The notes under the pieces were generated by a model. That model was given only the letters and a program-made list of their open reading frames with translations, did no database searches and was not told the origin of the DNA. Below are positions 1 to 64,000 of a stretch of 64,000 nucleotides of DNA, piece by piece. A program made the position numbers and the translations under genes. Where the stretch lies: NCBI RefSeq assembly GCF_022808865.1, contig NZ_JAKZLB010000002.1, positions 138,019 to 202,018 on the forward strand, written 5' to 3'. Every line of letters starts with the position of its first letter. Within the stretch, counting starts at the first letter, position 1. Source of the stretch: Geothrix oryzisoli (GTDB lineage: Bacteria; Acidobacteriota; Holophagae; Holophagales; Holophagaceae).

Positions 1-1
1 G

Positions 2-310
2 ATGCGCCACCTGCCGCAGGAAGTACTCCAGGACGAGGAGACCTTGCGGCGCATGGTGTCCGACCGCCAGCTGGACCCGGGCATCCTCCTGCGCCTGGCC
101 CGGAACAAGCTGACCCCGCGCGCCGTGCTGGAACAGATCGCCAGCCACCCGGTGCTCATGGCCCACGCGGCGATCATGTCCGAACTGCTGCTGAACCCCA
201 AGACCCCCCGGGAAGCCTCGGTCCGCATCTGGGGGCTGCTGTCCGAAGCCGAGCAGCAGCAGCTCCTCCGCAGCCCGCACCTTCCCGCGACCCTGCGGAC
301 CCTCGGGTAA
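2..310 (+). CDS. Hypothetical protein, probably the C-terminal part of a longer gene
   Basis: An open frame runs from the window edge to a TAA at 308-310. The first visible Met is at base 2, so the true start may lie outside the window. The 102 visible residues are rich in Leu, Arg and Glu and look all-helical, with no membrane segment or signal peptide. I do not recognise the family. It ends 42 bases before the next gene on the same strand and could be cotranscribed with the sigma-factor operon. Confidence 0.6.
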   Translation: MRHLPQEVLQDEETLRRMVSDRQLDPGILLRLARNKLTPRAVLEQIASHPVLMAHAAIMSELLLNPKTPREASVRIWGLLSEAEQQQLLRSPHLPATLRTLG

Positions 311-352
311 ACGGGGGGTCCACCGTCCCGTAGCCCAAGTCCAGGAGCCCCC

Positions 353-1363
353 ATGCGCCGCCCCGCCGCCATTCTGATTCCCGCCGCGGTGGTCCTGCTC
401 TGCCTGCCCTTCGCCGCTTCCTGCCGGCCCCGGCCACGGGTGCCCGGCTGGGTGAAGGCCGCTCCGGCCGACAGTGTGGCCGCGTTCTCCGGCGAGGCCG
501 GCTGGATGCTCACCCACAAAGAGGTCCAGTCCCTCATCTCCCGCGATCCCATGGTGGAGCGGGCCCTCGACATCTTCCTCCAGAAGGCCCGCATCAACCC
601 GCGCACCGAGACCGGCCGGGTGACCTTCCATGTCATCGGCGTGCCGCAGCAGGGCGAGCGGGACCTCCAGAAGGGCCTTGAGCACGTCCTCATCCAGCTG
701 AACCAGTTCGCGGATCCCGCCGCCCTGGTGGCGGCGCTGGCGGAATCCTTCCCCCAGGAGGGGAGCCTGCGCCTGCAGGGCCGCGACTGGCCCCTCCACG
801 TGATCCTCGATCTGGAGACCGGAGGGACGAAAGCCCACATCCGGGCCGCCAGCGACGAAAAGGGCCAGATCTGGATCGGCTCACTGGAGGCCCTCCAGCG
901 CATGGCCTCGAAGGGGAGCCTCGCCGCCCAGCCCAACTCGGCGCTCGCGGCGGAATGGATCAGCGCCCGTGCCCCCTTCCAGGGCTACCTCCAGCCCGAG
1001 GCCCTGCTGAGCGGACTGCGCCGGAGTTTCGACGGCAGCATCATCAAGGACCTGCCTCAGGGGGTCGACGCCCTCTTCTGGAGCATCACGCCGCCCGCCC
1101 AGAAGGATCAGCCCATCCGCTTCGAACTGGCCCTGGCGGGTTCGCCCGAGGGCATCAACCAGGTCACGCCGTGGCTCCAGCGCCTGGTGGCCGCCGCCAA
1201 CGCGGTGCAATCCGCCCCCGGGGCGGCCCCGGAGCTGGTGCAGGAGAAACGCCGGGTGGGCCTGCGCTGCGCCCTCACCCCCGAACAACTCAAGCTGGTC
1301 ATGGAGAAGCTGGGCCAGCCGGGCTTTTCGCTGGCCCTGCCGGGCAGGATCCCCAAGGCATGA
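353..1363 (+). CDS. Envelope protein of unknown function with N-terminal signal (possible lipoprotein)
   Basis: The 336-residue product starts with a typical export signal: basic MRRP, a hydrophobic stretch to about residue 22, then an AASC motif that could be a loose lipobox. The mature part is soluble-looking with alternating strands and helices, and I recognise no catalytic motif. Its TGA overlaps the ATG of the sigma factor gene by four bases, so the two are almost certainly cotranslated. Being first in a sigma/partner operon, it could be an envelope component sensed or controlled by that system; this is inference from position only. Confidence 0.7.
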   Translation: MRRPAAILIPAAVVLLCLPFAASCRPRPRVPGWVKAAPADSVAAFSGEAGWMLTHKEVQSLISRDPMVERALDIFLQKARINPRTETGRVTFHVIGVPQQGERDLQKGLEHVLIQLNQFADPAALVAALAESFPQEGSLRLQGRDWPLHVILDLETGGTKAHIRAASDEKGQIWIGSLEALQRMASKGSLAAQPNSALAAEWISARAPFQGYLQPEALLSGLRRSFDGSIIKDLPQGVDALFWSITPPAQKDQPIRFELALAGSPEGINQVTPWLQRLVAAANAVQSAPGAAPELVQEKRRVGLRCALTPEQLKLVMEKLGQPGFSLALPGRIPKA

Positions 1364-1953
1364 GCGTGGCCGTGTCGCAGCCTCCGGATCCCTCAGGGCC
1401 CCACCCCCTGGAGACGGAGTCCCCCGAATACTGGATGGCCCAGCTCAAGGCCGGACGGGAGGAGGCCCTGGCCCACCTCATGGCCCGCTTCGAGCGGCCC
1501 CTGTGCGCCTTCCTGCACCGGCGCCTCCAGGGCGAGGCCGGGGTGGTCCAGGAACTGGCCCAGGAGGTTTTTCTCAAGTGCCTCCAGCATTGCCAGCGGT
1601 TCGAGGAGGGGCGTCCCGTGGCGGCCTGGCTTTTTACGCTGGCGGCTAATGCGGCGACGGATCATCTGCGTAGACGGGGGCGAGAGGTATCCCCTCCCGA
1701 GACCTTTGATGCTCCGGACCCCCACCAGGCTTCACCCTGGGAATCCGTGGACCAAAGCCGGCGGATCCAGGCCCTTCGCGGGGCCCTGGACGGCCTCACC
1801 CCCCGCCAGCGGGCCATGGTTCTGGCCTACTACGTCCACGAACACCCGGTGAAGCGGATCGCCCAGGATCTGGGCTGCGCCGAAGGCACCGTGAAAGCCA
1901 CCCTGTTCCAAAGCCTCCAGAAGCTCCGCAAGACCCTTGGACCCCAGCCATGA
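1360..1953 (+). CDS. RNA polymerase sigma factor, ECF (sigma-70 group 4) type
   Basis: A 197-residue ECF sigma factor. Region 2 spans roughly residues 32-115 (acidic AQEVFLKCLQ helix, then AAWLFTLAANAATDHLRR for -10 recognition). Region 4 covers residues 143-194 with the helix-turn-helix IAQDLGCAEGTVKATLFQ. The ATG at 1360 overlaps the preceding stop; the in-frame codons extending upstream are a shadow of the previous gene. It overlaps by four bases with a gene for a membrane protein that is likely its regulatory partner. No cognate promoter motif could be assigned by eye. Confidence 0.93.
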   Translation: MSVAVSQPPDPSGPHPLETESPEYWMAQLKAGREEALAHLMARFERPLCAFLHRRLQGEAGVVQELAQEVFLKCLQHCQRFEEGRPVAAWLFTLAANAATDHLRRRGREVSPPETFDAPDPHQASPWESVDQSRRIQALRGALDGLTPRQRAMVLAYYVHEHPVKRIAQDLGCAEGTVKATLFQSLQKLRKTLGPQP

Positions 1954-2636
1954 CTCCCGCCCACGACCCCAGCCGCCTTGATCCCCAGGAAGAGGCCCGC
2001 CGCTTCGAGATCCTCGAGCGGCCCGAGCTCTGGCCCGACGATCCGGCGCAGCAGGCCGAGCTGGCCGAGCTGCTGGAGCTCCACCTGGCCCTCGGAAGCC
2101 ACGGCCCGGCCCTGGCCGAGAGCCTCGCCCCCGCGCCCCGGACCCGCTGGACCGGTTCCTGGACCCTGGCGGCCGCCGCGGTCCTCCTGGTCGCCCTGAT
2201 TCCGGCCGCCTACACCGTGCAGCGCACCCATAGCCTCCGGGCCATGGCCCAGGACACCGCCCGCCTCGAGCAGCAGGCCCGCAAGCGCACCCAGGACCGC
2301 GCCTGGATCGCCTTCTTCCAGCAGAGCACGACCCTCATCCAGGATTTCGAGCAGAATCCCGCCCTGTGCAAGAAGGGCGACGAGGACCGCCGCCAGGAGC
2401 GCGAGATGGCCCAGACGCTTCTCGAGGCCAGCCACCAGCTCGCCGCCCAGGGCGCCCCGATCCAGGAAGCCGAGGCCATCCGCGCGAGCCTCCACACCTG
2501 GCTCACCGAGATCGCCCTGGAGGACGACTGCCTCAGCGTCGAGCGGGCCCGCGAACTCCGGCAGTGGGCCGCCGCCCACAATCTGGAAGGCCAGGCCGAA
2601 CGCATGGAACGCCGGCTCAAGGGAGACGGCGCATGA
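1950..2636 (+). CDS. Single-pass membrane protein, candidate anti-sigma factor
   Basis: This 228-residue protein has an acidic, Glu-rich N-terminal cytoplasmic part (about 65 residues), one transmembrane helix at roughly residues 72-90 (a run of Ala, Val, Leu), and a helical, charged C-terminal part with three Cys/Glu-rich helices. The topology and the position directly after an ECF sigma gene, with a four-base overlap, fit an anti-sigma factor. The usual zinc-binding HxxxCxxC of ZAS-type anti-sigma factors is absent, so the assignment rests on context. It overlaps the following TPR gene by four bases. Confidence 0.6.
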   Translation: MTPAHDPSRLDPQEEARRFEILERPELWPDDPAQQAELAELLELHLALGSHGPALAESLAPAPRTRWTGSWTLAAAAVLLVALIPAAYTVQRTHSLRAMAQDTARLEQQARKRTQDRAWIAFFQQSTTLIQDFEQNPALCKKGDEDRRQEREMAQTLLEASHQLAAQGAPIQEAEAIRASLHTWLTEIALEDDCLSVERARELRQWAAAHNLEGQAERMERRLKGDGA

Positions 2637-3451
2637 CCTTGGCCCTCCTGCTGGCCGCCCCCGCCCTGGTGGCACCCGCGCCTGCGGGGCCGGCCGCCCT
2701 CCTGCTGGCGGCCCCGGAAGGCCCCGTGGAGACCCTGTTCCGCCAGGGCCGCGACCTCCGCTACGCCCAGCGCTGGTACGAAGCGGCCCAGGCCTACCGT
2801 TCGCTGATCCGGGAGTTCCCGGGCTCGTCCCGCCTGCCCGACGCGCGCTACTGGCTGGCCTCCAGCCTGGAGCAGGACCAGCGATGGGATGAGGCCGCCG
2901 ACGCCTACACCGAGTTCCTCGCGAAGCATCCCGATCAGCGGATGCTGGGCAAGGAGGCCAAGCTGAACCGCGTGCGGTGCTGGGGCATCCGCCAGTGGGA
3001 CAGCCCCATCGCCCAGGCCGGCCTGGCCGGCGCCCTGACCGATGACCGCGAGGAGGTGCGCATCGCCGCGGCCCTCCAGCTGGCCAAACGCCGGGACGGC
3101 CGGGCGGTGCCCGTGCTCCAGGCCGGCCTCCGGGTGGATGCCTCCTCCGAGGCCTGCCGCCTCGCCCTGCAGGCCATGGGCGTCCAGCCCCAGGCCGCGG
3201 GTCCCGCCCAGGGCCGCTTCCTGGTCATCCGCGTGAAGGAGCGGACCAAACCCGAGGCGCTGACCGTCCGCCTGACCCTGGGCCTGGCCCGGGCCGTGGG
3301 GGGCTACCTCTCGGACGAGCAGCTGCGCCAGGCCCGCAGGAAGGGCGTGGACCTGGAGCGCCTCATGGACCAGGCCATGAACGCCCCCAAGGGCACGGAA
3401 CTCTTCAGCCTGGAGGACGGCAAGAGCACAGTGACGGTGACGGTCGAGTAG
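2633..3451 (+). CDS. Exported TPR/HEAT-repeat protein
   Basis: A 272-residue protein with a hydrophobic Ala/Leu/Pro-rich N-terminus that may serve as an export signal. Residues 30-110 contain two TPR-like helical pairs (aromatic-rich RYAQRWYEAAQAYRSLI, then WDEAADAYTEFL) as in YbgF/BamD-like outer-membrane adaptors. A HEAT-like segment follows (ALTDDREEVRIAAALQLAKR). The C-terminal 80 residues are a mixed domain I do not recognise. Last gene of the four-gene overlapping sigma-factor operon, so probably part of the same envelope-stress or assembly function. Confidence 0.65.
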   Translation: MTLALLLAAPALVAPAPAGPAALLLAAPEGPVETLFRQGRDLRYAQRWYEAAQAYRSLIREFPGSSRLPDARYWLASSLEQDQRWDEAADAYTEFLAKHPDQRMLGKEAKLNRVRCWGIRQWDSPIAQAGLAGALTDDREEVRIAAALQLAKRRDGRAVPVLQAGLRVDASSEACRLALQAMGVQPQAAGPAQGRFLVIRVKERTKPEALTVRLTLGLARAVGGYLSDEQLRQARRKGVDLERLMDQAMNAPKGTELFSLEDGKSTVTVTVE

Positions 3452-3483
3452 CCGCCCGTGACGGTGGCGCAGGCCGGACCGGC

Positions 3484-3489
3484 TAAGCT
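3484..3489 (+). promoter_or_regulatory. Possible -10 element of the MsbA-like exporter gene
   Basis: TAAGCT lies 11 bases before the ATG at 3501 in an otherwise GC-rich gap. It fits the TAnnnT form of a sigma-70 -10 box, and a similar hexamer recurs before several genes in this window. No convincing -35 element is visible, and the implied leader is very short. Confidence 0.25.
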
Positions 3490-3500
3490 GGTCGCTGACC

Positions 3501-5306
3501 ATGTCGCGACTCCTGCGTTTCTTCAACGACCACCTCCGCGCCCATGCCCCCCTCATCGCGGGGGCCTCGCTGCTGTTGCTCCTGGCCGGACTCTGCCAGG
3601 GCGCCCTCATCGCCTCCATCAAGTTCGTGTTCGACGATGGCAAGGCCCACGCCATGGGCATCGCCCAGGGAGGCCTGTTCGGCCAGCTGGAGCACCTGCG
3701 GGCCTGGATCCTGGCCCACCTGCCCGAGGCCTCCGCCCTGCGCACGGGCCTGCTGGTGCCCCTGGTGCTGGTCCTGCTGTTCGCCTTAAAGGGCCTCTTC
3801 ACCTACGCCGGCACCCTGCTCATGGTCCGCAGCGGCATCCGCGCCACCCAGGCCTTCCGCGAGCGCCTCTTCGCCCACCTGCTGACCCAGGAGCCCGCCT
3901 TCTTCCAGAAGCATCCCGTGGGGGAGCTGATCACGCGCAGCATCAGCGACGTGGGCGCCGTGCAGGGCATCGCCAGCAACCAGCTGGCGGAGGCCGTCCG
4001 CGAGACCTGCGTGGCCGTCACCATGCTGGCCACAGTCCTCTACATGGACTGGAAGCTGAGCCTCACCCTGTTCCTGGCCGGCCCCCTGGTGGTGCTGCCC
4101 GTGAAGAAGCTCAGCCAGCGCATCCGCCGGGTGAACCACCGGAACCAGGAGGCCTCCAGCCGCCTGCTCCAGCGCCTGAAGGAAGTCTTCAGCAACATCC
4201 GCGTGGTCCAGGCCTTCGCCCGGGAATCCTACGAGGTGAGCCGCTTCCAGGTCCAGAACCAGGAGCTCTACCGGCTGGGCATGAAGAGTGCCCGGGCCTC
4301 GGCCCTCTCCACGCCGATCATGGAACTGGTGGGCGGCTTCCTGCTGGCGGGCCTCGCCGCCTACGCCGCCGGGCGCTTCAAGGCCGGCACCCTCACCACC
4401 GAGAACTTCCTGACCTACATCTTGGCCATTTACGCGCTGTACGATCCCCTGCGCCGCCTCACCAAGCTCAACAACGAGATCCAGGTGGCCTCCGCCAGCC
4501 TCGACCGCGTCTACGCGATGCTGGACCGGAAGCCGGAGCTGCCGGTGAACCCGAATCCGGTGCCGATGCCCGCGCGGCCGAGCCTGCTGCGCTTCGAGGG
4601 CGTGGCGTTCGCCTATGATCCCAAGCACCCGGTCCTGCGCGGCATCGACCTGGAGATCCGCGCCGGAGAGACCGTCGCGCTGGTGGGCGGCAGCGGCGGC
4701 GGCAAGACCACCCTGGTGAACCTGGTGCCCCGGTTCTTCGATCCCACCGCCGGCCGCATCACCCTCGATGGCATCGACATCCGCGACTTCGATCCCCGTG
4801 AGCTCCGCAAGACCATCGGCATCGTCACCCAGGAGACCCTGCTCTTCATGGACACGGTGCACGACAACATCGCCTACGGCAAGCAGGCCAGCCGGGAAGC
4901 CGTCATCGAGGCCGCGAAGCAGGCCCACGCCCACGACTTCATCCAGACTCTGCCTCGCGGCTATGACACGCCCCTGGCCGAGACGGGCTCCAGTGTGAGC
5001 GGCGGCCAGCGCCAGCGCCTCGCCATCGCCCGGGCCCTGCTGCAGGATCCGCCCATCCTCATCCTCGACGAGGCCACCAGTGCCCTGGACACCGAGAGCG
5101 AGCGAGCGGTGCAGGCCGCCCTGGAGACCCTCATGCGGGACCGCACCACCCTCGTCATCGCCCACCGCCTCAGCACCATCCAGCGGGCCACCCGCATCTG
5201 CGCCATGAAGCAGGGCCGCATCGTCGAGCAGGGCACGCACGACGAGCTCCTGGGCCTCGACGGCGAATACGCGCGCCTGCACAAGCTGCAGTTCGCCGAA
5301 GCCTGA
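3501..5306 (+). CDS. ABC exporter, fused permease/ATPase, MsbA-like
   Basis: A 601-residue half-transporter that should work as a homodimer. Residues 1-320 form the six-helix exporter domain. Residues 355-600 are the nucleotide-binding domain: Walker A GGSGGGKTT near residue 395, Q-loop (VTQETLL), ABC signature VSGGQ, Walker B ILILDEATSALD and the switch His in IAHRLS. Length and layout match MsbA, the lipid A/phospholipid flippase of the inner membrane, but peptide or drug exporters look the same. Its TGA overlaps the ATG of queA by one base, an arrangement that probably reflects compact packing more than shared function. Confidence 0.85.
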   Translation: MSRLLRFFNDHLRAHAPLIAGASLLLLLAGLCQGALIASIKFVFDDGKAHAMGIAQGGLFGQLEHLRAWILAHLPEASALRTGLLVPLVLVLLFALKGLFTYAGTLLMVRSGIRATQAFRERLFAHLLTQEPAFFQKHPVGELITRSISDVGAVQGIASNQLAEAVRETCVAVTMLATVLYMDWKLSLTLFLAGPLVVLPVKKLSQRIRRVNHRNQEASSRLLQRLKEVFSNIRVVQAFARESYEVSRFQVQNQELYRLGMKSARASALSTPIMELVGGFLLAGLAAYAAGRFKAGTLTTENFLTYILAIYALYDPLRRLTKLNNEIQVASASLDRVYAMLDRKPELPVNPNPVPMPARPSLLRFEGVAFAYDPKHPVLRGIDLEIRAGETVALVGGSGGGKTTLVNLVPRFFDPTAGRITLDGIDIRDFDPRELRKTIGIVTQETLLFMDTVHDNIAYGKQASREAVIEAAKQAHAHDFIQTLPRGYDTPLAETGSSVSGGQRQRLAIARALLQDPPILILDEATSALDTESERAVQAALETLMRDRTTLVIAHRLSTIQRATRICAMKQGRIVEQGTHDELLGLDGEYARLHKLQFAEA

Positions 5307-6370
5307 TGCTCCGCTCCGCCTTCCACTTCGACCTGCCGCAGGACCTGATCGCGCAGCACCCCGCGCCCGCCCGCGACGGCGCGCGGCTGCTGGTGGTGGA
5401 CGCGGGGACCGGCCGCTGGTCCCACCGCTCCATCCGCGACCTGCCGAACCTGGTGCCCACAGGGAGCCTCTGCGTGCCCAACGACGTCCGCGTCCGCCAC
5501 GCCCGCCTCTTCCTGCGGCGGGCCGGCGGCGGGGCGGGCGAGGCCCTGCTGCTGCGCAGCCTCGGGGACGGGGCTTTCGAGGCCATGGTGAAGCCGGGTG
5601 CGCGGCTGAAACCCGGGGCCTCGGCCGCCGTGGTGGATCCGGCCTCCCAGGCGGAACTGGCCCGCCTCGACATCCTCGACACCCTGCCCGAGGGCCTGCG
5701 GACCGTGCGGGTGCATGCCGAGCACGGCCTGGACTGGGACGAGATCGACCGCATCGGCCGCCTGCCCCTGCCGCCCTACATCGAGCACCTGGCCGAAGCC
5801 GAGGATGAAGCGCGGTACCAGACCGTCTTCGCGGCCCGCGAGGGCGAGGCGGTGGCCGCCCCCACGGCCGGCCTCCACTTCACGCCGGGGCTCATCGAGG
5901 CGCTGACGGCCCGCGGCTGCGGCTGGCATCCGGTCCGGCTCCACGTGGGCCTGGGCACCTTCCGGCCCATGACCGCCGAGCGCCTCGAGGACCACGCCAT
6001 GCACGAGGAGCGCTTCGAGATCCCCGAGCCCACGGCCGCCGCCCTCGAACCCGTGCTCCGCGACCGCTCCCGGCCGGTGCTCTGCGTGGGCACCACCTCC
6101 CTGCGCACCCTGGAGGGCGCCTGGGACGGGGCGCGCCTCGCCCGTGCGGGCGCCACGCGCCTGTTCATCACGCCCGGCTACCGGCTCCGCACGGCCGACC
6201 ACCTGCTCACCAACTTCCACCTGCCGGAGAGCACCCTCTTCGTGCTCGTGGCGACCCTGCTCGGTCTCGACCTGGCCCAGGCCGCCTATGCCGAGGCCGT
6301 GCGCGGGCGGTACCGGTTCTTCAGCTATGGCGACGCCATGCTGATCCTGAACGCCCGGCCCGCCCGCTAG
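5306..6370 (+). CDS. queA: tRNA preQ1(34) S-adenosylmethionine ribosyltransferase-isomerase
   Basis: QueA transfers the ribosyl part of S-adenosylmethionine to preQ1 at the wobble base of tRNAs with GUN anticodons, giving epoxyqueuosine. The 354-residue product is full length. It begins with a DLPQDLIAQHP motif, and carries the family hallmarks AAPTAGLHFT (about residue 190), a VHVGLGTFRP-like stretch and C-terminal LLTNFHLPESTLF. The start ATG is shared with the preceding stop. Followed by a strong inverted repeat that probably ends the transcript. Confidence 0.95.
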   Translation: MLRSAFHFDLPQDLIAQHPAPARDGARLLVVDAGTGRWSHRSIRDLPNLVPTGSLCVPNDVRVRHARLFLRRAGGGAGEALLLRSLGDGAFEAMVKPGARLKPGASAAVVDPASQAELARLDILDTLPEGLRTVRVHAEHGLDWDEIDRIGRLPLPPYIEHLAEAEDEARYQTVFAAREGEAVAAPTAGLHFTPGLIEALTARGCGWHPVRLHVGLGTFRPMTAERLEDHAMHEERFEIPEPTAAALEPVLRDRSRPVLCVGTTSLRTLEGAWDGARLARAGATRLFITPGYRLRTADHLLTNFHLPESTLFVLVATLLGLDLAQAAYAEAVRGRYRFFSYGDAMLILNARPAR

Positions 6371-6410
6371 CAGCCCTCCCGGCTTCTCGTGGGGGCTTCG
6401 AGGGGACACA

Positions 6411-6436
6411 GGGGCCGCTTTCAGCCGGGCGGCCCC
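6411..6436. terminator. Bidirectional terminator-like hairpin
   Basis: GGGGCCGC at 6411-6418 pairs perfectly with GCGGCCCC at 6429-6436 around a 10-base loop. It sits between the convergent queA and the small membrane protein gene, where a shared terminator is expected. There is no T-run on either side, so termination efficiency cannot be judged. Confidence 0.5.
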
Positions 6437-6442
6437 ACCTGG

Positions 6443-6790
6443 CTAGAGGTAGTCCACGAACTGGTGGATCACGGGGATGCGGTGCTTCTTGCCCTTCGTG
6501 GCCTGGAGGATGCTCGTCACGGACATGCCCAGGCACCACAGCAGCCACAGAGGCAGGAAGAAGCGCACCGAGACCGCCCCGAAGATGGGGAACAGGCCCA
6601 GGATGAGCATCGCCAGGGTCACGGTGCATTCCGCGAAGGCCAGGATGACCCCCTGCCGCGCATGCCAGAGCAGCTCCGTGTCCTCGCGGTTCCGCATGTA
6701 GGGCAGGAAGGCCCAGGGCCCCGCGTAGCACAGGATCAGGTCTCGCAGGCGCTCCCCTACATAGAGGGGGGTCGGGACATCCAGGGACAC
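6443..6790 (-). CDS. Small membrane protein, DUF4870-like
   Basis: A 115-residue protein with two or three hydrophobic helices, a central LLWHARQG motif and a basic C-terminus (TKGKKHRIPVI), which resembles the DUF4870 family of small membrane proteins. Function is unknown. The start chosen is the GTG at 6790, preceded by GGAGG five bases upstream; the open frame extends far upstream but only as a shadow of the TauE gene. It follows that gene after 35 bases on the same strand. Confidence 0.7.
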   Translation of the reverse strand: MSLDVPTPLYVGERLRDLILCYAGPWAFLPYMRNREDTELLWHARQGVILAFAECTVTLAMLILGLFPIFGAVSVRFFLPLWLLWCLGMSVTSILQATKGKKHRIPVIHQFVDYL

Positions 6791-6825
6791 GGCAACCTCC
6801 GGCTCGAGGATAGCGCAAGCGGCGA

Positions 6826-7614
6826 TCAGTGTCCGCGGAGGGCCACCAGCAGCGCCATGAGGAGCACCACCACGGCGTAACTCTGCTTCAGCTTCACCCC
6901 CTGGACGCGGATGGCCACACGGGCGCCGGCGAGGGCCCCCAGGGCGAACCCCACGGCCACGCCGGCGATCACCACCCAGGGCAGGCCGCCCTGGGCCTTG
7001 GCGTAGACATACACTCCGGGGAGGCCGATGGGCGGCAGCAGCATGGCGAGGCTGGTGAGCTGGGCTTCGTGCTGGGTCATGCGGAAGCGCGAGGCCAGCA
7101 GGGGGATCACCACCACCGCCCCGCCCAGGCCCGTGAGCCCCGAGACCACCCCGGCGAGCAGGCCGATGGGCACCCCGGCGGTCCAGATGCCCGAGGACAG
7201 GTCCAGGGGTTCCAGCGTCCGATCCACGGATGGCGGCTCGTGCCGGAAGTAGGTCTTGATGGCCAGGAACACCAGGAAGGCCGCATAGCTCCAGCGCAGG
7301 GGCTCCGAGGGGATGAGGTTGGCCACCCGGGCGCCCCCGTAGATGCCGAAGAGGAAGGCCAGCACCAGCACCCCCACCAGGCGGAGGCTCGTATGGATGC
7401 CCCGGCTGCGGTACTGGAGCACCGCGGGCAGGCCCGTGGGGAGCAGCATGGCCGCCAGGGTGGCGCCCTGGGCCCGGTGCTGGTCCAGGTGCAGCACCAG
7501 ACCCAGCAGGGGCACCATCACGACGCCGCCTCCCACGCCGAAGAGACCCGACAACGCGCCGCCGCAAAGTCCCGTCACCAGGCCCGCCAGCAGGTGGTTC
7601 ACATCCAGGCTCAC
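6826..7614 (-). CDS. TauE/SafE-family membrane transporter (sulfite/organosulfonate exporter type)
   Basis: A 262-residue polytopic protein with the internal duplication typical of TauE/SafE: GLFGVGGGVVMVPLL near the N-terminus and GLTGLGGAVVVIPLL in the second half, with about eight hydrophobic helices. Members move sulfite, sulfoacetate or other small anions; the substrate here is unknown. The GTG start at 7614 has GGAGG just upstream and overlaps the stop of the esterase gene (GTGA), so the two are cotranslated. Confidence 0.88.
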   Translation of the reverse strand: MSLDVNHLLAGLVTGLCGGALSGLFGVGGGVVMVPLLGLVLHLDQHRAQGATLAAMLLPTGLPAVLQYRSRGIHTSLRLVGVLVLAFLFGIYGGARVANLIPSEPLRWSYAAFLVFLAIKTYFRHEPPSVDRTLEPLDLSSGIWTAGVPIGLLAGVVSGLTGLGGAVVVIPLLASRFRMTQHEAQLTSLAMLLPPIGLPGVYVYAKAQGGLPWVVIAGVAVGFALGALAGARVAIRVQGVKLKQSYAVVVLLMALLVALRGH

Positions 7615-8456
7615 GGCGCCTCCAGAGGGTGGGCCTCGAAGAAGGCCCAGATGAGGTGGGAGGCGGAAAGGTCCGCCACGGGCGGGTCTGCATCCGGTGC
7701 GTACCGCCGCCCGCCGGGCCAGGCGTGGCCCATGCCCGCCACGGTCCAGAGTCCCACGTCGCAGCCACCTCCGGACCAGAGGTCCAGGCGGTGGGCATCC
7801 AGCGTGTCCCGGACCGGCGCTCCGCCGCAGCCCATGAGGGCCGCCCACCGCGCAGCGGCTTCCGGGGCGGCGAGGGCCGGAAGCCGGCGACCCCGGGGGC
7901 CGACCCCCCCGCCATAGGGAATGTGCCGGTCCTCGGTGCCGTGGAAGGCCAGCGTGGGCACGGGTCGGACTGGCGCCGGACCCCAGACCGGGGAGCCCGC
8001 CACGGTCGCGATGGCCGCCACCCAGGGTGCCTCGAGGGCCAGTCGGTAGGCCATCCGGGCCCCGTTGGAGAAGCCGGCTACGAAGCAGCGCTGGGGATCC
8101 ACCGGGGCGTGGCGGCCGACCCGGCCCACCGCAGCCGTGAGAAAGGCCACATCATCGGTGCCCGGGTGCAAGGGGCAGCCCAGCCCGGGGCCGGCGTTCC
8201 AGGCGGAGCCCCGCTCCGGATCCTCGGAGCCCGCCTCGCCCAGGGCTTCCGGATAGGCCACCCGGAAGCCCCGCTCGTCCGCCAGGCGGCTCAGGCCCGA
8301 GAGCGAAGCCATGATGCGCGCCGTGCCGCCCGTGCCATGCAGGGCGACCACCAGGGGCAATTCCTCGCCCGCCGCCCCGGGCGGATCATGGACCAGAATC
8401 CGGCGGGCCTCGCCCTGCCATTCCAGCTTCAGGTAGTGGCCCTGGCCGTGCTGCAC
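7611..8456 (-). CDS. Alpha/beta-hydrolase, PHB-depolymerase/LpqC-type esterase
   Basis: A 281-residue hydrolase of the polyhydroxybutyrate-depolymerase/feruloyl-esterase group. Visible features are the oxyanion-hole VVALHGTGG, the nucleophile elbow GFSNGAR, an acid-region HGTEDRHIPYGG and the catalytic-His region VAGMGHAWPGG. No convincing signal peptide is present with the GTG start at 8456 (GGGGG a few bases upstream), so it may act in the cytoplasm or the start may be wrong. Divergent from the metallophosphoesterase-like gene across 60 bases; overlaps the downstream TauE-like gene. Confidence 0.82.
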   Translation of the reverse strand: MQHGQGHYLKLEWQGEARRILVHDPPGAAGEELPLVVALHGTGGTARIMASLSGLSRLADERGFRVAYPEALGEAGSEDPERGSAWNAGPGLGCPLHPGTDDVAFLTAAVGRVGRHAPVDPQRCFVAGFSNGARMAYRLALEAPWVAAIATVAGSPVWGPAPVRPVPTLAFHGTEDRHIPYGGGVGPRGRRLPALAAPEAAARWAALMGCGGAPVRDTLDAHRLDLWSGGGCDVGLWTVAGMGHAWPGGRRYAPDADPPVADLSASHLIWAFFEAHPLEAP

Positions 8457-8516
8457 CGATCCCCCTGTCCGGGATTCTGGGGCCCCCTGTGTTCCAATGG
8501 AAGGTCGGAGGTCCCA

Positions 8517-9287
8517 GTGCAGGTCCAGCTCAACCAGGATGTGGTGCTCGACAGCCGGCGGGCCGTGTGGCTGCCCCGGCAGAAGACGCTGGTGCTGGCG
8601 GACCTCTTCTTCGGCATGGGCGCCGCCCGCCGTCGCCGCCCGGACCCGCTCCCGCCCCCCCAGCAGACCGAGATCTGGGAGCGGGTCTTCAGCCTCATCG
8701 ACGACTACGCCCCGGCCCAGATCGCCCTGCTGGGCGATCTCAAACCCAGCCAGGGCACCGTGGAGGGCGATGAGGCCGAGGAGCTGCGCACCATCTTCCG
8801 CAAGCTCAAGGGCGGTGGGCGGCAGGTCGTGCAGGTGGTGGGCCACCCGGACCGCAGCGTCGGCCCCGCCCTGGAGGGCACCGGCATCCAGCCCGTCGAG
8901 CAGTACCGGGTGGGGCCCTTCACCCTGATGCACCGCCGCCGCATCTTCGTCTACCCGCGCCACGACTCGCCCCAGGGCTTCTGGATCAACGGCGGGGTGC
9001 ACCCCCTCTTCGCCGTGCCCAATCCCGGCCCGGCGGCGGAAGCCGACTGGATGCGGCTCCCGGCCTTCCTCTACACGGGCTTCGCCTTGGTGATGCCGCC
9101 CTTCGTGAGCTACGCGCAGGGTTTCGAGGTCATCCAGGCTGAGCGGCTGCCCCGCCAGGCCCGGGCCTGGAAGCTGCTGGCGGACCGCCTCGGCCCCCTG
9201 GATCTCGCGGACCTCCCGCCGGCTCCCGAGCACCTGCGCACCCTCACCCGCCCGCCCCGCAAGGGGGCGCCCAAGGGCGGAGAGTAG
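8517..9287 (+). CDS. Metallophosphoesterase-fold protein with degenerate active site (PdeM/YbcF-like)
   Basis: 256 residues. The N-terminal layout (LDSRRAVWLPRQKTLVLADL) is that of the ligase-associated phosphoesterase PdeM/TIGR00024 group, in which DLHLGK, GDxxH and GNHD motifs bind two metals. Here these read DLFFGM, GDLKPS and VGHPDR, so several metal ligands seem to be missing. A later NGGVHPLFA stretch keeps one possible His. It may be a non-catalytic relative or bind one metal. The GTG start at 8517 is preceded by GGAGG. It ends three bases before the convergent DUF192 gene. Confidence 0.65.
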   Translation: MQVQLNQDVVLDSRRAVWLPRQKTLVLADLFFGMGAARRRRPDPLPPPQQTEIWERVFSLIDDYAPAQIALLGDLKPSQGTVEGDEAEELRTIFRKLKGGGRQVVQVVGHPDRSVGPALEGTGIQPVEQYRVGPFTLMHRRRIFVYPRHDSPQGFWINGGVHPLFAVPNPGPAAEADWMRLPAFLYTGFALVMPPFVSYAQGFEVIQAERLPRQARAWKLLADRLGPLDLADLPPAPEHLRTLTRPPRKGAPKGGE

Positions 9288-9290
9288 GCG

Positions 9291-9773
9291 CTACTTCTTC
9301 TTGGCCTTGCCCACCGGCGCACCGCCACGGATGACGCGACCATCGTCCAGGACCAGGTCCCAGCCCAGGCGGTCACCCTTCTTCAGGCCGATGCGCTTGA
9401 AGGTGCCCGCGGGAAACTCGATGAAGTGGCGCGCGGGGACGCTCCCCCCGTAGGTGGGGCAGTCGTCGCCGCGCATGGGGCTGCACGGGGGCACCCGCTC
9501 GGCCGTCTCCACCACGCGGCCCTCCGCATCCACCCAGGCGACATCCAGGGCGATGAGGCAGTTCTTCATCCAGATGGCGTGGTCGCCATCCTCACCGTAG
9601 ACGAAGAACATGCAGCGGTCCTTGGCGAGGCTCTGGCGGTACATCAGGCCCTTCGCCTTCTCCTGGTCCGTGGCGGCCACCTCGGCCATGAAGGCCGTTT
9701 GCTTGAAGGCCACGGTGCCCCCGCCCCCCGCCAGCAGGGGCAGGGAAAGGATGGCGGCGAGCAAGATGCGCAT
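9291..9773 (-). CDS. DUF192 family exported protein
   Basis: A 160-residue protein with a signal peptide (about residues 1-18, MRILLAAILSLPLLAGGG) followed by a DUF192 domain: QEKAKGLMYRQSL, MFFVYGEDGDHAIWMKNCLIALDV and a C-terminal VPARHFIEFPAGT stretch. The family is widespread and poorly characterised, with periplasmic members. The ATG at 9773 has GAGGAG upstream. A GATAAT hexamer on the minus strand near 9793-9798 could be its -10 box. Confidence 0.87.
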   Translation of the reverse strand: MRILLAAILSLPLLAGGGGTVAFKQTAFMAEVAATDQEKAKGLMYRQSLAKDRCMFFVYGEDGDHAIWMKNCLIALDVAWVDAEGRVVETAERVPPCSPMRGDDCPTYGGSVPARHFIEFPAGTFKRIGLKKGDRLGWDLVLDDGRVIRGGAPVGKAKKK

Positions 9774-9907
9774 GGAAACTCCTCGGATCCACATTATCCA
9801 ATGAAGTGCCCATCCGCGCACCACGGCTCCAGGAAGGCCCGATACCTCACATGCTGTGGCAACATGGTCGTGGGCGCGGACGGATCCCGCCTCGCCCCAG
9901 GAGGGCC

Positions 9908-12346
9908 ATGCGCGCACCCATCTGGCTTGTGATTCCTGTGGTCGGCGGACTGGCCCTGGCTTCGCCCGGACCGGAGACCGGGCTCACAGCCCTGCGCACC
10001 CGGCAGACCATCCGCCTGGACGGGCGCCTCGATGAAGCCGCCTGGCGCCAGGCTCCCGTGGCCGCAGGGTTCACCCAGGAATGGCCCTGGCGCGGCCAGC
10101 CCGCCCGTCAGGCCACCGAAGTGCGGGTGCTCTACGATGACCGCTTCCTCTATGTTGGCGCCCGCATGCACCACGACCGGAAGCTGGACGGCGGCAGGAC
10201 CACCGTGGTCCGCCGCGTGCACCGCCGGGACCAGGACAGCCCGAGCGACTGGTTCAGCGTGGCCATCGATTCCAACCACGACCGGCGCTCGGCGCTCGTC
10301 TTCGAAGTGAACGCCGCCGGCGTGCAGAAGGATCAGATCATCTACGACGACAGCGCCTTCGATCCCAGCTGGGACGGGGTGTGGGAAAGCGCCGTGGCGG
10401 TGGATGCCGACGGCTGGACCGCGGAACTGAAGATCCCCTTGTCGCTCCTGCGCTTCGGGGAGGGCTCGGGACCCCAGACCTGGGGCATCAACTTCAGCCG
10501 CACCGACCAGGGCCACCTGCGGGAGTCCAGCCGCTGGATGGTGGTGCCCCGCGGCGACAGCGGCTTCGTGAGCCGTTTCCCGGAGCTGACCGGCCTGGAG
10601 GGGCTGCATCCCCAGCCGCGCCGGGAATATGCCCCCTACCTTGCGGCCGCGCGGAAGTTCGAGACCACCCGCAGCTACGACGACCGGCGCTGGGACGACC
10701 GCGCCGGGCTGGACGCGCGGTGGAGCCTGAACACCCACGCCCAGGTGGATCTCTCGGTGCGCCCGGACTTCGGCCAGGTCGAGGTGGACCAGGCCGTGCT
10801 CAACCTCGGCACCGTCGAGACCTTCTTCCCGGAGAAGCGCCCTTTCTTCCTCGAGGGCATGGACCTCTTCCGCGTGGCGGGCCCGGACCTCTTCTACAGC
10901 CGGCGCATCGGGCATGGGCTGTCCGATCCCGACCTGGCGGCGGGCGAGACGCTGCTGGACCGGCCCAATGCCACGGACATCACCGCCGCCGCCAAGTACA
11001 CGGCCAAATACGGCTCGGGCACCAACGTGGGCCTGCTGGGGGCCAGCGTCGAGCCCGCCCGGGCCGAGGTCCTGGATGCCAGCGGCGCCCGGGTGCGCCG
11101 GGAGATCTCGCCCCTCACCAACTACGGGGTGCTGCGCGTCCAACAACTCACGGATGACCGGGGCAGCTATGTGGGCGGCTTCCTGTCAGAGATGGCGCAG
11201 GCCGGGCCGATCGGCCGCGAGGCCCAGGTGCAGGCCGTGGACGGCGCCTACAAGCGCGAGGACCGGAGCGGCCTCCTGGAGGCCACCTTCAGCCACAGCG
11301 ACGCGGGGCCGAAGGACGTCCAGGACTCAGGCTGGCGGGGCCGGCTGCGGGCCCATCAGGAATGGCGCAGCGGATGGAGCCTGGAGGTCCAGGCGATCGA
11401 GGCGAGCCGACGCTACAATCCCAACGACCTGGGCTACCTGGGGCGGGCCGACGAGCAGCGGATGTACGCCGGGGTGTCCCGCCGCTGGGATCGCGGCTGG
11501 GGCTCCGTGCGCGACCTGGAGTGGGGGCTGGACCATACCGCGGCCCGGGACGAGGCGGGCCACACCTTCATGCGCAACCTCAACACCTGGGCCAGGACGG
11601 ACTTCACCAACTTCGTCTCCCTCTGGGGTGGCGGGGGCGTGGATCTTCCGGTCGAGGATGACCGCGAGCTGCGCACCTATGCCGACCTCCAGAAGAAATA
11701 CCTCGCGCGGCCCGCCACGCCCTACGCGAACCTGGGCTTCGATACGCCCGGCAACCAGCCCTGGTATGTGCGCATCGCCACCAGCCGGGCCTGGCAGGAC
11801 GGGGGCCCGTCCACGGATGCCACCCTCTTCCAGAGCCTCAAGCCCGCCTCCAGCGTGGAGATCCAGGTCTCCACCTCGGTCACCCGCGACGAGGGGGAGC
11901 TGAAGTGGCTCGAGACGCCGGCGGCCACACCCATCGTGGGCCTGCGGCGGCTCAGCCAGCTGAACCAGACGCTGCGCGTGGCCTATGCCTTCAGCCCCAG
12001 CCTCACCCTCCAGCTCTTCAGCCAGTGGCTCGAGGCCAACTGGAACTACCGCGACCTCAAGCACTATGTCGACGACCAGACCCTGGACCCGGGGCTCCCC
12101 GAGGATCTGCCCCCGGGCACCACGCCCCAGACCGCCTTCAGCTACCGGACCTGGAACCTGAACCTCATCACCCGCTGGGAGTTCCGGCCCGGCTCCACCT
12201 TCTTCCTCGTTTACTCTCATGGCGCCAGCACGGACGCCCTCATCAACGACCGCGCCAGCCTGGCCCCGCACCCGGACCTGTCGATCCTGCGCCACCTGCC
12301 TTCGGACGACGTCGTGCAGGCCAAGGTCAGCTGGCTGTTCCGCTGA
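9908..12346 (+). CDS. DUF5916 protein: CBM9-like domain plus outer-membrane barrel
   Basis: An 812-residue exported protein. After a short signal peptide (residues 1-20), residues 35-210 form a carbohydrate-binding-module-9-like domain (IRLDGRLDEAAWRQAP, then RVLYDDRFLYVGARM). The rest is a DUF5916 region of alternating aromatic-rich strands, with the conserved FFPEKRPFFLEG segment near residue 310. The C-terminal residues (KVSWLFR) fit an outer-membrane beta-barrel ending. The start has AGGAGG six bases upstream. The function of the family is unsettled. Its last 20 bases overlap the convergent aminotransferase gene. Confidence 0.85.
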   Translation: MRAPIWLVIPVVGGLALASPGPETGLTALRTRQTIRLDGRLDEAAWRQAPVAAGFTQEWPWRGQPARQATEVRVLYDDRFLYVGARMHHDRKLDGGRTTVVRRVHRRDQDSPSDWFSVAIDSNHDRRSALVFEVNAAGVQKDQIIYDDSAFDPSWDGVWESAVAVDADGWTAELKIPLSLLRFGEGSGPQTWGINFSRTDQGHLRESSRWMVVPRGDSGFVSRFPELTGLEGLHPQPRREYAPYLAAARKFETTRSYDDRRWDDRAGLDARWSLNTHAQVDLSVRPDFGQVEVDQAVLNLGTVETFFPEKRPFFLEGMDLFRVAGPDLFYSRRIGHGLSDPDLAAGETLLDRPNATDITAAAKYTAKYGSGTNVGLLGASVEPARAEVLDASGARVRREISPLTNYGVLRVQQLTDDRGSYVGGFLSEMAQAGPIGREAQVQAVDGAYKREDRSGLLEATFSHSDAGPKDVQDSGWRGRLRAHQEWRSGWSLEVQAIEASRRYNPNDLGYLGRADEQRMYAGVSRRWDRGWGSVRDLEWGLDHTAARDEAGHTFMRNLNTWARTDFTNFVSLWGGGGVDLPVEDDRELRTYADLQKKYLARPATPYANLGFDTPGNQPWYVRIATSRAWQDGGPSTDATLFQSLKPASSVEIQVSTSVTRDEGELKWLETPAATPIVGLRRLSQLNQTLRVAYAFSPSLTLQLFSQWLEANWNYRDLKHYVDDQTLDPGLPEDLPPGTTPQTAFSYRTWNLNLITRWEFRPGSTFFLVYSHGASTDALINDRASLAPHPDLSILRHLPSDDVVQAKVSWLFR

Positions 12347-13541
12347 GCCAGCCCGCCACCCGGTCCACGTCCTCCCCCGTATGGAAGCCGTGGAAAGCCA
12401 CCCGCAGGTAGCCCTCGCGCACCGAGGCCAGGATGCCCTGTCGGTGGCCGGCCTGGAGCAGGCCCTGGAGGTGCTCCGCCCCTGCGCCGCCATGGTGGAA
12501 GGCCAGGAAGGAACCCAGCCGCCCGGCCTCCAGCAGCGCCCGCAGGCGGCGGCATTCCGCGGCCCAGGGCGAGCCCTCCAGCGCCTCGAGGAGGCGGGTC
12601 TGGAGGGCGGCGACATGGACGGCGATGGCCGGGACTCCGGCTTCATGGAGCATGCGGAGCGATTCCAGGAGGGCCGAAGCCTGGAGCAGGTTCGGCCCGC
12701 CCGGCTCCAGGGCCCGGCCATCCAGAAGCCAGGCCCGGTCGAAGTCCGTGGAGGGCCGGGAGAAGTCCGTGGCCTGCTCCACCGACAGCCAGGTGCCCGA
12801 GGGCGCAAGGGATTGCCTGAAAGCCTCGTCGGTCCAGAGGAAGCCCATGCCCTGGGGCGCCAGCAGCCCCTTGTGCCCGCCCGTGGCGAAGGCCGACAGG
12901 CCCTCCAGGTCCGCCGGTACGGTGCCGGCCGCCTGGATGCCATCCACCACCAGGTGGACTCCGCGCTCGCGGCAGCCTCGCCCCAGGCGCTGCAGGTCCA
13001 GCTTCAGGCCATCCTGGAAGCGCACCCAGGACAGGGCCAGAAGGCGGGTGCGGGGTCCGAGGGCCGCGATGAGGCGCGCCTCGGGGTCGGTCGCGGCCGT
13101 GGGCGGCAGGCTGGACCAGGCCTCGGCTCCCGACCGGTGCCCTTCCCACAGCGGCACCTCGCGGAAGGCCACGCCCCTTGGCTTCAGGGCCAGCCAGGGC
13201 CAGGCATTGGAGGGGAATTCCCCGAGCGGGGCCACCACCTCATCCCCCGGTTGCCAGGGAAAGCCCTGGGCCACGGCCACCAGGCCCGTGGAGGTGCTGG
13301 GGCTCAGGCTGATGTCCTCGGCCCTCCCGCCCAGCAGGGCCGCGGCCGCCTCCCGGGTGGCGGCGGGGATCCCCTGGAAGTCCTCCTCCCAGCGCACGTC
13401 CCAGGGACGCAACTCCTTCTGCAGGAAGGCCCGGACGGCCCGAATCGCGGCCCGGGGCACGGGGCCCTCGGAACAGTGCATGACCCAGAGGTGTTCCCGG
13501 TCCAGGTGGAACAGGGCGGGGTTGAGGGGTGGCGCGCTCAT
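12327..13541 (-). CDS. Class V aminotransferase-fold PLP enzyme
   Basis: A 404-residue fold-type I PLP enzyme of the class V group (cysteine desulfurase/isopenicillin epimerase-like). Key motifs are [10 protein letters not shown] for the phosphate, VDGIQAAG with the cofactor-binding Asp and the Schiff-base Lys in [10 protein letters not shown]. The substrate is not evident; no IscU or selenium genes are nearby. Its ATG overlaps the TGA of thyX (four bases), so they are cotranslated. The last 20 bases overlap the convergent DUF5916 gene. Confidence 0.8.
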
Positions 13542-14218
13542 CCCTTGCCGGACGCCAGCAGGGCCTTGAGGCCCACAGGGAAGAGGGGCTCCACCACGGC
13601 GCGCACGGCCGCGGCGTACTGCTGGATCTCCCACTGGGCGTGGCTGTCGGCGCGGAGCCGGATGAAGTGGGCCACGGCCTGGAGGCTCACGGTCCAGTAG
13701 ACCTCCGAATAAAGCCCCACGGGCAGGACGCAGCGGGCCTGCTCGCGGCAGACCCCCAGGGAGAGCAGCTCCTTGTAGTGGGCCACGGCCCCCCGGCAGC
13801 TCTCCAGGTAGCTCGCCATGGCCCGGTCCTGGTTCACCGCGTCGATCTCGCCCTCGCTGCCCTGCTTGTTCACCTTCGCCTGCTTCCGGAAGGCCGCGGG
13901 CACGAAGAACTCGTCCTCGGGGAACTCCACGTAGCGACCGCTGATCTCGTTGAACTCCGAGCCGATGCGGTGCTTCATCCACTGGCGGAACACGAAGATG
14001 GGCGCCTTCACGTGCAGCGTGAGGGCCGTGTGGCGGAAGGGGGAGGTGTGCTCGTGCTCGGCCAGGTAGCCGATCAGCTTGGCGTCGCCCTCCTCGAAGG
14101 CCTCCTTCTTCTTGCCGAAGGAGACCCGGGCCGCGTTCACCACGGACAGGTCCGACCCCATGTGGTCGATGAGGCGGACGAAGCCTTTGTCCAGCACCTT
14201 GATCTCGGCATGTGTCAT
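13538..14218 (-). CDS. thyX: Flavin-dependent thymidylate synthase
   Basis: ThyX makes dTMP from dUMP with methylenetetrahydrofolate and FAD. The 226-residue product carries the ThyX signature as [15 protein letters not shown] at residues 82-96, with the dUMP-activating Ser87 and Arg95, and a FRHTALT flavin-site motif at 61-67. No thyA is seen in the window. The ATG at 14218 follows the hydrophobic shadow frame; upstream codons are unlikely to be translated. It is divergent from the transaldolase gene across 177 bases and overlaps the aminotransferase downstream. Confidence 0.95.
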
Positions 14219-14395
14219 GGAAGACTCCGGGCTTCCAGCTTCCCGCGGGGCCTGGGAGAATGGAAGGGTCCAGCATGCGCCGGGCCAGGAGTCGTCCATG
14301 CCGTTCTTCTTCGCCCCTCCGGGGCTCGGAGCCTGAGTCTCCTGACTCCTCCACCCGCCTGTCCCGCATTCAGCCATCCTCATCCGGAGTCATCC

Positions 14396-15043
14396 ATGCA
14401 GTTCTTCATCGACACCGCCAACATCGACGAGATCAAGCGCATCAACGCCTTGGGCGTGCTGGACGGGGTGACCACCAACCCGAGCCTCATCGCCAAGGAG
14501 ACCGGCAAGCCCTTCGAGGAGATCATCGCGGAGATCTGCGCGATCGTGGACGGTCCCATCAGCGCCGAGGTCATCGGCCTGGAGGCGCCCGCCATGATCG
14601 AGGAGGGCCGCCGCCTTGCGAAGATCCACAAGAACGTGGTGGTGAAGCTGCCGCTCATCGCCGAGGGCCTGAAGGCCTGCAAGGCGCTCAGCGCCGAGGG
14701 CATCAAGACCAACGTGACCCTCTGCTTCAGCGCCACCCAGGCCCTCATGGCCGCCAAGGCCGGCGCCACCTATGTCTCGCCCTTCGTGGGCCGGCTCGAC
14801 GACATCAACCTGGACGGCATGGAGCTGATCCGCGAGATCTGCGCCATCTTCGAAAACTACGGCTTCGCCACCCAGTGCCTGGCCGCCAGCATCCGCCAGC
14901 CCCGCCACGTCACGGACGCAGCCCTGGCTGGCGCCCACGTGGCCACCATCCCCACCAAGGTCTTCGACCAGATGCTGAAGCACCCCCTCACGGACAGGGG
15001 CGTGGAGGGGTTCCTAGCGGATTGGAAGAAGAGCGGGCGATGA
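14396..15043 (+). CDS. tal: Transaldolase, short (fructose-6-phosphate aldolase-like) subfamily
   Basis: A 215-residue class I aldolase barrel of the pentose phosphate pathway. The Schiff-base Lys is K84 (VVVKLPL). Two residues separate true transaldolases from fructose-6-phosphate aldolases in this subfamily: Glu58 in ISAEVI and Phe in YVSPFVGR, and both here are of the transaldolase type. The start has GGAG six bases upstream. Its stop overlaps the ATG of a secreted HIT protein gene. Confidence 0.92.
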
Positions 15044-15510
15044 TCCGCTCGAGCCTCCGGGCCGCCTTCGCCGCCCTCATTCTTGGCGCCACGCTGGTGG
15101 CCCAGGCTCCGCCCGCCGCGGCCGCGGCTCCGGCCCCCGTCGCGCACCCCGACTGCATCTTCTGCCGGATCATCGCCGGCACCGCCCCCTCGCGGAAGGT
15201 GTACGAGAACCCGTATGTCCTGGCCTTCTGGGACATACGGCCCCGAGCCAAAGTGCATCTGCTGGTGATCCCCAAGCAGCATGTGGCCAGCCTCAAGGAA
15301 CTGGACGAGCTGTCGGTGGAGACCCGGGCCGCCCTGCTCAGCGCCTGCGTGAAGGTGGCCAAGGACCAGGGCATCCTCGAGGACGGGTTCCGGCTCATCT
15401 CGAATTCGGGCACCAACGCCAGCCAGAGCGTCTTCCACCTCCACTTCCACGTGGTGGGGGGCGAGCGGCTCCGGGAGGACGCCATCACGAGGGATCCCGG
15501 GGGCCGCTGA
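15040..15510 (+). CDS. HIT-family nucleotide-binding protein with an export signal
   Basis: 156 residues. Residues 38-156 are a full HIT domain ([12 protein letters not shown], then the triad HLHFHV at 133-138) like HinT-type nucleoside phosphoramidases. Unusually, residues 1-34 read as a cleavable signal peptide with an Ala/Pro-rich linker, which would put a normally cytoplasmic enzyme in the periplasm. The start ATG overlaps the transaldolase stop; the next in-frame start lies well inside the domain, so the extension looks genuine. Confidence 0.85.
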
Positions 15511-15670
15511 GCGCACCGGGATTTTCTGCCCAGCCAGTAGCCAAACCCCTGTCTGACGAGGTATGGTTCCTCCACCTGTTCTTTCCTGACCTTGCGGTCG
15601 GGACCGGGGTGCGGGCCGCGGGTGCCGTTCGCCTCCTGGCCCGGCGCCCAGTCCTTTCCAAGGAGTTCCC

Positions 15671-16285
15671 ATGCGCCTCCGCTCCCTGTTCCTCTGCACC
15701 GGCCTGATGACCGGACTCCTGGCCGCAGACGGCCCGACCATCTCCACGCCCCTGGTGTGGAAGCCCACCTCGAAGCTCCTGGACGCCACCGGAACCCTGA
15801 ACCTCACGCCTTTCGCGGGGAAGAAGATCGTCTTCCTGCCCATCACGGACACCCGCAAGGACAAGACCGTGATCGGCGAGAACCAGGAGAAGGCCCAGGT
15901 GCGCACCGTGAGCACCTCGGACGATGTCCCGGCCTACCTGGCCAAGCAGATGATCGAGCAGCTGCAGGGCGTCGGCCTCCCCGTCGTGGACAAGCCCGCC
16001 GCGGGCAGCCCGGTCGTCAGCTGTGAGCTGGTCCGGTTTTCCGTCATCGAGACGGGCACCTACCAGGGCGAGCTGAGGCTCATCATCCAGGTGAAGAACG
16101 GGGACAAGGTGGTCTGGCGGGGCATGGTGTCGGGCAAGGCCACCCGGTTCGGCCGCTCCTACAAGCTGGAGAACTACCACGAAGTGCTCAGCGACACCGT
16201 GATGGACGTTCTCACCCATCTCCTGTCGGACGATATCTTCATGAGTGTCCTGGCCGGCAAGGCCATGGTCGTGGCCATTCCCTAG
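15671..16285 (+). CDS. Exported protein of unknown function
   Basis: 204 residues with a clear signal peptide (MRLRSLFLCTGLMTGLLAA). The mature part has strands such as KKIVFLPITDTRKDK, SCELVRFSVIETGTYQGEL and WRGMVSGKATRFGRSYK, a layout like YajG/DUF4136-type envelope proteins, but I cannot assign a family. It has an AAGGAG ribosome site before the ATG and a 160-base upstream gap with no gene. It ends 40 bases before the aryl-polyene-like cluster and could share its transcript. Confidence 0.75.
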   Translation: MRLRSLFLCTGLMTGLLAADGPTISTPLVWKPTSKLLDATGTLNLTPFAGKKIVFLPITDTRKDKTVIGENQEKAQVRTVSTSDDVPAYLAKQMIEQLQGVGLPVVDKPAAGSPVVSCELVRFSVIETGTYQGELRLIIQVKNGDKVVWRGMVSGKATRFGRSYKLENYHEVLSDTVMDVLTHLLSDDIFMSVLAGKAMVVAIP

Positions 16286-16325
16286 ATCGCCCCTGTTCCG
16301 ATCCCCGGCCTTCCCGGGACCCCCG

Positions 16326-17030
16326 ATGCCCCATACCTTCAAGATCCCCCTGCTCAGGGCTTCGGTCTGGTCCCAGGAGGGGGGCCGGGAGGCCTCGACC
16401 TCCTTCCTGGACCGGGCCTCCGGCCCCCCGGACGTGGCCTTCCTCGATCCCCTGATCCGCCGCCGACTCAGCCCCCTGGGCCGAGCCATGCTCCACTGCG
16501 CCCAGCGGGCCGCGGGGGACCAGGGGCCGCTGCCCTCGGTGTTCTCCTCCCGGCACGGCGAGGCGGGCCGGAGCCTGCCCGTGCTGGAAGACCTGGCCCA
16601 GGGCCTCCCCCCTTCGCCCACGCAGTTCTCCATGAACGTCCACAACGCCTCCGCCGGCATCTGGTCCATCGCGCGCCGGGATCCAAGCCCCTCCCTTTCG
16701 CTGGCGGCCGGCCTGGAATCCTTCGCCTGGGGGCTGGTCGAAGCCCAGGCCATCCATGCGGCGGCTCCCGAGACCCCCGTGCTGCTCGTCCATGGGGACG
16801 CCCCGCTGCCGCCCCTCTGGGCGTCCTTCGACGCGAACCCGCTCCCCCTGCACGCACTGGCCCTGCTGATCGGCCTTCCGGCCATCCACCACCTGATCCT
16901 GACCTGGTCGCCCGAAGCCCGCCCCGCGGTGGCCGACGGCCCCTGGGAAGGCCCCTGCGCCCTCGACTTCGAGGCGCCCGGGGGGCCCTGGGCGACCGCC
17001 GACGGGACCTGGGCCTGGCGCGTGGAGTAG
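16326..17030 (+). CDS. Beta-ketoacyl synthase-like chain-length factor (aryl-polyene type)
   Basis: A 234-residue partner of a ketosynthase, matching the short ketoacyl-synthase N-domain family (Ketoacyl-synt_2) that serves as chain-length factor in aryl polyene clusters. The hallmarks are FLDPLIRRRLSPLGRAML, then FSMNVHNASAGIWSIA where a catalytic Cys would be in active ketosynthases. It is expected to pair with one of the two ketosynthases downstream and set polyene length. It is the first recognisable gene of an 11-gene run ending at 24391. Confidence 0.82.
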   Translation: MPHTFKIPLLRASVWSQEGGREASTSFLDRASGPPDVAFLDPLIRRRLSPLGRAMLHCAQRAAGDQGPLPSVFSSRHGEAGRSLPVLEDLAQGLPPSPTQFSMNVHNASAGIWSIARRDPSPSLSLAAGLESFAWGLVEAQAIHAAAPETPVLLVHGDAPLPPLWASFDANPLPLHALALLIGLPAIHHLILTWSPEARPAVADGPWEGPCALDFEAPGGPWATADGTWAWRVE

Positions 17031-17034
17031 CCCC

Positions 17035-17841
17035 ATGCGCCGGATCATCAAAGTCCCCGCGAGTGCCGCGGGCTTCACCGCCCTGGGGGTCGGCGGAATC
17101 CTCTTCTCGCTGCTTGGGTTGCCCCTGCTCCGGCTCCTGCCCGGCGGGGCCCCGGCCCTGCAGCGACGCACGCGCTCGGTCATCCACCGGTTCTTCCGGG
17201 GCATCGTCTGGTTCCTGGCCAAGGCTGGCCTCTTCAAGGTTCGGACCGAGGGCCTGCCCGACCGGAAGGCCCTGGACGGCACGCTGATCCTGGCCACCCA
17301 TCCCGGGTACCTCGATGTCGTCATCCTTCTGGCCCTGTTGGACCAGCTGACCTGCGTGGTGAAGACGGGCATCTGGACGAATCCGCTCTTCGGCCGGGTG
17401 GTGCAGGCCGCCGGCTACCTTCCCGCCCTGGGGCCGGAAGCCGTCCTCGACGCCGGGGCGCAGGCCCTGGCGCGCGGCGAGGCCCTGCTGCTCTTCCCCG
17501 AAGGCACCCGGACGGACCCGGGAGCGCCCCACACCTTCCACCGGGGAGCCGCCCACCTGGCCCTGCAGGGCCGCCCGCCGGTCCTCCCCCTCTACATCAC
17601 CTGCACCCCGCCCCTTCTGGTCAAAGGTCACCGGTGGTTCGAGATGCCCAAGGATTCATGCGATTATTGCATCCGAGCTGCCGAGCCGCTGGATCTGCCC
17701 TGGTTGGACCTTGAAGGTTTGCCGGTGCCCCTGGCCGCCCGGAAGCTGACCCGATGGCTCGAAGGTCGCTTCAATCAGGAAACCGCCCATGCAGGACATC
17801 ACCCCCACGGAGATCAAGCAGTTCATCATCCGGACCCTTGA
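17035..17841 (+). CDS. Lysophospholipid acyltransferase (PlsC-like)
   Basis: A 268-residue membrane-associated acyltransferase with a hydrophobic N-terminal helix, the HxxxxD motif as H89PGYLD94 and the FPEGTRT acceptor-site motif near residue 155. In aryl polyene loci such enzymes attach acyl chains to the lipid carrying the polyene. It starts four bases after the chain-length factor. The last 53 bases overlap the next ACP gene in another frame, so its final 17 residues (His/Pro-rich) are constrained by that overlap. Confidence 0.85.
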   Translation: MRRIIKVPASAAGFTALGVGGILFSLLGLPLLRLLPGGAPALQRRTRSVIHRFFRGIVWFLAKAGLFKVRTEGLPDRKALDGTLILATHPGYLDVVILLALLDQLTCVVKTGIWTNPLFGRVVQAAGYLPALGPEAVLDAGAQALARGEALLLFPEGTRTDPGAPHTFHRGAAHLALQGRPPVLPLYITCTPPLLVKGHRWFEMPKDSCDYCIRAAEPLDLPWLDLEGLPVPLAARKLTRWLEGRFNQETAHAGHHPHGDQAVHHPDP

Positions 17842-18061
17842 CCTCGAAGACACCCGGCCCGAGGAGATCGGCGACGAGCAGCCCCTGTTCAAGGAGGGCC
17901 TCGGCCTGGACTCCATCGATGCCTTCGAGTTGGGCCTGGCCCTCAAGAAGGCCTACAAGCTGAACCTCGAAAGCGAAGAGACTTCCAGCTTCGCCCACCA
18001 TTTCCGCACGGCCGCCAGCCTCGCGGCCTTCGTATCCAGCCACCGCCAGGTGACCATCTGA
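17789..18061 (+). CDS. Acyl carrier protein 1
   Basis: A 90-residue acyl carrier protein. The phosphopantetheine attachment site is Ser42 in GLGLDSIDAFELGL. The surface is acidic (EEIGDEQPLF) as expected for a type II synthase carrier. It starts inside the acyltransferase gene, 53 bases before that stop, so translation is probably coupled. Aryl polyene clusters characteristically carry two ACP genes in tandem, as seen here. Confidence 0.9.
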   Translation: MQDITPTEIKQFIIRTLDLEDTRPEEIGDEQPLFKEGLGLDSIDAFELGLALKKAYKLNLESEETSSFAHHFRTAASLAAFVSSHRQVTI

Positions 18062-18077
18062 ACCCCGGAGATCCACC

Positions 18078-18326
18078 ATGGTGATGACTGAGCAGGACAT
18101 CCTCGCCAAGCTGCGTGAAGTCCTTTCCGATTCCTTCGAGCTCGATCCCGCATCCATCCACCTCGACTCGCACCTGTTCAAGGATCTGGACCTGGACAGC
18201 ATCGACGCCGTGGAGCTCGCCATCCAGCTCCAGGAGTTCACGGGGCGCCGCGTGAGCGCCCAGGACTTCAAGGATGTGCGGACCGTGGGGGATGTGGTGA
18301 CGGCGATCCACAAGATGCTGTCGTGA
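18078..18326 (+). CDS. Acyl carrier protein 2
   Basis: An 82-residue acyl carrier protein with attachment Ser41 in DLDLDSIDAVELAI. It shares the LDSID core with the preceding ACP but little else. Two in-frame ATGs (18078, 18084) are possible; the first has GGAG at a suitable distance. Its TGA overlaps the GTG start of the dehydratase (GTGA). Confidence 0.9.
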   Translation: MVMTEQDILAKLREVLSDSFELDPASIHLDSHLFKDLDLDSIDAVELAIQLQEFTGRRVSAQDFKDVRTVGDVVTAIHKMLS

Positions 18327-18670
18327 TCCCCTACCCCCAGGCGCTGAAGGCGCTGCCTTCCACCCCCGGGGGCTACTCGCTGCACGTGGAACCCGGGCAT
18401 CCGGCCTTCGATGGCCATTTCCCGGGGCAACCCATCCTCTCCGGCCTCATCCAGGTCGACTGGGCCGCCCGCCTCGGCCAGGAGGCCTTCGGCCCCCTGG
18501 GGGCCTTCAAGGGCGTGGAGCACCTGAAGTTCCAGGCCCCCATCCGGCCGGACGAGCCCCTGGAACTGCGCCTCGAATGGGCACCGGAGGCGCGGCAGCT
18601 GCGGTTCCGGTACACGGGGGGCCAGGGACCGAAATCCGGGGGGATCCTCGTCTTCACGCCGGGCCCATGA
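18323..18670 (+). CDS. Hotdog-fold 3-hydroxyacyl-ACP dehydratase (FabZ-like)
   Basis: A 115-residue dehydratase of the FabZ/FabA group. The motif FDGHFPGQPILSG (His32) is the active-site region, and VEHLKFQAPIRPDE matches the second half of the hotdog fold. In aryl polyene synthesis this enzyme removes water after each ketoreduction to build the conjugated chain. It starts at a GTG overlapping the ACP stop and overlaps the next gene by four bases. Confidence 0.87.
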   Translation: MIPYPQALKALPSTPGGYSLHVEPGHPAFDGHFPGQPILSGLIQVDWAARLGQEAFGPLGAFKGVEHLKFQAPIRPDEPLELRLEWAPEARQLRFRYTGGQGPKSGGILVFTPGP

Positions 18671-20391
18671 CCTTCCGTCCCTGCCTCATCGTGCCGGCGT
18701 ACAACCCCGGGCCGGCCCTGGGCCGGACCCTCGAGGCCCTCCTGGCCTGCGGCCACCCCCTTTTCGTCCACGACGATGGCAGCGACGAGGCCACCCGGCA
18801 GCAGCTCGAGGCGGTGGCTGCGGCCCAGCCCGGACTCCGGCTGTCCCGGTGGTCCGTGAACCAGGGCAAGGGCGCCGCCGTGGTGGAGGCCCTCCGCCGG
18901 GCCCGGGCCGAGGGTTTCACCCATGCCCTCCAGGTGGACGCGGACGGCCAGCACGATGCCGCGGCGGTCGCCTCGTTCCTGGCCCTCGGCGAGGTGCGGC
19001 CGGAGGCCGTCATCGCCGGAGTGCCGGTCTACGACGCCTCCGTGCCGGCCGCCCGGAAGTTCGGCCGCCGCTTCACCCACGCCTGGGTCTGGCTCGAGAC
19101 CCTCTCCTTCGACATCGGAGACTCCCTCTGCGGCTTCCGGCTCTATCCCCTCGAAGCCATGAGTCGGCTCCTCGTGCAGACCCCACTGCCCGCCCGCATG
19201 GACTTCGACACGGCCGCCATCGTGCGCCTCCACTGGGCAGGCGTGCCGGTGGTGAACGCCCCGGTGCGGGTGGTCTACCCCGAGGACGGCGTCTCCCACT
19301 TCCATCTGGTCCGCGACAACCTGCGGCTGACGCGGATGCACACGCGGCTGGTGCTGGGCATGCTCCTCCGCCTGCCGGTCCTGCTCGCGCGGCGCTTTCG
19401 GCGCGGGGCCCCCCAGGACCACCAGTGGACCCGGATCCAGGAGCGGGGCACCGCCCTCGGTCTGCGCACCGCCCACCTGATCTACCGCCTGACAGGGGCC
19501 CGCGGCCTCCGCTGGCTCACGGAGGTCCTGGCCGCCTATTTCTTCCTGACGGGCCGCGCCGCGCGCCGGGCCTCGGGCCAGTACCTCGATCGCCTCTTCC
19601 GCCACGCGGGGCCCCTGCCGGACCTGCCGGTGAAACCCGGGCTCCGCGCCCGCTACCGGCACATCCGGACCTTCGCCCTCTCCTACGTGGACCGCTTCCT
19701 GGCCTGGATGGATGCCAGCGACGCCGAGCTGGTCTTCCCGGAGGAACCGGCCTTCCAGGCCCTCATCCACTCCGGTCGCGGCGCCCTCTTCCTCAGTGCC
19801 CACCTGGGCAACCTGGACATGCTGCGGGGCCTCGGCGCCGCTCGCGGGATCCCGGGCCTGAACGCCGTGATCTACTCTGAGCACGTCATCCGGTTCCAGG
19901 AGCTCCTGGGCCGCATCAACCCGGGCTACAACGCGAACCTGATCCATGTGGCGGAGGCCGGGCCAGAGACCGCGATGCTGCTGGAGGAGCGCATCGCCCG
20001 GGGGGAGAGCCTCTTCATCGTCGGCGACCGCCCCCCCGCCTCCGAGAACGGACGCACCCTGGACATCCCGTTCCTGGGGCGGGAAGCCCCGTTCCCCATC
20101 GGCCCCCTCTTCCTGGCGCATCTGCTCCAGTGCCCCGTCTACCTCTTCTTCTGCGTCCAGGACGGGCCCCGGTACCGGATCCACATGGAGCCCTTCGCCG
20201 AGCGTGTGGACCTGCCGCGCAAGGGGCGGGAGGCCGCCCTCCGAGTCTGGCTCGGGCGGTATGCCCAGGCGGTCGAGGCGCGGTGCCGGGCGACACCCTT
20301 CCAGTGGTTTAATTTCTATGACTTCTGGGGAGAGGCGAGATCCTGTCCACCCCCGCCGACCGCACCGCCCGCCGGATCCCCCCGACCATGA
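18667..20391 (+). CDS. Glycosyltransferase family 2 fused to LpxL-like acyltransferase
   Basis: A 574-residue bifunctional protein. Residues 1-235 are a GT2 glycosyltransferase (LIVPAYNPG, VHDDGSDE, QVDADGQHD). Residues 300-560 are an LpxL/HtrB-type acyltransferase with H379LGNLD384 and a second conserved GDRPPASENG stretch. Such fusions occur in aryl polyene clusters and probably build the glycolipid anchor that carries the pigment in the outer membrane. The Pro-rich last 15 residues overlap the thioesterase start by four bases. Confidence 0.88.
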   Translation: MTFRPCLIVPAYNPGPALGRTLEALLACGHPLFVHDDGSDEATRQQLEAVAAAQPGLRLSRWSVNQGKGAAVVEALRRARAEGFTHALQVDADGQHDAAAVASFLALGEVRPEAVIAGVPVYDASVPAARKFGRRFTHAWVWLETLSFDIGDSLCGFRLYPLEAMSRLLVQTPLPARMDFDTAAIVRLHWAGVPVVNAPVRVVYPEDGVSHFHLVRDNLRLTRMHTRLVLGMLLRLPVLLARRFRRGAPQDHQWTRIQERGTALGLRTAHLIYRLTGARGLRWLTEVLAAYFFLTGRAARRASGQYLDRLFRHAGPLPDLPVKPGLRARYRHIRTFALSYVDRFLAWMDASDAELVFPEEPAFQALIHSGRGALFLSAHLGNLDMLRGLGAARGIPGLNAVIYSEHVIRFQELLGRINPGYNANLIHVAEAGPETAMLLEERIARGESLFIVGDRPPASENGRTLDIPFLGREAPFPIGPLFLAHLLQCPVYLFFCVQDGPRYRIHMEPFAERVDLPRKGREAALRVWLGRYAQAVEARCRATPFQWFNFYDFWGEARSCPPPPTAPPAGSPRP

Positions 20392-20804
20392 CCTTCCTGC
20401 AGACTTCCGTGAGCCTGGAGATCCCCTTCCACGATGTGGATTCGATGGGGGTCGTCTGGCATGGCCACTACCTGAAGTATTTCGAGATCGCCCGCACCGC
20501 CCTCCTGCGCCGCGCCGGCCTGGACGTGGCCGACATGCAGGCCAGCGGGTGCGTCTGGCCCGTGGTCACCTGCGAGGTGAAGTACATCCGCCCTTTGCGC
20601 TACGGTCAGCGGATCGTCGTGGAGGCCCGGCTCGAGGAGTACGAGGTCCGCATCGGCATCGCCTACACCGTGCGCGACGAGGCCACCGGCGAGCGCCTCA
20701 CGCGGGGCCGCACCCGGCAGCTGCCTGTCGATTCGGCCACCGGGGACCTCTGCCCGGGAACGCCCCCCGGCATGATCGCCGCCATCGAGCGGGCCCTCGC
20801 ATGA
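20388..20804 (+). CDS. Acyl thioesterase, 4HBT/YbgC type
   Basis: A 138-residue hotdog thioesterase. The catalytic motif HDVDSMGVVWHGHYLKYFE (Asp in the first part) is that of YbgC/4-hydroxybenzoyl-CoA thioesterases. In this context it probably releases or edits chains on the ACPs. It overlaps both neighbours by four bases. In characterised aryl polyene loci the following genes are usually a LolA-like carrier and an MMPL exporter; here a ketosynthase follows immediately. Confidence 0.87.
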   Translation: MTFLQTSVSLEIPFHDVDSMGVVWHGHYLKYFEIARTALLRRAGLDVADMQASGCVWPVVTCEVKYIRPLRYGQRIVVEARLEEYEVRIGIAYTVRDEATGERLTRGRTRQLPVDSATGDLCPGTPPGMIAAIERALA

Positions 20805-21994
20805 ATCTGGCCGAGCCCTGCTACCTCTCCGCCCTCGGCTTGGTGAACGCACTGGGGCGGGGAAAGCGTGCGGTGGCCGATGGGCTGGTGCGCGGAGACA
20901 CCTCGGGCCTGGTGGACGAAGCGGACTGGCTGCCCGGGCGGACGGCCCGGGTGGGCCGCGTGCGGGGAGCGCTGGAGCCGCTGCCGGAGCGCTTCGCCCG
21001 CGACGACTCCCGGAACACCCGCCTGGTCCTGGCGGCCCTGGCCGAGATCCGCGCCGAGGTGGACCGCGAGATCAGCCGTCACGGCCCCCACCGGATCGGC
21101 GTGGTGCTCGGGACCAGCACCTCCGGCATCGAGGCCGCGGAGCGGGCCGTCGCGCACCACCGGGTGCACCAGACCCTCCCCGCCAGCTTCGACTACCGGC
21201 AGCAGGAGATCGGCCGGCTGGCCCCCTTCCTGGCCGGATTCCTGGGCCTCCAGGGACCCGCGATCACGGTGTCCACGGCCTGCACCTCCAGCGGCAAGGC
21301 GCTGGTCACGGCCCGGAACCTGCTGCGGCTGGACCTCTGCGATGCGGTGGTCACCGGCGGGGCGGATTCCCTCTGCCGGCTGACCCTCAATGGGTTCGCC
21401 TCCCTGGAATCCGTCGCGTCCACGCCGTGCAATCCCATGAGCCGGAACCGCGCCGGCATCAACGTGGGCGAAGGGGCCGCCCTCTTCATCCTCAGGAAGG
21501 AACCTGCCGCGGTGGCCCTGCTGGGGGCCGGCGCTTCCAGCGACGCCCACCACATCTCCTCGCCGGATCCCTCCGGCGCCGGCGCCGAGGCGGCCATGCG
21601 CGCGGCGCTGGCCGAGGCCGGCCCCGACGCGGCGGTGGGCTACCTCAACCTCCACGCCACGGCCACGCCAAAGAACGACGAGATGGAGAGCCGCGCGACC
21701 GCGGCCGTCTTCCCCGCCGGGATCCCCTGCAGCGGCACCAAGCCCCTCACCGGACACCTGCTCGGCGCCGCGGCCGCGACGGAATTGGCATTCTGCTGGC
21801 TCCTGGCCCAGGAGGCCTGGAATCCCGACGGGCTTCTGCCGCCCCACCGCTGGGACGGGGAGGCCGATCGGGACCTGCCGGCCCTGAACCTCGTGACCGA
21901 CGGCGGCGCCTTCCAGGGCTCGCGAATCTGCCTGTCCAACGCCTTCGCCTTCGGCGGCAACAACCTCAGCCTGCTCCTCGGGCCCGCCCGATGA
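20801..21994 (+). CDS. Beta-ketoacyl-ACP synthase (cluster ketosynthase 1)
   Basis: A 397-residue condensing enzyme with a complete triad: Cys161 in VSTACTSSG, His285 in NLHATAT and His319 in LTGHLLGAA. It should perform decarboxylative elongation with malonyl-ACP. The sequence is shorter than FabF and resembles the ketosynthase that pairs with the chain-length factor in aryl polyene clusters; which of the two ketosynthases is the partner cannot be read from sequence. Overlaps both neighbours by four bases. Confidence 0.9.
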   Translation: MNLAEPCYLSALGLVNALGRGKRAVADGLVRGDTSGLVDEADWLPGRTARVGRVRGALEPLPERFARDDSRNTRLVLAALAEIRAEVDREISRHGPHRIGVVLGTSTSGIEAAERAVAHHRVHQTLPASFDYRQQEIGRLAPFLAGFLGLQGPAITVSTACTSSGKALVTARNLLRLDLCDAVVTGGADSLCRLTLNGFASLESVASTPCNPMSRNRAGINVGEGAALFILRKEPAAVALLGAGASSDAHHISSPDPSGAGAEAAMRAALAEAGPDAAVGYLNLHATATPKNDEMESRATAAVFPAGIPCSGTKPLTGHLLGAAAATELAFCWLLAQEAWNPDGLLPPHRWDGEADRDLPALNLVTDGGAFQGSRICLSNAFAFGGNNLSLLLGPAR

Positions 21995-22419
21995 CCGGGG
22001 AACCCCGCTCCCCCGAAGCGCTGCTGCCGCACCGCGGGCCCTCCCTGCTCCTGGGCCGGATCCTCGAGATCTCCGGGGAACATTGCCTCGCCAGTGCGCG
22101 GGTGGAGCCCGGTGCCTGGTACCTCGATGACCGCGGCGAGGCCCCGGCCTGGCTGGCCCTGGAGTGGATGGCCCAGGCAGCCTCGGCCTTCAGCGGGAAC
22201 CGCCACCTCCAGGCCGGCCGCGCGCCCCGCATCGGTTTCCTGCTGGGCACCCGCCGGTTCGAGACGGTGGTGTCCGCCTTCCCCCCCGGCACTGAATTCG
22301 AGGTGGAGGCCCGGCTCATCTTCCTCGACGAGGCCGGCCCCAGCGCCTTCGCCTGCCAGGTGCGGCATGGGGCCGAAACCCTCGCCCGTGCTACGTTGAA
22401 AGCCGTCGAAGTCCCATGA
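21991..22419 (+). CDS. Hotdog-fold dehydratase-like protein (second dehydratase of the cluster)
   Basis: A 142-residue hotdog protein of the aryl-polyene ApeP-like dehydratase family: LLPHRGPSLLLGRILE, a long helix ALEWMAQAASAFSGN where the catalytic acid would lie, and RIGFLLGTRRFE. Family members work alongside the FabZ-like enzyme. It overlaps its neighbours by four bases on each side. Confidence 0.82.
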   Translation: MTGEPRSPEALLPHRGPSLLLGRILEISGEHCLASARVEPGAWYLDDRGEAPAWLALEWMAQAASAFSGNRHLQAGRAPRIGFLLGTRRFETVVSAFPPGTEFEVEARLIFLDEAGPSAFACQVRHGAETLARATLKAVEVP

Positions 22420-23162
22420 ACAGACCCTCTTCCCAATCCCCCAGGAACGCGCTCGTCACGGGCGGCAGCGGCCGCATCGGCCGGGCCATCGCCCGTCAAT
22501 TGGCGCGAGACGGGTACCGGGTGACCGTGCACTGCCGCAGCCGGGTCGACGAGGCCCAGGCCGTGGTGGACACCATCCGTGCCGAGGGCGGCGAGGCCGA
22601 CTGGCTCGCCTTCGACGTGGCCGACCGCGCGGAAGCCGGGCGCTGCCTGGAAGCGAAGGTCGCCGCCGACGGCCCCTACCACGGCATCATCTGCAACGCG
22701 GGGATCACCCGGGACGGCGCGTTCCCGGCCCTCAGCGGGGAAGACTGGGACCAGGTCCTGGGCGTGGGGCTCGACGGCTTCTTCAATGTGGTCCAGCCCC
22801 TCCTCATCCCCCTGATCAAGGCCCGCCGGGGCGGCCGCATCGTCTGCATCTCCAGCGTCTCCGGCGTAGTGGGGAATCGCGGGCAGGTGAACTACAGCGC
22901 CGCCAAGGCGGGGCTCATCGGCGCCGCCAAGGCCCTGGCCGTCGAGCTGGCCAGCCGCGGGATCACCGTGAACTGCATCGCCCCGGGGCTCATCGAATCG
23001 GAGCTGGTGGACGAGCTGGTGCTGGAACACGCCCTGCAGGCCATCCCCATGAACCGGGTCGGCCAGCCCGAGGATGTCGCCACCCTCGCGGGCTTCCTCT
23101 GTTCGGACGCCGCGGGCTACATCACCCGCCAGGTCATCGGAGTGAATGGGGGCATGGTCTGA
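22416..23162 (+). CDS. 3-oxoacyl-ACP reductase (FabG-like ketoreductase)
   Basis: A 248-residue short-chain dehydrogenase: nucleotide site TGGSGRIGRAIA, NAG motif in ICNAGITRDG, catalytic Ser in CISSVSG, and Tyr160/Lys164 in NYSAAK. The C-terminus (GYITRQVIGVNGGMV) is typical of FabG. It reduces the beta-keto group of each elongated chain, using NAD(P)H. The stop overlaps the ATG of the next ketosynthase by one base. Confidence 0.92.
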   Translation: MNRPSSQSPRNALVTGGSGRIGRAIARQLARDGYRVTVHCRSRVDEAQAVVDTIRAEGGEADWLAFDVADRAEAGRCLEAKVAADGPYHGIICNAGITRDGAFPALSGEDWDQVLGVGLDGFFNVVQPLLIPLIKARRGGRIVCISSVSGVVGNRGQVNYSAAKAGLIGAAKALAVELASRGITVNCIAPGLIESELVDELVLEHALQAIPMNRVGQPEDVATLAGFLCSDAAGYITRQVIGVNGGMV

Positions 23163-24391
23163 TGCGCCGCGTGGTGGTGACGGGCATGGGGGGCGTCACG
23201 CCCTTTGGCGAGAGCTGGGAGGCCATCGACCGCGCAGTCTCCGCGGGGCGGAGCGGCGTGAAAGTCATGTGCGAGTGGGATCAGTATCCCGAGATCCAGA
23301 CGCGACTCGGCGTGCCCATCGAAGGCTTCGAGGTGCCGGCCCACTACCCCCGGAAGATGGTGCGCTCCATGGGCCGCGTGGCCCTGCTGGGGGTCCGCGC
23401 CACGGAACTCGCGCTGCAGGATGCCGGCCTCCTGGGCGACGCGATCCTGCGCGGTGGGCGGGTCGGGGTGGCCTACGGCTCTTCCTTCGGCAGCGTCGAC
23501 CCCATCGTATCCCTGGGCCGCAGCCTGGCTTCGGGGCGGATCGGCGGGCTCAGCGCCACGGGCTACATCCAGGCCATGAGCCACACGGCCGCCGTCAACA
23601 TCGGGGTGTACTTCGGCCTCACGGGCCGCGTCATCCCCACCAGCACCGCCTGCACGAGCAGCAGCCAGGCCATCGGCTACGCCTACGAATCCATCCGGGA
23701 GGGCCGCCAGACCATCATGGTGTCCGGCGGATCCGATGAGCTGTCGGTGTTCACCGCCGCCGTCTTCGACACGCTGTATGCCACCAGCCAGCGCAATGAC
23801 GCCCCCGACCAGTCCCCCCGCCCCTTCGACCGAGACCGTGACGGCCTGGTGGTGGGCGAAGGGGGCTGCACCCTCATCCTCGAGGATCGGGATCACGCCC
23901 TGGCCCGGGGCGCCCGTATCCACGCCGAAATCCTGGGCTTCGGGACCAACTCCGACGGCGCCCACATCACCCAGCCCCAGCAGTCCACCATGGCCGAGAC
24001 CATGCGCCTCGCGCTGGCTGATGCCGGCCTCTCGGCCGATGCCATCGGCTGGGTCAACGCCCATGGCACCGCCACCGAGTACGGCGACATCGCCGAGAGC
24101 CACGCCACCCGCGAAGTCTTCCAGCGGCGCGTGCCCATCACCTCCTTCAAGAGCTACATGGGCCACCCCCTGGGCGCCTGCGGCTCCCTCGAGGCCTGGC
24201 TGGGCATCGAGATGTCCCGGGCGGGGCGCATCGCCCCCACCCTGAACCTGGTCGAGCCCGACCCCCGCTGCGCGGACCTGGACTACCTCCAGTTCACCCA
24301 TCGCGACCTGGATGCGGCTTGTTTCATTTCCAACAATTTCGCCTTTGGCGGCATCAACACCTCCCTCGTGATCCAGCGCGGGGATTCGTGA
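23162..24391 (+). CDS. Beta-ketoacyl-ACP synthase II-like (cluster ketosynthase 2)
   Basis: A 409-residue FabF-like condensing enzyme with Cys164 (STACTSSS), His301 (NAHGTATE) and His335 (YMGHPLGA). The C-terminal NNFAFGGINTSLV is typical. Aryl polyene clusters end in the order ketosynthase, dehydratase, ketoreductase, ketosynthase, exactly as here, which is the main support for the cluster call. It is the last gene of the run; 61 bases follow before the aspartase fusion. Confidence 0.92.
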   Translation: MRRVVVTGMGGVTPFGESWEAIDRAVSAGRSGVKVMCEWDQYPEIQTRLGVPIEGFEVPAHYPRKMVRSMGRVALLGVRATELALQDAGLLGDAILRGGRVGVAYGSSFGSVDPIVSLGRSLASGRIGGLSATGYIQAMSHTAAVNIGVYFGLTGRVIPTSTACTSSSQAIGYAYESIREGRQTIMVSGGSDELSVFTAAVFDTLYATSQRNDAPDQSPRPFDRDRDGLVVGEGGCTLILEDRDHALARGARIHAEILGFGTNSDGAHITQPQQSTMAETMRLALADAGLSADAIGWVNAHGTATEYGDIAESHATREVFQRRVPITSFKSYMGHPLGACGSLEAWLGIEMSRAGRIAPTLNLVEPDPRCADLDYLQFTHRDLDAACFISNNFAFGGINTSLVIQRGDS

Positions 24392-24452
24392 CCGAATCGT
24401 AGGAGGGCCCCGGTAGCATGGCCGAAGGCTCGGATCGGGCCGGAGGTCTTTT

Positions 24453-26312
24453 ATGGATGCCATCACGTCTGTCCTTCGCCGCTGCGAAATCTTCTCGGGA
24501 CTGTCCGATACGGACCTCGGCCTGATCGCCAAAGCCGCCCGACGGCGCGAGGTGCCCGCCGGAACCCGGCTCTTCGGCCAGGGCGAACCCCGCAAGGGAG
24601 CCACCGTCATCGCCGAAGGTCGCGTGGAGATCACGCGCGACAACGGCGAGGGGGCCGAGCCCGTGGTGATCCTCGGACCCGGCGATGTCGCCGGCGAGCA
24701 GTCCTTCCTGGCCGTCAGCACCCATACGGCCACCGGCGTGGCCCTCACGCCGGCCGTGCTGCTCGACCTGGACCGCGAGGCCGTCCTCGCGAACCTCAGC
24801 CAGGATGGCGCGGTCGCCATCACCGTGCTCAGCAAGGTCGCCAATGTCCTGCACCAGCGGATCCTCTACTCGGCCACCCCCCGCACCGGCCGGGAACAGG
24901 CCTACGCCAGCGGCCGCACCCGCCGGGAATCCGACCTCATCGGCCCCCTGGACGTGCCCGAGGATGCCCTCTTCGGCGTGCAGACTCTGCGCGCCGTCCA
25001 CAACTTCCCCATCACGGGCACGCCCACCAGCCACTTCCCGGCCATGATCCGCGCTCTGGCCATGGTCAAGCAGGGGGCCGCCCGCGCCAACGCGAAGCTG
25101 GGCCTCCTGGACCCCACCATCGCGGAGGCCATCGACCGCGCCTCCCAGGAGATCATCGACGGCCACTGGCATGGCCACTTCCCCACGGACATGGTGCAGG
25201 GCGGCGCCGGGACCTCCACCAACATGAACGCCAACGAGGTCATCGCCAACCGCGCCCTGGAGCTGCTGGGCCACAAGCGGGGCGAGTACGCCCACTGCCA
25301 TCCCAACGACCACGTGAACCTGGGCCAGAGCACCAACGACGTCTACCCCACCGCCCTGCGCCTCAGCACCATCTTCATGCTGCGGAACCTGCTGGACGCC
25401 ATGGACCGCCTCAAGGCCGCGCTCCACGCCAAGGGCCGTGAGTTCTCCGACGTCATCAAGATGGGCCGCACCCAGCTGCAGGACGCCGTGCCCATGACCC
25501 TGGGGCAGGAATTCGAAGCCTACGCCGTCACCACCGGCGAGGACATCCAGCGCCTGCAGGAGACCGCCCGCCTCTTCCTGGAGGTGAACATGGGCGGCAC
25601 GGCCATCGGCACGGGCATCTGCGCCGATCCGAGCTACCCGCGGGTGGTGGTGGAGGAACTGCGGAAGGTGACGGGCCTGGAGATCCTGCTCGCCGAGAAC
25701 CTGGTGGAGGCCACACCGGACACCGGCGCCTTCGTCATGTTCTCCGGCGTGGTGAAGCGGGCCGCCGTCAAGCTCAGCAAGCTCTGCAATGACCTGCGCC
25801 TCCTCAGCAGCGGCCCCCGCTGCGGCTTCGGGGAGATCAACCTGCCGCCCATGCAGCCCGGCAGCAGCATCATGCCCGGCAAGGTGAACCCCGTGATCCC
25901 CGAGGTCGTGAACCAGGTGGCCTTCTCGGTCATCGGCAACGACCTCACCATCACCCTGGCCGCCGAGGCCGGCCAGCTCCAGCTGAACGTGATGGAGCCC
26001 ATCCTCGCCTACAGCCTCGCCACCAGCCTGCGCACCCTGACCGCGGCCGTGAACGTGCTCACCACCAAGTGCATCGTGGGCATCACCGCCAACCGGGACC
26101 GCTGCCGCGACCTGGTGGAGCACAGCATCGGCATCGTCACGGCCGTCATGCCCGCCATCGGCTACAAACGTGCCACCGAGGTGGCGAAGGAGGCCCTGGA
26201 GACCGGCGTGCCGGTGCGGGAGCTCATCCTCCGCAAGGGCTACCTGACCCCCGCCGAGCTGGACGAGGCCTTCAGCCTGGAGGCGATGACCCAGCCCCGG
26301 CCCATCCGGTAG
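24453..26312 (+). CDS. aspA: Aspartate ammonia-lyase with N-terminal cyclic-nucleotide-binding domain
   Basis: A 619-residue fusion. Residues 10-140 are a CRP-type cyclic-nucleotide-binding domain (IFSGLSDTDLGLIAKAA, VPAGTRLFGQGE, VVILGPGDVAGEQSFL). Residues 160-619 are a full aspartase/fumarase with GTSTNMNANEV, HVNLGQSTND and the signature GSSIMPGKVN at 470-479. It should deaminate aspartate to fumarate; closer similarity to aspartase than fumarase is a judgement from the motifs. No HTH is present, so the sensor domain probably tunes the enzyme, not transcription. Start has GGAGG. Confidence 0.87.
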   Translation: MDAITSVLRRCEIFSGLSDTDLGLIAKAARRREVPAGTRLFGQGEPRKGATVIAEGRVEITRDNGEGAEPVVILGPGDVAGEQSFLAVSTHTATGVALTPAVLLDLDREAVLANLSQDGAVAITVLSKVANVLHQRILYSATPRTGREQAYASGRTRRESDLIGPLDVPEDALFGVQTLRAVHNFPITGTPTSHFPAMIRALAMVKQGAARANAKLGLLDPTIAEAIDRASQEIIDGHWHGHFPTDMVQGGAGTSTNMNANEVIANRALELLGHKRGEYAHCHPNDHVNLGQSTNDVYPTALRLSTIFMLRNLLDAMDRLKAALHAKGREFSDVIKMGRTQLQDAVPMTLGQEFEAYAVTTGEDIQRLQETARLFLEVNMGGTAIGTGICADPSYPRVVVEELRKVTGLEILLAENLVEATPDTGAFVMFSGVVKRAAVKLSKLCNDLRLLSSGPRCGFGEINLPPMQPGSSIMPGKVNPVIPEVVNQVAFSVIGNDLTITLAAEAGQLQLNVMEPILAYSLATSLRTLTAAVNVLTTKCIVGITANRDRCRDLVEHSIGIVTAVMPAIGYKRATEVAKEALETGVPVRELILRKGYLTPAELDEAFSLEAMTQPRPIR

Positions 26313-26336
26313 GGGCATCCCCCACGCCGTGCGGTA

Positions 26337-26374
26337 AACTGGCAGCCGATCCCCCACGCGATCCGCTGCCAGTT
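26337..26374. repeat. Perfect 10-base inverted repeat in the carboxylase leader
   Basis: AACTGGCAGC at 26337-26346 is mirrored by GCTGCCAGTT at 26365-26374, with 18 bases between, ending 20 bases before the ATG of the acyl-CoA carboxylase gene. The left arm overlaps TAAACT (26335-26340), a possible -10 box. It could be an operator, an mRNA hairpin, or the end of the aspartase transcript; there is no T-run. Confidence 0.5.
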
Positions 26375-26394
26375 ATCCGTACCCGGGAGCCCCT

Positions 26395-27933
<1,539 letters not shown>

Positions 27934-27941
27934 GAGCTTCC

Positions 27942-29063
27942 ATGCGCGCCGCCCTGCTCGTCCTCGCCACCCTCACCCTCACCGCGCAGGACGAGCGGGC
28001 CTTCCTGGACTCCCTCGCCCGGCTGCAGCGCAACGATCCGGCCGGCAAGCGGGACCTCGAGACCGGCAGCCCCCTCCGCGCCGCGGCCCTGGCCATGGAT
28101 CCGGCGCGGGCCCCGGAAAGGGCCCGCCACGCGGCCGCCTCCTGGCTCTGGGCCAGCAACCTGATCCAGGGCCTCTCTCTCGGCAAGGACCAGTCCTACC
28201 TGCAGGCGGCCCGGCAGCAGGCGGACCTGCTGAAGGCCTGGGCGCTGCTGGAAACCGTGGGCGGGGAGCTGGCCCGGTCCCGCGACGACATCCGCCTGGA
28301 ACTGGCCTGGAGGCTGCTGGACCTGGACCGGATGCGCTCTGCCTACGCCGCCGTCTCCGCGAGACCCGACCTGGACGTCCGCGAGCTGGTCCACTGCTTT
28401 ATCGTGTCCGCCCACCTCGGCGACTGGACCGCCACGACGAGGTACGCCAAGGCCCTCAGCGACCAGGGCGGCAGGTTCGAGGGCTTCCATGCCGCGGCGG
28501 AAGCGTCCCTGACCACCTTCGACTACCAGTCCCTGCTCAAGGCCATCCAAACCGAGCATCCGGCTCCGACCTCGGGCCCCCTTCCCGTCCGGAGCTACCG
28601 GGTCACCAAGCAGCGCGTGAAGATCCGGCGGGTCACCGGCGGCGACAAGGCGCTGCTGAAGGAATCCGAAACCTGGCCCAGGGACTGGGTGACCAAGCCC
28701 GACGCGACGTCCGGCCTCCTCCAGGTCGGGGCCGCGGCCCACTGGGTGGAGGGCACCGCCCAGCCGCCGGTATCCGGATTCATCGACGCCACCCGGCTCT
28801 ACCTCCTCGGCTACCGGGAGACCCAGGGCGAACCCGGCGACTCCGGCCGCCAGGAGCAGGCGTGGGACATGCACCCCGATCCGAAGGTCCCGGGGCGGTG
28901 GCAGGGGACCAACACGCTCACCGTCTGGCGCGGGGGCGCAGCTCCGAAGGCGGAGCCCGCGCTCCACGTGACCTTCGAGGTGGAGTGGGAGATGCGCCCC
29001 ACGGAGACCTACCTCGAGACTTCCGCGGCTCCCCCCTCCGCGCCCGCGAAACCGGCTCCATGA
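27942..29063 (+). CDS. Exported protein of unknown function
   Basis: A 373-residue protein with a short signal peptide (MRAALLVLATLTLTAQ). The first 200 residues are helical and contain pairs such as DDIRLELAWRLLDLDRM and VHCFIVSAHLGDWTATTRYAK that look like degenerate TPRs. The C-terminal half is strand-rich, with a Pro/Ala tail. I recognise no family. It begins eight bases after the carboxylase stop, so it is probably in the same transcript without an obvious functional link. Confidence 0.7.
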   Translation: MRAALLVLATLTLTAQDERAFLDSLARLQRNDPAGKRDLETGSPLRAAALAMDPARAPERARHAAASWLWASNLIQGLSLGKDQSYLQAARQQADLLKAWALLETVGGELARSRDDIRLELAWRLLDLDRMRSAYAAVSARPDLDVRELVHCFIVSAHLGDWTATTRYAKALSDQGGRFEGFHAAAEASLTTFDYQSLLKAIQTEHPAPTSGPLPVRSYRVTKQRVKIRRVTGGDKALLKESETWPRDWVTKPDATSGLLQVGAAAHWVEGTAQPPVSGFIDATRLYLLGYRETQGEPGDSGRQEQAWDMHPDPKVPGRWQGTNTLTVWRGGAAPKAEPALHVTFEVEWEMRPTETYLETSAAPPSAPAKPAP

Positions 29064-29112
29064 GCGCGTGATCCCGGACCCGGCGATTCCCGGCTGGGGC
29101 GGCGGCGCGGAA

Positions 29113-29613
29113 TCAGCGCCGGTTCTTCCACAGCTTCGGCGTCTTGATTCCAGCCCCCATGACCAGACGCATCTCGCTGGTGGGCACGAAGCCCATGCGC
29201 TGGTAGAGGCCCTCGGCCTCGAGGCTCGCGTGCAGCTCCATGATCTCCAGGCCCAGCTCCCGGCCCAGGTCCAGGGCCGCGTCTGTGAGGCGGGCGGCCA
29301 GGCCCTGGCGACGGTGCGTGGGCTCGGTGTAGATGTTGAAGAGGTAGCCGCGCACGGAGAGCGGCGTCACCGGCGTGGGGAGCGTCTCCCGCATCAGCAT
29401 CAGCACGCCGGCCACGGGGCGGCCGTCGTCCTCCATCAGGAAACCCCGGCACTGGCCCGTCACCAGCCAGTTCCGCAGCTGGACGCGGAAGGTGTCGGCC
29501 ATGCGCCGCAGCCCCTCCTCAGACCCCGTCTCCATCGCACGGAACAGGGCCACGCGATGGGCCACGTGGATGTCCAGATCGGCGGTCGAGGAGGGGCGGA
29601 GTGAAAGCTTCAT
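29113..29613 (-). CDS. GNAT-family N-acetyltransferase
   Basis: A 166-residue acetyltransferase. The acetyl-CoA loop is THRRQGLAARLTDAAL, preceded by the beta-4 strand YLFNIYTEP, and the C-terminal LHASLEAEGLYQRMGF is standard for GNAT. The substrate is unknown. Two starts are possible: ATG 29613 (chosen) or ATG 29643, which would overlap the divergent hydrolase start and its promoter. Neither has a strong ribosome site. Confidence 0.85.
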   Translation of the reverse strand: MKLSLRPSSTADLDIHVAHRVALFRAMETGSEEGLRRMADTFRVQLRNWLVTGQCRGFLMEDDGRPVAGVLMLMRETLPTPVTPLSVRGYLFNIYTEPTHRRQGLAARLTDAALDLGRELGLEIMELHASLEAEGLYQRMGFVPTSEMRLVMGAGIKTPKLWKNRR

Positions 29614-29630
29614 GCGGTCAGTGTAGGCGC

Positions 29631-29636
29631 TATCCT
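29631..29636 (+). promoter_or_regulatory. Possible -10 box giving a leaderless transcript
   Basis: TATCCT ends five bases before the ATG at 29642. If it is a -10 element, transcription would start at or within one or two bases of the start codon. No Shine-Dalgarno sequence is seen before that ATG, which agrees with leaderless translation. The -35 region is weak. Confidence 0.3.
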
Positions 29637-29641
29637 GGGCC

Positions 29642-30421
29642 ATGCACTACGCCGCCCTGGCCTCCGGTTCCAAGGGGAACTGCCACGCCCTGTCCGAGGA
29701 CGGCCTGACCCTGCTCATCGATGCGGGCATCTCGCTGCTCCAGATCCGCCGCCGCATGGAGATCCTGGGTCTGGATTCCAATTCCGTCCGGGCCCTGGCC
29801 CTCACCCACGAGCACTCGGACCACATCGGGGCGGTGGGGGTGATCCTCCGGAACACGGACTGGGCCATCCTCGCCACCGCCGCCACCCGCACGGCCGTGG
29901 AGCGGATCCAGGGTATCGACATCCCCCCCTCGCGGTGGATCGAAGTGGAGGCCGGCCGGTCCTGCAGCTGGGAGGGCTGGCACCTGCGGCCCTTCGCCCT
30001 GCCCCACGACGCCGAGGATCCCGTGGCCTACCGGATCGAAGCGGGCGGCCAGGCCGCCGCCGTGGTGACGGACCTGGGCCACCCCACCGCCCTGGTCGCC
30101 GACCACCTCCAGGATCTGGACCTGCTGGTACTGGAGGCCAATCACGACGTGGACATGCTGCGCGAAGGCAGCTATCCCCCTCAGCTCAAGGCCCGCATCC
30201 TCAGCCGGGTGGGCCACCTGAGCAACGCGGCCATGGCCGAACTGCTGGGGCGGGCACTCTCCCCACGGCTGAAGCAGGTGGTGCTGGCGCATCTCAGCGA
30301 ATCCAACAACGATCCCGCCCTGGCCCGCTTCGCCGCTGAGGAGATCCTCCGGGGCACCTCCGTGGCCCTGCATGTGGCCCACCAGCGGGAGCCGCTCGTC
30401 CTGCCCCCTGCCGTGGCCTGA
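29642..30421 (+). CDS. MBL-fold hydrolase, YycJ/WalJ type
   Basis: A 259-residue metallo-beta-lactamase-fold enzyme. The N-terminal ASGSKGNCHAL and the metal site THEHSDHIG are diagnostic of YycJ/WalJ (probable 5'-3' exonuclease or phosphodiesterase linked to DNA repair and cell-wall signalling in Firmicutes). Later ligands are visible in LPHDAEDPVAY, VTDLGH and LVLEANHD. It is followed after 16 bases by the LolA-like gene with GGGAG before it. Confidence 0.9.
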   Translation: MHYAALASGSKGNCHALSEDGLTLLIDAGISLLQIRRRMEILGLDSNSVRALALTHEHSDHIGAVGVILRNTDWAILATAATRTAVERIQGIDIPPSRWIEVEAGRSCSWEGWHLRPFALPHDAEDPVAYRIEAGGQAAAVVTDLGHPTALVADHLQDLDLLVLEANHDVDMLREGSYPPQLKARILSRVGHLSNAAMAELLGRALSPRLKQVVLAHLSESNNDPALARFAAEEILRGTSVALHVAHQREPLVLPPAVA

Positions 30422-30437
30422 GTTTCCCGGGAGTCCG

Positions 30438-31133
30438 ATGTTCCGACGCACCCTGCTCCACCTCCTCCTGGCCCTTCCCACCCTGGCCCCGTCCCTGGGT
30501 GCCCAGGCGGCCCCCCCCTCCCTGCGCGAGGCCGTGGAACGCTTCGATGCCGCCCAGGCCCAGGTGCAGACGCTGCAGTGCCCCTTCACGCTGACCCTGC
30601 GCCGGTCCCTGCTGAAGACACCTTCGGTGACCAGGGGGACCCTCTACCTGCAGGGGTCCGACTTCGTCCACTTCGCCTTCCAGCCGCCGGAGGACCTCAT
30701 CCTCCACCTCACCCCCAAGGCCCTCATCTCCTACAGCCCCGAGGCCCGGGCGGGGGAATTGATGAAGATCGGCCTCATCAAGAACGCCAACCGCAAGTTC
30801 CTGGGGCTGGGCCAGAAGCTCAGCTACCTGTCCGAGTACTTCCAGATCCATCTGGGCGAGGCCAAGGACCTGCCCGGCACCTGGTTCCTGGCCATGACTC
30901 CCCGCACCCTCTCCATGCGGAAGCGGATGCAGGCCCTGAATCTCTGGGTGGACAAAGACACCTGGCTGCCCCGCCAGGTCCAGTGGATCGAGCGCAGCGG
31001 AGACTCCTGGCTGGTGGAGCTGGGGCCCCTCCGCACCAACCAGCCCCTGCCCCCCGCCGTCACCGGCTTCAAGCTCCCGGAAGGCATTCCCCTCCGGAAC
31101 GAGTTCAGCTTCTTCGCCACCCGGAAGAAGTAG
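30438..31133 (+). CDS. LolA-like outer-membrane lipoprotein carrier domain protein
   Basis: A 231-residue periplasmic protein with a signal peptide (residues 1-23, cleaved near LGAQAA). The mature part follows the LolA pattern: an initial helix (LREAVERFDAAQAQVQTLQ), then antiparallel strands with TRGTLYLQGSDFVHFAFQ and a C-terminal LNLWVDKDTWLPRQVQW. It could carry lipoproteins or lipid-linked products across the periplasm. The aryl-polyene-like cluster 6 kb upstream lacks its own LolA-like gene, so a link is conceivable but untested. Confidence 0.8.
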   Translation: MFRRTLLHLLLALPTLAPSLGAQAAPPSLREAVERFDAAQAQVQTLQCPFTLTLRRSLLKTPSVTRGTLYLQGSDFVHFAFQPPEDLILHLTPKALISYSPEARAGELMKIGLIKNANRKFLGLGQKLSYLSEYFQIHLGEAKDLPGTWFLAMTPRTLSMRKRMQALNLWVDKDTWLPRQVQWIERSGDSWLVELGPLRTNQPLPPAVTGFKLPEGIPLRNEFSFFATRKK

Positions 31134-31136
31134 CGG

Positions 31137-31142
31137 TAGACT
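31137..31142 (+). promoter_or_regulatory. Possible -10 element before the FHA-domain gene
   Basis: TAGACT lies 25 bases before the ATG at 31168, just after the preceding stop codon. The same hexamer occurs before thiG. No clear -35 box is visible at 16-18 bases upstream. Confidence 0.3.
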
Positions 31143-31167
31143 GCACGGGAGATCCCACGGGGGCCCG

Positions 31168-31794
31168 ATGATTGTGGTGTGCCCGGCCTGCCAGGCCCGC
31201 TTCCAGTACGATGACAGCCGCTTCGGCACCGCCCGGGCCAAGCGGTTCAAGTGCCCGAAGTGCGCCCACCTCTTCGAGGTGGCCAATCCGGCGGCGACGG
31301 TGCTGGCGCCTCCGCTCGAGCCGGTGCCGCCCCCCGAACCGCCCCTCACCATGCCCGTGCCCGAGCAGGAGCCTCCCAACGAGGCCACGCTGGCCTCCGC
31401 CTTCACCACGGCCCGCCGGGACCGCGACTCCATCCTGGTGGCCGCGGGCCTCCAGCAGGCCGGCCTACCCTCGGGCTTCAAGTTCAGCCTGGCCTTCCTC
31501 ACGGGCCCCCAGGCCTCCACCGTGCAGGTGCTGGATCGGCCTGTGATCGTCATCGGCCGCGAAGAGGGCGATGTCATCACCCAGGACCCCGAGACTTCCC
31601 GCCGCCACGCGGTACTGGAGATCCGGGGGGATGGGACCGTGTGGATCACCGATCAGGATTCCACCAACGGCACTCAGGTCAGTGGCGAGCGCATCACGGG
31701 GACGGTCCAGCTCATCAGCCAACAGGAGTTCACCTGCGGGAACAGCACCTTCATGCTGCTGGTGCGCAACACCAACGAGTACCCGCTGCACTGA
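31168..31794 (+). CDS. Zinc-ribbon and FHA domain protein
   Basis: 208 residues. Residues 1-35 form an MJ0042-type zinc ribbon (VCPACQARFQYDDSRF then FKCPKCAHLFEV). A Pro/Glu-rich linker spans about 40-75. Residues 110-205 are an FHA domain with VIVIGREEGD, the phosphothreonine-contact SRRHAVLEI and DSTNGTQVSG. FHA domains bind phosphothreonine peptides, so a Ser/Thr kinase partner is expected elsewhere. The next gene encodes a TPR membrane protein, suggesting a signalling or assembly module. Confidence 0.88.
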   Translation: MIVVCPACQARFQYDDSRFGTARAKRFKCPKCAHLFEVANPAATVLAPPLEPVPPPEPPLTMPVPEQEPPNEATLASAFTTARRDRDSILVAAGLQQAGLPSGFKFSLAFLTGPQASTVQVLDRPVIVIGREEGDVITQDPETSRRHAVLEIRGDGTVWITDQDSTNGTQVSGERITGTVQLISQQEFTCGNSTFMLLVRNTNEYPLH

Positions 31795-31829
31795 GCCCCT
31801 GACCCCACAGATCCGATCCGAGCGATGCC

Positions 31830-33548
31830 ATGACGCCAGACCCTTACGCGCCCTACCTCCGCCAGGCGGACCAGCTGTTTGCCTCGGGCGAGCTCGTCAA
31901 GGCCGGGCAGATCTGGCAGGCGATCCTCAAGCAGCAGCCGACCCACGCCGAGGCCCGCGAGCGCCTGCTCGCGCTGCGCGAGCGCCTGCTCGCCCAGCGC
32001 GAGGCCGAGGCACGGGCGGCCGCGCCGCCACCCCCCGCCCCGGTACCCCCGCCGGCGCCCGTCCCGGTTCCGCCCCCGGCACCCCCGGCCCCTTCCGGGG
32101 AGGAGCCCGATCGGCTGGTGATCCAGGGCTGCACGCTCTATGACATGGGCCAGGTGCAGGACGCCCTCCAGAAGTGGGAGCAGGTGCTGGCCATCGACCC
32201 CACGCACAGCCTGGCCCTGGGCTATGCCAACGCCGCCCGCCGCGAACTCGGACTCCCCCCCCTCCAGGGGTCGGCCCCGGCGGCTCCGGTGGAAGAGGCT
32301 CTCCCGGCCCCGGATGTCGATGTGGACAAGCTGCTGCGGGAGGCGGTCCAGCTCTACGACATGGGGCTCACGGAAGAAGCCATCTCCAAGTGGGAACAGG
32401 TCCTCACCCTGGAGCCCCAGCGCGAGGAGATCCATGGCTACCTCCGTCAGGCCCGGCACGAACTGACCCTGCCCGGGAACCAGCCGGTGGCGCCCGCCGC
32501 CGTGCCGGCTTCGCCTCCACCCCCACCGGCCCCGCAGCTGGAGGCCGAAGGCCTGGCCCTGAAACTCCGCCAGGCGGAACACCTCCTGTCGCTCCAGCGC
32601 CACGATGAGGCGGCCTTCACCTATCAGCAGGCCCTCCAGCTGGCTCCGGGCCATCCCGAGGCCCTGGCGGGTCTCGAGCGCTGCCGGCGGCGTCCCCCGA
32701 GCCCGACCGGATCCATGGCCCAGGCCATCGCCCTCGATCCTCCGGGGCGCATCACCGTGGTCGAGGAGGAACCCACTCAGATCCTCCCGGATCCCGGTCA
32801 GGTGGAGCCCCCCGCCTCCATGACCCGGGCGACCGCGGCGCCCCGGGAAGGCCTCTCCCTGCCGGGTCGCCTCCAGGCGGCCTCGTCCGGCCTGCCGTGG
32901 CTGCGCGAGCCCAAGGTCTGGGCCATGGCTGGAGGGGGCGTCCTGGTGCTGGCCGCGGGCCTCTATGCCCTCCACACCTACCGCCAGGACCAGGAGCTGA
33001 AGGAGGCCGTGAAGGCCGCCCGCCAGGCGGCGGTGGCGCCGGTTCTCCAGCAGGCCCAATCCCCGGATCTGTCCGAAACCCCCGCCGCGATCCTCCGCGA
33101 GGGCGAGACCGTCCTGGAAGCGGAGCCCCTGCGGGCCTACCTCCGGGCCCAGGCCGTACTGACCCAGAACCCCGGCGACGCCGCGGCGGCCCAGCTGCTG
33201 GAGAAGGCCCGGGCCGCCCTGGCGGGGGGGGCCACCGGCGCCAGCCTCCCGGAGTTCCAGAAGCACCTCCAGAATGGCGATCTGGATGCGGCCGCCAAGG
33301 TCATGGACGCCCTCCTGCGGGCCCAGCCCGAGGATGCGGACCTCCGGGCCCGGGCCGCCCGCCTGCAGCTGGCCCTCTGCGGCGCGCACGCCGCCCAGGC
33401 CAAGTGGGACGAGGCCGGCGAGGACCTGCGCCGGGGCCGGGCCCTCCTTCCCAGCGACAAGTCCTGGCAGGCCCGCCTCAACCTCCTCGAGCGCGTGAAG
33501 ACCCTGCCCAAATCCCAGCAGGCCGCCTGGCTGCCGCTGCTCGGCTAG
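31830..33548 (+). CDS. Large TPR-repeat membrane protein
   Basis: A 572-residue protein with repeated TPR-like units (LVIQGCTLYDMGQVQDALQKW, LLREAVQLYDMGLTEEAI, LRQAEHLLSLQRHDEAAF) separated by Pro/Ala linkers. One transmembrane helix lies near residues 366-386, and a periplasmic C-terminal part has further TPR-like helices. Each unit of the N-half repeats a YDMG core. Its gene follows the FHA gene by 35 bases. Probably a scaffold; the bacterial families with this layout include motility and secretion adaptors, but no specific assignment is possible. Confidence 0.72.
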   Translation: MTPDPYAPYLRQADQLFASGELVKAGQIWQAILKQQPTHAEARERLLALRERLLAQREAEARAAAPPPPAPVPPPAPVPVPPPAPPAPSGEEPDRLVIQGCTLYDMGQVQDALQKWEQVLAIDPTHSLALGYANAARRELGLPPLQGSAPAAPVEEALPAPDVDVDKLLREAVQLYDMGLTEEAISKWEQVLTLEPQREEIHGYLRQARHELTLPGNQPVAPAAVPASPPPPPAPQLEAEGLALKLRQAEHLLSLQRHDEAAFTYQQALQLAPGHPEALAGLERCRRRPPSPTGSMAQAIALDPPGRITVVEEEPTQILPDPGQVEPPASMTRATAAPREGLSLPGRLQAASSGLPWLREPKVWAMAGGGVLVLAAGLYALHTYRQDQELKEAVKAARQAAVAPVLQQAQSPDLSETPAAILREGETVLEAEPLRAYLRAQAVLTQNPGDAAAAQLLEKARAALAGGATGASLPEFQKHLQNGDLDAAAKVMDALLRAQPEDADLRARAARLQLALCGAHAAQAKWDEAGEDLRRGRALLPSDKSWQARLNLLERVKTLPKSQQAAWLPLLG

Positions 33549-33658
33549 GCCGCAGACCGACCCCCATTTCGCGGCAAGAACCGGGTCGCCCCGGGGTGCC
33601 GGCGCGCCGGATGCTGGGCCACGGGAGCGCCTTGGGCCTCCCGCCTGGGAGGTGCGCC

Positions 33659-34291
33659 ATGCACAAGGTCGTCCATCCGAAGATGCTCTACTTCGGGACC
33701 CCGGTGGTCCTCATCAGCACGCTGAATCCCGATGGCTCGCCCAACCTGGCGCCCATGTCCTCGGCCTGGTGGCTGGGGGACACTTGTCAGCTGGGGATGA
33801 GCCGCCGGTCGCGGACCGTGGAGAACCTCGCCCGCGAGGGGGAGTGCGTCCTCAACCTCCCTTCTCAGGCGCTGGTGACCGCCGTGGACCGCCTGGCCCT
33901 CCTCACGGGGAGCGACCCGGTGCCGCCCTACAAGGCCGCCATGGGCTACCGGCACGAGCCCCGGAAGTTCGAGGCCGCAGGCCTGACCCCGGTCCCCGCG
34001 GACCTGGTGAAGCCGCCGCGGGCGCTGGAGTGCCCCGTCCACCTGGAGGCCCGGGTCCGCGGGATCCGCCGGATCGGCGACGAGGACAGCCACCTGGCCG
34101 CCATCGAGACCCAGGTGGTCCGCGTCCACATCGACGAGGCCCTGATGCTGCCGCGGGAAGGGGACTACGTCGATCCCCAGCTCTGGCAGCCCCTGATCAT
34201 GAGCTTCTGCGACTTCTTCGGTCTGGGCGGGGGGCCCCTCCTGCCCTCCCGGCTGGCCCGGGCCTGGCGCCCGCCCGTGGCGGCCTCCTGA
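33659..34291 (+). CDS. Flavin reductase-domain protein (FMN-binding split barrel)
   Basis: A 210-residue protein of the DIM6/NTAB flavin reductase group: VVLISTLNPDGSPNLAPMSS (FMN site), RSRTVENLAREGECVLN, and a later region with YRHEPRKFEAAGLTP. It likely binds FMN and reduces flavin or acts as an oxidoreductase. The ATG at 33659 has GGGAGG seven bases upstream. It is separated by 110 bases from the TPR gene and is convergent with the AraC-methyltransferase gene. Confidence 0.87.
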   Translation: MHKVVHPKMLYFGTPVVLISTLNPDGSPNLAPMSSAWWLGDTCQLGMSRRSRTVENLAREGECVLNLPSQALVTAVDRLALLTGSDPVPPYKAAMGYRHEPRKFEAAGLTPVPADLVKPPRALECPVHLEARVRGIRRIGDEDSHLAAIETQVVRVHIDEALMLPREGDYVDPQLWQPLIMSFCDFFGLGGGPLLPSRLARAWRPPVAAS

Positions 34292-34316
34292 GGCCCCGGC
34301 CCAGGAAGGGCTCAGG
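34287..34316. terminator. Convergent terminator-like hairpin overlapping two stop codons
   Basis: CCTGAG-G-CCC (34287-34296) pairs with GGGCTCAGG (34308-34316), a nine-pair stem with one bulged G and an 11-base loop. It covers the stop codons of both convergent genes. No T-run follows. Confidence 0.4.
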
Positions 34317-35148
34317 CCGTCCTCGCCCGCTCGAAGGCGAGGATGGCCTGCTTCCGCGCAGCGCCCCAGTGGTACTGGCCCAGGGCCCCGGTGGCCTGGA
34401 TCACGCGGTGGCAGGGGATGAGCCAGGCGATGGGGTTCTGCCCCACGGCCGTGCCCACGGCGCGCACGGCGTCCGGGGCGCCGGACAGGGTGGCCAGATC
34501 GCGGTACGACACCGCCTGGCCCGGGGGAACCCGCAGCAGGGCCTCCCAGGTCCGGAGCTGGAAGGGCGTGCCCTTGAGGACGAGGCTGAGGGGTCGGCCC
34601 ACCCCCTCCCGCATGCGGGCTTCGAAGGCCTCCGCGTAGGGGCGGACGAGGGCGTCCCCTCGCTCCAGGTGTGCTCCGGGCCAGCGGGCCTGGAGCTCGG
34701 CCAGGGCGCCGTCCCGGCCCCCCTCGCCCAGGAAGGCCAGACCGCAGAGCCCCCGGTCGAGGGCCGCGAAGAGAGCCGGGCCGAAGGGCGTCTCCTCCAC
34801 CCCCCAGTGGACCGTGAGGCCCCCGGCCTGGGCCTTGTACTCCCCGGGGGTCATCCGCTCGAGAGAGAGGAAGAGGTCGTGCAGGCGGCCGGGGCCCGAG
34901 AGGCCCACCGCATGGCTCACCTCGAGCAGGCTCCGGGATTCGGCGAGCATGCGCTTCGCCTCCGCCAGGGTCAGGACCTGGAGGAAGCGCTTGGGGCTCA
35001 CCCCTGCCCACCGCTGGAAGAGCCGCTGGAAGTGGAAGGAACTCAGGCCCACCTCCTCCGCCACCTGCTCCAGGCTCGGCTGCGCTTCCGCGTGCTCGGC
35101 GAGGAAGCGGATGGCCCGCTCCACCCGGCTGTAGTCGCTGCTGGACAT
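34312..35148 (-). CDS. AraC-type regulator fused to O6-methylguanine-DNA methyltransferase (Ada-like)
   Basis: A 278-residue fusion. Residues 5-105 are an AraC double helix-turn-helix (LEQVAEEVGLSSFHFQRLFQ). Residues 110-275 are a methylguanine methyltransferase with FQLRTWEALLRVPPGQAVSY and the acceptor Cys246 in PCHRVI. The N-terminal zinc-Cys domain of E. coli Ada (methylphosphotriester sensor) is absent, so it should repair O6-methylguanine but cannot be activated the classical way. It stands alone on its strand. Confidence 0.93.
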   Translation of the reverse strand: MSSSDYSRVERAIRFLAEHAEAQPSLEQVAEEVGLSSFHFQRLFQRWAGVSPKRFLQVLTLAEAKRMLAESRSLLEVSHAVGLSGPGRLHDLFLSLERMTPGEYKAQAGGLTVHWGVEETPFGPALFAALDRGLCGLAFLGEGGRDGALAELQARWPGAHLERGDALVRPYAEAFEARMREGVGRPLSLVLKGTPFQLRTWEALLRVPPGQAVSYRDLATLSGAPDAVRAVGTAVGQNPIAWLIPCHRVIQATGALGQYHWGAARKQAILAFERARTA

Positions 35149-35210
35149 GGGGACCTCCCAGATCAGGATGCGATCGCGGAGATCCCGCGCCCACCCGGAT
35201 CTTGCGGGGA

Positions 35211-36368
35211 TCAGCCCGCCACCCAGATCTCCGGCGGCACCGGGTGGCTGAGGAAGTGGGTCATGCCCTCGTTCAGGCCGTAGGCGCCGGCGGTGCCGAA
35301 GGCCAGCAGGTCCCCCGTCGCCAGCTCCGGCAGGCGCAGCTCACCCAGGCGGTCCAGGCTGGTGCAGAGGGGTCCCGCCAGCGTGTAGGGCAGGGTCCCC
35401 TCGCCCTTCCCCACAACCTTCACGGGGAACGGCTGGCCCGTCAGCAGGGGCCGGATGAGGTGGTTGATGCCGCCCTCCAGGATGGCGAAGCGGGTGCCGC
35501 GGCTCTCCTTGAGGCGCACCACCCGGGCCAGGTAGATGCCGCAGGGGCCGGCCAGGAAGCGGCCCGGCTCCAGGATCAGCTCGCCCTTGAACCAGGCGTG
35601 CCGGGCCAGCAGATCCGACAGTCCCTGTCCAAAAGCCGTCAGGTCTAGCGGCGTTTCGTCCGGCGCGTACGGCACGCCCAGCCCCCCGCCCAAGTCGATC
35701 TGCTCGAAGGCGAGTCCATGGGTCTCAAACAGGCGCTTCGCCAGGTCCAGAACCGCGCCGTGGATGGTCCGCAGCTTGGCGGCGTCCCGCTGGTTGCTGG
35801 CGGCGAAGACATGCAGGCCCCGGATGCGGACGTGGTCCAACTTGGCGGCCTTTTCGAGCAGCGCCGGCAGATCCTCTTCGTCCACGCCGAAGGCCGAGGG
35901 CCCGCTGCCCCCGATGATGCGGTTGCCCTCGTCGATGTCGAAGGCTGGGTGCACCCGCAGGTTCACCGCTGTCTCCCGGGTGGCCAGGGCGTCGATGCGG
36001 GCCAGGTCCTCGAAGCCTTCGGCCTGCACGCGAACCCCCATGAACATCGCCTTCTGCAGCTCCGGTATCCGCTTGCCCGGCCCGGCGAAGAAGGTGCGGC
36101 CCGCCGGCAGGCCCAGCGCCTCCACCCGCTCCAGCTCCCCGATGGAGGCGCAGTCGAAGCTGGCGCCCAGGGCGGCGAAGCCCTTCAGCAGGTCCGCATG
36201 CGGGTTGGCCTTCACCGCATAGGCGAGGCGCACCCGCTGGGGCAGCACACGGCGCAGGGCCGTGAACTGCTCCGCCGCCACGGCTGCAGAGTAGGCAAAG
36301 CAGGGCGTGCCGTGGGCCTCCGCCAGTTGCTGGCAGGTGGCGTCGTCGAAGGCGAAGAGGGAAGTCAT
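35211..36368 (-). CDS. lysA: Diaminopimelate decarboxylase (fold-type III PLP enzyme)
   Basis: The last step of lysine synthesis. A 385-residue alanine-racemase-fold decarboxylase: PLP Lys53 in YAVKANPH, phosphate loop IDLGGGLGVPY, and C-terminal AGPLCTSLD plus FGTAGAYGL. It is a little shorter than typical LysA, and the usual HIGSQ-like motif reads HVFAASNQ, so another carboxylase of this fold cannot be fully excluded. Position at the end of a complete DAP operon supports LysA. Separated from the operon by a foreign-looking gene; its own ATG lies 40 bases after that gene. Confidence 0.78.
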   Translation of the reverse strand: MTSLFAFDDATCQQLAEAHGTPCFAYSAAVAAEQFTALRRVLPQRVRLAYAVKANPHADLLKGFAALGASFDCASIGELERVEALGLPAGRTFFAGPGKRIPELQKAMFMGVRVQAEGFEDLARIDALATRETAVNLRVHPAFDIDEGNRIIGGSGPSAFGVDEEDLPALLEKAAKLDHVRIRGLHVFAASNQRDAAKLRTIHGAVLDLAKRLFETHGLAFEQIDLGGGLGVPYAPDETPLDLTAFGQGLSDLLARHAWFKGELILEPGRFLAGPCGIYLARVVRLKESRGTRFAILEGGINHLIRPLLTGQPFPVKVVGKGEGTLPYTLAGPLCTSLDRLGELRLPELATGDLLAFGTAGAYGLNEGMTHFLSHPVPPEIWVAG

Positions 36369-36408
36369 GCAATTCCATTCAGGCAGAAGGAAGGCGGAAC
36401 GAAAATAG

Positions 36409-37563
36409 TTAGTGATGGATGTCCCAGTTGTAGACCACCGTGAGAAACCCCTTGAAGGCACGGTCTGTATCGTAGGGATCGGCAAAGAGCCCGGTCGCGA
36501 CAAGCCGTTCGTTCGTCATCCCAAACAGGTAATGCCAGATCATGGTGAACCCTTCCTGGAAGCGAACACCCGAGCGGGAGTAGCTGAGATCTCCGAGTTC
36601 TCGTTGAAGCTGGGAGTAATGCTGTTTCAGCCATGCCGACATAACCTGTCGTCCAATGGCGCGAACGTTATTGACCATGGGTTCATCGCGCCTGGATAGG
36701 ACCGGAATTCTAAGGCGGAAGCGACCGGCCTCCTCCCCGACCCAACCATAGGCTTGGAGGATGGGCATCAATGTGGCCACCGCCGAGCGATCGAGGCCCT
36801 TGCTTCGACCCAGGTCGTCCAAGGATGCCGAGCCTTCGCGCAACGCCATCATGATGCGGAGCATGGGGTCGGTAAACTCAGAAGGGGGGGTCAGCCGTTT
36901 ACAGGCATAGTCCCCGAAGTTCGTGAGCCAGAGGCCATTTTCATCGCTAGTCTGGCTTCCCCAGTACAAGCCACGGAGCGATAGTGAGCTGGATTCCTCG
37001 GCGTGTGGCACGTAGTTTCCGTCTGGTCGTGGGCGAGTGGCGGCTCTGTACCCCTGCTCGGACGTAACCACAAGACCATCCCAGTCCAGGCTCATACAAC
37101 CCAACACGATAAAGGCAAGATCCCGGCGGTCCACGCCGGGAACGTCATAGGCCGCCAAGGCGCCCAGAAGCTCCCCTTTGCGGGCATCCAGGGCCCTGGC
37201 TAGTGACTCTGCATGAGGGCGGACGGTCTCCCGGATGCGCTTCTGGTCCGACACTGTGAAGAGGGCGAAGTTCAGGTGATACCGACCCTCCTCTTTCCGA
37301 ATCAGTCCCAGGGCTAGAAGATCCTTGAGAGCCCCCGGTGCATCCGCCAAGGCTTTCGCCGCCGCAGATTCACTCAAGGGTTCCTTGGCTAATTCCAGAA
37401 GGAACTTCTGCACGGGTAGTCCACTCATGGTCCTGAAATAGTTCGGAGACTTGCCCATGTTGATAGTGCCGACGATCGAGGCCCTAAGTGGCGGCTCGGA
37501 TTCGGAATAGAGCGGCGGCCCCGCCAAGAGTAGGAGCAGCAGCTTGAAAAGAGGTCGGCCCAT
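36409..37563 (-). CDS. Unknown protein with two winged-helix-like segments, lower GC
   Basis: 384 residues from ATG 37563 (GCGGGG upstream). The N-terminus (MGRPLFKLLLLLLAGPPL) looks like a signal or anchor; a downstream start at 37458 would give a cytoplasmic protein. Residues 45-100 and 235-300 look like winged helices (LSESAAAKALADAPGALKDLLALGLIRKEE and SLDDLGRSKGLDRSAVATLMPILQ). I recognise no family. Sampled lines contain 53-63% GC against about 75% in a neighbouring gene, suggesting transfer. It lies between the aminotransferase and lysA of the lysine operon. Confidence 0.65.
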   Translation of the reverse strand: MGRPLFKLLLLLLAGPPLYSESEPPLRASIVGTINMGKSPNYFRTMSGLPVQKFLLELAKEPLSESAAAKALADAPGALKDLLALGLIRKEEGRYHLNFALFTVSDQKRIRETVRPHAESLARALDARKGELLGALAAYDVPGVDRRDLAFIVLGCMSLDWDGLVVTSEQGYRAATRPRPDGNYVPHAEESSSLSLRGLYWGSQTSDENGLWLTNFGDYACKRLTPPSEFTDPMLRIMMALREGSASLDDLGRSKGLDRSAVATLMPILQAYGWVGEEAGRFRLRIPVLSRRDEPMVNNVRAIGRQVMSAWLKQHYSQLQRELGDLSYSRSGVRFQEGFTMIWHYLFGMTNERLVATGLFADPYDTDRAFKGFLTVVYNWDIHH

Positions 37564-37596
37564 TATGGAACCCCGCAAATAGGCTTGAGTGTTGGT

Positions 37597-37602
37597 TTTA
37601 TA
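37597..37602 (-). promoter_or_regulatory. Possible -10 box of the low-GC gene
   Basis: Reading the minus strand, TATAAA lies in an AT-rich stretch (37590-37610) about 33 bases upstream of the ATG at 37563. This is the only AT-rich spot in the lysine operon and could give the inserted gene its own promoter. No good -35 box was found. Confidence 0.35.
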
Positions 37603-37622
37603 TCATCGAATCCGGTGCCATC

Positions 37623-38738
37623 TCATTCGTTCCAGTAGGGCGCGAACCGCCGCACGCCTTCCCGCAGCTGCTCGGGGGTGGCAGCGAAGCTGAGGCGGGC
37701 GTGGCCGCGGCCGCCTTCGCCGAAGGCCAGGCCGGGGATGAGCACCACCTTGGCCTCGTCGCGCAGGCGCAGGCAGAAGGCCACGGGATCGGCGTGGGCG
37801 GCCTCGGGCAGGGGCATGAAGTGGTAGAAGGTGCCATCGGGGGCCGCCACCGTCTGGCCCAGTTCCTTGCGCAAGGCCGCGGCCAGGGCCTGCCAACGCT
37901 CGCCCACGGCGGCCCGGGCCTCGGCGAGCACCGTGTCGGAATGTTCGATCAAGGCCAGGGCGGCCCACTGGGCGGGCGTGGCCGTACCGGTCACCGCGTA
38001 ACCGTGCACCGTGCGGGCGGGCACCAGCCAGGCGGGATCGCCCACGGCCCAGCCCACGCGCAGGCCCGGAGCGCCCCAGCCCTTGCTCACGGAACTCGTC
38101 ACCACGCCGCGGTCCGTCACGTCCCGCAGGCTGGGGCAGCGGGTGCCGAAGTGCAGGTCGCGGTAGACCTCGTCGGAGATGAGCAGCACGCCCCGGGCCG
38201 TGCAGGCGTCGGCCACGCGCTTGAGGGCCTCCAGGCTGCCGCCTCCGCCCGTGGGGTTCGAGGGCAGGTTGAGGATCACCGCGGAGGTGTCCGGCGTGGC
38301 GTCCAGCACGCGGATCAGGGCCTCCGCATCCAGGCGGAAGCGATCCTTCGACAGCGGGTAGGGCACCGCCTCGGCGCCCGCCATGAGGGCGAGGGCCGGA
38401 TAGGCCACGAAGCCGGGATCGGGCACCAGCACCTTCGTGCCCGGCTCCACCCAGGCCTGGAAGAGCGAGAACAGCGCCCCCTGCGAGCCCGTGGTGATGA
38501 GCACCTCGTCCACGTGCGCGCCGTGGAAGGCGGCCACGGCCTTCCGCAGATCGAGCAGGCCCACGTGCGGCACATAGGGACAGGGGCCCGGGTTCTGCAG
38601 CAGGGCCTTCCGGCCCACCTCCGGCAGGTCCCAGGTGGGCTCGCCCAGACCCAGGGGGATGGCCCCGGGCGGTGTACCGTCCGTGATGGCGCGGATGGGC
38701 GAGGGCTTGAGCAGGGATAGGCGGGAGGCGGGCTTCAT
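37623..38738 (-). CDS. Class I/II aminotransferase, candidate N-succinyl-DAP aminotransferase
   Basis: A 371-residue fold-type I PLP enzyme: TTGSQGALFSLF for the phosphate, NLPSNPTGGGGS, ISDEVYRDL and the Schiff-base Lys in SSVSKGWGAPGLRVGW. The lysine pathway by the succinylase route needs an N-succinyl-L,L-DAP aminotransferase (DapC) between DapD and DapE, and this is the only aminotransferase in the operon, so DapC function is inferred from context. It begins 28 bases after dapD. Confidence 0.8.
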   Translation of the reverse strand: MKPASRLSLLKPSPIRAITDGTPPGAIPLGLGEPTWDLPEVGRKALLQNPGPCPYVPHVGLLDLRKAVAAFHGAHVDEVLITTGSQGALFSLFQAWVEPGTKVLVPDPGFVAYPALALMAGAEAVPYPLSKDRFRLDAEALIRVLDATPDTSAVILNLPSNPTGGGGSLEALKRVADACTARGVLLISDEVYRDLHFGTRCPSLRDVTDRGVVTSSVSKGWGAPGLRVGWAVGDPAWLVPARTVHGYAVTGTATPAQWAALALIEHSDTVLAEARAAVGERWQALAAALRKELGQTVAAPDGTFYHFMPLPEAAHADPVAFCLRLRDEAKVVLIPGLAFGEGGRGHARLSFAATPEQLREGVRRFAPYWNE

Positions 38739-38766
38739 GGCTTCTCTCGGTCGGGCCGGAACAGGG

Positions 38767-39588
38767 CTACCTCAGCGCCTGTTCCAGGGCGGTGGCCGCG
38801 TCGGTCCTGTCGTCGCGGTACTTCACGATACAGGGGGCCGACACCTGGAGTCCGTGAGCCTTGGCATAGTCGCCCGAGGCCGGGCGGGAACCCGGCACCA
38901 CCACGGCGCCCTCGGGCACCTCCTGGCGCAACTCCCGGCCATGCACCAGGTCGTAGATCACGGTGCTGCCGGTGATGATCACGCCCGAGGCCAGCACGGC
39001 CCGCTTCCGCACGACGATGCCCTCGAAGAGACCCACGAGGCCCCCCACGAAGGCGTCGTCCTCGACCACTACGGGCCGGGCACCCGCGGGCTCGAGCACG
39101 CCCCCGATCTGGGCGGCGGCGGAGAGGTGCACGCGCTTGCCGATCTGGGCGCAGCTGCCCACCAGAGCGTGGCTGTCCACCATGGTGCCCTCGTCCACGA
39201 AGGCACCCACGTTCACGTAGGCCGGCGGCATGATCACCACGCCCCGGGCGATGTGGGCGCCGCGCCGCACGGAAGAGCCGCCGGGCACGAGGCGCACCCC
39301 GTCCTCCAGCCCGAAGTGGCGGGCCGGGTAGGCCGTCTTGTCGAACATCGGAAAGCCGGGCCCCGGCATCTCCACGAGGTTCGTGCGCCGGAAGCCGCAG
39401 AGGATGGCCTGCTTCACCCAGGGGTTGGCCTGCCAGCTGCCGTCGGGCTGCTGCTCGGCGGCCCGCACGATCCCACTCTCCAGGGCGGACAGGAGCACCT
39501 GGTGCATGGCCGGGGCTTCGGGATCGTTGGCCAGGTCCTCGGGAGGGCGGCTGAAGAAGCGGTGGATGGTACCGAGGTCGACGACCAT
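38767..39588 (-). CDS. dapD: Tetrahydrodipicolinate N-succinyltransferase
   Basis: DapD succinylates tetrahydrodipicolinate with succinyl-CoA. The 273-residue product has the left-handed beta-helix of hexapeptide repeats (VRRGAHIARGVVIMPPAYVN, GAFVDEGTMVDSHALVGSCA, GKRVHLSAAAQIGG) and a helical N-terminal domain (TIHRFFSRPPED region). It fixes the pathway as the succinylase route. The start overlaps the dapA stop (TGATG). Confidence 0.94.
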   Translation of the reverse strand: MVVDLGTIHRFFSRPPEDLANDPEAPAMHQVLLSALESGIVRAAEQQPDGSWQANPWVKQAILCGFRRTNLVEMPGPGFPMFDKTAYPARHFGLEDGVRLVPGGSSVRRGAHIARGVVIMPPAYVNVGAFVDEGTMVDSHALVGSCAQIGKRVHLSAAAQIGGVLEPAGARPVVVEDDAFVGGLVGLFEGIVVRKRAVLASGVIITGSTVIYDLVHGRELRQEVPEGAVVVPGSRPASGDYAKAHGLQVSAPCIVKYRDDRTDAATALEQALR

Positions 39589-40490
39589 CAGATCACTCCG
39601 GGGAAGGTGCCCTCGGTGGAGAGGCAGAGGGCTTCGGCCAGCCGGGTGCGCGTGGCGGCGACCGCAGGGACCAGGGGCAGGCGCAGACTGTCTCCGCAGA
39701 GACCCAGCATGCGGAGGGCGGCCTTCAGCGGGATGGGGTTGCTCTCCACGAAGAGGGCGTCCATGAGTGGCAGCAGCTGCTGGTGGAGGCGGAGGGCCTC
39801 GGCCCGGTCGCCCCGGCGGGCGGCGGCGACCAGGGCGGCGGTCTCTCGGGGCAGGGCGTTGCCCAGCACCGAGATCAGGCCCGAGGCCCCGACGGCGATG
39901 GCCGCCACGGCGAGGTTGTCATCGCCGGACAGCAGGACCTTCCCTTTGGGCAGCTGACGGACGATCTCCGCGATCTGGGCGAGGTTGCCGCTGCTCTCCT
40001 TCACGGCCACCACCTGGGGGTTCTCCCACAGGCGGGCCAGCACGGGCGGCGTCACGTTCAGCCCGGTGCGGCCCGGCACGTTGTAGGCGATGATCGGCAG
40101 CCCCGGCGCCGCCTCCGCCACCGCGGCGAAGTGGGCCACCAGGCCGTCGGGCGTGGGCTTGTTGTAGTAGGGCGTCACCACCAGGGCGCCCTGGGCCCCG
40201 AGGGCCTGGGCCCGCTTCGTCATGGCCGCCGCCTGGCGGGTGGCGTTGTGGCCCGTGCCCACGACCACGGGATGGCCTCCGGCCTCCTCGAGGCAGGTGG
40301 AGATGATCGCGTCCCGCTCGGCATCGAGGATGGTGGCAGCCTCACCCGTGGAGCCGAGCGGCACCAGGAAATCCGCGCCGCCGGCCACCACGTGGCGCAC
40401 CAGCTTGCGGTAGGCGGGCAGGTCCACCTCGCCCGAAGCCGTAAAGGGCGTGGCCAGGGCGACGGCCAGTCCGGACAGGTCGAGGGTCAT
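39588..40490 (-). CDS. dapA: 4-hydroxy-tetrahydrodipicolinate synthase
   Basis: DapA condenses pyruvate with aspartate semialdehyde. The 300-residue barrel has GSTGEAATI (residues 46-54), Tyr109 in TPYYNKP, Tyr136 in AYNVPGRTG and Schiff-base Lys164 in AVKESSGN, all as expected. The ATG at 40490 is four bases into the dapB stop region (ATGA-type overlap). Confidence 0.96.
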   Translation of the reverse strand: MTLDLSGLAVALATPFTASGEVDLPAYRKLVRHVVAGGADFLVPLGSTGEAATILDAERDAIISTCLEEAGGHPVVVGTGHNATRQAAAMTKRAQALGAQGALVVTPYYNKPTPDGLVAHFAAVAEAAPGLPIIAYNVPGRTGLNVTPPVLARLWENPQVVAVKESSGNLAQIAEIVRQLPKGKVLLSGDDNLAVAAIAVGASGLISVLGNALPRETAALVAAARRGDRAEALRLHQQLLPLMDALFVESNPIPLKAALRMLGLCGDSLRLPLVPAVAATRTRLAEALCLSTEGTFPGVI

Positions 40491-41206
40491 GGTCTTCCTC
40501 CGAAAACGAACAGGGGATCGAGCAGGTCGGCAGCCAGGTGGTCCATGGTGAACACGCCCTTGCGTCCGTGCAGCCACTGGGCGGCCACCAGGGCGCCCTG
40601 GGCGAAGGGGGCGCGCGAGCGCGCCCGGTGGGTGAGCTCCAGCACCTCGGCCGGCGCGTCCAGGCCGAGGGTGTGCGTGCCGAACTCGGCGCCGGCCCGG
40701 ATCACGCCCAGGCTCAGCTGGTGGGGCGCCGGGGTGCCGAGGGTCCACTCGGTCTTGCGGGGACAACCCGCCATCAGAGCCGCCGCCAGGGTCTTGGCCG
40801 TGCCCGAGGGCGCGTCGGCCTTGAGCCGGTGGTGGCGCTCCACCAGGTAGGGATCGCGGGCGGGATCCAGGGCGGCGAAGCGGCCCAGCACGGTGGCCAT
40901 CCGGGCCATCAGGGCCACGGTCAGCGAGAAGTTGGAGGCGGTCAGCACGCCGATGCGGCCGGCCACCCGGGTCTCGAGATCCGGCAGGGACCAGCCGGTG
41001 GTGCCGATCACCAGATCGGTGCCCGTCGCCAGGGCCCAGGCCAGGTGCGCCTCCACGGCCTCCGCCACGCTGGCGTCGAGGGCCACGTCGGCCCCGGCAT
41101 CCGGGGTCTCGTCGCGGCCGACCTGCCAGGCCAGGGCCGGCCCGGCCTCGGCGGCGATGGCCGAGCCCAGGCGGCCCTTCCCGAAGAGCCCCAGGCGGAG
41201 CGTCAC
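40487..41206 (-). CDS. dapB: 4-hydroxy-tetrahydrodipicolinate reductase (short form)
   Basis: A 239-residue reductase with LGLFGKGRLGSAIA at the N-terminus (nucleotide site), GTTGWS, and the DapB signature VERHHRLKADAPSGTA. It is about 30 residues shorter than E. coli DapB, mostly in the N-terminal domain, where the usual GAxGRMG reads GKGRLG. The GTG start at 41206 overlaps the lysC stop (GTGA). Confidence 0.9.
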   Translation of the reverse strand: MTLRLGLFGKGRLGSAIAAEAGPALAWQVGRDETPDAGADVALDASVAEAVEAHLAWALATGTDLVIGTTGWSLPDLETRVAGRIGVLTASNFSLTVALMARMATVLGRFAALDPARDPYLVERHHRLKADAPSGTAKTLAAALMAGCPRKTEWTLGTPAPHQLSLGVIRAGAEFGTHTLGLDAPAEVLELTHRARSRAPFAQGALVAAQWLHGRKGVFTMDHLAADLLDPLFVFGGRP

Positions 41207-42543
41207 GGCGCCCCCCCCACCAGGACCTTGTGGAGGCGCCGCAGGGCCTCGTCGCCCTGGTCGCGGCGCACCACGAGGCTCAGGTTGATCTCGTTGGCGC
41301 CCATGCTGATCATCTCCACGTTGATGTCGCCCAGGGAGGAGAGCAGGCGCGCCCCCAGGCCCGGCGTGGACTTCAGGCGCTCGCCCACGGCGGCGATGAT
41401 GGCCCGGTCCTCGTTCACCTCCACCGTGGCGAAGGCGGAGAGGTCCTTGATCAGCGCCTTCAGGGGCATGTCCGCTTCCACCGTGAGGGAGACGCTCACC
41501 TCGGCGGTGGCCACCAGGTCGACGCTCACGCCGCGCCGGCCGAACACCTCGAAGAGGCGGGCCAGGAAGCCGCTCTGAGCCAGCATGCGGGAGCTGCTCA
41601 CCGTGAGCACCGTGACCGGCCCGCGGCTGGCCAGGGCCGTGATGGGCCGGCCCGTGTGGACCTCGGCCGAGATGGTGGTGAAGCGGCCCTCCGGCTTCTG
41701 CGTGTGGCGCACGGTGACGGGGATGCGCGCTTCCACGGCGGGCTGGATGGTGGCCGGATGCAGCACCTTCGCCCCGAAGGCCGCCAGCTCGGCGGCTTCC
41801 GCGAAGCTCAGCTCGGGGATGGGCAGGGCCTCGGGGACGATGCGCGGGTCGCAGGTGAGCACGCCTTCCACGTCGGTCCAGATCTGGACCTCGGCCGCTC
41901 CCAGGGCCGCGCCGAAGAGGGCGGCCGAGAAGTCGCTGCCGCCCCGTCCGAGGGTGGTGGTGAGGCCGTCCTCCGTGGCGCCGATGTAGCCCTGGGTGAC
42001 CACGGCCCTGCCCATGCCCAGCAGGGGTTTCATGAGGTCCTGCGCCAGGGCTCGGATCGCCTCGGGCTGAGGCGCCGCTTCGCCGAACACCGCGTCCGTC
42101 CGCAGCACGGTGCGGGCGTCCACCCAGGCGCCGCCCACGAAGGCCGCGAAGACCCGCGTGGACAGGCGCTCGCCCAGCGAGGCGATGGCATCCATGCTGC
42201 GGGGGCTCAGCTCGCGGAGCATGGCCACGCCCCGGAGCAGCAGCTCCAGTTCCCCGAAGAGGTCCGTCAGGGCCGCATCCAGATCCTCGGGCACCGCGCC
42301 CCCGAAGAGATCCTCGGCCGCCTTCCGGTGGGCGGCCATGAGCTTGCGCTGGCGCTCCATGGCGCCGCCCAGGTCCCCGGCCTCCGCCGCCTTGGCCGCG
42401 TCGAAGAGGCCGTTGGTGGTCTTGCCCATGGCGGACAGCACCACCAGGGGCGCCTGGGGGAGCGCCGCCTTCACCAGGCCCGCCACCTGCCGCATGCAGG
42501 CCGCATCGGCCACACTGCTGCCGCCGAACTTGAGGACGATCAT
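41203..42543 (-). CDS. lysC: Aspartate kinase with regulatory ACT domains
   Basis: A 446-residue monofunctional aspartokinase: KFGGSSVADA at the N-terminus, GRGGSDFSAALFG for ATP/aspartate, then two ACT regions (SRMLAQSGFLARLFEVF and LGDINVEMISMGANEINLS) expected to bind lysine and give feedback inhibition. First step of the aspartate pathway. It overlaps asd and dapB by four bases each. Confidence 0.96.
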   Translation of the reverse strand: MIVLKFGGSSVADAACMRQVAGLVKAALPQAPLVVLSAMGKTTNGLFDAAKAAEAGDLGGAMERQRKLMAAHRKAAEDLFGGAVPEDLDAALTDLFGELELLLRGVAMLRELSPRSMDAIASLGERLSTRVFAAFVGGAWVDARTVLRTDAVFGEAAPQPEAIRALAQDLMKPLLGMGRAVVTQGYIGATEDGLTTTLGRGGSDFSAALFGAALGAAEVQIWTDVEGVLTCDPRIVPEALPIPELSFAEAAELAAFGAKVLHPATIQPAVEARIPVTVRHTQKPEGRFTTISAEVHTGRPITALASRGPVTVLTVSSSRMLAQSGFLARLFEVFGRRGVSVDLVATAEVSVSLTVEADMPLKALIKDLSAFATVEVNEDRAIIAAVGERLKSTPGLGARLLSSLGDINVEMISMGANEINLSLVVRRDQGDEALRRLHKVLVGGAP

Positions 42544-43595
42544 CGGAGGTACCCCTTCGCGTGGGCCAGTTCGGCGTTGAGGATGCTGCCACCGGCGGCG
42601 CCCCGTTCCGTGTTGTGTCCCAGCAGCGCGAACTTCACGCCGAGGATCGGGCACGCGCGCAGGCGGCCCACGTGCACGCTCATGCCCCCGTCCGTCTCCA
42701 CGTCGCGCCGCACCTGGGGACGATCCTCCAGGGTGTGGACGTGGATGGGCACGGGCGGCGCGGAGAAGAGCTTCAGCTGCTGGGGTTCCGGCCTCCAGGC
42801 CAGCCAGGCGTCGCGCACGGCCTCCAGAGAGGGGTTGCCCTTCAGCTTCACGCTGACCGCCTCCGTGTGACCCTCGATGACGGGAACGCGGTGGCACATG
42901 GCGCTCACGAGCATGGGCGCCAACTCCACCTCCTTGCCCGTGAAGCGGCCCAGCATCTTCGGGGTTTCCTCCTCGACCTTGGGCTCCTCGTTGCGGATGA
43001 AGGGGATGACGTTGCCCAGGATGTCCAGGCTGGCCACGCCGGGATAGCCTGCGCCGCTGATGGCCTGCATGGAGGTCATCAGCACGGCCTCGATGCCGAA
43101 GGCCCGCTGCAGGGGCGCCAGGGCCATCACCAGCACCGTGGAGGTGCAGTTGGCGTTGGTGACGATGCCGCCGCTCCACCCGTGGTGGTGCCGCTGGATG
43201 TCCAGCAGGCCCAGGTGGTCCGCGTTGACCTCCGGCACCAGGAGGGGCACCTCCGGCGACATGCGGAAGGCGGCGGCGTTGGAGAACACCATGGCCCCGG
43301 CCCGGGCGAACTCGAGCTCCAGTTCCTTGGCGGGGCCCGTGTCCAGGGCGCTGAAGATCACGGGCGAGAGGGCGAACTCCGGGGTGCCTTCGGCCATGAC
43401 CTGGTCGCCCAGGCCGCCGTAGGGCTCGCCGTCCAGGCGCCAGGCGCAGGCGTCGCGGTAGCGCTTGCCCGAGCTGCGCTCGCTGGCGGCCAGATGCTCG
43501 ACGCGGAAGAGGGGGTGGTTGGCCAGCCGGCGCACGAAGCGCTGGCCGACGACGCCGGTGGCGCCCAGGACGGTGACGGGGATTTTGGCGGTCAT
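42540..43595 (-). CDS. asd: Aspartate-semialdehyde dehydrogenase, archaeal/fungal-type subfamily
   Basis: A 351-residue dehydrogenase: LGATGVVGQRF for NADP, catalytic Cys150 in TNANCTS, and a late HRVPVIEGHTEAV segment. The spacing and the GxTGxVGQRF form match the archaeal/fungal Asd subfamily, not the E. coli one. A second Asd-fold protein without the Cys is encoded at 60860-61690. It starts three bases after dapE. Confidence 0.94.
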   Translation of the reverse strand: MTAKIPVTVLGATGVVGQRFVRRLANHPLFRVEHLAASERSSGKRYRDACAWRLDGEPYGGLGDQVMAEGTPEFALSPVIFSALDTGPAKELELEFARAGAMVFSNAAAFRMSPEVPLLVPEVNADHLGLLDIQRHHHGWSGGIVTNANCTSTVLVMALAPLQRAFGIEAVLMTSMQAISGAGYPGVASLDILGNVIPFIRNEEPKVEEETPKMLGRFTGKEVELAPMLVSAMCHRVPVIEGHTEAVSVKLKGNPSLEAVRDAWLAWRPEPQQLKLFSAPPVPIHVHTLEDRPQVRRDVETDGGMSVHVGRLRACPILGVKFALLGHNTERGAAGGSILNAELAHAKGYLR

Positions 43596-43598
43596 GGT

Positions 43599-44633
43599 TC
43601 AGTCTCCCAGGAAGTGCAAGGCCAATCGGCGGTTGAGGGCCACCCCCGCCTCCAGCTCGGCGAGGGTGAGGCGCTCCTCCAGCGTGTGCGCCACGCGGAT
43701 GCTGCCGGGCCCTGCCAGCACCACGGTGCGGTCCGGCACCAGGGCCCGCAGGGTGGGCGCGTCGGAGCCGAAGGGCATGGGCGCCCGCTCGAAGCCGGGG
43801 ATCTCGGGGTAGCGGTCCGGGGGCTCATCCAGCGTGAGGGCCACCGTGCCCTCGGGGGGCGCCAGGTGCCGGGACTCCTCGGCGAAGGTGCTGCCCGGCA
43901 GGGTGCGGACCATGAGCTGGGCCTCCGCGGAAGCGGGGATGGAGTTGAGGGCCTCGCCCGCGTGGAGCAGGCCCAGGTTCCAGACCTCGGGGCCCAGGGC
44001 CGGGTCCACGGGACGGGGCTGATCCCGCAGGCGCTGGAGCCAGTCCAGCAGGGGCCAGGTGGCGTCGTGGCCGAGCTCCGGACTGCCGCTGTGGGCCGCC
44101 TGGCCCGCGCAGTGGAGGCGGAGGTGCTGGGCCCCGCGCTGGCCTGTGGCCAGCTTCAGGTCCGTGGGCTCGCCGTTGACGAGCACCCGCAGCTCCTGCA
44201 GGCGATCCGCCAGGGCCAGGGCCGCCGTGGCCCCGGCGCTGTCCGTCTCCTCGCCCACCACGCCCAGCCAGGCCAGGCCTCCGCGACCTTCGGCCAGCAG
44301 CGTCTTCACGGCTCCCAGCTGGGCCGCGATCTGGCCCTTGGCGTCGCAGGCCCCCCGGCCGCGGAAGGTTCCGTCCTCGAGGCGGAGCGGCAGATGGGGC
44401 GGCACCGTATCGAGATGGGTGGAGAAGAGGACCTTCGGCCGGCCCCAGAGGGCCAGCACATTGGTACGCCCCTCGGCCACGGGCTGTTCCACCACCGTCG
44501 CGCCGAGCTCCCGCAGGAGCCCCCGCAGGTCGGACAGGCCCGCGTCCTCCCGGCCCGAGGTCGTCTCACGGGCGCAGAGCCGCAGCAGGCTATCGGTGAG
44601 CCAGCTTCGGAGATCAGCGGGGGTGGCGTTCAT
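43599..44633 (-). CDS. dapE: Succinyl-diaminopimelate desuccinylase (M20 family)
   Basis: A 344-residue M20 metallopeptidase: metal ligand His in STHLDTVPP, Asp in RGRGACDAKGQIAA, Glu pair in VVGEETDSAGA and a C-terminal His in RVAHTLEERL. In this operon it should remove succinate from succinyl-DAP. It is the first gene of the lysine operon, directly downstream of the riboswitch-like leader, with GAGG nine bases before its ATG. Confidence 0.88.
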   Translation of the reverse strand: MNATPADLRSWLTDSLLRLCARETTSGREDAGLSDLRGLLRELGATVVEQPVAEGRTNVLALWGRPKVLFSTHLDTVPPHLPLRLEDGTFRGRGACDAKGQIAAQLGAVKTLLAEGRGGLAWLGVVGEETDSAGATAALALADRLQELRVLVNGEPTDLKLATGQRGAQHLRLHCAGQAAHSGSPELGHDATWPLLDWLQRLRDQPRPVDPALGPEVWNLGLLHAGEALNSIPASAEAQLMVRTLPGSTFAEESRHLAPPEGTVALTLDEPPDRYPEIPGFERAPMPFGSDAPTLRALVPDRTVVLAGPGSIRVAHTLEERLTLAELEAGVALNRRLALHFLGD

Positions 44634-44712
44634 GGATACCTCGGCGGGCCGACGGTGCCATCAGGAACGCGGGGGGAAGGTTCCCACCGCCGCGCCTCAG
44701 GCCCTCCGCGCC

Positions 44713-44876
44713 GGGTGACCGGCACGACAGCCGCCGGGCTTTCGCCTCGTCGTCCAGGGGCCGCGCCGATGATTCGCGAACCCTTCGGCGATCCTCCCCT
44801 TTCCCAACGGGTCATCGGGTTCATCGCCCTCGCCGCCGGTACTGATGGGGACCGCTCCTCCATCGGAAGGTCCACC
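44713..44876 (-). ncRNA. Lysine riboswitch (L box) in the dapE leader
   Basis: Read on the minus strand, the leader contains the L-box core in order: GGAGGAGCGG (44861-44852), an AGTACCGGC kink segment (about 44842-44834), GGGAAAGGGGAGGATCGCCG (44805-44786, the most diagnostic block), and CTGGACGACGAGGCGAAAGCC with its GNRA-like hairpin, closing with GGCTGTCGTGCC (about 44732-44721). These match the known lysC leader of Bacillus closely in order and spacing. No T-run terminator follows, so translational control of dapE is more likely. Outer stem limits are approximate. Confidence 0.8.
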
Positions 44877-44907
44877 TTCCCATGCCAGAGGCCCCTTTCG
44901 CAACCGG

Positions 44908-45432
44908 CTATCTGAATTCTGATAGCAGAGCCTCGCCCCGGGGCCAGGGTCCATGGCCCGAGGCGAGGTTCAGGGGCCCGCAGGGGCCCAGGTCCACGAA
45001 GCGCGCGCCCCAGTCCGCCGCCAGCGCCCGCGCCCGGGCCAGCGTCATGTGGGGATCGTCGGCCGAAGCCGCGAGGATGGTCTCGAAAGGCAGCCGCAGG
45101 CGGGGAATCGGCGCGAACCCGCGGATGGCGGGCGGGGCGTCTGGCCGCTCGGGGTCCGCCGGAGCGGCCATGAGCGCGCCCTGGATCTCCCGGTCGTGGC
45201 TGCCTGCCCAGTGCGCGATGGCCAGGCAGCCCAGCGAATGGCCCACCAGGATGGGCGGGGTCACACAATCGGCGATGGCCTCGTCCAGGGCCTCCACCCA
45301 GTCCACCTTGTGGGGGAAGTCCCAGTTGGGCATCTCCACCCGCTTGGCCTCCCGCAGGCTGCCCTCCCACAGGCTCTGCCAGTGGCCGGGGCCCGAATTC
45401 TGGTAGCCGGGGACGATCAGGATGGCAGCCAT
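44908..45432 (-). CDS. Alpha/beta-hydrolase, RBBP9/YdeN family
   Basis: A 174-residue serine-hydrolase-like protein: LIVPGYQNSGPGHWQSLWE at the N-terminus and LVGHSLGCLAIAHWA carrying the nucleophile Ser. The family signature (short size, GPGHWQ) is RBBP9/YdeN, whose substrates are poorly known. The C-terminal ASGHGPWPRGEALL provides the His. It is downstream of the TetR gene after 46 bases and upstream of the lysine riboswitch region. Confidence 0.87.
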   Translation of the reverse strand: MAAILIVPGYQNSGPGHWQSLWEGSLREAKRVEMPNWDFPHKVDWVEALDEAIADCVTPPILVGHSLGCLAIAHWAGSHDREIQGALMAAPADPERPDAPPAIRGFAPIPRLRLPFETILAASADDPHMTLARARALAADWGARFVDLGPCGPLNLASGHGPWPRGEALLSEFR

Positions 45433-45478
45433 GGAGCACCCGTGAGTGGCTCCATGGGACGCCCATGCGGGTCGGAGT

Positions 45479-46087
45479 TCAAGCCTTTCGCGGGGGCTTC
45501 CCGGGCGGGACCAGGGCATCGGCCAGCTGGCGCACATAGCCGCTGAGGTCCGTCACGGCCTTCACGGCCTTGGGCGTGGCGCGCAGCAGCTGGAAGTAGC
45601 CCGCGTAGGCGGCATAGGCCAGCAGGGCCCGCTGCCGGGCCTCGGCCTCCGTGAGCCCCAGGGCCATGAACGCCTCCGCACCGAAGGCCAGCCGGCGCTC
45701 CGTCGCCCGCCGGAGGAAGGGGGCCACCCGGGGATCCTCGCCGGATACCGCCAGGGCCGCGAAAAAGAGGCCGTCCTCCACGTCCTCGAAGGCGGCGAAG
45801 AGCAGCACCCGCAAGCGCCGCCGCGGATCGGCGATGCCCCCGTAGCGGGTCACGACATCCGCGCTCTGGTCCTGCTCCCAGTCCACCAGCGCCGCCTTGA
45901 CCAGCGCATCCCGGCTGTCGAAGTGCCAGTAGAAACTCCCCTTGGTGACCCCCAGGGCCTGGGCCAGCGGCTCCACCGCCACGGCCGCGACCCCCTCGCG
46001 GATGATGAGGGCCTGGGCGGCCTTGACCCAGGCCTCCGGGGACAGGGGCGCCGTGGTGCGGTTGGACTTCTTGCGGGGCGTGGGCAT
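45479..46087 (-). CDS. TetR/AcrR-family transcriptional regulator
   Basis: A 202-residue regulator with an N-terminal helix-turn-helix (LAQALGVTKGSFYWHFDSRDALV at residues 42-64) and a helical ligand domain. It is divergent from the lipoprotein-rhombosortase cassette, and the 93-base gap carries two palindromes that could be its operator. It may therefore control the cassette and itself. The effector is unknown. Confidence 0.9.
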   Translation of the reverse strand: MPTPRKKSNRTTAPLSPEAWVKAAQALIIREGVAAVAVEPLAQALGVTKGSFYWHFDSRDALVKAALVDWEQDQSADVVTRYGGIADPRRRLRVLLFAAFEDVEDGLFFAALAVSGEDPRVAPFLRRATERRLAFGAEAFMALGLTEAEARQRALLAYAAYAGYFQLLRATPKAVKAVTDLSGYVRQLADALVPPGKPPRKA

Positions 46088-46123
46088 GGTGGCCTTGACA
46101 GGGAACCGGACTAGCTTACCATA

Positions 46124-46136
46124 CCATACCGTATGG
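46124..46136. promoter_or_regulatory. Palindrome 1 in the TetR/lipoprotein intergenic region
   Basis: CCATACCGTATGG is a perfect 13-base odd palindrome (arms CCATAC/GTATGG). It sits 37 bases upstream of the TetR start, with further ATACC repeats to its left. TetR-family operators are commonly such inverted repeats. Confidence 0.5.
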
Positions 46137-46141
46137 CAACC

Positions 46142-46155
46142 ATACGCATGCGTAT
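46142..46155. promoter_or_regulatory. Palindrome 2 in the TetR/lipoprotein intergenic region
   Basis: ATACGCATGCGTAT is a perfect 14-base palindrome five bases after the first one and 25 bases before the ATG at 46181. It shares the CATACG core with palindrome 1, suggesting two copies of one binding site. Confidence 0.5.
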
Positions 46156-46180
46156 TGAAGCTGCCGGTTCAGGAGGCCCC

Positions 46181-46993
46181 ATGCGACCGCCGATCCTCTC
46201 CATCCTTGCCGTGCTGGCGCTGCTGGCGGTCGGCTGCGGCGTTCCCGAGACTGTGCAGCGACGCAGCAGCCTCTCCGCCTATCTGGGCGTCAAGGCCGAG
46301 CCGCCAGCGGACCCGGCTGCCCCGCCGGCGCGACTCCAGCTTCCCCTGCGCCTCGGCATCGCCTTCGTGCCCGCGGACCCCACCCAGGTCAAGGGCGACG
46401 CGGCCCTGGCCAGCCCCGTGGGGGCCCTGGCCCCGGGCCAGGAGCAGGACCTGCACGAGCAGGTGGTTCGTGTCTTCGAGCAGAAGCCCTGGGCCCAGAG
46501 CTTCAAGGTCATCCCCTCCCTCTACCTCACCAAGGGCGGGGGGTTCGAGGACCTCGACCGTGTGGCCCGCAGCTTCGGCGTCGAAGTGGTCGCCCTCGTC
46601 TCCGTGGACCAGGTCCAGTTCAGCAGTCCCCGCTGGTATGCCTGGACCTATTGGACCCTCGTGGGGGCCTACATGGTGAAGGGCGACAAGAACGACACCA
46701 CCTCCATGGTGGACGCGGCGGTCTACCATGTGCCCTCCCACACCTTCCTCTTCCGGGCCGGGGGGGTGGGCACGGCCAAGGGCAACTCCACCTGGTCCGG
46801 ACGGGAGGCGGCCTTCCGGCAGCAGGGCCGGGAGAGCCTCGCCCTCGCCATGACCCAGCTCTCCGCCTCCCTCGATCAGGGCGTGGCCGCCTTCAAGCAG
46901 GACCTGCTGAAGGGCGCGCGGAAGGATGTCCTGCTCCTCGACAAGGAGGGGAACCCCGTGGGCAGCGCCGCCTACGATCCCACCCGCCACTGA
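46181..46993 (+). CDS. Lipoprotein of the rhombotarget family, without GlyGly-CTERM tail
   Basis: A 270-residue lipoprotein: signal ending in the lipobox LLAVGC (Cys21 region), then VPETVQRRSSLSAYLG, LPLRLGIAFVP, FEDLDRVARSFGVEVVALVSVDQVQ and AAVYHVPSHTFLFRA. It is paralogous to the next gene over most of its length but ends at ...YDPTRH with no sorting tail. The start has AGGAGG. It lies divergent from the TetR gene and 21 bases before its paralogue. Confidence 0.85.
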   Translation: MRPPILSILAVLALLAVGCGVPETVQRRSSLSAYLGVKAEPPADPAAPPARLQLPLRLGIAFVPADPTQVKGDAALASPVGALAPGQEQDLHEQVVRVFEQKPWAQSFKVIPSLYLTKGGGFEDLDRVARSFGVEVVALVSVDQVQFSSPRWYAWTYWTLVGAYMVKGDKNDTTSMVDAAVYHVPSHTFLFRAGGVGTAKGNSTWSGREAAFRQQGRESLALAMTQLSASLDQGVAAFKQDLLKGARKDVLLLDKEGNPVGSAAYDPTRH

Positions 46994-47014
46994 AGCCCGT
47001 CTCAAGGAGCCCCG

Positions 47015-47875
47015 ATGTCCCGCCGCCCCGCCCTCGCCGCCGCCCTGGCCCTCCTGGCCGCCCTCAGCTGCACCATGCCCGAGACCCACGTCCGCCGCAG
47101 CAGCCTCATGGACTACCTCTATCCCAAGCAGAAGGCCGCCCCCGTACCAAACCCCGCCGGGGCCCGGCTGAAGCTGCCCCTGAGGCTCGGCATCGCCTTC
47201 GTGCCCGGGGGGAACGCCTCCTGGCGGGTCCAGAACCTCATGGCCCCCGGCCAGGAGAAGCCCCTGCTGGACGTGGTGAAGCGGAGCTTCCAGGACCGGC
47301 CCTGGATCTCGGAGATCAAGCTCGTCCCCAGCGCCTACCTCCGCAGCGGCGGGGGCTTCGAGAACATGGACCAGGTGGCGCGGATGTACGGCGTGGACGT
47401 GATGGCCCTGGTGAGTGTGGACCAGGTGCAGAACACCGATCCCCGCTGGTACAGCTTCACCTACCTCTCCATCGTGGGCGCCTACGTGCTGCCAGGCGAC
47501 GCCAATGACACGAACACGCTCATCGACGCCGCCGCCTACGACGTCGCCAGCCATACCTTCCTGCTGCGCGCCCCCGGCCAGAGCCAGGTCAAGGGCAGCT
47601 CCACCTGGGCCCACCGCGAGAAGCAGCTGCGCGAGCACTCGGCCAAGGGCCTGGAGCTGGCCATGGCCGACCTGGCCAAGAACCTCGACGCCGAGGTGGG
47701 CAGTTTCAAGGCCGAGGTGGCCCGCGGCGAGCGCAAGGATGTGGATGTGGTGGACCGCCAGGGCGTGTCCCTGCGCCAGAGCGGTGGCCGGAACTTCGGC
47801 GGCAGCTTCGGCTGGGCCGAGGCCCTGGGCGCCCTCCTCCTCCTGGGCGCGGCCCTGAGGCTGCGGCGGGCCTGA
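47015..47875 (+). CDS. Rhombotarget lipoprotein with C-terminal GlyGly-CTERM sorting signal
   Basis: A 286-residue paralogue of the preceding gene: lipobox LLAALSC, then HVRRSSLMDYLYPK, LPLRLGIAFVPGG, MDQVARMYGVDVMALVSVDQVQ. After residue 255 it ends with GGRNFGGSFGW, a hydrophobic stretch and LRLRRA, the GlyGly-CTERM architecture recognised by rhombosortases. Its stop overlaps the rhombosortase ATG by one base, a dedicated substrate-enzyme pair. Confidence 0.9.
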   Translation: MSRRPALAAALALLAALSCTMPETHVRRSSLMDYLYPKQKAAPVPNPAGARLKLPLRLGIAFVPGGNASWRVQNLMAPGQEKPLLDVVKRSFQDRPWISEIKLVPSAYLRSGGGFENMDQVARMYGVDVMALVSVDQVQNTDPRWYSFTYLSIVGAYVLPGDANDTNTLIDAAAYDVASHTFLLRAPGQSQVKGSSTWAHREKQLREHSAKGLELAMADLAKNLDAEVGSFKAEVARGERKDVDVVDRQGVSLRQSGGRNFGGSFGWAEALGALLLLGAALRLRRA

Positions 47876-48354
47876 TGGACCCGCTCGCCCTCACCGCCGA
47901 GGCCCTGCGCGAACCCTGGCGCCTCTGGACGGGGCACCTGGTCCACTTCGGCTGGGAGCACGCCCTGGCCAACGCCGTGGCCCTCGCCGTACCCTGGCTC
48001 CTGGCCGAACGCGGCGACCGGGGGCGGCTGGCGCTTCCCCTACTGCTCATCGCACCCCTCCTGAGCCTCCTGCTGCTCCCCACGCTGGGCGGAGCCGAAT
48101 ACCGGGGCGCCTCGGGGCTGGCCTGCGCCCTCTGGGCCCTGGTGGGCCTGCGCCTGACCGAGCGGCCGGAATCCGCCCCCATCGGCCGGTGGCTGCTCGC
48201 GGGATTGACCCTGAAACTGGGCCTCGAAGCGGCCTTCGGCGGCGTCCTGCTCCACCCCGCCGGCTGGAGCACCCTGCCTGCCGCCCACCTCTGGGGAGCC
48301 CTCCTGGGCTGGATCGCCGCCCTGGTGCCGCGCCCCCGTCCCCATCCCGCCTGA
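47875..48354 (+). CDS. rrtA: Rhombosortase (rhomboid-family intramembrane serine protease)
   Basis: A 159-residue polytopic protein with the short rhombosortase layout: EPWRLWTGHLVHFGWEHALAN at residues 13-33, nucleophile Ser80 in RGASG and catalytic His138 in LPAAHLWGA. Rhombosortases cleave the GlyGly-CTERM helix of exported proteins. The substrate is encoded immediately upstream with a one-base overlap. It is followed by 131 bases without a gene. Confidence 0.9.
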   Translation: MDPLALTAEALREPWRLWTGHLVHFGWEHALANAVALAVPWLLAERGDRGRLALPLLLIAPLLSLLLLPTLGGAEYRGASGLACALWALVGLRLTERPESAPIGRWLLAGLTLKLGLEAAFGGVLLHPAGWSTLPAAHLWGALLGWIAALVPRPRPHPA

Positions 48355-48461
48355 CCGCGACGCCGGCTCTGCAGGTCATCGCCCGGAGCCACGACGGGAA
48401 GCGGACTCCGGCTTTGCCCGCCCGGGGGGGGTCCTCCGCTCTGAGCCGACCCGGCCGAGGC

Positions 48462-48467
48462 TAGACT
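48462..48467 (+). promoter_or_regulatory. Possible -10 element of thiG
   Basis: TAGACT lies 18 bases before the thiG ATG, identical to the hexamer before the FHA gene. The rest of the 131-base gap (48355-48485) is GC-rich; no TPP-riboswitch core was found in it. Confidence 0.35.
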
Positions 48468-48485
48468 GGAGCTCCGGAGCGCCCC

Positions 48486-49262
48486 ATGTCCCTCGTCATC
48501 GCCGGCAAGACTTTCAGCAACCGCCTCGTCCTCGGCACAGGCAAGTACAAGGACTTCGCCACCATGCAGGCCTGCTACCGGGCGGCGCGGGTGGAAATGG
48601 TCACCCTGGCCGTGCGCCGCTTCGACCTGAGCGCCCAGGGCGAAGACAACATCCTGAACTGGATCCCCAAAGACATCACCCTGCTGCCCAACACGGCCGG
48701 CTGCTACACCCGCGACGAAGCCCTGCGCGTGGCGCGCCTGGCCCGGGAGGCCCTGGACACCCCCTGGGTGAAGCTGGAGGTCATCGGCGATCAGAAGAGC
48801 CTCTACCCCGACAACGAGGAGACCCTGGAGGCCGCGAAGATCCTCGTGAAGGAGGGCTTCACGGTGCTGCCCTACGTGAACGCCGATCCCATCCTCGCCA
48901 AGAAGCTCTGCGACGCGGGCTGCGCCGCGGTCATGCCCCTGGGCAGCGCCATCGGCTCGGGCCTGGGCGTGCAGAACCCCATGACCCTGCTCCTCATCAA
49001 GGAGGTCGTCGAGGGCTACCAGCTGCCCATGATCGTGGACGCCGGCGTGGGCACCGCCTCCGATGCCGCCCTGGCCATGGAGCTGGGGGCCGATGGCGTC
49101 CTGCTCAACACCGCCGTGGCCGAGGCCGGCGAGCCCACCAAGATGGCCCAGGCCATGGACCACGCCGTCCAGGCCGGCCGTCTCGCCTTCGAGAGCGGCC
49201 GCATGCCCAAGCGCCTCTATGCCAGCGCCAGCAGCCCCCTCGCGGGCGTGGTGGGGCGCTAG
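48486..49262 (+). CDS. thiG: Thiazole synthase
   Basis: ThiG forms the thiazole phosphate of thiamine from deoxyxylulose phosphate, dehydroglycine and ThiS-thiocarboxylate. The 258-residue barrel has [43 protein letters not shown] (Schiff-base Lys) and [10 protein letters not shown], with a full C-terminus. No thiS, thiF, thiH or thiO is adjacent, so the rest of the pathway must be elsewhere. The YceH gene follows after eight bases. Confidence 0.95.
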
Positions 49263-49270
49263 GCGCTTCC

Positions 49271-49909
49271 GTGTCCGGCTTCGACCTCGCCCCCCTGGAG
49301 CGCCGCGTCCTCGGCTGCCTGCTGGAGAAACAGCTCAGCACGCCGGATGTCTATCCCTTGTCGTTGAACGCCCTGGTGAACGCCTGCAACCAGTCCAGCA
49401 ACCGGGATCCCGTGCTGGCGGTGACGGAAGCGGAGGTGCAGGCCGCGGTGGAGGCCCTGATCGGCTGCGGCCTTGCGGAGACCTGGCCGGGCCGCGTACT
49501 GAAGGTCGCCCACACCGCCAAGCCCACCTGGAACCTCTCGGTCCAGGAGGCGGCCCTGCTGGCGGAGCTTCTGTTGCGGGGTCCGCAGACTCCGGGCGAG
49601 CTCCGCACGAACACCCGCCGCATGTATGCCTTCCCGGATCTGGCGGAGCTGGAGGGCTGCCTGGGCAGCCTCCTGGAGGCCGAGCCGCCCCTGGTCCTGC
49701 GCCTGGCCCGGGCCCCCGGCGCGCGGGAAGCCCGGGTGACGCATCTGCTGGGCGGCCCCGTCGAGCCGTCCGGAGCACCCGATCCGGCCCCAGTCCGGTC
49801 CGCCCGCCAGGATCCCCGCGTCGACCAGCTGGAAGCGGACCTCTCCGCCCTGCGCGAGGAGTTCGAGCACCTCCGGCAGGCCTTCGAGGCCTTCAAGGCC
49901 CAGTTCTAG
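49271..49909 (+). CDS. YceH/DUF480 family protein
   Basis: A 212-residue protein of the YceH family with two winged-helix domains: LERRVLGCLLEKQLSTPDVYPLSLNALVNACNQ is the diagnostic N-terminus, followed by LLLRGPQTPGELRTNTRRM and a C-terminal coiled-coil tail (LEADLSALREEFEHLRQ). Function unknown. The GTG start follows thiG by eight bases. Its TAG and the stop of the convergent barstar gene share a TCTAGA. Confidence 0.9.
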   Translation: MSGFDLAPLERRVLGCLLEKQLSTPDVYPLSLNALVNACNQSSNRDPVLAVTEAEVQAAVEALIGCGLAETWPGRVLKVAHTAKPTWNLSVQEAALLAELLLRGPQTPGELRTNTRRMYAFPDLAELEGCLGSLLEAEPPLVLRLARAPGAREARVTHLLGGPVEPSGAPDPAPVRSARQDPRVDQLEADLSALREEFEHLRQAFEAFKAQF

Positions 49910-50352
49910 AGGTCCCCGTAGGCCACCTTCAGGGCCCGCAGGCCTTCCACCAGGTCCGCCCGCCGCGTGGGCTCCACCTGCATTACCAGGTGGAAGGGCT
50001 GGGGGGCCAGATCCTCGGCCGCATCGGCGAGGACCGCCATCAGCGTGGTCCCGTCCTCCGGAGGCGCGTCCCGGAGCAGCTGGTCCGCTTCCAGGATCAG
50101 GAAGGTGCCGCCTTCGGGCAGATCCGAGAGGCAGTCCCGCAGGCTGTCCCAGGTGCCGCCGAAGTGGGGTGGGAATTGGGCCGCGGCGGCCCACTCATCC
50201 ATGAGTCCCTCGCGGGTCCGCATGCGGCTCCCCCGCAGCCAGCGGAACAGGCAGCCCGGCTCCGCCGGCGTCGCATCCACTAGGCCGGAAGGGGAACCCG
50301 ACCACACGTGCACGCGCGGCCGCTGGGTCGAGGTCAGGAAGGACCAGTCCAT
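49906..50352 (-). CDS. Barstar-like ribonuclease inhibitor
   Basis: A 148-residue protein of the barstar family. The inhibitory helix region is HFGGTWDSLRDCLSDL at about residues 63-78, with the two Asp residues equivalent to those that fill the barnase active site. An N-terminal extension of some 40 residues is longer than in Bacillus barstar. Its ATG overlaps the stop of the upstream ribonuclease (TGATG), so toxin and inhibitor are translated from one message. Confidence 0.9.
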   Translation of the reverse strand: MDWSFLTSTQRPRVHVWSGSPSGLVDATPAEPGCLFRWLRGSRMRTREGLMDEWAAAAQFPPHFGGTWDSLRDCLSDLPEGGTFLILEADQLLRDAPPEDGTTLMAVLADAAEDLAPQPFHLVMQVEPTRRADLVEGLRALKVAYGDL

Positions 50353-50756
50353 CAGCGGACCTCGGTGAAGGTGCGGTAGTGGTCCGCGGTGTACCAGGCG
50401 CGCCCGTCGCTGCCGGTGACCAGCCGTTCGGCCCCGCGGTTGCGCCCCTCGGCCTTGGGCTGCACGTCCCATTCCCGGTACTCGATGCGCTTGCGGCGGG
50501 TGTCGTAGCGGGGCAGCACCCCTTCGTAGTTCCCGAAGATGCGCCCGCCCACATAGCCCGGGGGGGCGTAGCCATGCTGCCGGACATAGGCCAGGGTCTC
50601 GCGGGCATGCGCGGGGACCGCGTCCTTCGGGGCGGTCTGGGCCTGGGGCTGGGCCGGCGGAGGGGCCTCCGGACCGCAAGCCATGGGCGCCAGCAGGGTG
50701 GCCAGAACGAGGAGGCCGCCGGCCAGGGGCGCCAGGATTCTCCGCCAAAACACCAT
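50352..50756 (-). CDS. Barnase-type guanyl-specific ribonuclease, membrane-directed
   Basis: A 134-residue protein. Residues 1-28 are an export signal ending in APMACG, close to a lipobox. Residues 50-134 are a barnase-fold domain with complete catalytic set by alignment to barnase: Glu95 in YREWD, Arg111 in AERLV and His126 in TADHYRTF. It cleaves RNA after G. It is encoded directly before its barstar. The Pro/Gln linker (30-48) suggests tethering to a membrane. Confidence 0.9.
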
Positions 50757-50805
50757 GCGGCCTCCGGAAATCGGTCCCCAGTCTACTCGCGCCGGTGTCA
50801 CGGGA

Positions 50806-52128
50806 TCAGCCCTGCGAGGAGGAGCCGGCCTCGAGCACCCCGCCGTGCCGCCGGTCCGCCCGCAGGAGCAGGAAGGCGAAGACGAGCCCCACCAGACCCA
50901 GCCCCGCGAACATGACCTGGGTGGACGTGTAGGTGCCCGTCTTGTCGCGCAGCCAGCCGTTGAGCAGCGGGAACAAACCCAGGCCGAGGTTCTGGATGGC
51001 GGTCATCAGGCCGAAGGCCGTGCCCACCCGGGACTCCTCCACCACGAGCGGAACCGAGGGCCACATGGCCGCGGGCACCAGCACGAACGCCGCCCCCAGG
51101 ACCACCATCATGGGGATGGGGTTCCAGTGGGTGATGCCCAGGAGGAGGTGCGCGGGAATGAGCAGGAGGGAACCCAGGACCATGAGCGAAGCCCGCCGTC
51201 CGATCCGGTCCACGAGCCCCCCGGCGAAGGGCGCGAAGACCATCGAGGCGGCGATCACGATGCTGGTGATTCCAGGCGCCGTGGTGAACATGTGGGTGAA
51301 GTTGTAGAACACCTTGGTCAGGAAGCCGCCGGTCACGGCGCTCACGGAGGGCAGGCCCCATTTGTCGTGGAACATGTCCGCGGCGAGGTCGGTAAAGGGG
51401 AAGATGGCGCTGTAGAAGGTCACGCAGAGCAGCACCACGAACCAGTAGGACGAGGTGAACTTCTTGATGTCCGAGAGGACGATCTTGTCTCCGGCGCCCG
51501 CCTTGGGCAGAGCCAGCTCCTGTTCACCGTGACGGTCCATGACGATGAAAACGAGGTTGCAGACGACCGAGAACAGGCAGAGCAGGGCCGCGGCCCAGAG
51601 GGCCGTGCGGAAGCTGTGGAAGTGGTCCGCGATCAGCTCTTCGGTGTTGAAGGCGAAGAGGGTGCCCAGGCGGCTGATGGCCAGGGCGATGCCGAAGGCC
51701 ATGGCCATCTCCTTGCCCTTGAACCAGCGGGCGATGATGGCGCTCTGGACCACGATGAGCGACTCCGAGCCGGCCCCGAAGATGAGCCGGCCCGTGAACA
51801 GCATCCACTTGGTCTTGGCCGCGGCCACGATGACCGCACCGAGAAACACGAGGCAGCTGAACAGAAGGCTGGCCCTGCGCGGCCCCAGCTTGTCGTAGAG
51901 CATGCCGCCGAAGAAGACGATGGCGATGGCGGCCACGGAATAGGCTGCATAGAGCTTCCCGATGGTGGCGCGATCGATGTGGAGTTCCTTGATCAGGGTC
52001 GTCGCCAAGGCCCCGATGCTGTCGTAGGCGAAGTAGCTGCCCACCACCAGCAGGCTGATGAAGATCAGGATGGTGAAGCGGTAGAGCCGGGTGCTCGGGT
52101 GGAAGGCACCGGGGATCGCGGTCGTCAT
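50806..52128 (-). CDS. Major facilitator superfamily transporter (MFSD1-like)
   Basis: A 440-residue, 12-helix MFS transporter. Loop 2-3 motif [14 protein letters not shown] and the paired motif [13 protein letters not shown] are canonical. The segment [29 protein letters not shown] resembles MFSD1-like proteins; the substrate is unknown. It is divergent from the thermolysin-family gene across 227 bases that contain a Fur-like palindrome. Confidence 0.9.
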
Positions 52129-52220
52129 CGGGGGTCCTTGTTTCAGCCGGGGCGTGGGCAGGGGCCAGGGCGCGTTGGCCCAAAGCCCGATGGTGACAGG
52201 GCTCCTGCCCGAGCTCTAAA

Positions 52221-52240
52221 CAGAATTGATTCTCATAAAA
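52221..52240. promoter_or_regulatory. Fur-like operator between MFS and M4 peptidase genes
   Basis: AGAATTGATTCT (52222-52233) is a perfect inverted repeat inside an AT-rich island (52217-52255) in a 227-base gap. On the minus strand it reads TGAGAATCAATTCTG, close to Fur-box half sites (TGAGAAT-N-ATTCTCA). It would suit iron-dependent control of the MFS transporter. The rest of the gap is GC-rich with no recognised element. Confidence 0.35.
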
Positions 52241-52355
52241 ATTCATAACTCTTAACAGGGGCGTTTTGCCTTCCAGCACCTAGGATTCATCCACGCACCT
52301 CAGTCCTTGTCATCCCCATCCACCCATCTGGAGCTCAGGCTCCCTGGAGGTCCCC

Positions 52356-54026
52356 TTGCCGTCCCGTCTCGCCCTTCGCCTTGCCGCCGCCGCGATCCTC
52401 GTGGTCCCGGCCTTCGCCGCGCGTCCCGTGGACAGCGCCGTCGCTGACGAGGCCCGCCGCCACCTGGATGCCCGCGTCTTCCAGCTCGGCCTGGACCGGA
52501 ATGCCAGCTTCGCCACCAAGAACGTGTTCGAGGAGGCCACCGGCGAGGCCCACGTCCGCATGAACCAGTTCTACAAGGGCGTTCGCGTGTTCGAGGGCGA
52601 AGCCATCGTCCACCTGCGCGGTGGGGCGGTCACCGGCCGCACGGAGGCGCTGGTCCGGGGCCTCAACCTGAACGTGACTCCCACCCTCGGCGCCACCGAG
52701 GCCCTGGCCGTGGCCCACCAGTCGCTGGCCCCCCAGGGCGCCTACGCCCACACGCCCACCACCGAGCTGGTGGTCGCCACCGTCGGACAGCCCGTCCTGG
52801 CCTACCACATCCATACGGAGCTGGAGAACGGCGCCGCCGAGACCCGCCACACCGATTTCCTCGTGGACGCCCACAGCGGCGCCATCCTGGAGCAGTGGAG
52901 CACCCTCCACACCACCGCCGCCAGCGGCACCGGCAACAGCCAGTACTCCGGTGTGGTGACGCTGAACACCAACAGCCTGGCCAGCGGCTATGAGCTGCGC
53001 GACACGGTCCGCGGCATGAACTTCGACACCCGCGACCTGAACCACGCCACCACCGGCAACGGCACCACCTACACCGATGCCGACAACACCTGGGGCGATG
53101 GCGCCAACTACGTCTCCGGCGCGGTCACCACCTCCGCCAACGGCCAGACCGCGGCCGTGGACGCGCACTATGGCGTGGGCCTCACCTACGACTACTACAA
53201 GAACATCTTCGGCCGGAACGGCATCGACGGCATCGGCACCGCCACCTACAGCCGGGTGCACTACAGCAGCGCCTACGACAACGCCTTCTGGTCCGACAGC
53301 TGCTTCTGCATGACCTACGGCGACGGCTCCTCCTTCAAGTCCCTCGAGTCCATCGACGTGGCCGGCCACGAGATGAGCCACGGTGTCTGCGCCCGCACCG
53401 CCAACCTCACCTACCGCGGCGAGTCGGGCGGCCTGAACGAGGCCAACTCCGACATCATGGGCACCATGGTCGAGTTCATGGCCCACGGCGGCGGCACCAC
53501 CACCGTGCCGAACTACTCCAACATCGCCTCCACCATCAATGTCTACTGGACGGGCACCACCACCCCCACCCCCTCCACCAGCAAGGCCGTGCCCGCCGCG
53601 AACTACCTGATCGGTGAACAGCTGGCCACGAGCAAGTTCACCCATCCCCTGCGCTTCATGTACAAGCCCAGCCTGGACGGCTCCAGCCCCGACGCCTGGT
53701 CCAAGACCCTCGGCCGCCTGGATGTGCACTACAGCTCGGGTGTGGCCAACCACTTCTACTTCCTGCTCTCCCACGGTAGCCAGATCGACAGCTTCTCTGA
53801 TGGCATCCAGTCCCCCATGGCCAATGGCGTCACCAGCGTCGCCGGCCTGGGCAACGACAAGGCCGCCCGCATCTGGTTCCGTGCCCTCACGGTCTACATG
53901 ACCAGCAGCACCAACTACGCCGGCGCCCGCACCGCCACCCTCAGCGCCGCCACGGACCTCTACGGGGCCGGTTCCGCCGAATACAACTCGGTCAACACCG
54001 CCTGGCTCGCAGTGAACGTAAAGTAG
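52356..54026 (+). CDS. Thermolysin-family (M4) zinc metallopeptidase precursor
   Basis: A 556-residue secreted protease. The TTG start at 52356 has GGAGG six bases upstream; no ATG fits. Signal peptide residues 1-21, propeptide to about 190 (FTP-like ...GVRVFEGEAIVHLRGG), then the catalytic domain with HEMSH at 338-342, the third zinc ligand in GGLNEANSD, and the thermolysin-like His region RLDVHYSSGVANH. It degrades extracellular protein. A hairpin 20 bases after the stop may end the message. Confidence 0.93.
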   Translation: MPSRLALRLAAAAILVVPAFAARPVDSAVADEARRHLDARVFQLGLDRNASFATKNVFEEATGEAHVRMNQFYKGVRVFEGEAIVHLRGGAVTGRTEALVRGLNLNVTPTLGATEALAVAHQSLAPQGAYAHTPTTELVVATVGQPVLAYHIHTELENGAAETRHTDFLVDAHSGAILEQWSTLHTTAASGTGNSQYSGVVTLNTNSLASGYELRDTVRGMNFDTRDLNHATTGNGTTYTDADNTWGDGANYVSGAVTTSANGQTAAVDAHYGVGLTYDYYKNIFGRNGIDGIGTATYSRVHYSSAYDNAFWSDSCFCMTYGDGSSFKSLESIDVAGHEMSHGVCARTANLTYRGESGGLNEANSDIMGTMVEFMAHGGGTTTVPNYSNIASTINVYWTGTTTPTPSTSKAVPAANYLIGEQLATSKFTHPLRFMYKPSLDGSSPDAWSKTLGRLDVHYSSGVANHFYFLLSHGSQIDSFSDGIQSPMANGVTSVAGLGNDKAARIWFRALTVYMTSSTNYAGARTATLSAATDLYGAGSAEYNSVNTAWLAVNVK

Positions 54027-54045
54027 TTCTTCGTTCCACCCGCCC

Positions 54046-54074
54046 CGACGCCCCGGCCCCAGGCCGGGGCGTCG
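54046..54074 (+). terminator. Strong hairpin after the M4 peptidase gene
   Basis: CGACGCCCCGGCC (54046-54058) pairs perfectly with GGCCGGGGCGTCG (54062-54074) across a three-base loop, a 13-pair stem. No T-run follows, so it resembles an intrinsic terminator without the U-tract, as often seen in GC-rich genomes. Confidence 0.6.
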
Positions 54075-54124
54075 GCCGGTCCGGCCGGGCGTCCCACCCG
54101 AACGGGGCTGGGCGATAGTGGTGC

Positions 54125-54847
54125 ATGATTAAACACTACACCCCGCGCATCTGCCCCAGTTGCCAGACCCGCCTCTCCCCGCTCGCGGCGGAGTGTCCGG
54201 AGTGCGGCCTGGCCCTGGCCCCGCCTCGGCAGGGGCGCCCCCTGCTCTTCCAGGCCTCGGCCCTGGCCAACATCTCCTTCGAGGTGCCCCCCCGGGCCCT
54301 CACGGCCCCCGCCCTGGGCCGCGTGGCGGCGGTGGCGGTGGAGGTGACCCCGGAAGAACTGGAGCGCCCCGGCGAGGGGGTCCCCCCGCCCTCCCCCGGG
54401 CCGCCTTCGCCCTCCGCCCTGGGCTTCCAGGAGCCCGTCTCCACCTTCTGGCCCCTGGTGAAGGTGGAAGCCGCCGAGGCTCTGCTGCTCTTCACCGCGC
54501 AGGGCATCGCCCTCGCCCTCCCCTCCTGGGTCCTGGGCGTCTCCCCCTCCCGCCTGCTGACGGGAGGCTGGTACCTGGTGGTGCCCTATCTGCTGGCGGT
54601 CTCCTGGGTCCTGTTCATGGCCCCCCTGGTGCTGACTGGGCAGTCGCCCCTCATGGTGACCTTCGGCGTGACCCTGCCGGAGAACTCCCCTGAGCGGCGG
54701 ATGACCTTCTCGCTCGTCCACATGCTGTCGGTGCTCTGCTTCCCCCTCAGCTTCCTCTGCATGGTGCTGGACCCCCGTCACCGGACCCTGGGCGAGCTGC
54801 TCAGCGGCCAGGAGCTGCTGGCCCGCCCCACGGGCCGGATGCGCTGA
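54125..54847 (+). CDS. Zinc-ribbon membrane protein, RDD-like
   Basis: A 240-residue protein. Residues 8-30 are a zinc ribbon (CPSCQTRLSPLAAECPECG). A Pro-rich linker follows, then two or three membrane helices (residues 118-215) and a C-terminal DPRHRTLGELLSGQELL, which is the ending of RDD-family membrane proteins. The substrate or partner is unknown. Transcribed towards the convergent KimA-like gene 12 bases away. Confidence 0.75.
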   Translation: MIKHYTPRICPSCQTRLSPLAAECPECGLALAPPRQGRPLLFQASALANISFEVPPRALTAPALGRVAAVAVEVTPEELERPGEGVPPPSPGPPSPSALGFQEPVSTFWPLVKVEAAEALLLFTAQGIALALPSWVLGVSPSRLLTGGWYLVVPYLLAVSWVLFMAPLVLTGQSPLMVTFGVTLPENSPERRMTFSLVHMLSVLCFPLSFLCMVLDPRHRTLGELLSGQELLARPTGRMR

Positions 54848-54859
54848 TTCCCCCTCCCG

Positions 54860-56791
54860 CTACTCGGGCAGGTGCATGGGCACGGAGGTGACGATCACGT
54901 CCTCCTTCACCAGCAGCGCCGCCTTGATGCGCAGGGCGCTCTGGTTGTGCAGGAACTGCTGCCACCACTTGTGCGTGATGAACTCCGGCAGGATGACCGT
55001 GATGGCCAGCTCCGGCTCGGCCAGGCGGAGGCGGTCGACCTCTTCCAGGATGGGCTCCACGATCTTGCGATAGGGACTGGGCACACAGCGCAGGGGGATG
55101 CCCATGCCATAGATGGTCCAGTCGGCCCGCAGCTTCTCGATGGCCGGGCTCTCCCGTGTGCCATCGGAACCCAGGTCCACGGTCAGGGCCTCCACCCGGT
55201 CCCCCGCGATGAGCCGACCGTAGAGGAGGGCCTGCACCACCCCCCGGTGGATCCCGTTCACCAGCACCAGGGCGTGATGCTTGGTGGGCAGGAAGGCGTC
55301 CGTGCGGCTCGCCGCCAGCTTGGACTTCACCCCCACGTAGTGGCGCCGGATGTTGAAGTGGATCACCACCAGCACGGGCACCAGCAGGATCACGATCCAG
55401 GCCCCGTGGATGAACTTGGTGATGGCGATGTCCAGCAGCACCACGCAGGCGGTGGCCGCGCCCAGACCATTGATGGCCGCCTTCAGGTGCCAGTGGGGTC
55501 CCCGAACCTTGCGCCAGTGCATCACCATGCCCGTCTGGCTGATGGTGAAGCCCATGAACACGCCCGCCGCGTAGAGGGGCAGCAGCACGTCCGTGTTGGC
55601 ATGGAAGAGCCAGACCAGGAACCCGGAGAAGAAGAAGAGGATGAGGATGCCGTTGGAGAACACCAGCCGGTCGCCCTGGCTGGCGAACTGGCGGGGCAGG
55701 AAGCCGTCCCGGGCCTGGAGGGCCGCCAGGCGGGGGAAGTCGGCGAAGGCCGTGTTCGCGGCCACCACGAGGATGGCGAAGGTGAAGCCCTGGACCACGT
55801 AGTAGACCAGCTTGGAGAAGCCGTGGCTGACATCGCCGAGGATGGCCTTGTTCAGCTTGGACATGAGGGTTTCCGCCACCACGGACGGATCGGCGCTGTG
55901 CTGGTAGGTCACCCCCAGCCGGTGCGCCAGGAGGGTGATCCCCAGGAACATGACCGCCAGCAGCCCGACCATCCAGAGCATGGTCTTGGCGGCATTGGGA
56001 CCGGCCGGATCCCGGAAGGCGGTGGTGCCGTTGCTGATGGCCTCCACGCCCGTCAGGGCCGTGCAACCGGCGCTGTAGGCCCGCATGAACACCCACACCA
56101 TCGTGAGGCCCGCCAGGTGCGAGCCCTGCTGGGCGGCCTGCTGCACCTGAACGGGAGAGGGCCCCCCATGGAGGGCCAGCTTCAGCGTGCCGTAGCCCAG
56201 CATGAGGAACACGCAGAAGACGAACCCGTAGGTGGGGATCGCGAACACCGCGCCACTCTCCTTGACCCCCCGCAGGTTCATCAGGGCGATGAAGCCGATG
56301 GCCAGCAGGGTCAGGGAGACGTTGTGGCCCTCCAGGGCCGGCAGGGCCGCCGTGATGGCCGCCACTCCCGACGAGACGGATACCGCCACCGTCAGGATGT
56401 AGTCGAGCAGCAGGGAGGCGCCCGCGGTCAGCGCCGCCAGGTCGCCGAGGTTCTCCATGGCGACGATGTAGGCGCCCCCGCCGCCCGGGTAGGCCAGGAT
56501 GGTCTGCCGGTAGCTCACCGCCAGGATGGCCAGCAGGCCCACGATCCCCAGGGCCACGGGGATGGACCAGCCGAACACCGCATAGCCCGCCACACCCGCC
56601 AGGGCCCCGACGCCGAGGGCCTGGCCCATGGTGCTGGAGAGGGAGGCCATGATCTCCTGGGTGGCATAGGCCACCGAGGACAGCGCGTCCGAGCTGAAGA
56701 CCGCCAGGGCGATGGGGTTGCTGATCTTGGTGTGCTGCGTTTCTTCGCTGGACAGTCGCCGCCCCAGGAGGATCCGCCTCAAGCTCTGCAT
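54860..56791 (-). CDS. KimA-like potassium/amino-acid permease 1 (APC superfamily)
   Basis: A 643-residue transporter. About 12 membrane helices with the KimA/YdaO signatures NPIALAVFSSDALSSVAYAT, YPGGGGAYIVAMENLG and FMRAYSAGCTALTGVEAISNG, followed by a cytoplasmic C-terminal domain (residues 470-643) like that of B. subtilis KimA, a high-affinity proton-coupled potassium importer regulated by c-di-AMP. It lies 21 bases after a paralogue. The substrate is inferred from family resemblance. Confidence 0.85.
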   Translation of the reverse strand: MQSLRRILLGRRLSSEETQHTKISNPIALAVFSSDALSSVAYATQEIMASLSSTMGQALGVGALAGVAGYAVFGWSIPVALGIVGLLAILAVSYRQTILAYPGGGGAYIVAMENLGDLAALTAGASLLLDYILTVAVSVSSGVAAITAALPALEGHNVSLTLLAIGFIALMNLRGVKESGAVFAIPTYGFVFCVFLMLGYGTLKLALHGGPSPVQVQQAAQQGSHLAGLTMVWVFMRAYSAGCTALTGVEAISNGTTAFRDPAGPNAAKTMLWMVGLLAVMFLGITLLAHRLGVTYQHSADPSVVAETLMSKLNKAILGDVSHGFSKLVYYVVQGFTFAILVVAANTAFADFPRLAALQARDGFLPRQFASQGDRLVFSNGILILFFFSGFLVWLFHANTDVLLPLYAAGVFMGFTISQTGMVMHWRKVRGPHWHLKAAINGLGAATACVVLLDIAITKFIHGAWIVILLVPVLVVIHFNIRRHYVGVKSKLAASRTDAFLPTKHHALVLVNGIHRGVVQALLYGRLIAGDRVEALTVDLGSDGTRESPAIEKLRADWTIYGMGIPLRCVPSPYRKIVEPILEEVDRLRLAEPELAITVILPEFITHKWWQQFLHNQSALRIKAALLVKEDVIVTSVPMHLPE

Positions 56792-56812
56792 CCGTGTCTC
56801 CCGGACAGCAAG

Positions 56813-58702
56813 CTACTCCAGTATGGGCTCCAGGTGGTAGGGGATCGAGATCACCACGGTCTTGGGCTTCATGAGCAGGGTGCCCTTGATGCGCCAGGCC
56901 GTCTGGTTGTGCAGCAGGTTCGCCCACCAGTGGCCCGTCACGAATTCCGGCAGGATCACCGTGATGGTGTATTCCGGTTCCGCGCGCCGCATGCGGTCCA
57001 GCTCCTCCACGATGGGCTCCACGATCTTCCGGTAGGGGCTGCGGATGGACCGGAGGGGGATCCCCTCGCAGTAGCGGGGCCAGTCGGAGCGCAGCTTCTC
57101 CAGCGCCGCGCTGTCGCGCCCGTGCTCATCGGGGAAGTCCACGGTGAGGGCCTCGACTTCGCCGTGATCGGCGATCACCTTGGCGTAGTTCAGGGACTGA
57201 ACCACGCCGGAGTGGATACCCGAAACCAGCACCACCACCCGGTTCTTGCGGGGGCTGATGAAGTCGGCGCGGCTGCCGGCCAGGATGGACTTCACGCGGA
57301 TGTAGTGCCGGTGGATGTTGAAGAAGCCCATCACCATCAGGGGCAGGACCAGCACCACCACCCAGGCGCCATGGGCGAACTTGGTCACGATGATGACCGC
57401 CATCACGACCAGGGTCGTGAGGGCGCCGGCGCCGTTGATGGCGGACTTGAGGGCCCAGCGCCGCCCGCGCAGCTTGAGCCAGTGGCGCACCATGCCGGTC
57501 TGCGAGAGCGTGAAGCCCAGGAAGACGCCCACCGCGTACAGCGGCAGCAGGTGGTGCTCCCGGGCGTTGAAGATCCACAGCAGGACGCCCGACAGGAACG
57601 ACAGGATGAAGATCCCGTTCGAGAACACCAGGCGGTCCCCCTGGCTGGAGAACTGGCGGGGCAGGAAGCCGTCCCGGGCCATCATGGCCGCCAGGCGCGG
57701 GAAGTCCGCGTAGGCCGTGTTCGCGGCCAGGCAGAGGATCAGCATGGTGAAGGCCTGCATGACCAGGTAGGTGACATGCGGAAGGCCGGGGCCGCTCCCG
57801 AGGATCCGGTGTTCCAGCATGGAGAGCAGGGATTCACCTTCGCCGGTGTACATGATGCCGAAATGGTTGGACAGCCAGGTGATCCCCAGGAACATGGCCC
57901 CGAGCATCATCACCATGGCCACCATGGTCTTGCCGGCGTTCCGTGCGGTGGGCTCCCGGAAGGCCGAGACACCATTGGAGATGGCCTCCACCCCGGTCAG
58001 GGCCGTGCAGCCCGCGCTGTAGGCCTTCATGAACACCCAGATGGCGATCCACCCGGGCAGGGGCGGGGCCGCCACCGCGTGATGTTCGCCGACGGTCACC
58101 CCTCCCGCGAAGTAGCGCCAGAAGCCCAGGCCGATGATCGCGAACATCGAGATCACGAAGCCATAGGTCGGCACCGAGAACACCGCGCCGCTCTCCTTGA
58201 CGCCCCGCAGGTTGATCAGCCCGATGAGGGCCACCACGGCGAGCGCGAGGGCCACCCGATGGGCATCGGCCGCCGGAAAGGCGCTGGTGATGGCCGTGAC
58301 GCCCGCGGAGACGCTCACCGCCACCGTCAGCACGTAATCCACCAGCAGGGAGGCGCCCGCCACCTGGGCCGGGACCTCGCCCAGATTCTCCTTTGCCACG
58401 ATGTAGGCGCCCCCCCCGCTGGGGTAGGCGAAGATGGTCTGCCGGTAGCTGATGGTGAGGATCGTCAGCAGCAGGACGATGCCCACGGCCACGGGCCAGG
58501 ACCAGGACAGCACCGCCGGCCCGAAGGCCGCCATGGCCATGTACGGCCCGAGGACGGCCATGATCTCGCCGGTGGCATAGGCCACCGAGGAAAGGGCGTC
58601 CGAGCTGAACACCGCCAGGGCCACCGGGTTGCTGATGCGGGCTTCGTGGCTTTCTTCGCTCGCGAGGCGGCGGCCCAGCAGGAAGCGTCGGACGTTGGCC
58701 AT
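56813..58702 (-). CDS. KimA-like potassium/amino-acid permease 2 (APC superfamily)
   Basis: A 629-residue paralogue of the preceding permease with the same features: NPVALAVFSSDALSSVAYAT, YPSGGGAYIVAKENLG, FMKAYSAGCTALTGVEAISNG and a C-terminal cytoplasmic domain. The pair is a tandem duplication in which the copies have diverged moderately. Both lie downstream of a small EamA-type transporter gene. No c-di-AMP riboswitch is present in the 16-base gap upstream. Confidence 0.85.
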   Translation of the reverse strand: MANVRRFLLGRRLASEESHEARISNPVALAVFSSDALSSVAYATGEIMAVLGPYMAMAAFGPAVLSWSWPVAVGIVLLLTILTISYRQTIFAYPSGGGAYIVAKENLGEVPAQVAGASLLVDYVLTVAVSVSAGVTAITSAFPAADAHRVALALAVVALIGLINLRGVKESGAVFSVPTYGFVISMFAIIGLGFWRYFAGGVTVGEHHAVAAPPLPGWIAIWVFMKAYSAGCTALTGVEAISNGVSAFREPTARNAGKTMVAMVMMLGAMFLGITWLSNHFGIMYTGEGESLLSMLEHRILGSGPGLPHVTYLVMQAFTMLILCLAANTAYADFPRLAAMMARDGFLPRQFSSQGDRLVFSNGIFILSFLSGVLLWIFNAREHHLLPLYAVGVFLGFTLSQTGMVRHWLKLRGRRWALKSAINGAGALTTLVVMAVIIVTKFAHGAWVVVLVLPLMVMGFFNIHRHYIRVKSILAGSRADFISPRKNRVVVLVSGIHSGVVQSLNYAKVIADHGEVEALTVDFPDEHGRDSAALEKLRSDWPRYCEGIPLRSIRSPYRKIVEPIVEELDRMRRAEPEYTITVILPEFVTGHWWANLLHNQTAWRIKGTLLMKPKTVVISIPYHLEPILE

Positions 58703-58718
58703 CTTCGGGGCTCCAGGT

Positions 58719-59135
58719 TCAGCGGGCCATCAGCCAGAGGCCAGATAGGGTCGCGGCAAGTCCCACCAGCTTGGAGGGCTGGAGCTGCTCGCGGAAAAGA
58801 AAAAAGGCCAACAGGGCGACCAGGGCGAAATTGGCGTTCATGACCCCGATGGCCACCGCCGCCTTGGCCCCGCGGAAGAAGCTCTCGTTCACAGCGATCA
58901 GGGCCGCCGCGGTGAAGAGTCCCGCCGCCAGTCCCCAGGCCGTACCGCCCGCGGTTCCGCCCGGGCGGCCCCGCCACAGCCAGTAGGTCAGGGCCAGGGG
59001 CACCTCGCCCATCACCACCCAGAAGAGCACGCCTGCCGGCGGGACCCCGTGCTGCCCCGCGGCCTTCATGCCCAGGTTGCCCAGGCCCATGAGGACCATC
59101 GATGCCAATGCCCAGCCAAACCACGCCATACCCAT
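58719..59135 (-). CDS. Small EamA/DMT-type transporter subunit
   Basis: A 138-residue protein with four hydrophobic helices, half the size of standard EamA transporters, as in the SMR/half-EamA group: GLGNLGMKAAGQHG, AVNESFFRGAKAAVAIGVMN and a C-terminal KLVGLAATLSGLWL. It probably dimerises. ATG 59135 (GGAG upstream) was chosen over ATG 59129. A CATAAT hexamer 20 bases upstream could be its -10 box. Confidence 0.78.
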   Translation of the reverse strand: MGMAWFGWALASMVLMGLGNLGMKAAGQHGVPPAGVLFWVVMGEVPLALTYWLWRGRPGGTAGGTAWGLAAGLFTAAALIAVNESFFRGAKAAVAIGVMNANFALVALLAFFLFREQLQPSKLVGLAATLSGLWLMAR

Positions 59136-59274
59136 CACACTCCGAGGGAACTCATTATGGCGGTTGCTGCAGCCTGTGGGGACAAGGGTTGACGGAGGCC
59201 ACAGCGGCCGGGGCCCCGGGGAAGCGGTTGGCGATCCGGGCCCCCTAAGGGAAACTGGAGGGCCAGGAGGCCTC

Positions 59275-60201
59275 ATGGCCCGTTTCTCCAAGCGCGTGGG
59301 CCGCGAAGTGCTCGACGGGCACCCCCGGTTGCCCGAGTGGATCACCAAGGAGCGGGTGAAGCTGGGCGGCCTGCACGCCATGAAGAAGGATCTGCGGGAT
59401 TCACATCTGCACACGGTCTGCGAGGAGGCCCGCTGCCCCAACCGGACCCACTGCTTCACCCATGGGACGGCCACCTTCCTGCTCATGGGCGAGGTCTGCA
59501 CCCGGGCCTGCGGCTTCTGCAGCATCCAGAGCGGCAAGCCCCGCCTCCTGGACCCCCAGGAACCCCGGGAGACGGCCGAGCGCGTGGCGGCCCTCAACCT
59601 CCGCTTCGCCGTGCTCACCTCCGTGAACCGCGACGACCTGCCGGATGGCGGGGCCGCCCACTTCGCCGACACCGTGCTGGCCATCCGCCGCCGCAACCCC
59701 GGCGTCGGCGTGGAGGTGCTGGTGCCCGACTTCCTGGGGGACCTGGAGGCGGTGGCCCGGGTGGTGGCCAGCGGCCCCAGCGTGTTCAACCACAACACCG
59801 AGACCGTGCCCAGCCTCTACCCCGAGGTCCGGCCCGCGGGACGGTTTGAGCGCAGCCTTCGCGTGCTGGCGCACGCGAAGGAGATGGGAAAGGCCCTGTA
59901 CGGCGAGGCCTTCCGCACCAAGAGCGGCCTCATGCTCGGCCTTGGCGAAACCGAGCCCGAGCTGATGCACACATTCGAGGCCCTGGCCAAAGCCCATGTG
60001 GACATCCTCACCCTGGGCCAGTACCTCCGCCCCACCCGCCACCAGCTGCCCGTGAAACGCTATGTCCCGCCCGAGGAATTCGCCGAGCTGGGCGCCAAGG
60101 CCAAGGCCTTCGGCTTCCAGACCGTCTACGCCGGCCCCCTTGTGCGCTCCAGCTTCAACGCCCATGAGGTGGCTGAGATGCAGGGGATCAGCATCGCCTG
60201 A
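59275..60201 (+). CDS. lipA: Lipoyl synthase
   Basis: LipA inserts two sulfurs into octanoyl-protein using radical SAM chemistry. The 308-residue product carries both iron-sulfur clusters: auxiliary Cys49, Cys54, Cys60 (VCEEARCPNRTHC) and radical SAM Cys75, Cys79, Cys82 (CTRACGFC). The late RSSFNAHEV supplies the conserved Ser ligand region. ATG 59275 has GGAGG upstream. No lipB is nearby. The polyferredoxin gene is convergent three bases away. Confidence 0.96.
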   Translation: MARFSKRVGREVLDGHPRLPEWITKERVKLGGLHAMKKDLRDSHLHTVCEEARCPNRTHCFTHGTATFLLMGEVCTRACGFCSIQSGKPRLLDPQEPRETAERVAALNLRFAVLTSVNRDDLPDGGAAHFADTVLAIRRRNPGVGVEVLVPDFLGDLEAVARVVASGPSVFNHNTETVPSLYPEVRPAGRFERSLRVLAHAKEMGKALYGEAFRTKSGLMLGLGETEPELMHTFEALAKAHVDILTLGQYLRPTRHQLPVKRYVPPEEFAELGAKAKAFGFQTVYAGPLVRSSFNAHEVAEMQGISIA

Positions 60202-60204
60202 CCC

Positions 60205-60852
60205 TCAGCCCCGCCGTGGCTCCACGACGATGGCCGCGGGCTCGGCGGGGCAGGCGAAGACGCACAGTCCGCAGCCCGTGCAAACGTCTGCGTCCACCGC
60301 TGGGTGGCCCACGGTCTCGCCCTCCCGGGGCGCCGTGATCCGGATCGCCTCCTCGGGATAGGGACAGCGGTCCACGCAGACGCGGCAGGCGCGCGGTTCC
60401 CGGTCCAGATCGCCCCAGGTGACGCAGAGGCTGGGTTTCACGCGGGCCGTGCCCATGCGCACGGCCCTGGGCCCTTCGATCACGGTGCCATCCTTCCGCG
60501 TGAGCTGAGGCCAGACCAGGGCCTCGTCGTCGCACTCGGCGATGCAGGGCAGCGTGGTGCAGAGGAAGCAGGGGACGCTCCTCGGATCGAGGTAGGGGGT
60601 CTTCAGGCCCAGTCCGGCGCTGGGGCCGGCCCGGAGGATGGCGTTCTCGGGACAGGCCCGCATGCACTTGTCGCAGCGGGTGCACTTGGTGAGGAACTCC
60701 AGCTCGTCCAGGGCGCCCGGGGGCCGCAGCAGCTTGGGGCCCAGGTTCGTCACTGCCTCTTCCACGCGGTTCGCCACGAAACCCGCAAAGAGGGTCCCCA
60801 GGGACTTGAAGAAGTCGCCACGTTCCTGGGGTTCTTCGAGCTTCTTGGCCAT
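60205..60852 (-). CDS. Polyferredoxin with four 4Fe-4S-type motifs (NapF/NapG-like)
   Basis: A 215-residue electron carrier. Four cysteine clusters are visible: CTRCDKCMRACP, CFLCTTLPCIAEC, CRVCVDRCPYP and CTGCGLCVFACP. The N-terminal segment (residues 1-50, FKSLGTLFAGFVANRVEEAV) may be amphipathic; no Tat signal is seen, unlike NapG. Possible partners are not evident. The gene sits seven bases after the cysteine-less Asd paralogue on the same strand. Confidence 0.88.
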   Translation of the reverse strand: MAKKLEEPQERGDFFKSLGTLFAGFVANRVEEAVTNLGPKLLRPPGALDELEFLTKCTRCDKCMRACPENAILRAGPSAGLGLKTPYLDPRSVPCFLCTTLPCIAECDDEALVWPQLTRKDGTVIEGPRAVRMGTARVKPSLCVTWGDLDREPRACRVCVDRCPYPEEAIRITAPREGETVGHPAVDADVCTGCGLCVFACPAEPAAIVVEPRRG

Positions 60853-60859
60853 GGTGCCT

Positions 60860-61690
60860 TCAGTCCATCAGGCCCAGCACCCGCATGGTGGGCCGCAGGG
60901 TCCCCCACAGCACCGGGTCGAAGCCCAGCGTGAGGACGGCGGCCTTCGCGTCACCGGTGAGGTCCAGGTGGGCCAGCAGATCGGCGCTGACGGCCACGTC
61001 CCGGGAGCTGGGGGCGGCCTCCACCCAGACGACACCGGCGGGGACCTCCTTCTTCACCAGGGACCGGCCCTCCTGGGCGCGGATCTGGAGGATCAGCAGG
61101 TCGCCGTGGAACGAGGGCACCCGGACCTCCATGAGGCGGCCCTTGCCCGCGGCGGGCGTCACGGGCACCACCTCGAAGGCCTGACGGTAGCCCAGCTTGG
61201 CCAGGTCAGGGTCCTCGCCGTTGAGGACGGCCAGGGTCTGCTCCACCAGCCCATCCAGACCCCGATCCCCCAGCCAGGCCACGGAACGGAGGTGGGTGCC
61301 GCCCACCTCGCCCAGGCCTTCGATCAGAGAGGGCAGAAGGGCCAGCACCTGCTCCAGGGCCGGGCGGGCCTTCAGGGACTTCGTCCCTTTGGGCCAGGGC
61401 CCCGCCAGGGGGATGGGATCGATCCGGGGCTCCGGTTCAGAGCGCAGGTCCAGGATGCGGCCCGGGAACCCCTCCAGCAGGGCCGGATCGGGGGTATCGG
61501 CCAGGATCACCGCGTCCAGGCCTTCCAGGAGGAGGCGGCTCGGGGCGAACACCACGAGGTCGCCGACTTCCTCCTCCACCGTGAGGGCGCCGATGGAAAG
61601 GGGCAGCACGGAGGCGTCGCGGGCTTCCAGGGCGCTCACGAGTTCGCGCCCCAGCAGGGTCTGGGCGCCGATGACGGCGAGTTTCAGCAT
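60860..61690 (-). CDS. Asd/ArgC-fold protein without catalytic Cys (USG-1-like)
   Basis: A 276-residue protein with an N-terminal [19 protein letters not shown] nucleotide-binding motif and the order of secondary structures of aspartate-semialdehyde dehydrogenase, but the catalytic Cys-containing motif (NCT in true Asd) is missing: the equivalent stretch lacks any Cys. This is the pattern of the USG-1 protein. The authentic Asd is at 42540-43595. Function unknown. Confidence 0.75.
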
Positions 61691-61712
61691 GTCAAACCTT
61701 TCAGGGTCAATG

Positions 61713-63164
61713 TCAGACGCGGACAGCGGCTTCCTCCGCCGGGGCATGGTCCTTCAGGGCTGCGGCCACGGGGCCCGCCAGGAAGCCACGCACCTGGTCT
61801 CCGGCCCGGCCGGTGAAGCGGCGGGCATCCAGCAGGGCCGCCAGCTCGGCTTCGGTCATGGCCCAGGCGGGATCCGCCGCCAGCAGCTGGAGCAGGTCGT
61901 TGGGTCGTCCCTCGGCCTTGATGCGGCGACCCGCCTCGAGAGCCGCACCCCGGAAGCGTTCGTGCAGATCCTGGCGATCACCACCGCGCTTCACGGCCTC
62001 CATGAGCAGCACCTCGGCGGCCATGAAGGGCAGCTCCTGGGCCAGGCGCGCCTCGATCATCCTGGGGTACACGACGAGGCCCGACGCCACGTTGCGGAAG
62101 AGCACCAGAATGGCGTCCGCGGCCAGCAGGCCCTGGCTGATGGTGAGGCGGCGGTGGGCGCTGTCGTCCAGGGTGCGCTCCATCCACTGGCTGGCGCTGG
62201 TCTGGTAGCTGGAGGGCATGAGGCCCAGCACGAAGCGGGCGAGGCTGTTGATGCGCTCACTGCGCATGGGGTTGCGCTTGTAGGGCATGGCGCTGGAACC
62301 GATCTGCTTGGACTCGAAGGGCTCCTCGACCTCTTTCAGGTGCTGGAGCAGGCGCAGGTCGCAGGCGAACTTCGAGGCACTGGCCGCGATCCCGCAGAGC
62401 ACCTGGCCGATGCGGTCCTCCAGCTTGCGGGTGGCCGTCTGGCCGCTGACGGGAATGGCCGGGAAGCCCACCTTCTCGCAGAAGCGCCGTTCCAGGGCCT
62501 CGACCTTGGCGCCGTCGCCCTCGAACAGCTCCAGGAAGCTGGCCTGGGTGCCGGTGGTGCCCTTCACGCCACGCACCGGCGTGGTCCGGATCAGGTGGTC
62601 CAGGTCCTCGAGGTCCAGCAGCAGGTCCTGGATCCAGAGCGTCGCCCGCTTGCCCACGGTGGTGGGCTGGGCCGGCTGGAAGTGGGTGAAGCCGAGGGTG
62701 GGCTGGTCCTTCCACTGGTCCGCAAACCCGGCCAGGGCCGCGATGACATCCTGGAGGCGGCGGCGGAGCAGGAGGAGGGCCTCCTGGGCGATGAGCAGGT
62801 CCCCGTTGTCGGTGACGAAGCAGCTGGTGGCGCCCAGGTGGAGGATGGGCCGGGCACTGGGCGCCTGGTCGCCCCAGGCGTGGATGGCGGCCATGACGTC
62901 GTGGCGCAGGGCGGATTCGTGCTTCGCGATGGCGTCCAGGTCCACGGCGTCCTGGGTGGCCTTCAGTTCCGCGATCTGGGCGGCCGTCACCGGCAGGCCC
63001 AGCTCGGCTTCGGCCTCTGCCAGGGCGACCCAGAGCCGGCGCCACACCCGCTGGCGGTACAGCGGCGACAGCAGGCGCACCATGGCCCGGCTGGCGTAGC
63101 GGCTGGCCAGGGGGTGCTCGAATCGCTCCAATTCGGAACCGTCGTGGGGCGGAAGGAAAGGCAT
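61713..63164 (-). CDS. purB: Adenylosuccinate lyase
   Basis: PurB cleaves adenylosuccinate and SAICAR in purine synthesis. The 483-residue product has the superfamily signature [11 protein letters not shown] (about residue 290), the catalytic [12 protein letters not shown] segment and [15 protein letters not shown]. Length and layout are those of the longer bacterial form. It is divergent from glyA, another purine/one-carbon gene, across 117 bases containing a CRP-like site. Confidence 0.94.
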
Positions 63165-63202
63165 GGGAACTCCGGCCCTTCAGTGTCTCACAGGCTCCGA
63201 CC

Positions 63203-63218
63203 TGTGATCCGGCTCACG
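63203..63218. promoter_or_regulatory. CRP/FNR-like operator between purB and glyA
   Basis: TGTGA-TCCGGC-TCACG matches the CRP half-site arrangement TGTGA-N6-TCACA at nine of ten positions. It overlaps a separate inverted repeat, TCACAGG (63188-63194) and CCTGTGA (63201-63207). It lies 33 bases upstream of the putative glyA -10 box at 63251 and 38 bases upstream of the purB start. Confidence 0.35.
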
Positions 63219-63250
63219 AAGTGGCTTCCATGGCCCCTGCGGACCGCGGC

Positions 63251-63256
63251 TAGGAT
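63251..63256 (+). promoter_or_regulatory. Possible -10 element of glyA
   Basis: TAGGAT lies 25 bases before the glyA ATG, in the same relative position as the TAGACT hexamers elsewhere in the window. No clear -35 box is visible. A GGGAG ribosome site follows at 63270-63274. Confidence 0.3.
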
Positions 63257-63281
63257 AGGGCATTACCCGGGAGTCTCCACC

Positions 63282-64000
63282 ATGTACGAAGTCATCCGAA
63301 CCTCCGACCCCGCTGTGTTCCAGGCTCTGGAACTGGAGGTGCAGCGCCAGCGGCACCATCTGGAACTCATCGCGTCGGAAAACTACGCTTCGCGCGCGGT
63401 GATGCAGAGCATGGGCTCCCACTTCACCAACAAGTACGCGGAGGGCTACCCGGGCAAGCGCTACTACGGGGGCTGCAGCCAGGTCGACATCGTCGAGAAC
63501 CTGGCCCGCGACCGCGCCAAGCAGATCTTCGGCGCCGAGCATGCCAACGTGCAGCCCCACAGCGGGGCCCAGGCCAACATGGCCGTCTACCTCGCCGCCC
63601 TGAAGCCCGGCGACACGGTCATGGGCCTGGACCTGGCCCACGGCGGCCACCTCACCCACGGCCATCCCCTGAACAGCTCGGGCATCCTCTACAAGTTCGT
63701 CCCCTACCACGTGCGCAAGGAAGACGAGCGGGTGGACATGGACGAGGTCCGCGACCTCGCCCGGCAGCACAAGCCGAAGATGATCGTGGTGGGCGCTTCG
63801 GCCTACAGCCGCACCTGGAACTTCCCCCTCTTCCGGGAGATCTGCGACGAGGTGGGCGCCATGCTCATGGTGGACATGGCCCACATCGCCGGCCTGGTGG
63901 CCACGGGCCACCACCCCAGCCCCGTGCCCCACGCGGATTTCGTCACCACCACCACCCACAAGACCCTGCGCGGCCCCCGCGGCGGCATGATCCTGTGCAA
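63282..64000 (+). CDS. glyA: Serine hydroxymethyltransferase (3' end outside window)
   Basis: GlyA converts serine and tetrahydrofolate to glycine and methylenetetrahydrofolate. The visible 239 residues are intact: [17 protein letters not shown] at the N-terminus, [41 protein letters not shown] and the PLP Lys in [14 protein letters not shown]. It continues past the window edge. GGGAG is placed before the ATG at 63282. Divergent from purB. Confidence 0.96.

Follow-up and report, generated by a model that had tools for sequence, protein, structure and literature searches.

A putative exported double winged-helix protein encoded by an insert in the lysine operon of Geothrix

Introduction

The winged helix is one of the standard folds with which bacteria read DNA, and proteins that carry it are expected to be cytoplasmic. 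In ToxR and CadC, the winged helix is N-terminal and cytoplasmic and stands before the membrane segment. The winged-helix domains of O-methyltransferases serve protein contact, not DNA binding.

With regard to gene turnover, the available part of the hotspot study by Oliveira et al. (2017; PMC5635113) describes integration inside operons as rare, and proposes exchange via recombination at flanking core genes for hotspots without a recognised mobile element. The available part of another study (PMC8046335) reports a few genes inserted between or within conserved operons, for the ribosomal/RNA polymerase cluster of Gammaproteobacteria and Bacilli. Among the open-licence papers searched, no title or abstract opening dealt with an exported winged-helix family or with the aminotransferase–lysA junction.

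Here we analyse a gene in a 64,000-nucleotide stretch of the Geothrix oryzisoli genome (hereafter the window), which an earlier sequence-only reading had described as encoding a 384-residue protein of low GC content between the aminotransferase and lysA genes of the lysine operon.

The inserted gene and its operon

The inserted gene (36409–37563, minus strand) encodes a 384-residue, apparently exported protein with two predicted winged-helix repeats. Its start codon is ATG (an upstream TTG would give 389 residues). It lies 59 nt from the stop codon of a PLP aminotransferase gene (37623–38738, minus strand), which forms the upstream flank of the hotspot described below, and is separated by a 40-nt spacer (36369–36408, minus strand) from the ATG of a lysA-like decarboxylase gene (35211–36368, minus strand), the downstream flank. 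Between genus members, the initial 120 nt of this flank vary and are incongruent. The reading frame and both gaps bear out the placement given by the sequence-only reading. The visibly lower GC content also holds (0.589 versus 0.733 in the adjacent aminotransferase gene) and extends to codon use (GC3 0.688 versus 0.927).

The operon order is asd, lysC, dapB, dapA, dapD, aminotransferase, inserted gene and, in last place, lysA. NCBIfam names asd, lysC, dapA and dapD at scores above cut-off. The names of the other three genes rest partly on operon context because no NCBIfam cut-off is reached: dapB scores 100.7 (cut-off 122) and lysA 241.6 (cut-off 297.9), and none of the 25 families listed, out of 44, passes its cut-off with the aminotransferase. 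The lysA-like protein also scores higher with the TIGR03099 exosortase-associated decarboxylase model (271.9 bits) than with the lysA model, both below cut-off, and has a second match in the same genome at 30% identity.

The leader between the aminotransferase stop codon and the ATG (37564–37622, minus strand) is AT-rich and can be aligned to the leader of the Geothrix ortholog (L004), in which GGAGG stands upstream of the same ATG. The AT-rich, promoter-like spot proposed earlier survives as to its base composition and not as to the promoter: a scan of positions 36200–37800 found no sigma-70-type promoter (0.4 expected by chance), and a TATAAA-like string in the leader is not conserved in the one close ortholog. 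A local promoter as a sign of separate regulation was rejected, given the lack of a sigma-70 match in that interval. Because the gene runs in the operon direction and no promoter match was found, it is probably co-transcribed with the operon.

Protein architecture

The window protein reaches no curated Pfam or NCBIfam cut-off: its sole Pfam match is PF25213 (14.6 bits versus 35), so that HTH_5 gathering is not attained, and its best NCBIfam score (13 bits versus 230) stays below the curated MarR-type cut-off. One relative (L060) matches MarR_2 at 20.5 bits versus 27. Weak profile matches place a winged helix near residues 229–284. In the PDB, a sequence search returned one winged-helix chain (E 0.12) and a profile search returned seven chains, the best being NmtR (E 0.0021), over the second winged helix.

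Profile–profile comparison argues for an internal duplication. In hhalign, repeat 1 (residues 40–200; 36964–37446, minus strand) matches repeat 2 (residues 226–384; 36412–36888, minus strand) at 94.4% with a score of 52.3, compared with at most 24.9 in 100 column shuffles; the underlying nine-member alignment omits G073 and G077, whose copies are partial, and the broken Solibacter copy (L005). Both repeats also match the single-unit relatives L061–L063, repeat 1 at 97.3% (score 74.2; at most 18.5 in shuffles) and repeat 2 at 71.4% (score 37.7; at most 18.7 in shuffles), and the two of these relatives that were scanned (L061 and L063) pass Pfam HTH_5 gathering. In other alignments L005 was used solely as its second frame, and L014 was omitted from one alignment. 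By these comparisons, the window protein is a tandem duplication of an ArsR-like winged-helix unit. The predicted winged helix of repeat 1 (approximately residues 49–97), supported by the profile comparisons, has a shortened third helix, seen as a four-residue gap in the alignments; that of repeat 2 (approximately residues 228–284) has no gap there.

A full-length AlphaFold2 model built from three sequences is poor (pLDDT 51); it contains two helix–helix–helix–strand–strand units with a long helix after each, and residues 139–227 take no confident fold. A model of repeat 2, with repeat 1 in the alignment, predicts a winged helix with pLDDT 82–85 over residues 11–60 (mean of the whole 62.8). 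For repeat 2, the top Foldseek hits were mostly MarR, IclR and ArsR structures, alongside some methyltransferases and further winged-helix proteins, all with E of 3e-3 or higher, and neither the full-length nor the repeat 2 model had a match at E ≤ 0.001. VIA gave Z up to 9.9 for repeat 2 (SmtB, 75 aligned residues, rmsd 3.2), many MarR/ArsR types being tied. The modelling thus supports a winged-helix fold for repeat 2. Structure prediction, which the sequence-only reading had proposed as a check, succeeds for this repeat and not for the whole protein; its two winged-helix-like segments are recovered by profile–profile comparison, and the second also by the model with Foldseek and VIA.

The nine full-length family members read have 384–442 residues. 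Between the repeats, FGDHH is found in seven of the 11 copies read there (L006–L010, L060 and G077), and L109 has FGDHD. The Solibacter copy and both Geothrix copies are without the HH pair; in the Geothrix copies, about 30 residues after it are missing as well.

N-terminus and export

By hydropathy, residues 1–20 of the window protein (37504–37563, minus strand) are signal-like, similar to those of the other eight full-length members. In all nine, one to three basic residues lead into a hydrophobic stretch, and the first conserved block follows soon after; these N-termini differ in their letters, and one (L010) includes a lipobox-like LMAGC. Similar beginnings are seen in the split copy of G077 and in the first fragment of the broken Solibacter gene. 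N-terminal hydropathy peaks are 2.2–3.2 in full-length members versus 0.4–0.9 in the single-unit relatives, which have no such stretch; in the window protein, the N-terminal peak (2.45) is lower than an internal one (2.54). The apparent signal or anchor segment noted earlier is present as a hydrophobic N-terminus. A misannotated start, raised in the same reading, is unlikely because this N-terminus recurs in all nine full-length members; the idea was rejected on that ground and because GGAGG precedes the same ATG in L004.

From these features we infer that the window protein is exported. Under the positive-inside rule, the basic residues of an anchor stay on the cytoplasmic side, so that a cleaved signal, or an anchor with its basic residues inside, would place both winged helices outside the cytoplasm. 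If export holds, the protein is unlikely to regulate the lysine operon, and a gene-regulatory role would have been lost. A cytoplasmic DNA-binding regulator is thus disfavoured by the sequence, and the membrane-tethered regulator that had seemed the simplest reading becomes doubtful. Exported and single-unit relatives are not told apart by local charge; winged-helix charge was rejected as evidence for lost DNA binding, the two groups being alike.

Distribution of the family

A full-length copy is present in two of 47 genus genomes (the window genome, which is included in the 47, and G034), some of these genomes being incomplete, down to 58%. The L004 and G034 copy was treated as one record. 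It likewise lies directly after the aminotransferase gene, its leader can be aligned with that of the window, and its contig stops right after the gene, leaving the lysA side beyond the edge. A third genus match (G027) covers 61 residues only, in a frame that by eye resembles an ArsR regulator.

In a phylum sample of 396 genomes, nine had a match at E ≤ 0.001, of which eight were counted as members (G027 excluded). Class-wide searches added G435 (six of 162 genomes with any match) and G571 (four of 142), and two further class-wide searches added no member (four of six and three of four genomes with a match). The tallies at E ≤ 0.001 include weak matches over one winged helix or unit that were not counted as members (G004, G027, G437, G462, G525, G533, G080, G092, G115, G635 and G636); the sequences of L003, L013 and L061–L063 were read among the weak matches, and the others were judged from their short matched range. 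The Solibacter record (L005) was found by a peptide-pattern scan of genome contigs. Beyond the phylum, coverage consisted of a peptide-pattern scan reaching close relatives and of plasmid, phage and viral collections. The inserted gene had no match in PHROGs, phage records or viral contigs and no useful match in plasmid collections, and PADLOC gave no family at E ≤ 1 for the window protein. The double winged-helix family is sporadic within the phylum.

Two copies are damaged: the Solibacter copy has lost its reading frame, and that of G077 falls into two frames. Positions 7230–7373 of L005, downstream of the broken Solibacter copy, hold a degraded duplicate of the upstream gene's end (local alignment score 70.5 versus at most 25 in 200 shuffles); because this end recurs downstream, the broken copy lies between duplicated stretches. 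In three genomes of one genus (L008, L009 and L012, from G097, G085 and G073), the family member adjoins a guaA-like gene, named by eye, and looks like its fixed neighbour in that lineage, not cargo.

The aminotransferase–lysA junction as a hotspot

Among the 40 aminotransferase–lysA junctions measured, the gap is at most 25 nt in 25, 43–135 nt in six and 614–1901 nt in nine, whereas no gap exceeds 291 nt at the other five operon junctions (n = 195). Extra DNA of 0.6–1.9 kb is thus present at nine of 40 junctions, the window included, versus none of 195 elsewhere (Fisher p 5e-8), and at eight of 39 versus none of 190 without the window (p 4e-7); both p values overstate the certainty, as related genomes were counted as independent. 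The junction table holds 39 genomes, the window and L004 (standing for G034), which drops out of the 40 as it lacks the lysA side. Six of the 47 genus genomes are outside it: G009 and G010 have lysA at a contig start, G012, G027 and G422 have no lysA match, and G036 has an 18-residue match.

The main cargo genes are of seven kinds: (i) the double winged-helix gene in the window; (ii) a DUF2314 protein in L017; (iii) DinB-like proteins in L022, L028 and L044 (58–63% mutual identity; one of the three scanned), with an additional DUF2007 protein in L044; (iv) GAPDH in L025; (v) a Schlafen/AlbA_2 protein in L031/L046; (vi) an Mrr endonuclease in L033; and (vii) a RelA/SpoT-domain protein in L034. 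The main cargo frame is co-directional with the operon in all nine cases, and insert GC is 0.49–0.67. With repeated and diverse content, set against the control junctions, the aminotransferase–lysA junction is a hotspot of horizontal gene transfer. The DUF2314 cargo protein of L017 also has a signal-like start.

Loose operon junctions of other genus members contain palindromic repeats of a CCGCAGAG...CTCTGCGG type and a CACC(A/G)CCAAG...CTTGG type, at aminotransferase–lysA in L023/L075, L078, L076, L087 and L033/L085, and at dapD–aminotransferase in L070, L075, L078, L076, L087, L101 and L084. In L033/L085, the Mrr gene has one half of such a repeat on each side. A probe for the CCGCAGAG...CTCTGCGG type found no match in the window. 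The dapD–aminotransferase junction was rejected as a second cargo hotspot: its gaps are at most 290 nt, and the eight inspected show repeats.

Insertion history, selection and flanks

An aminotransferase tree with 41 rows places the window together with G200, G017, G025 and G006 (support 81/86; 98/96 in a smaller tree without the large-insert genomes, in which the aminotransferase is cut at the locus edge; the 41-row tree includes them). These four relatives have only 13–24 nt between aminotransferase and lysA, and G024 and G014, which come next in the tree, hold different cargo at the junction. The second carrier (L004/G034) pairs with G424 (97/85), in which aminotransferase and lysA overlap by one base. 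The two carriers are not sisters, since each groups with different relatives. The gene is an insert in the lysine operon, as had been proposed: by synteny, 31 of 40 gaps are at most 135 nt and the other eight large ones hold other genes, and its codon use differs.

Both Geothrix copies have open frames and the same GC3 (0.688). Between them dS is 0.62, dN 0.10 and dN/dS 0.165, showing that the gene is under purifying selection; for the aminotransferase, dapD and lysC of the same two genomes, dS is 0.39–0.47. The history fits exchange between lineages or early insertion with frequent loss, which are not firmly separable.

Among 31 rows having all seven genes, the poorest correlation of any of the 21 segments with the remaining operon is that of the first 120 nt of lysA (0.37; others 0.45–0.83); swapping of cargo through recombination in the flanks would be expected to leave such a pattern. 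The 3' end of the aminotransferase gene is no outlier (0.56), and dapB and dapD diverge about as strongly at their 5' ends as lysA does. The last 116 nt of the window aminotransferase gene stand closer to the other carrier (0.905) than the rest of the gene does (0.835–0.853), though not closer than to non-carriers (0.87–0.92). Homologous recombination in the two flanking genes, aminotransferase and lysA, may drive cargo turnover; the support for this is one-sided and comes mainly from one incongruent segment, the lysA 5' end. The 116-nt comparison does not favour exchange and slightly reduces our confidence in the overall explanation.

Discussion

We favour, with moderate confidence, the explanation that the gene is a horizontally acquired single-gene cargo encoding an exported double winged-helix binding or scaffold protein of the periplasm or cell surface. 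An ArsR/MarR-type unit of winged helix and long helix, sharing ancestry with the signal-less single-unit ArsR-type proteins, would have been duplicated and given a secretion signal. The single gene would have been acquired horizontally at the variable junction of the Geothrix lysine operon, where cargo may turn over through recombination in the flanking aminotransferase and lysA genes, and would be transcribed along with the operon. Its product would be exported and periplasmic or surface-held. There, outside the cytoplasm, it would most likely serve in binding or as a scaffold and not as a transcription factor.

The sporadic occurrence of the family, the lost frame of the Solibacter copy and the two frames of the G077 copy would also suit a decaying acquired gene without function, retained by chance, which is very improbable in view of the dN/dS of 0.165 between two Geothrix copies that are both open frames. 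That the gene is an old Geothrix operon gene, lost in most lineages, instead of a later insert, seems to us rather unlikely. The same junction in two non-sister carriers with alignable leaders, and a dS (0.62) just moderately above that of the operon genes (0.39–0.47), speak for an old gene; it would however require many separate losses, including in the window's four nearest relatives and the nearest relative of the other carrier, and it has to contend with the equally low GC3 of both copies and with unrelated genes at the same junction in other genomes.

A further alternative concerns function: the protein could be a membrane-anchored or cytosolic regulator of the operon or of other genes, its N-terminus being no signal or its winged helices facing the cytoplasm. 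The fold is indeed that of ArsR/MarR regulators, the single-unit relatives resemble ordinary regulators without a signal and have a similar local charge, and winged helix 2 is ungapped at its third helix. However, all nine full-length members have a signal-like N-terminus, one of them lipoprotein-like, the gene is missing from most genomes that keep the operon, and winged helix 1 has a four-residue gap at its third helix. We consider such a regulator quite unlikely, and an extracytoplasmic protein reusing a regulator fold likelier than a membrane-tethered regulator.

Beyond the horizontally acquired, exported cargo favoured here, a bolder and only tentative idea is that a duplicated and exported transcription-factor fold founded an uncatalogued acidobacterial family of double winged-helix proteins that is extracytoplasmic and still binds something: perhaps DNA that is extracellular or entering the cell, perhaps a metal or small molecule via the FGDHH stretch. 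If true, two winged helices behind a secretion signal, together with signal-less single-unit kin, would make a traceable repurposing of a regulator outside the cell. The junction offers a compact and clear-cut example of genes turning over within a biosynthetic operon. Its hotspot character and the internal duplication behind the two winged helices go beyond what the sequence-only reading had described.

Comparison with known systems

The repeat shares its fold (helices, a two-strand wing and a long helix) with ArsR/SmtB (HTH_5) and MarR regulators; unlike these, the window family has two tandem units per chain and a signal-like N-terminus. Weak profile and structure matches, below threshold, link it to O-methyltransferase dimerisation domains (PF08100 and similar), whereas no methyltransferase domain was found in the window protein. 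Its likeness to ToxR and CadC is the presence of a winged helix and a membrane segment in one protein; unlike in ToxR and CadC, the hydrophobic segment precedes the winged helices. As for the junction, the available part of Oliveira et al. (2017; PMC5635113) likewise describes genes turning over at a single spot with no recognised mobile element, although the Geothrix spot, unlike those hotspots, lies inside an operon. The cases in the available part of PMC8046335 share the insertion into a conserved operon and differ in the operon cluster and the bacteria concerned.
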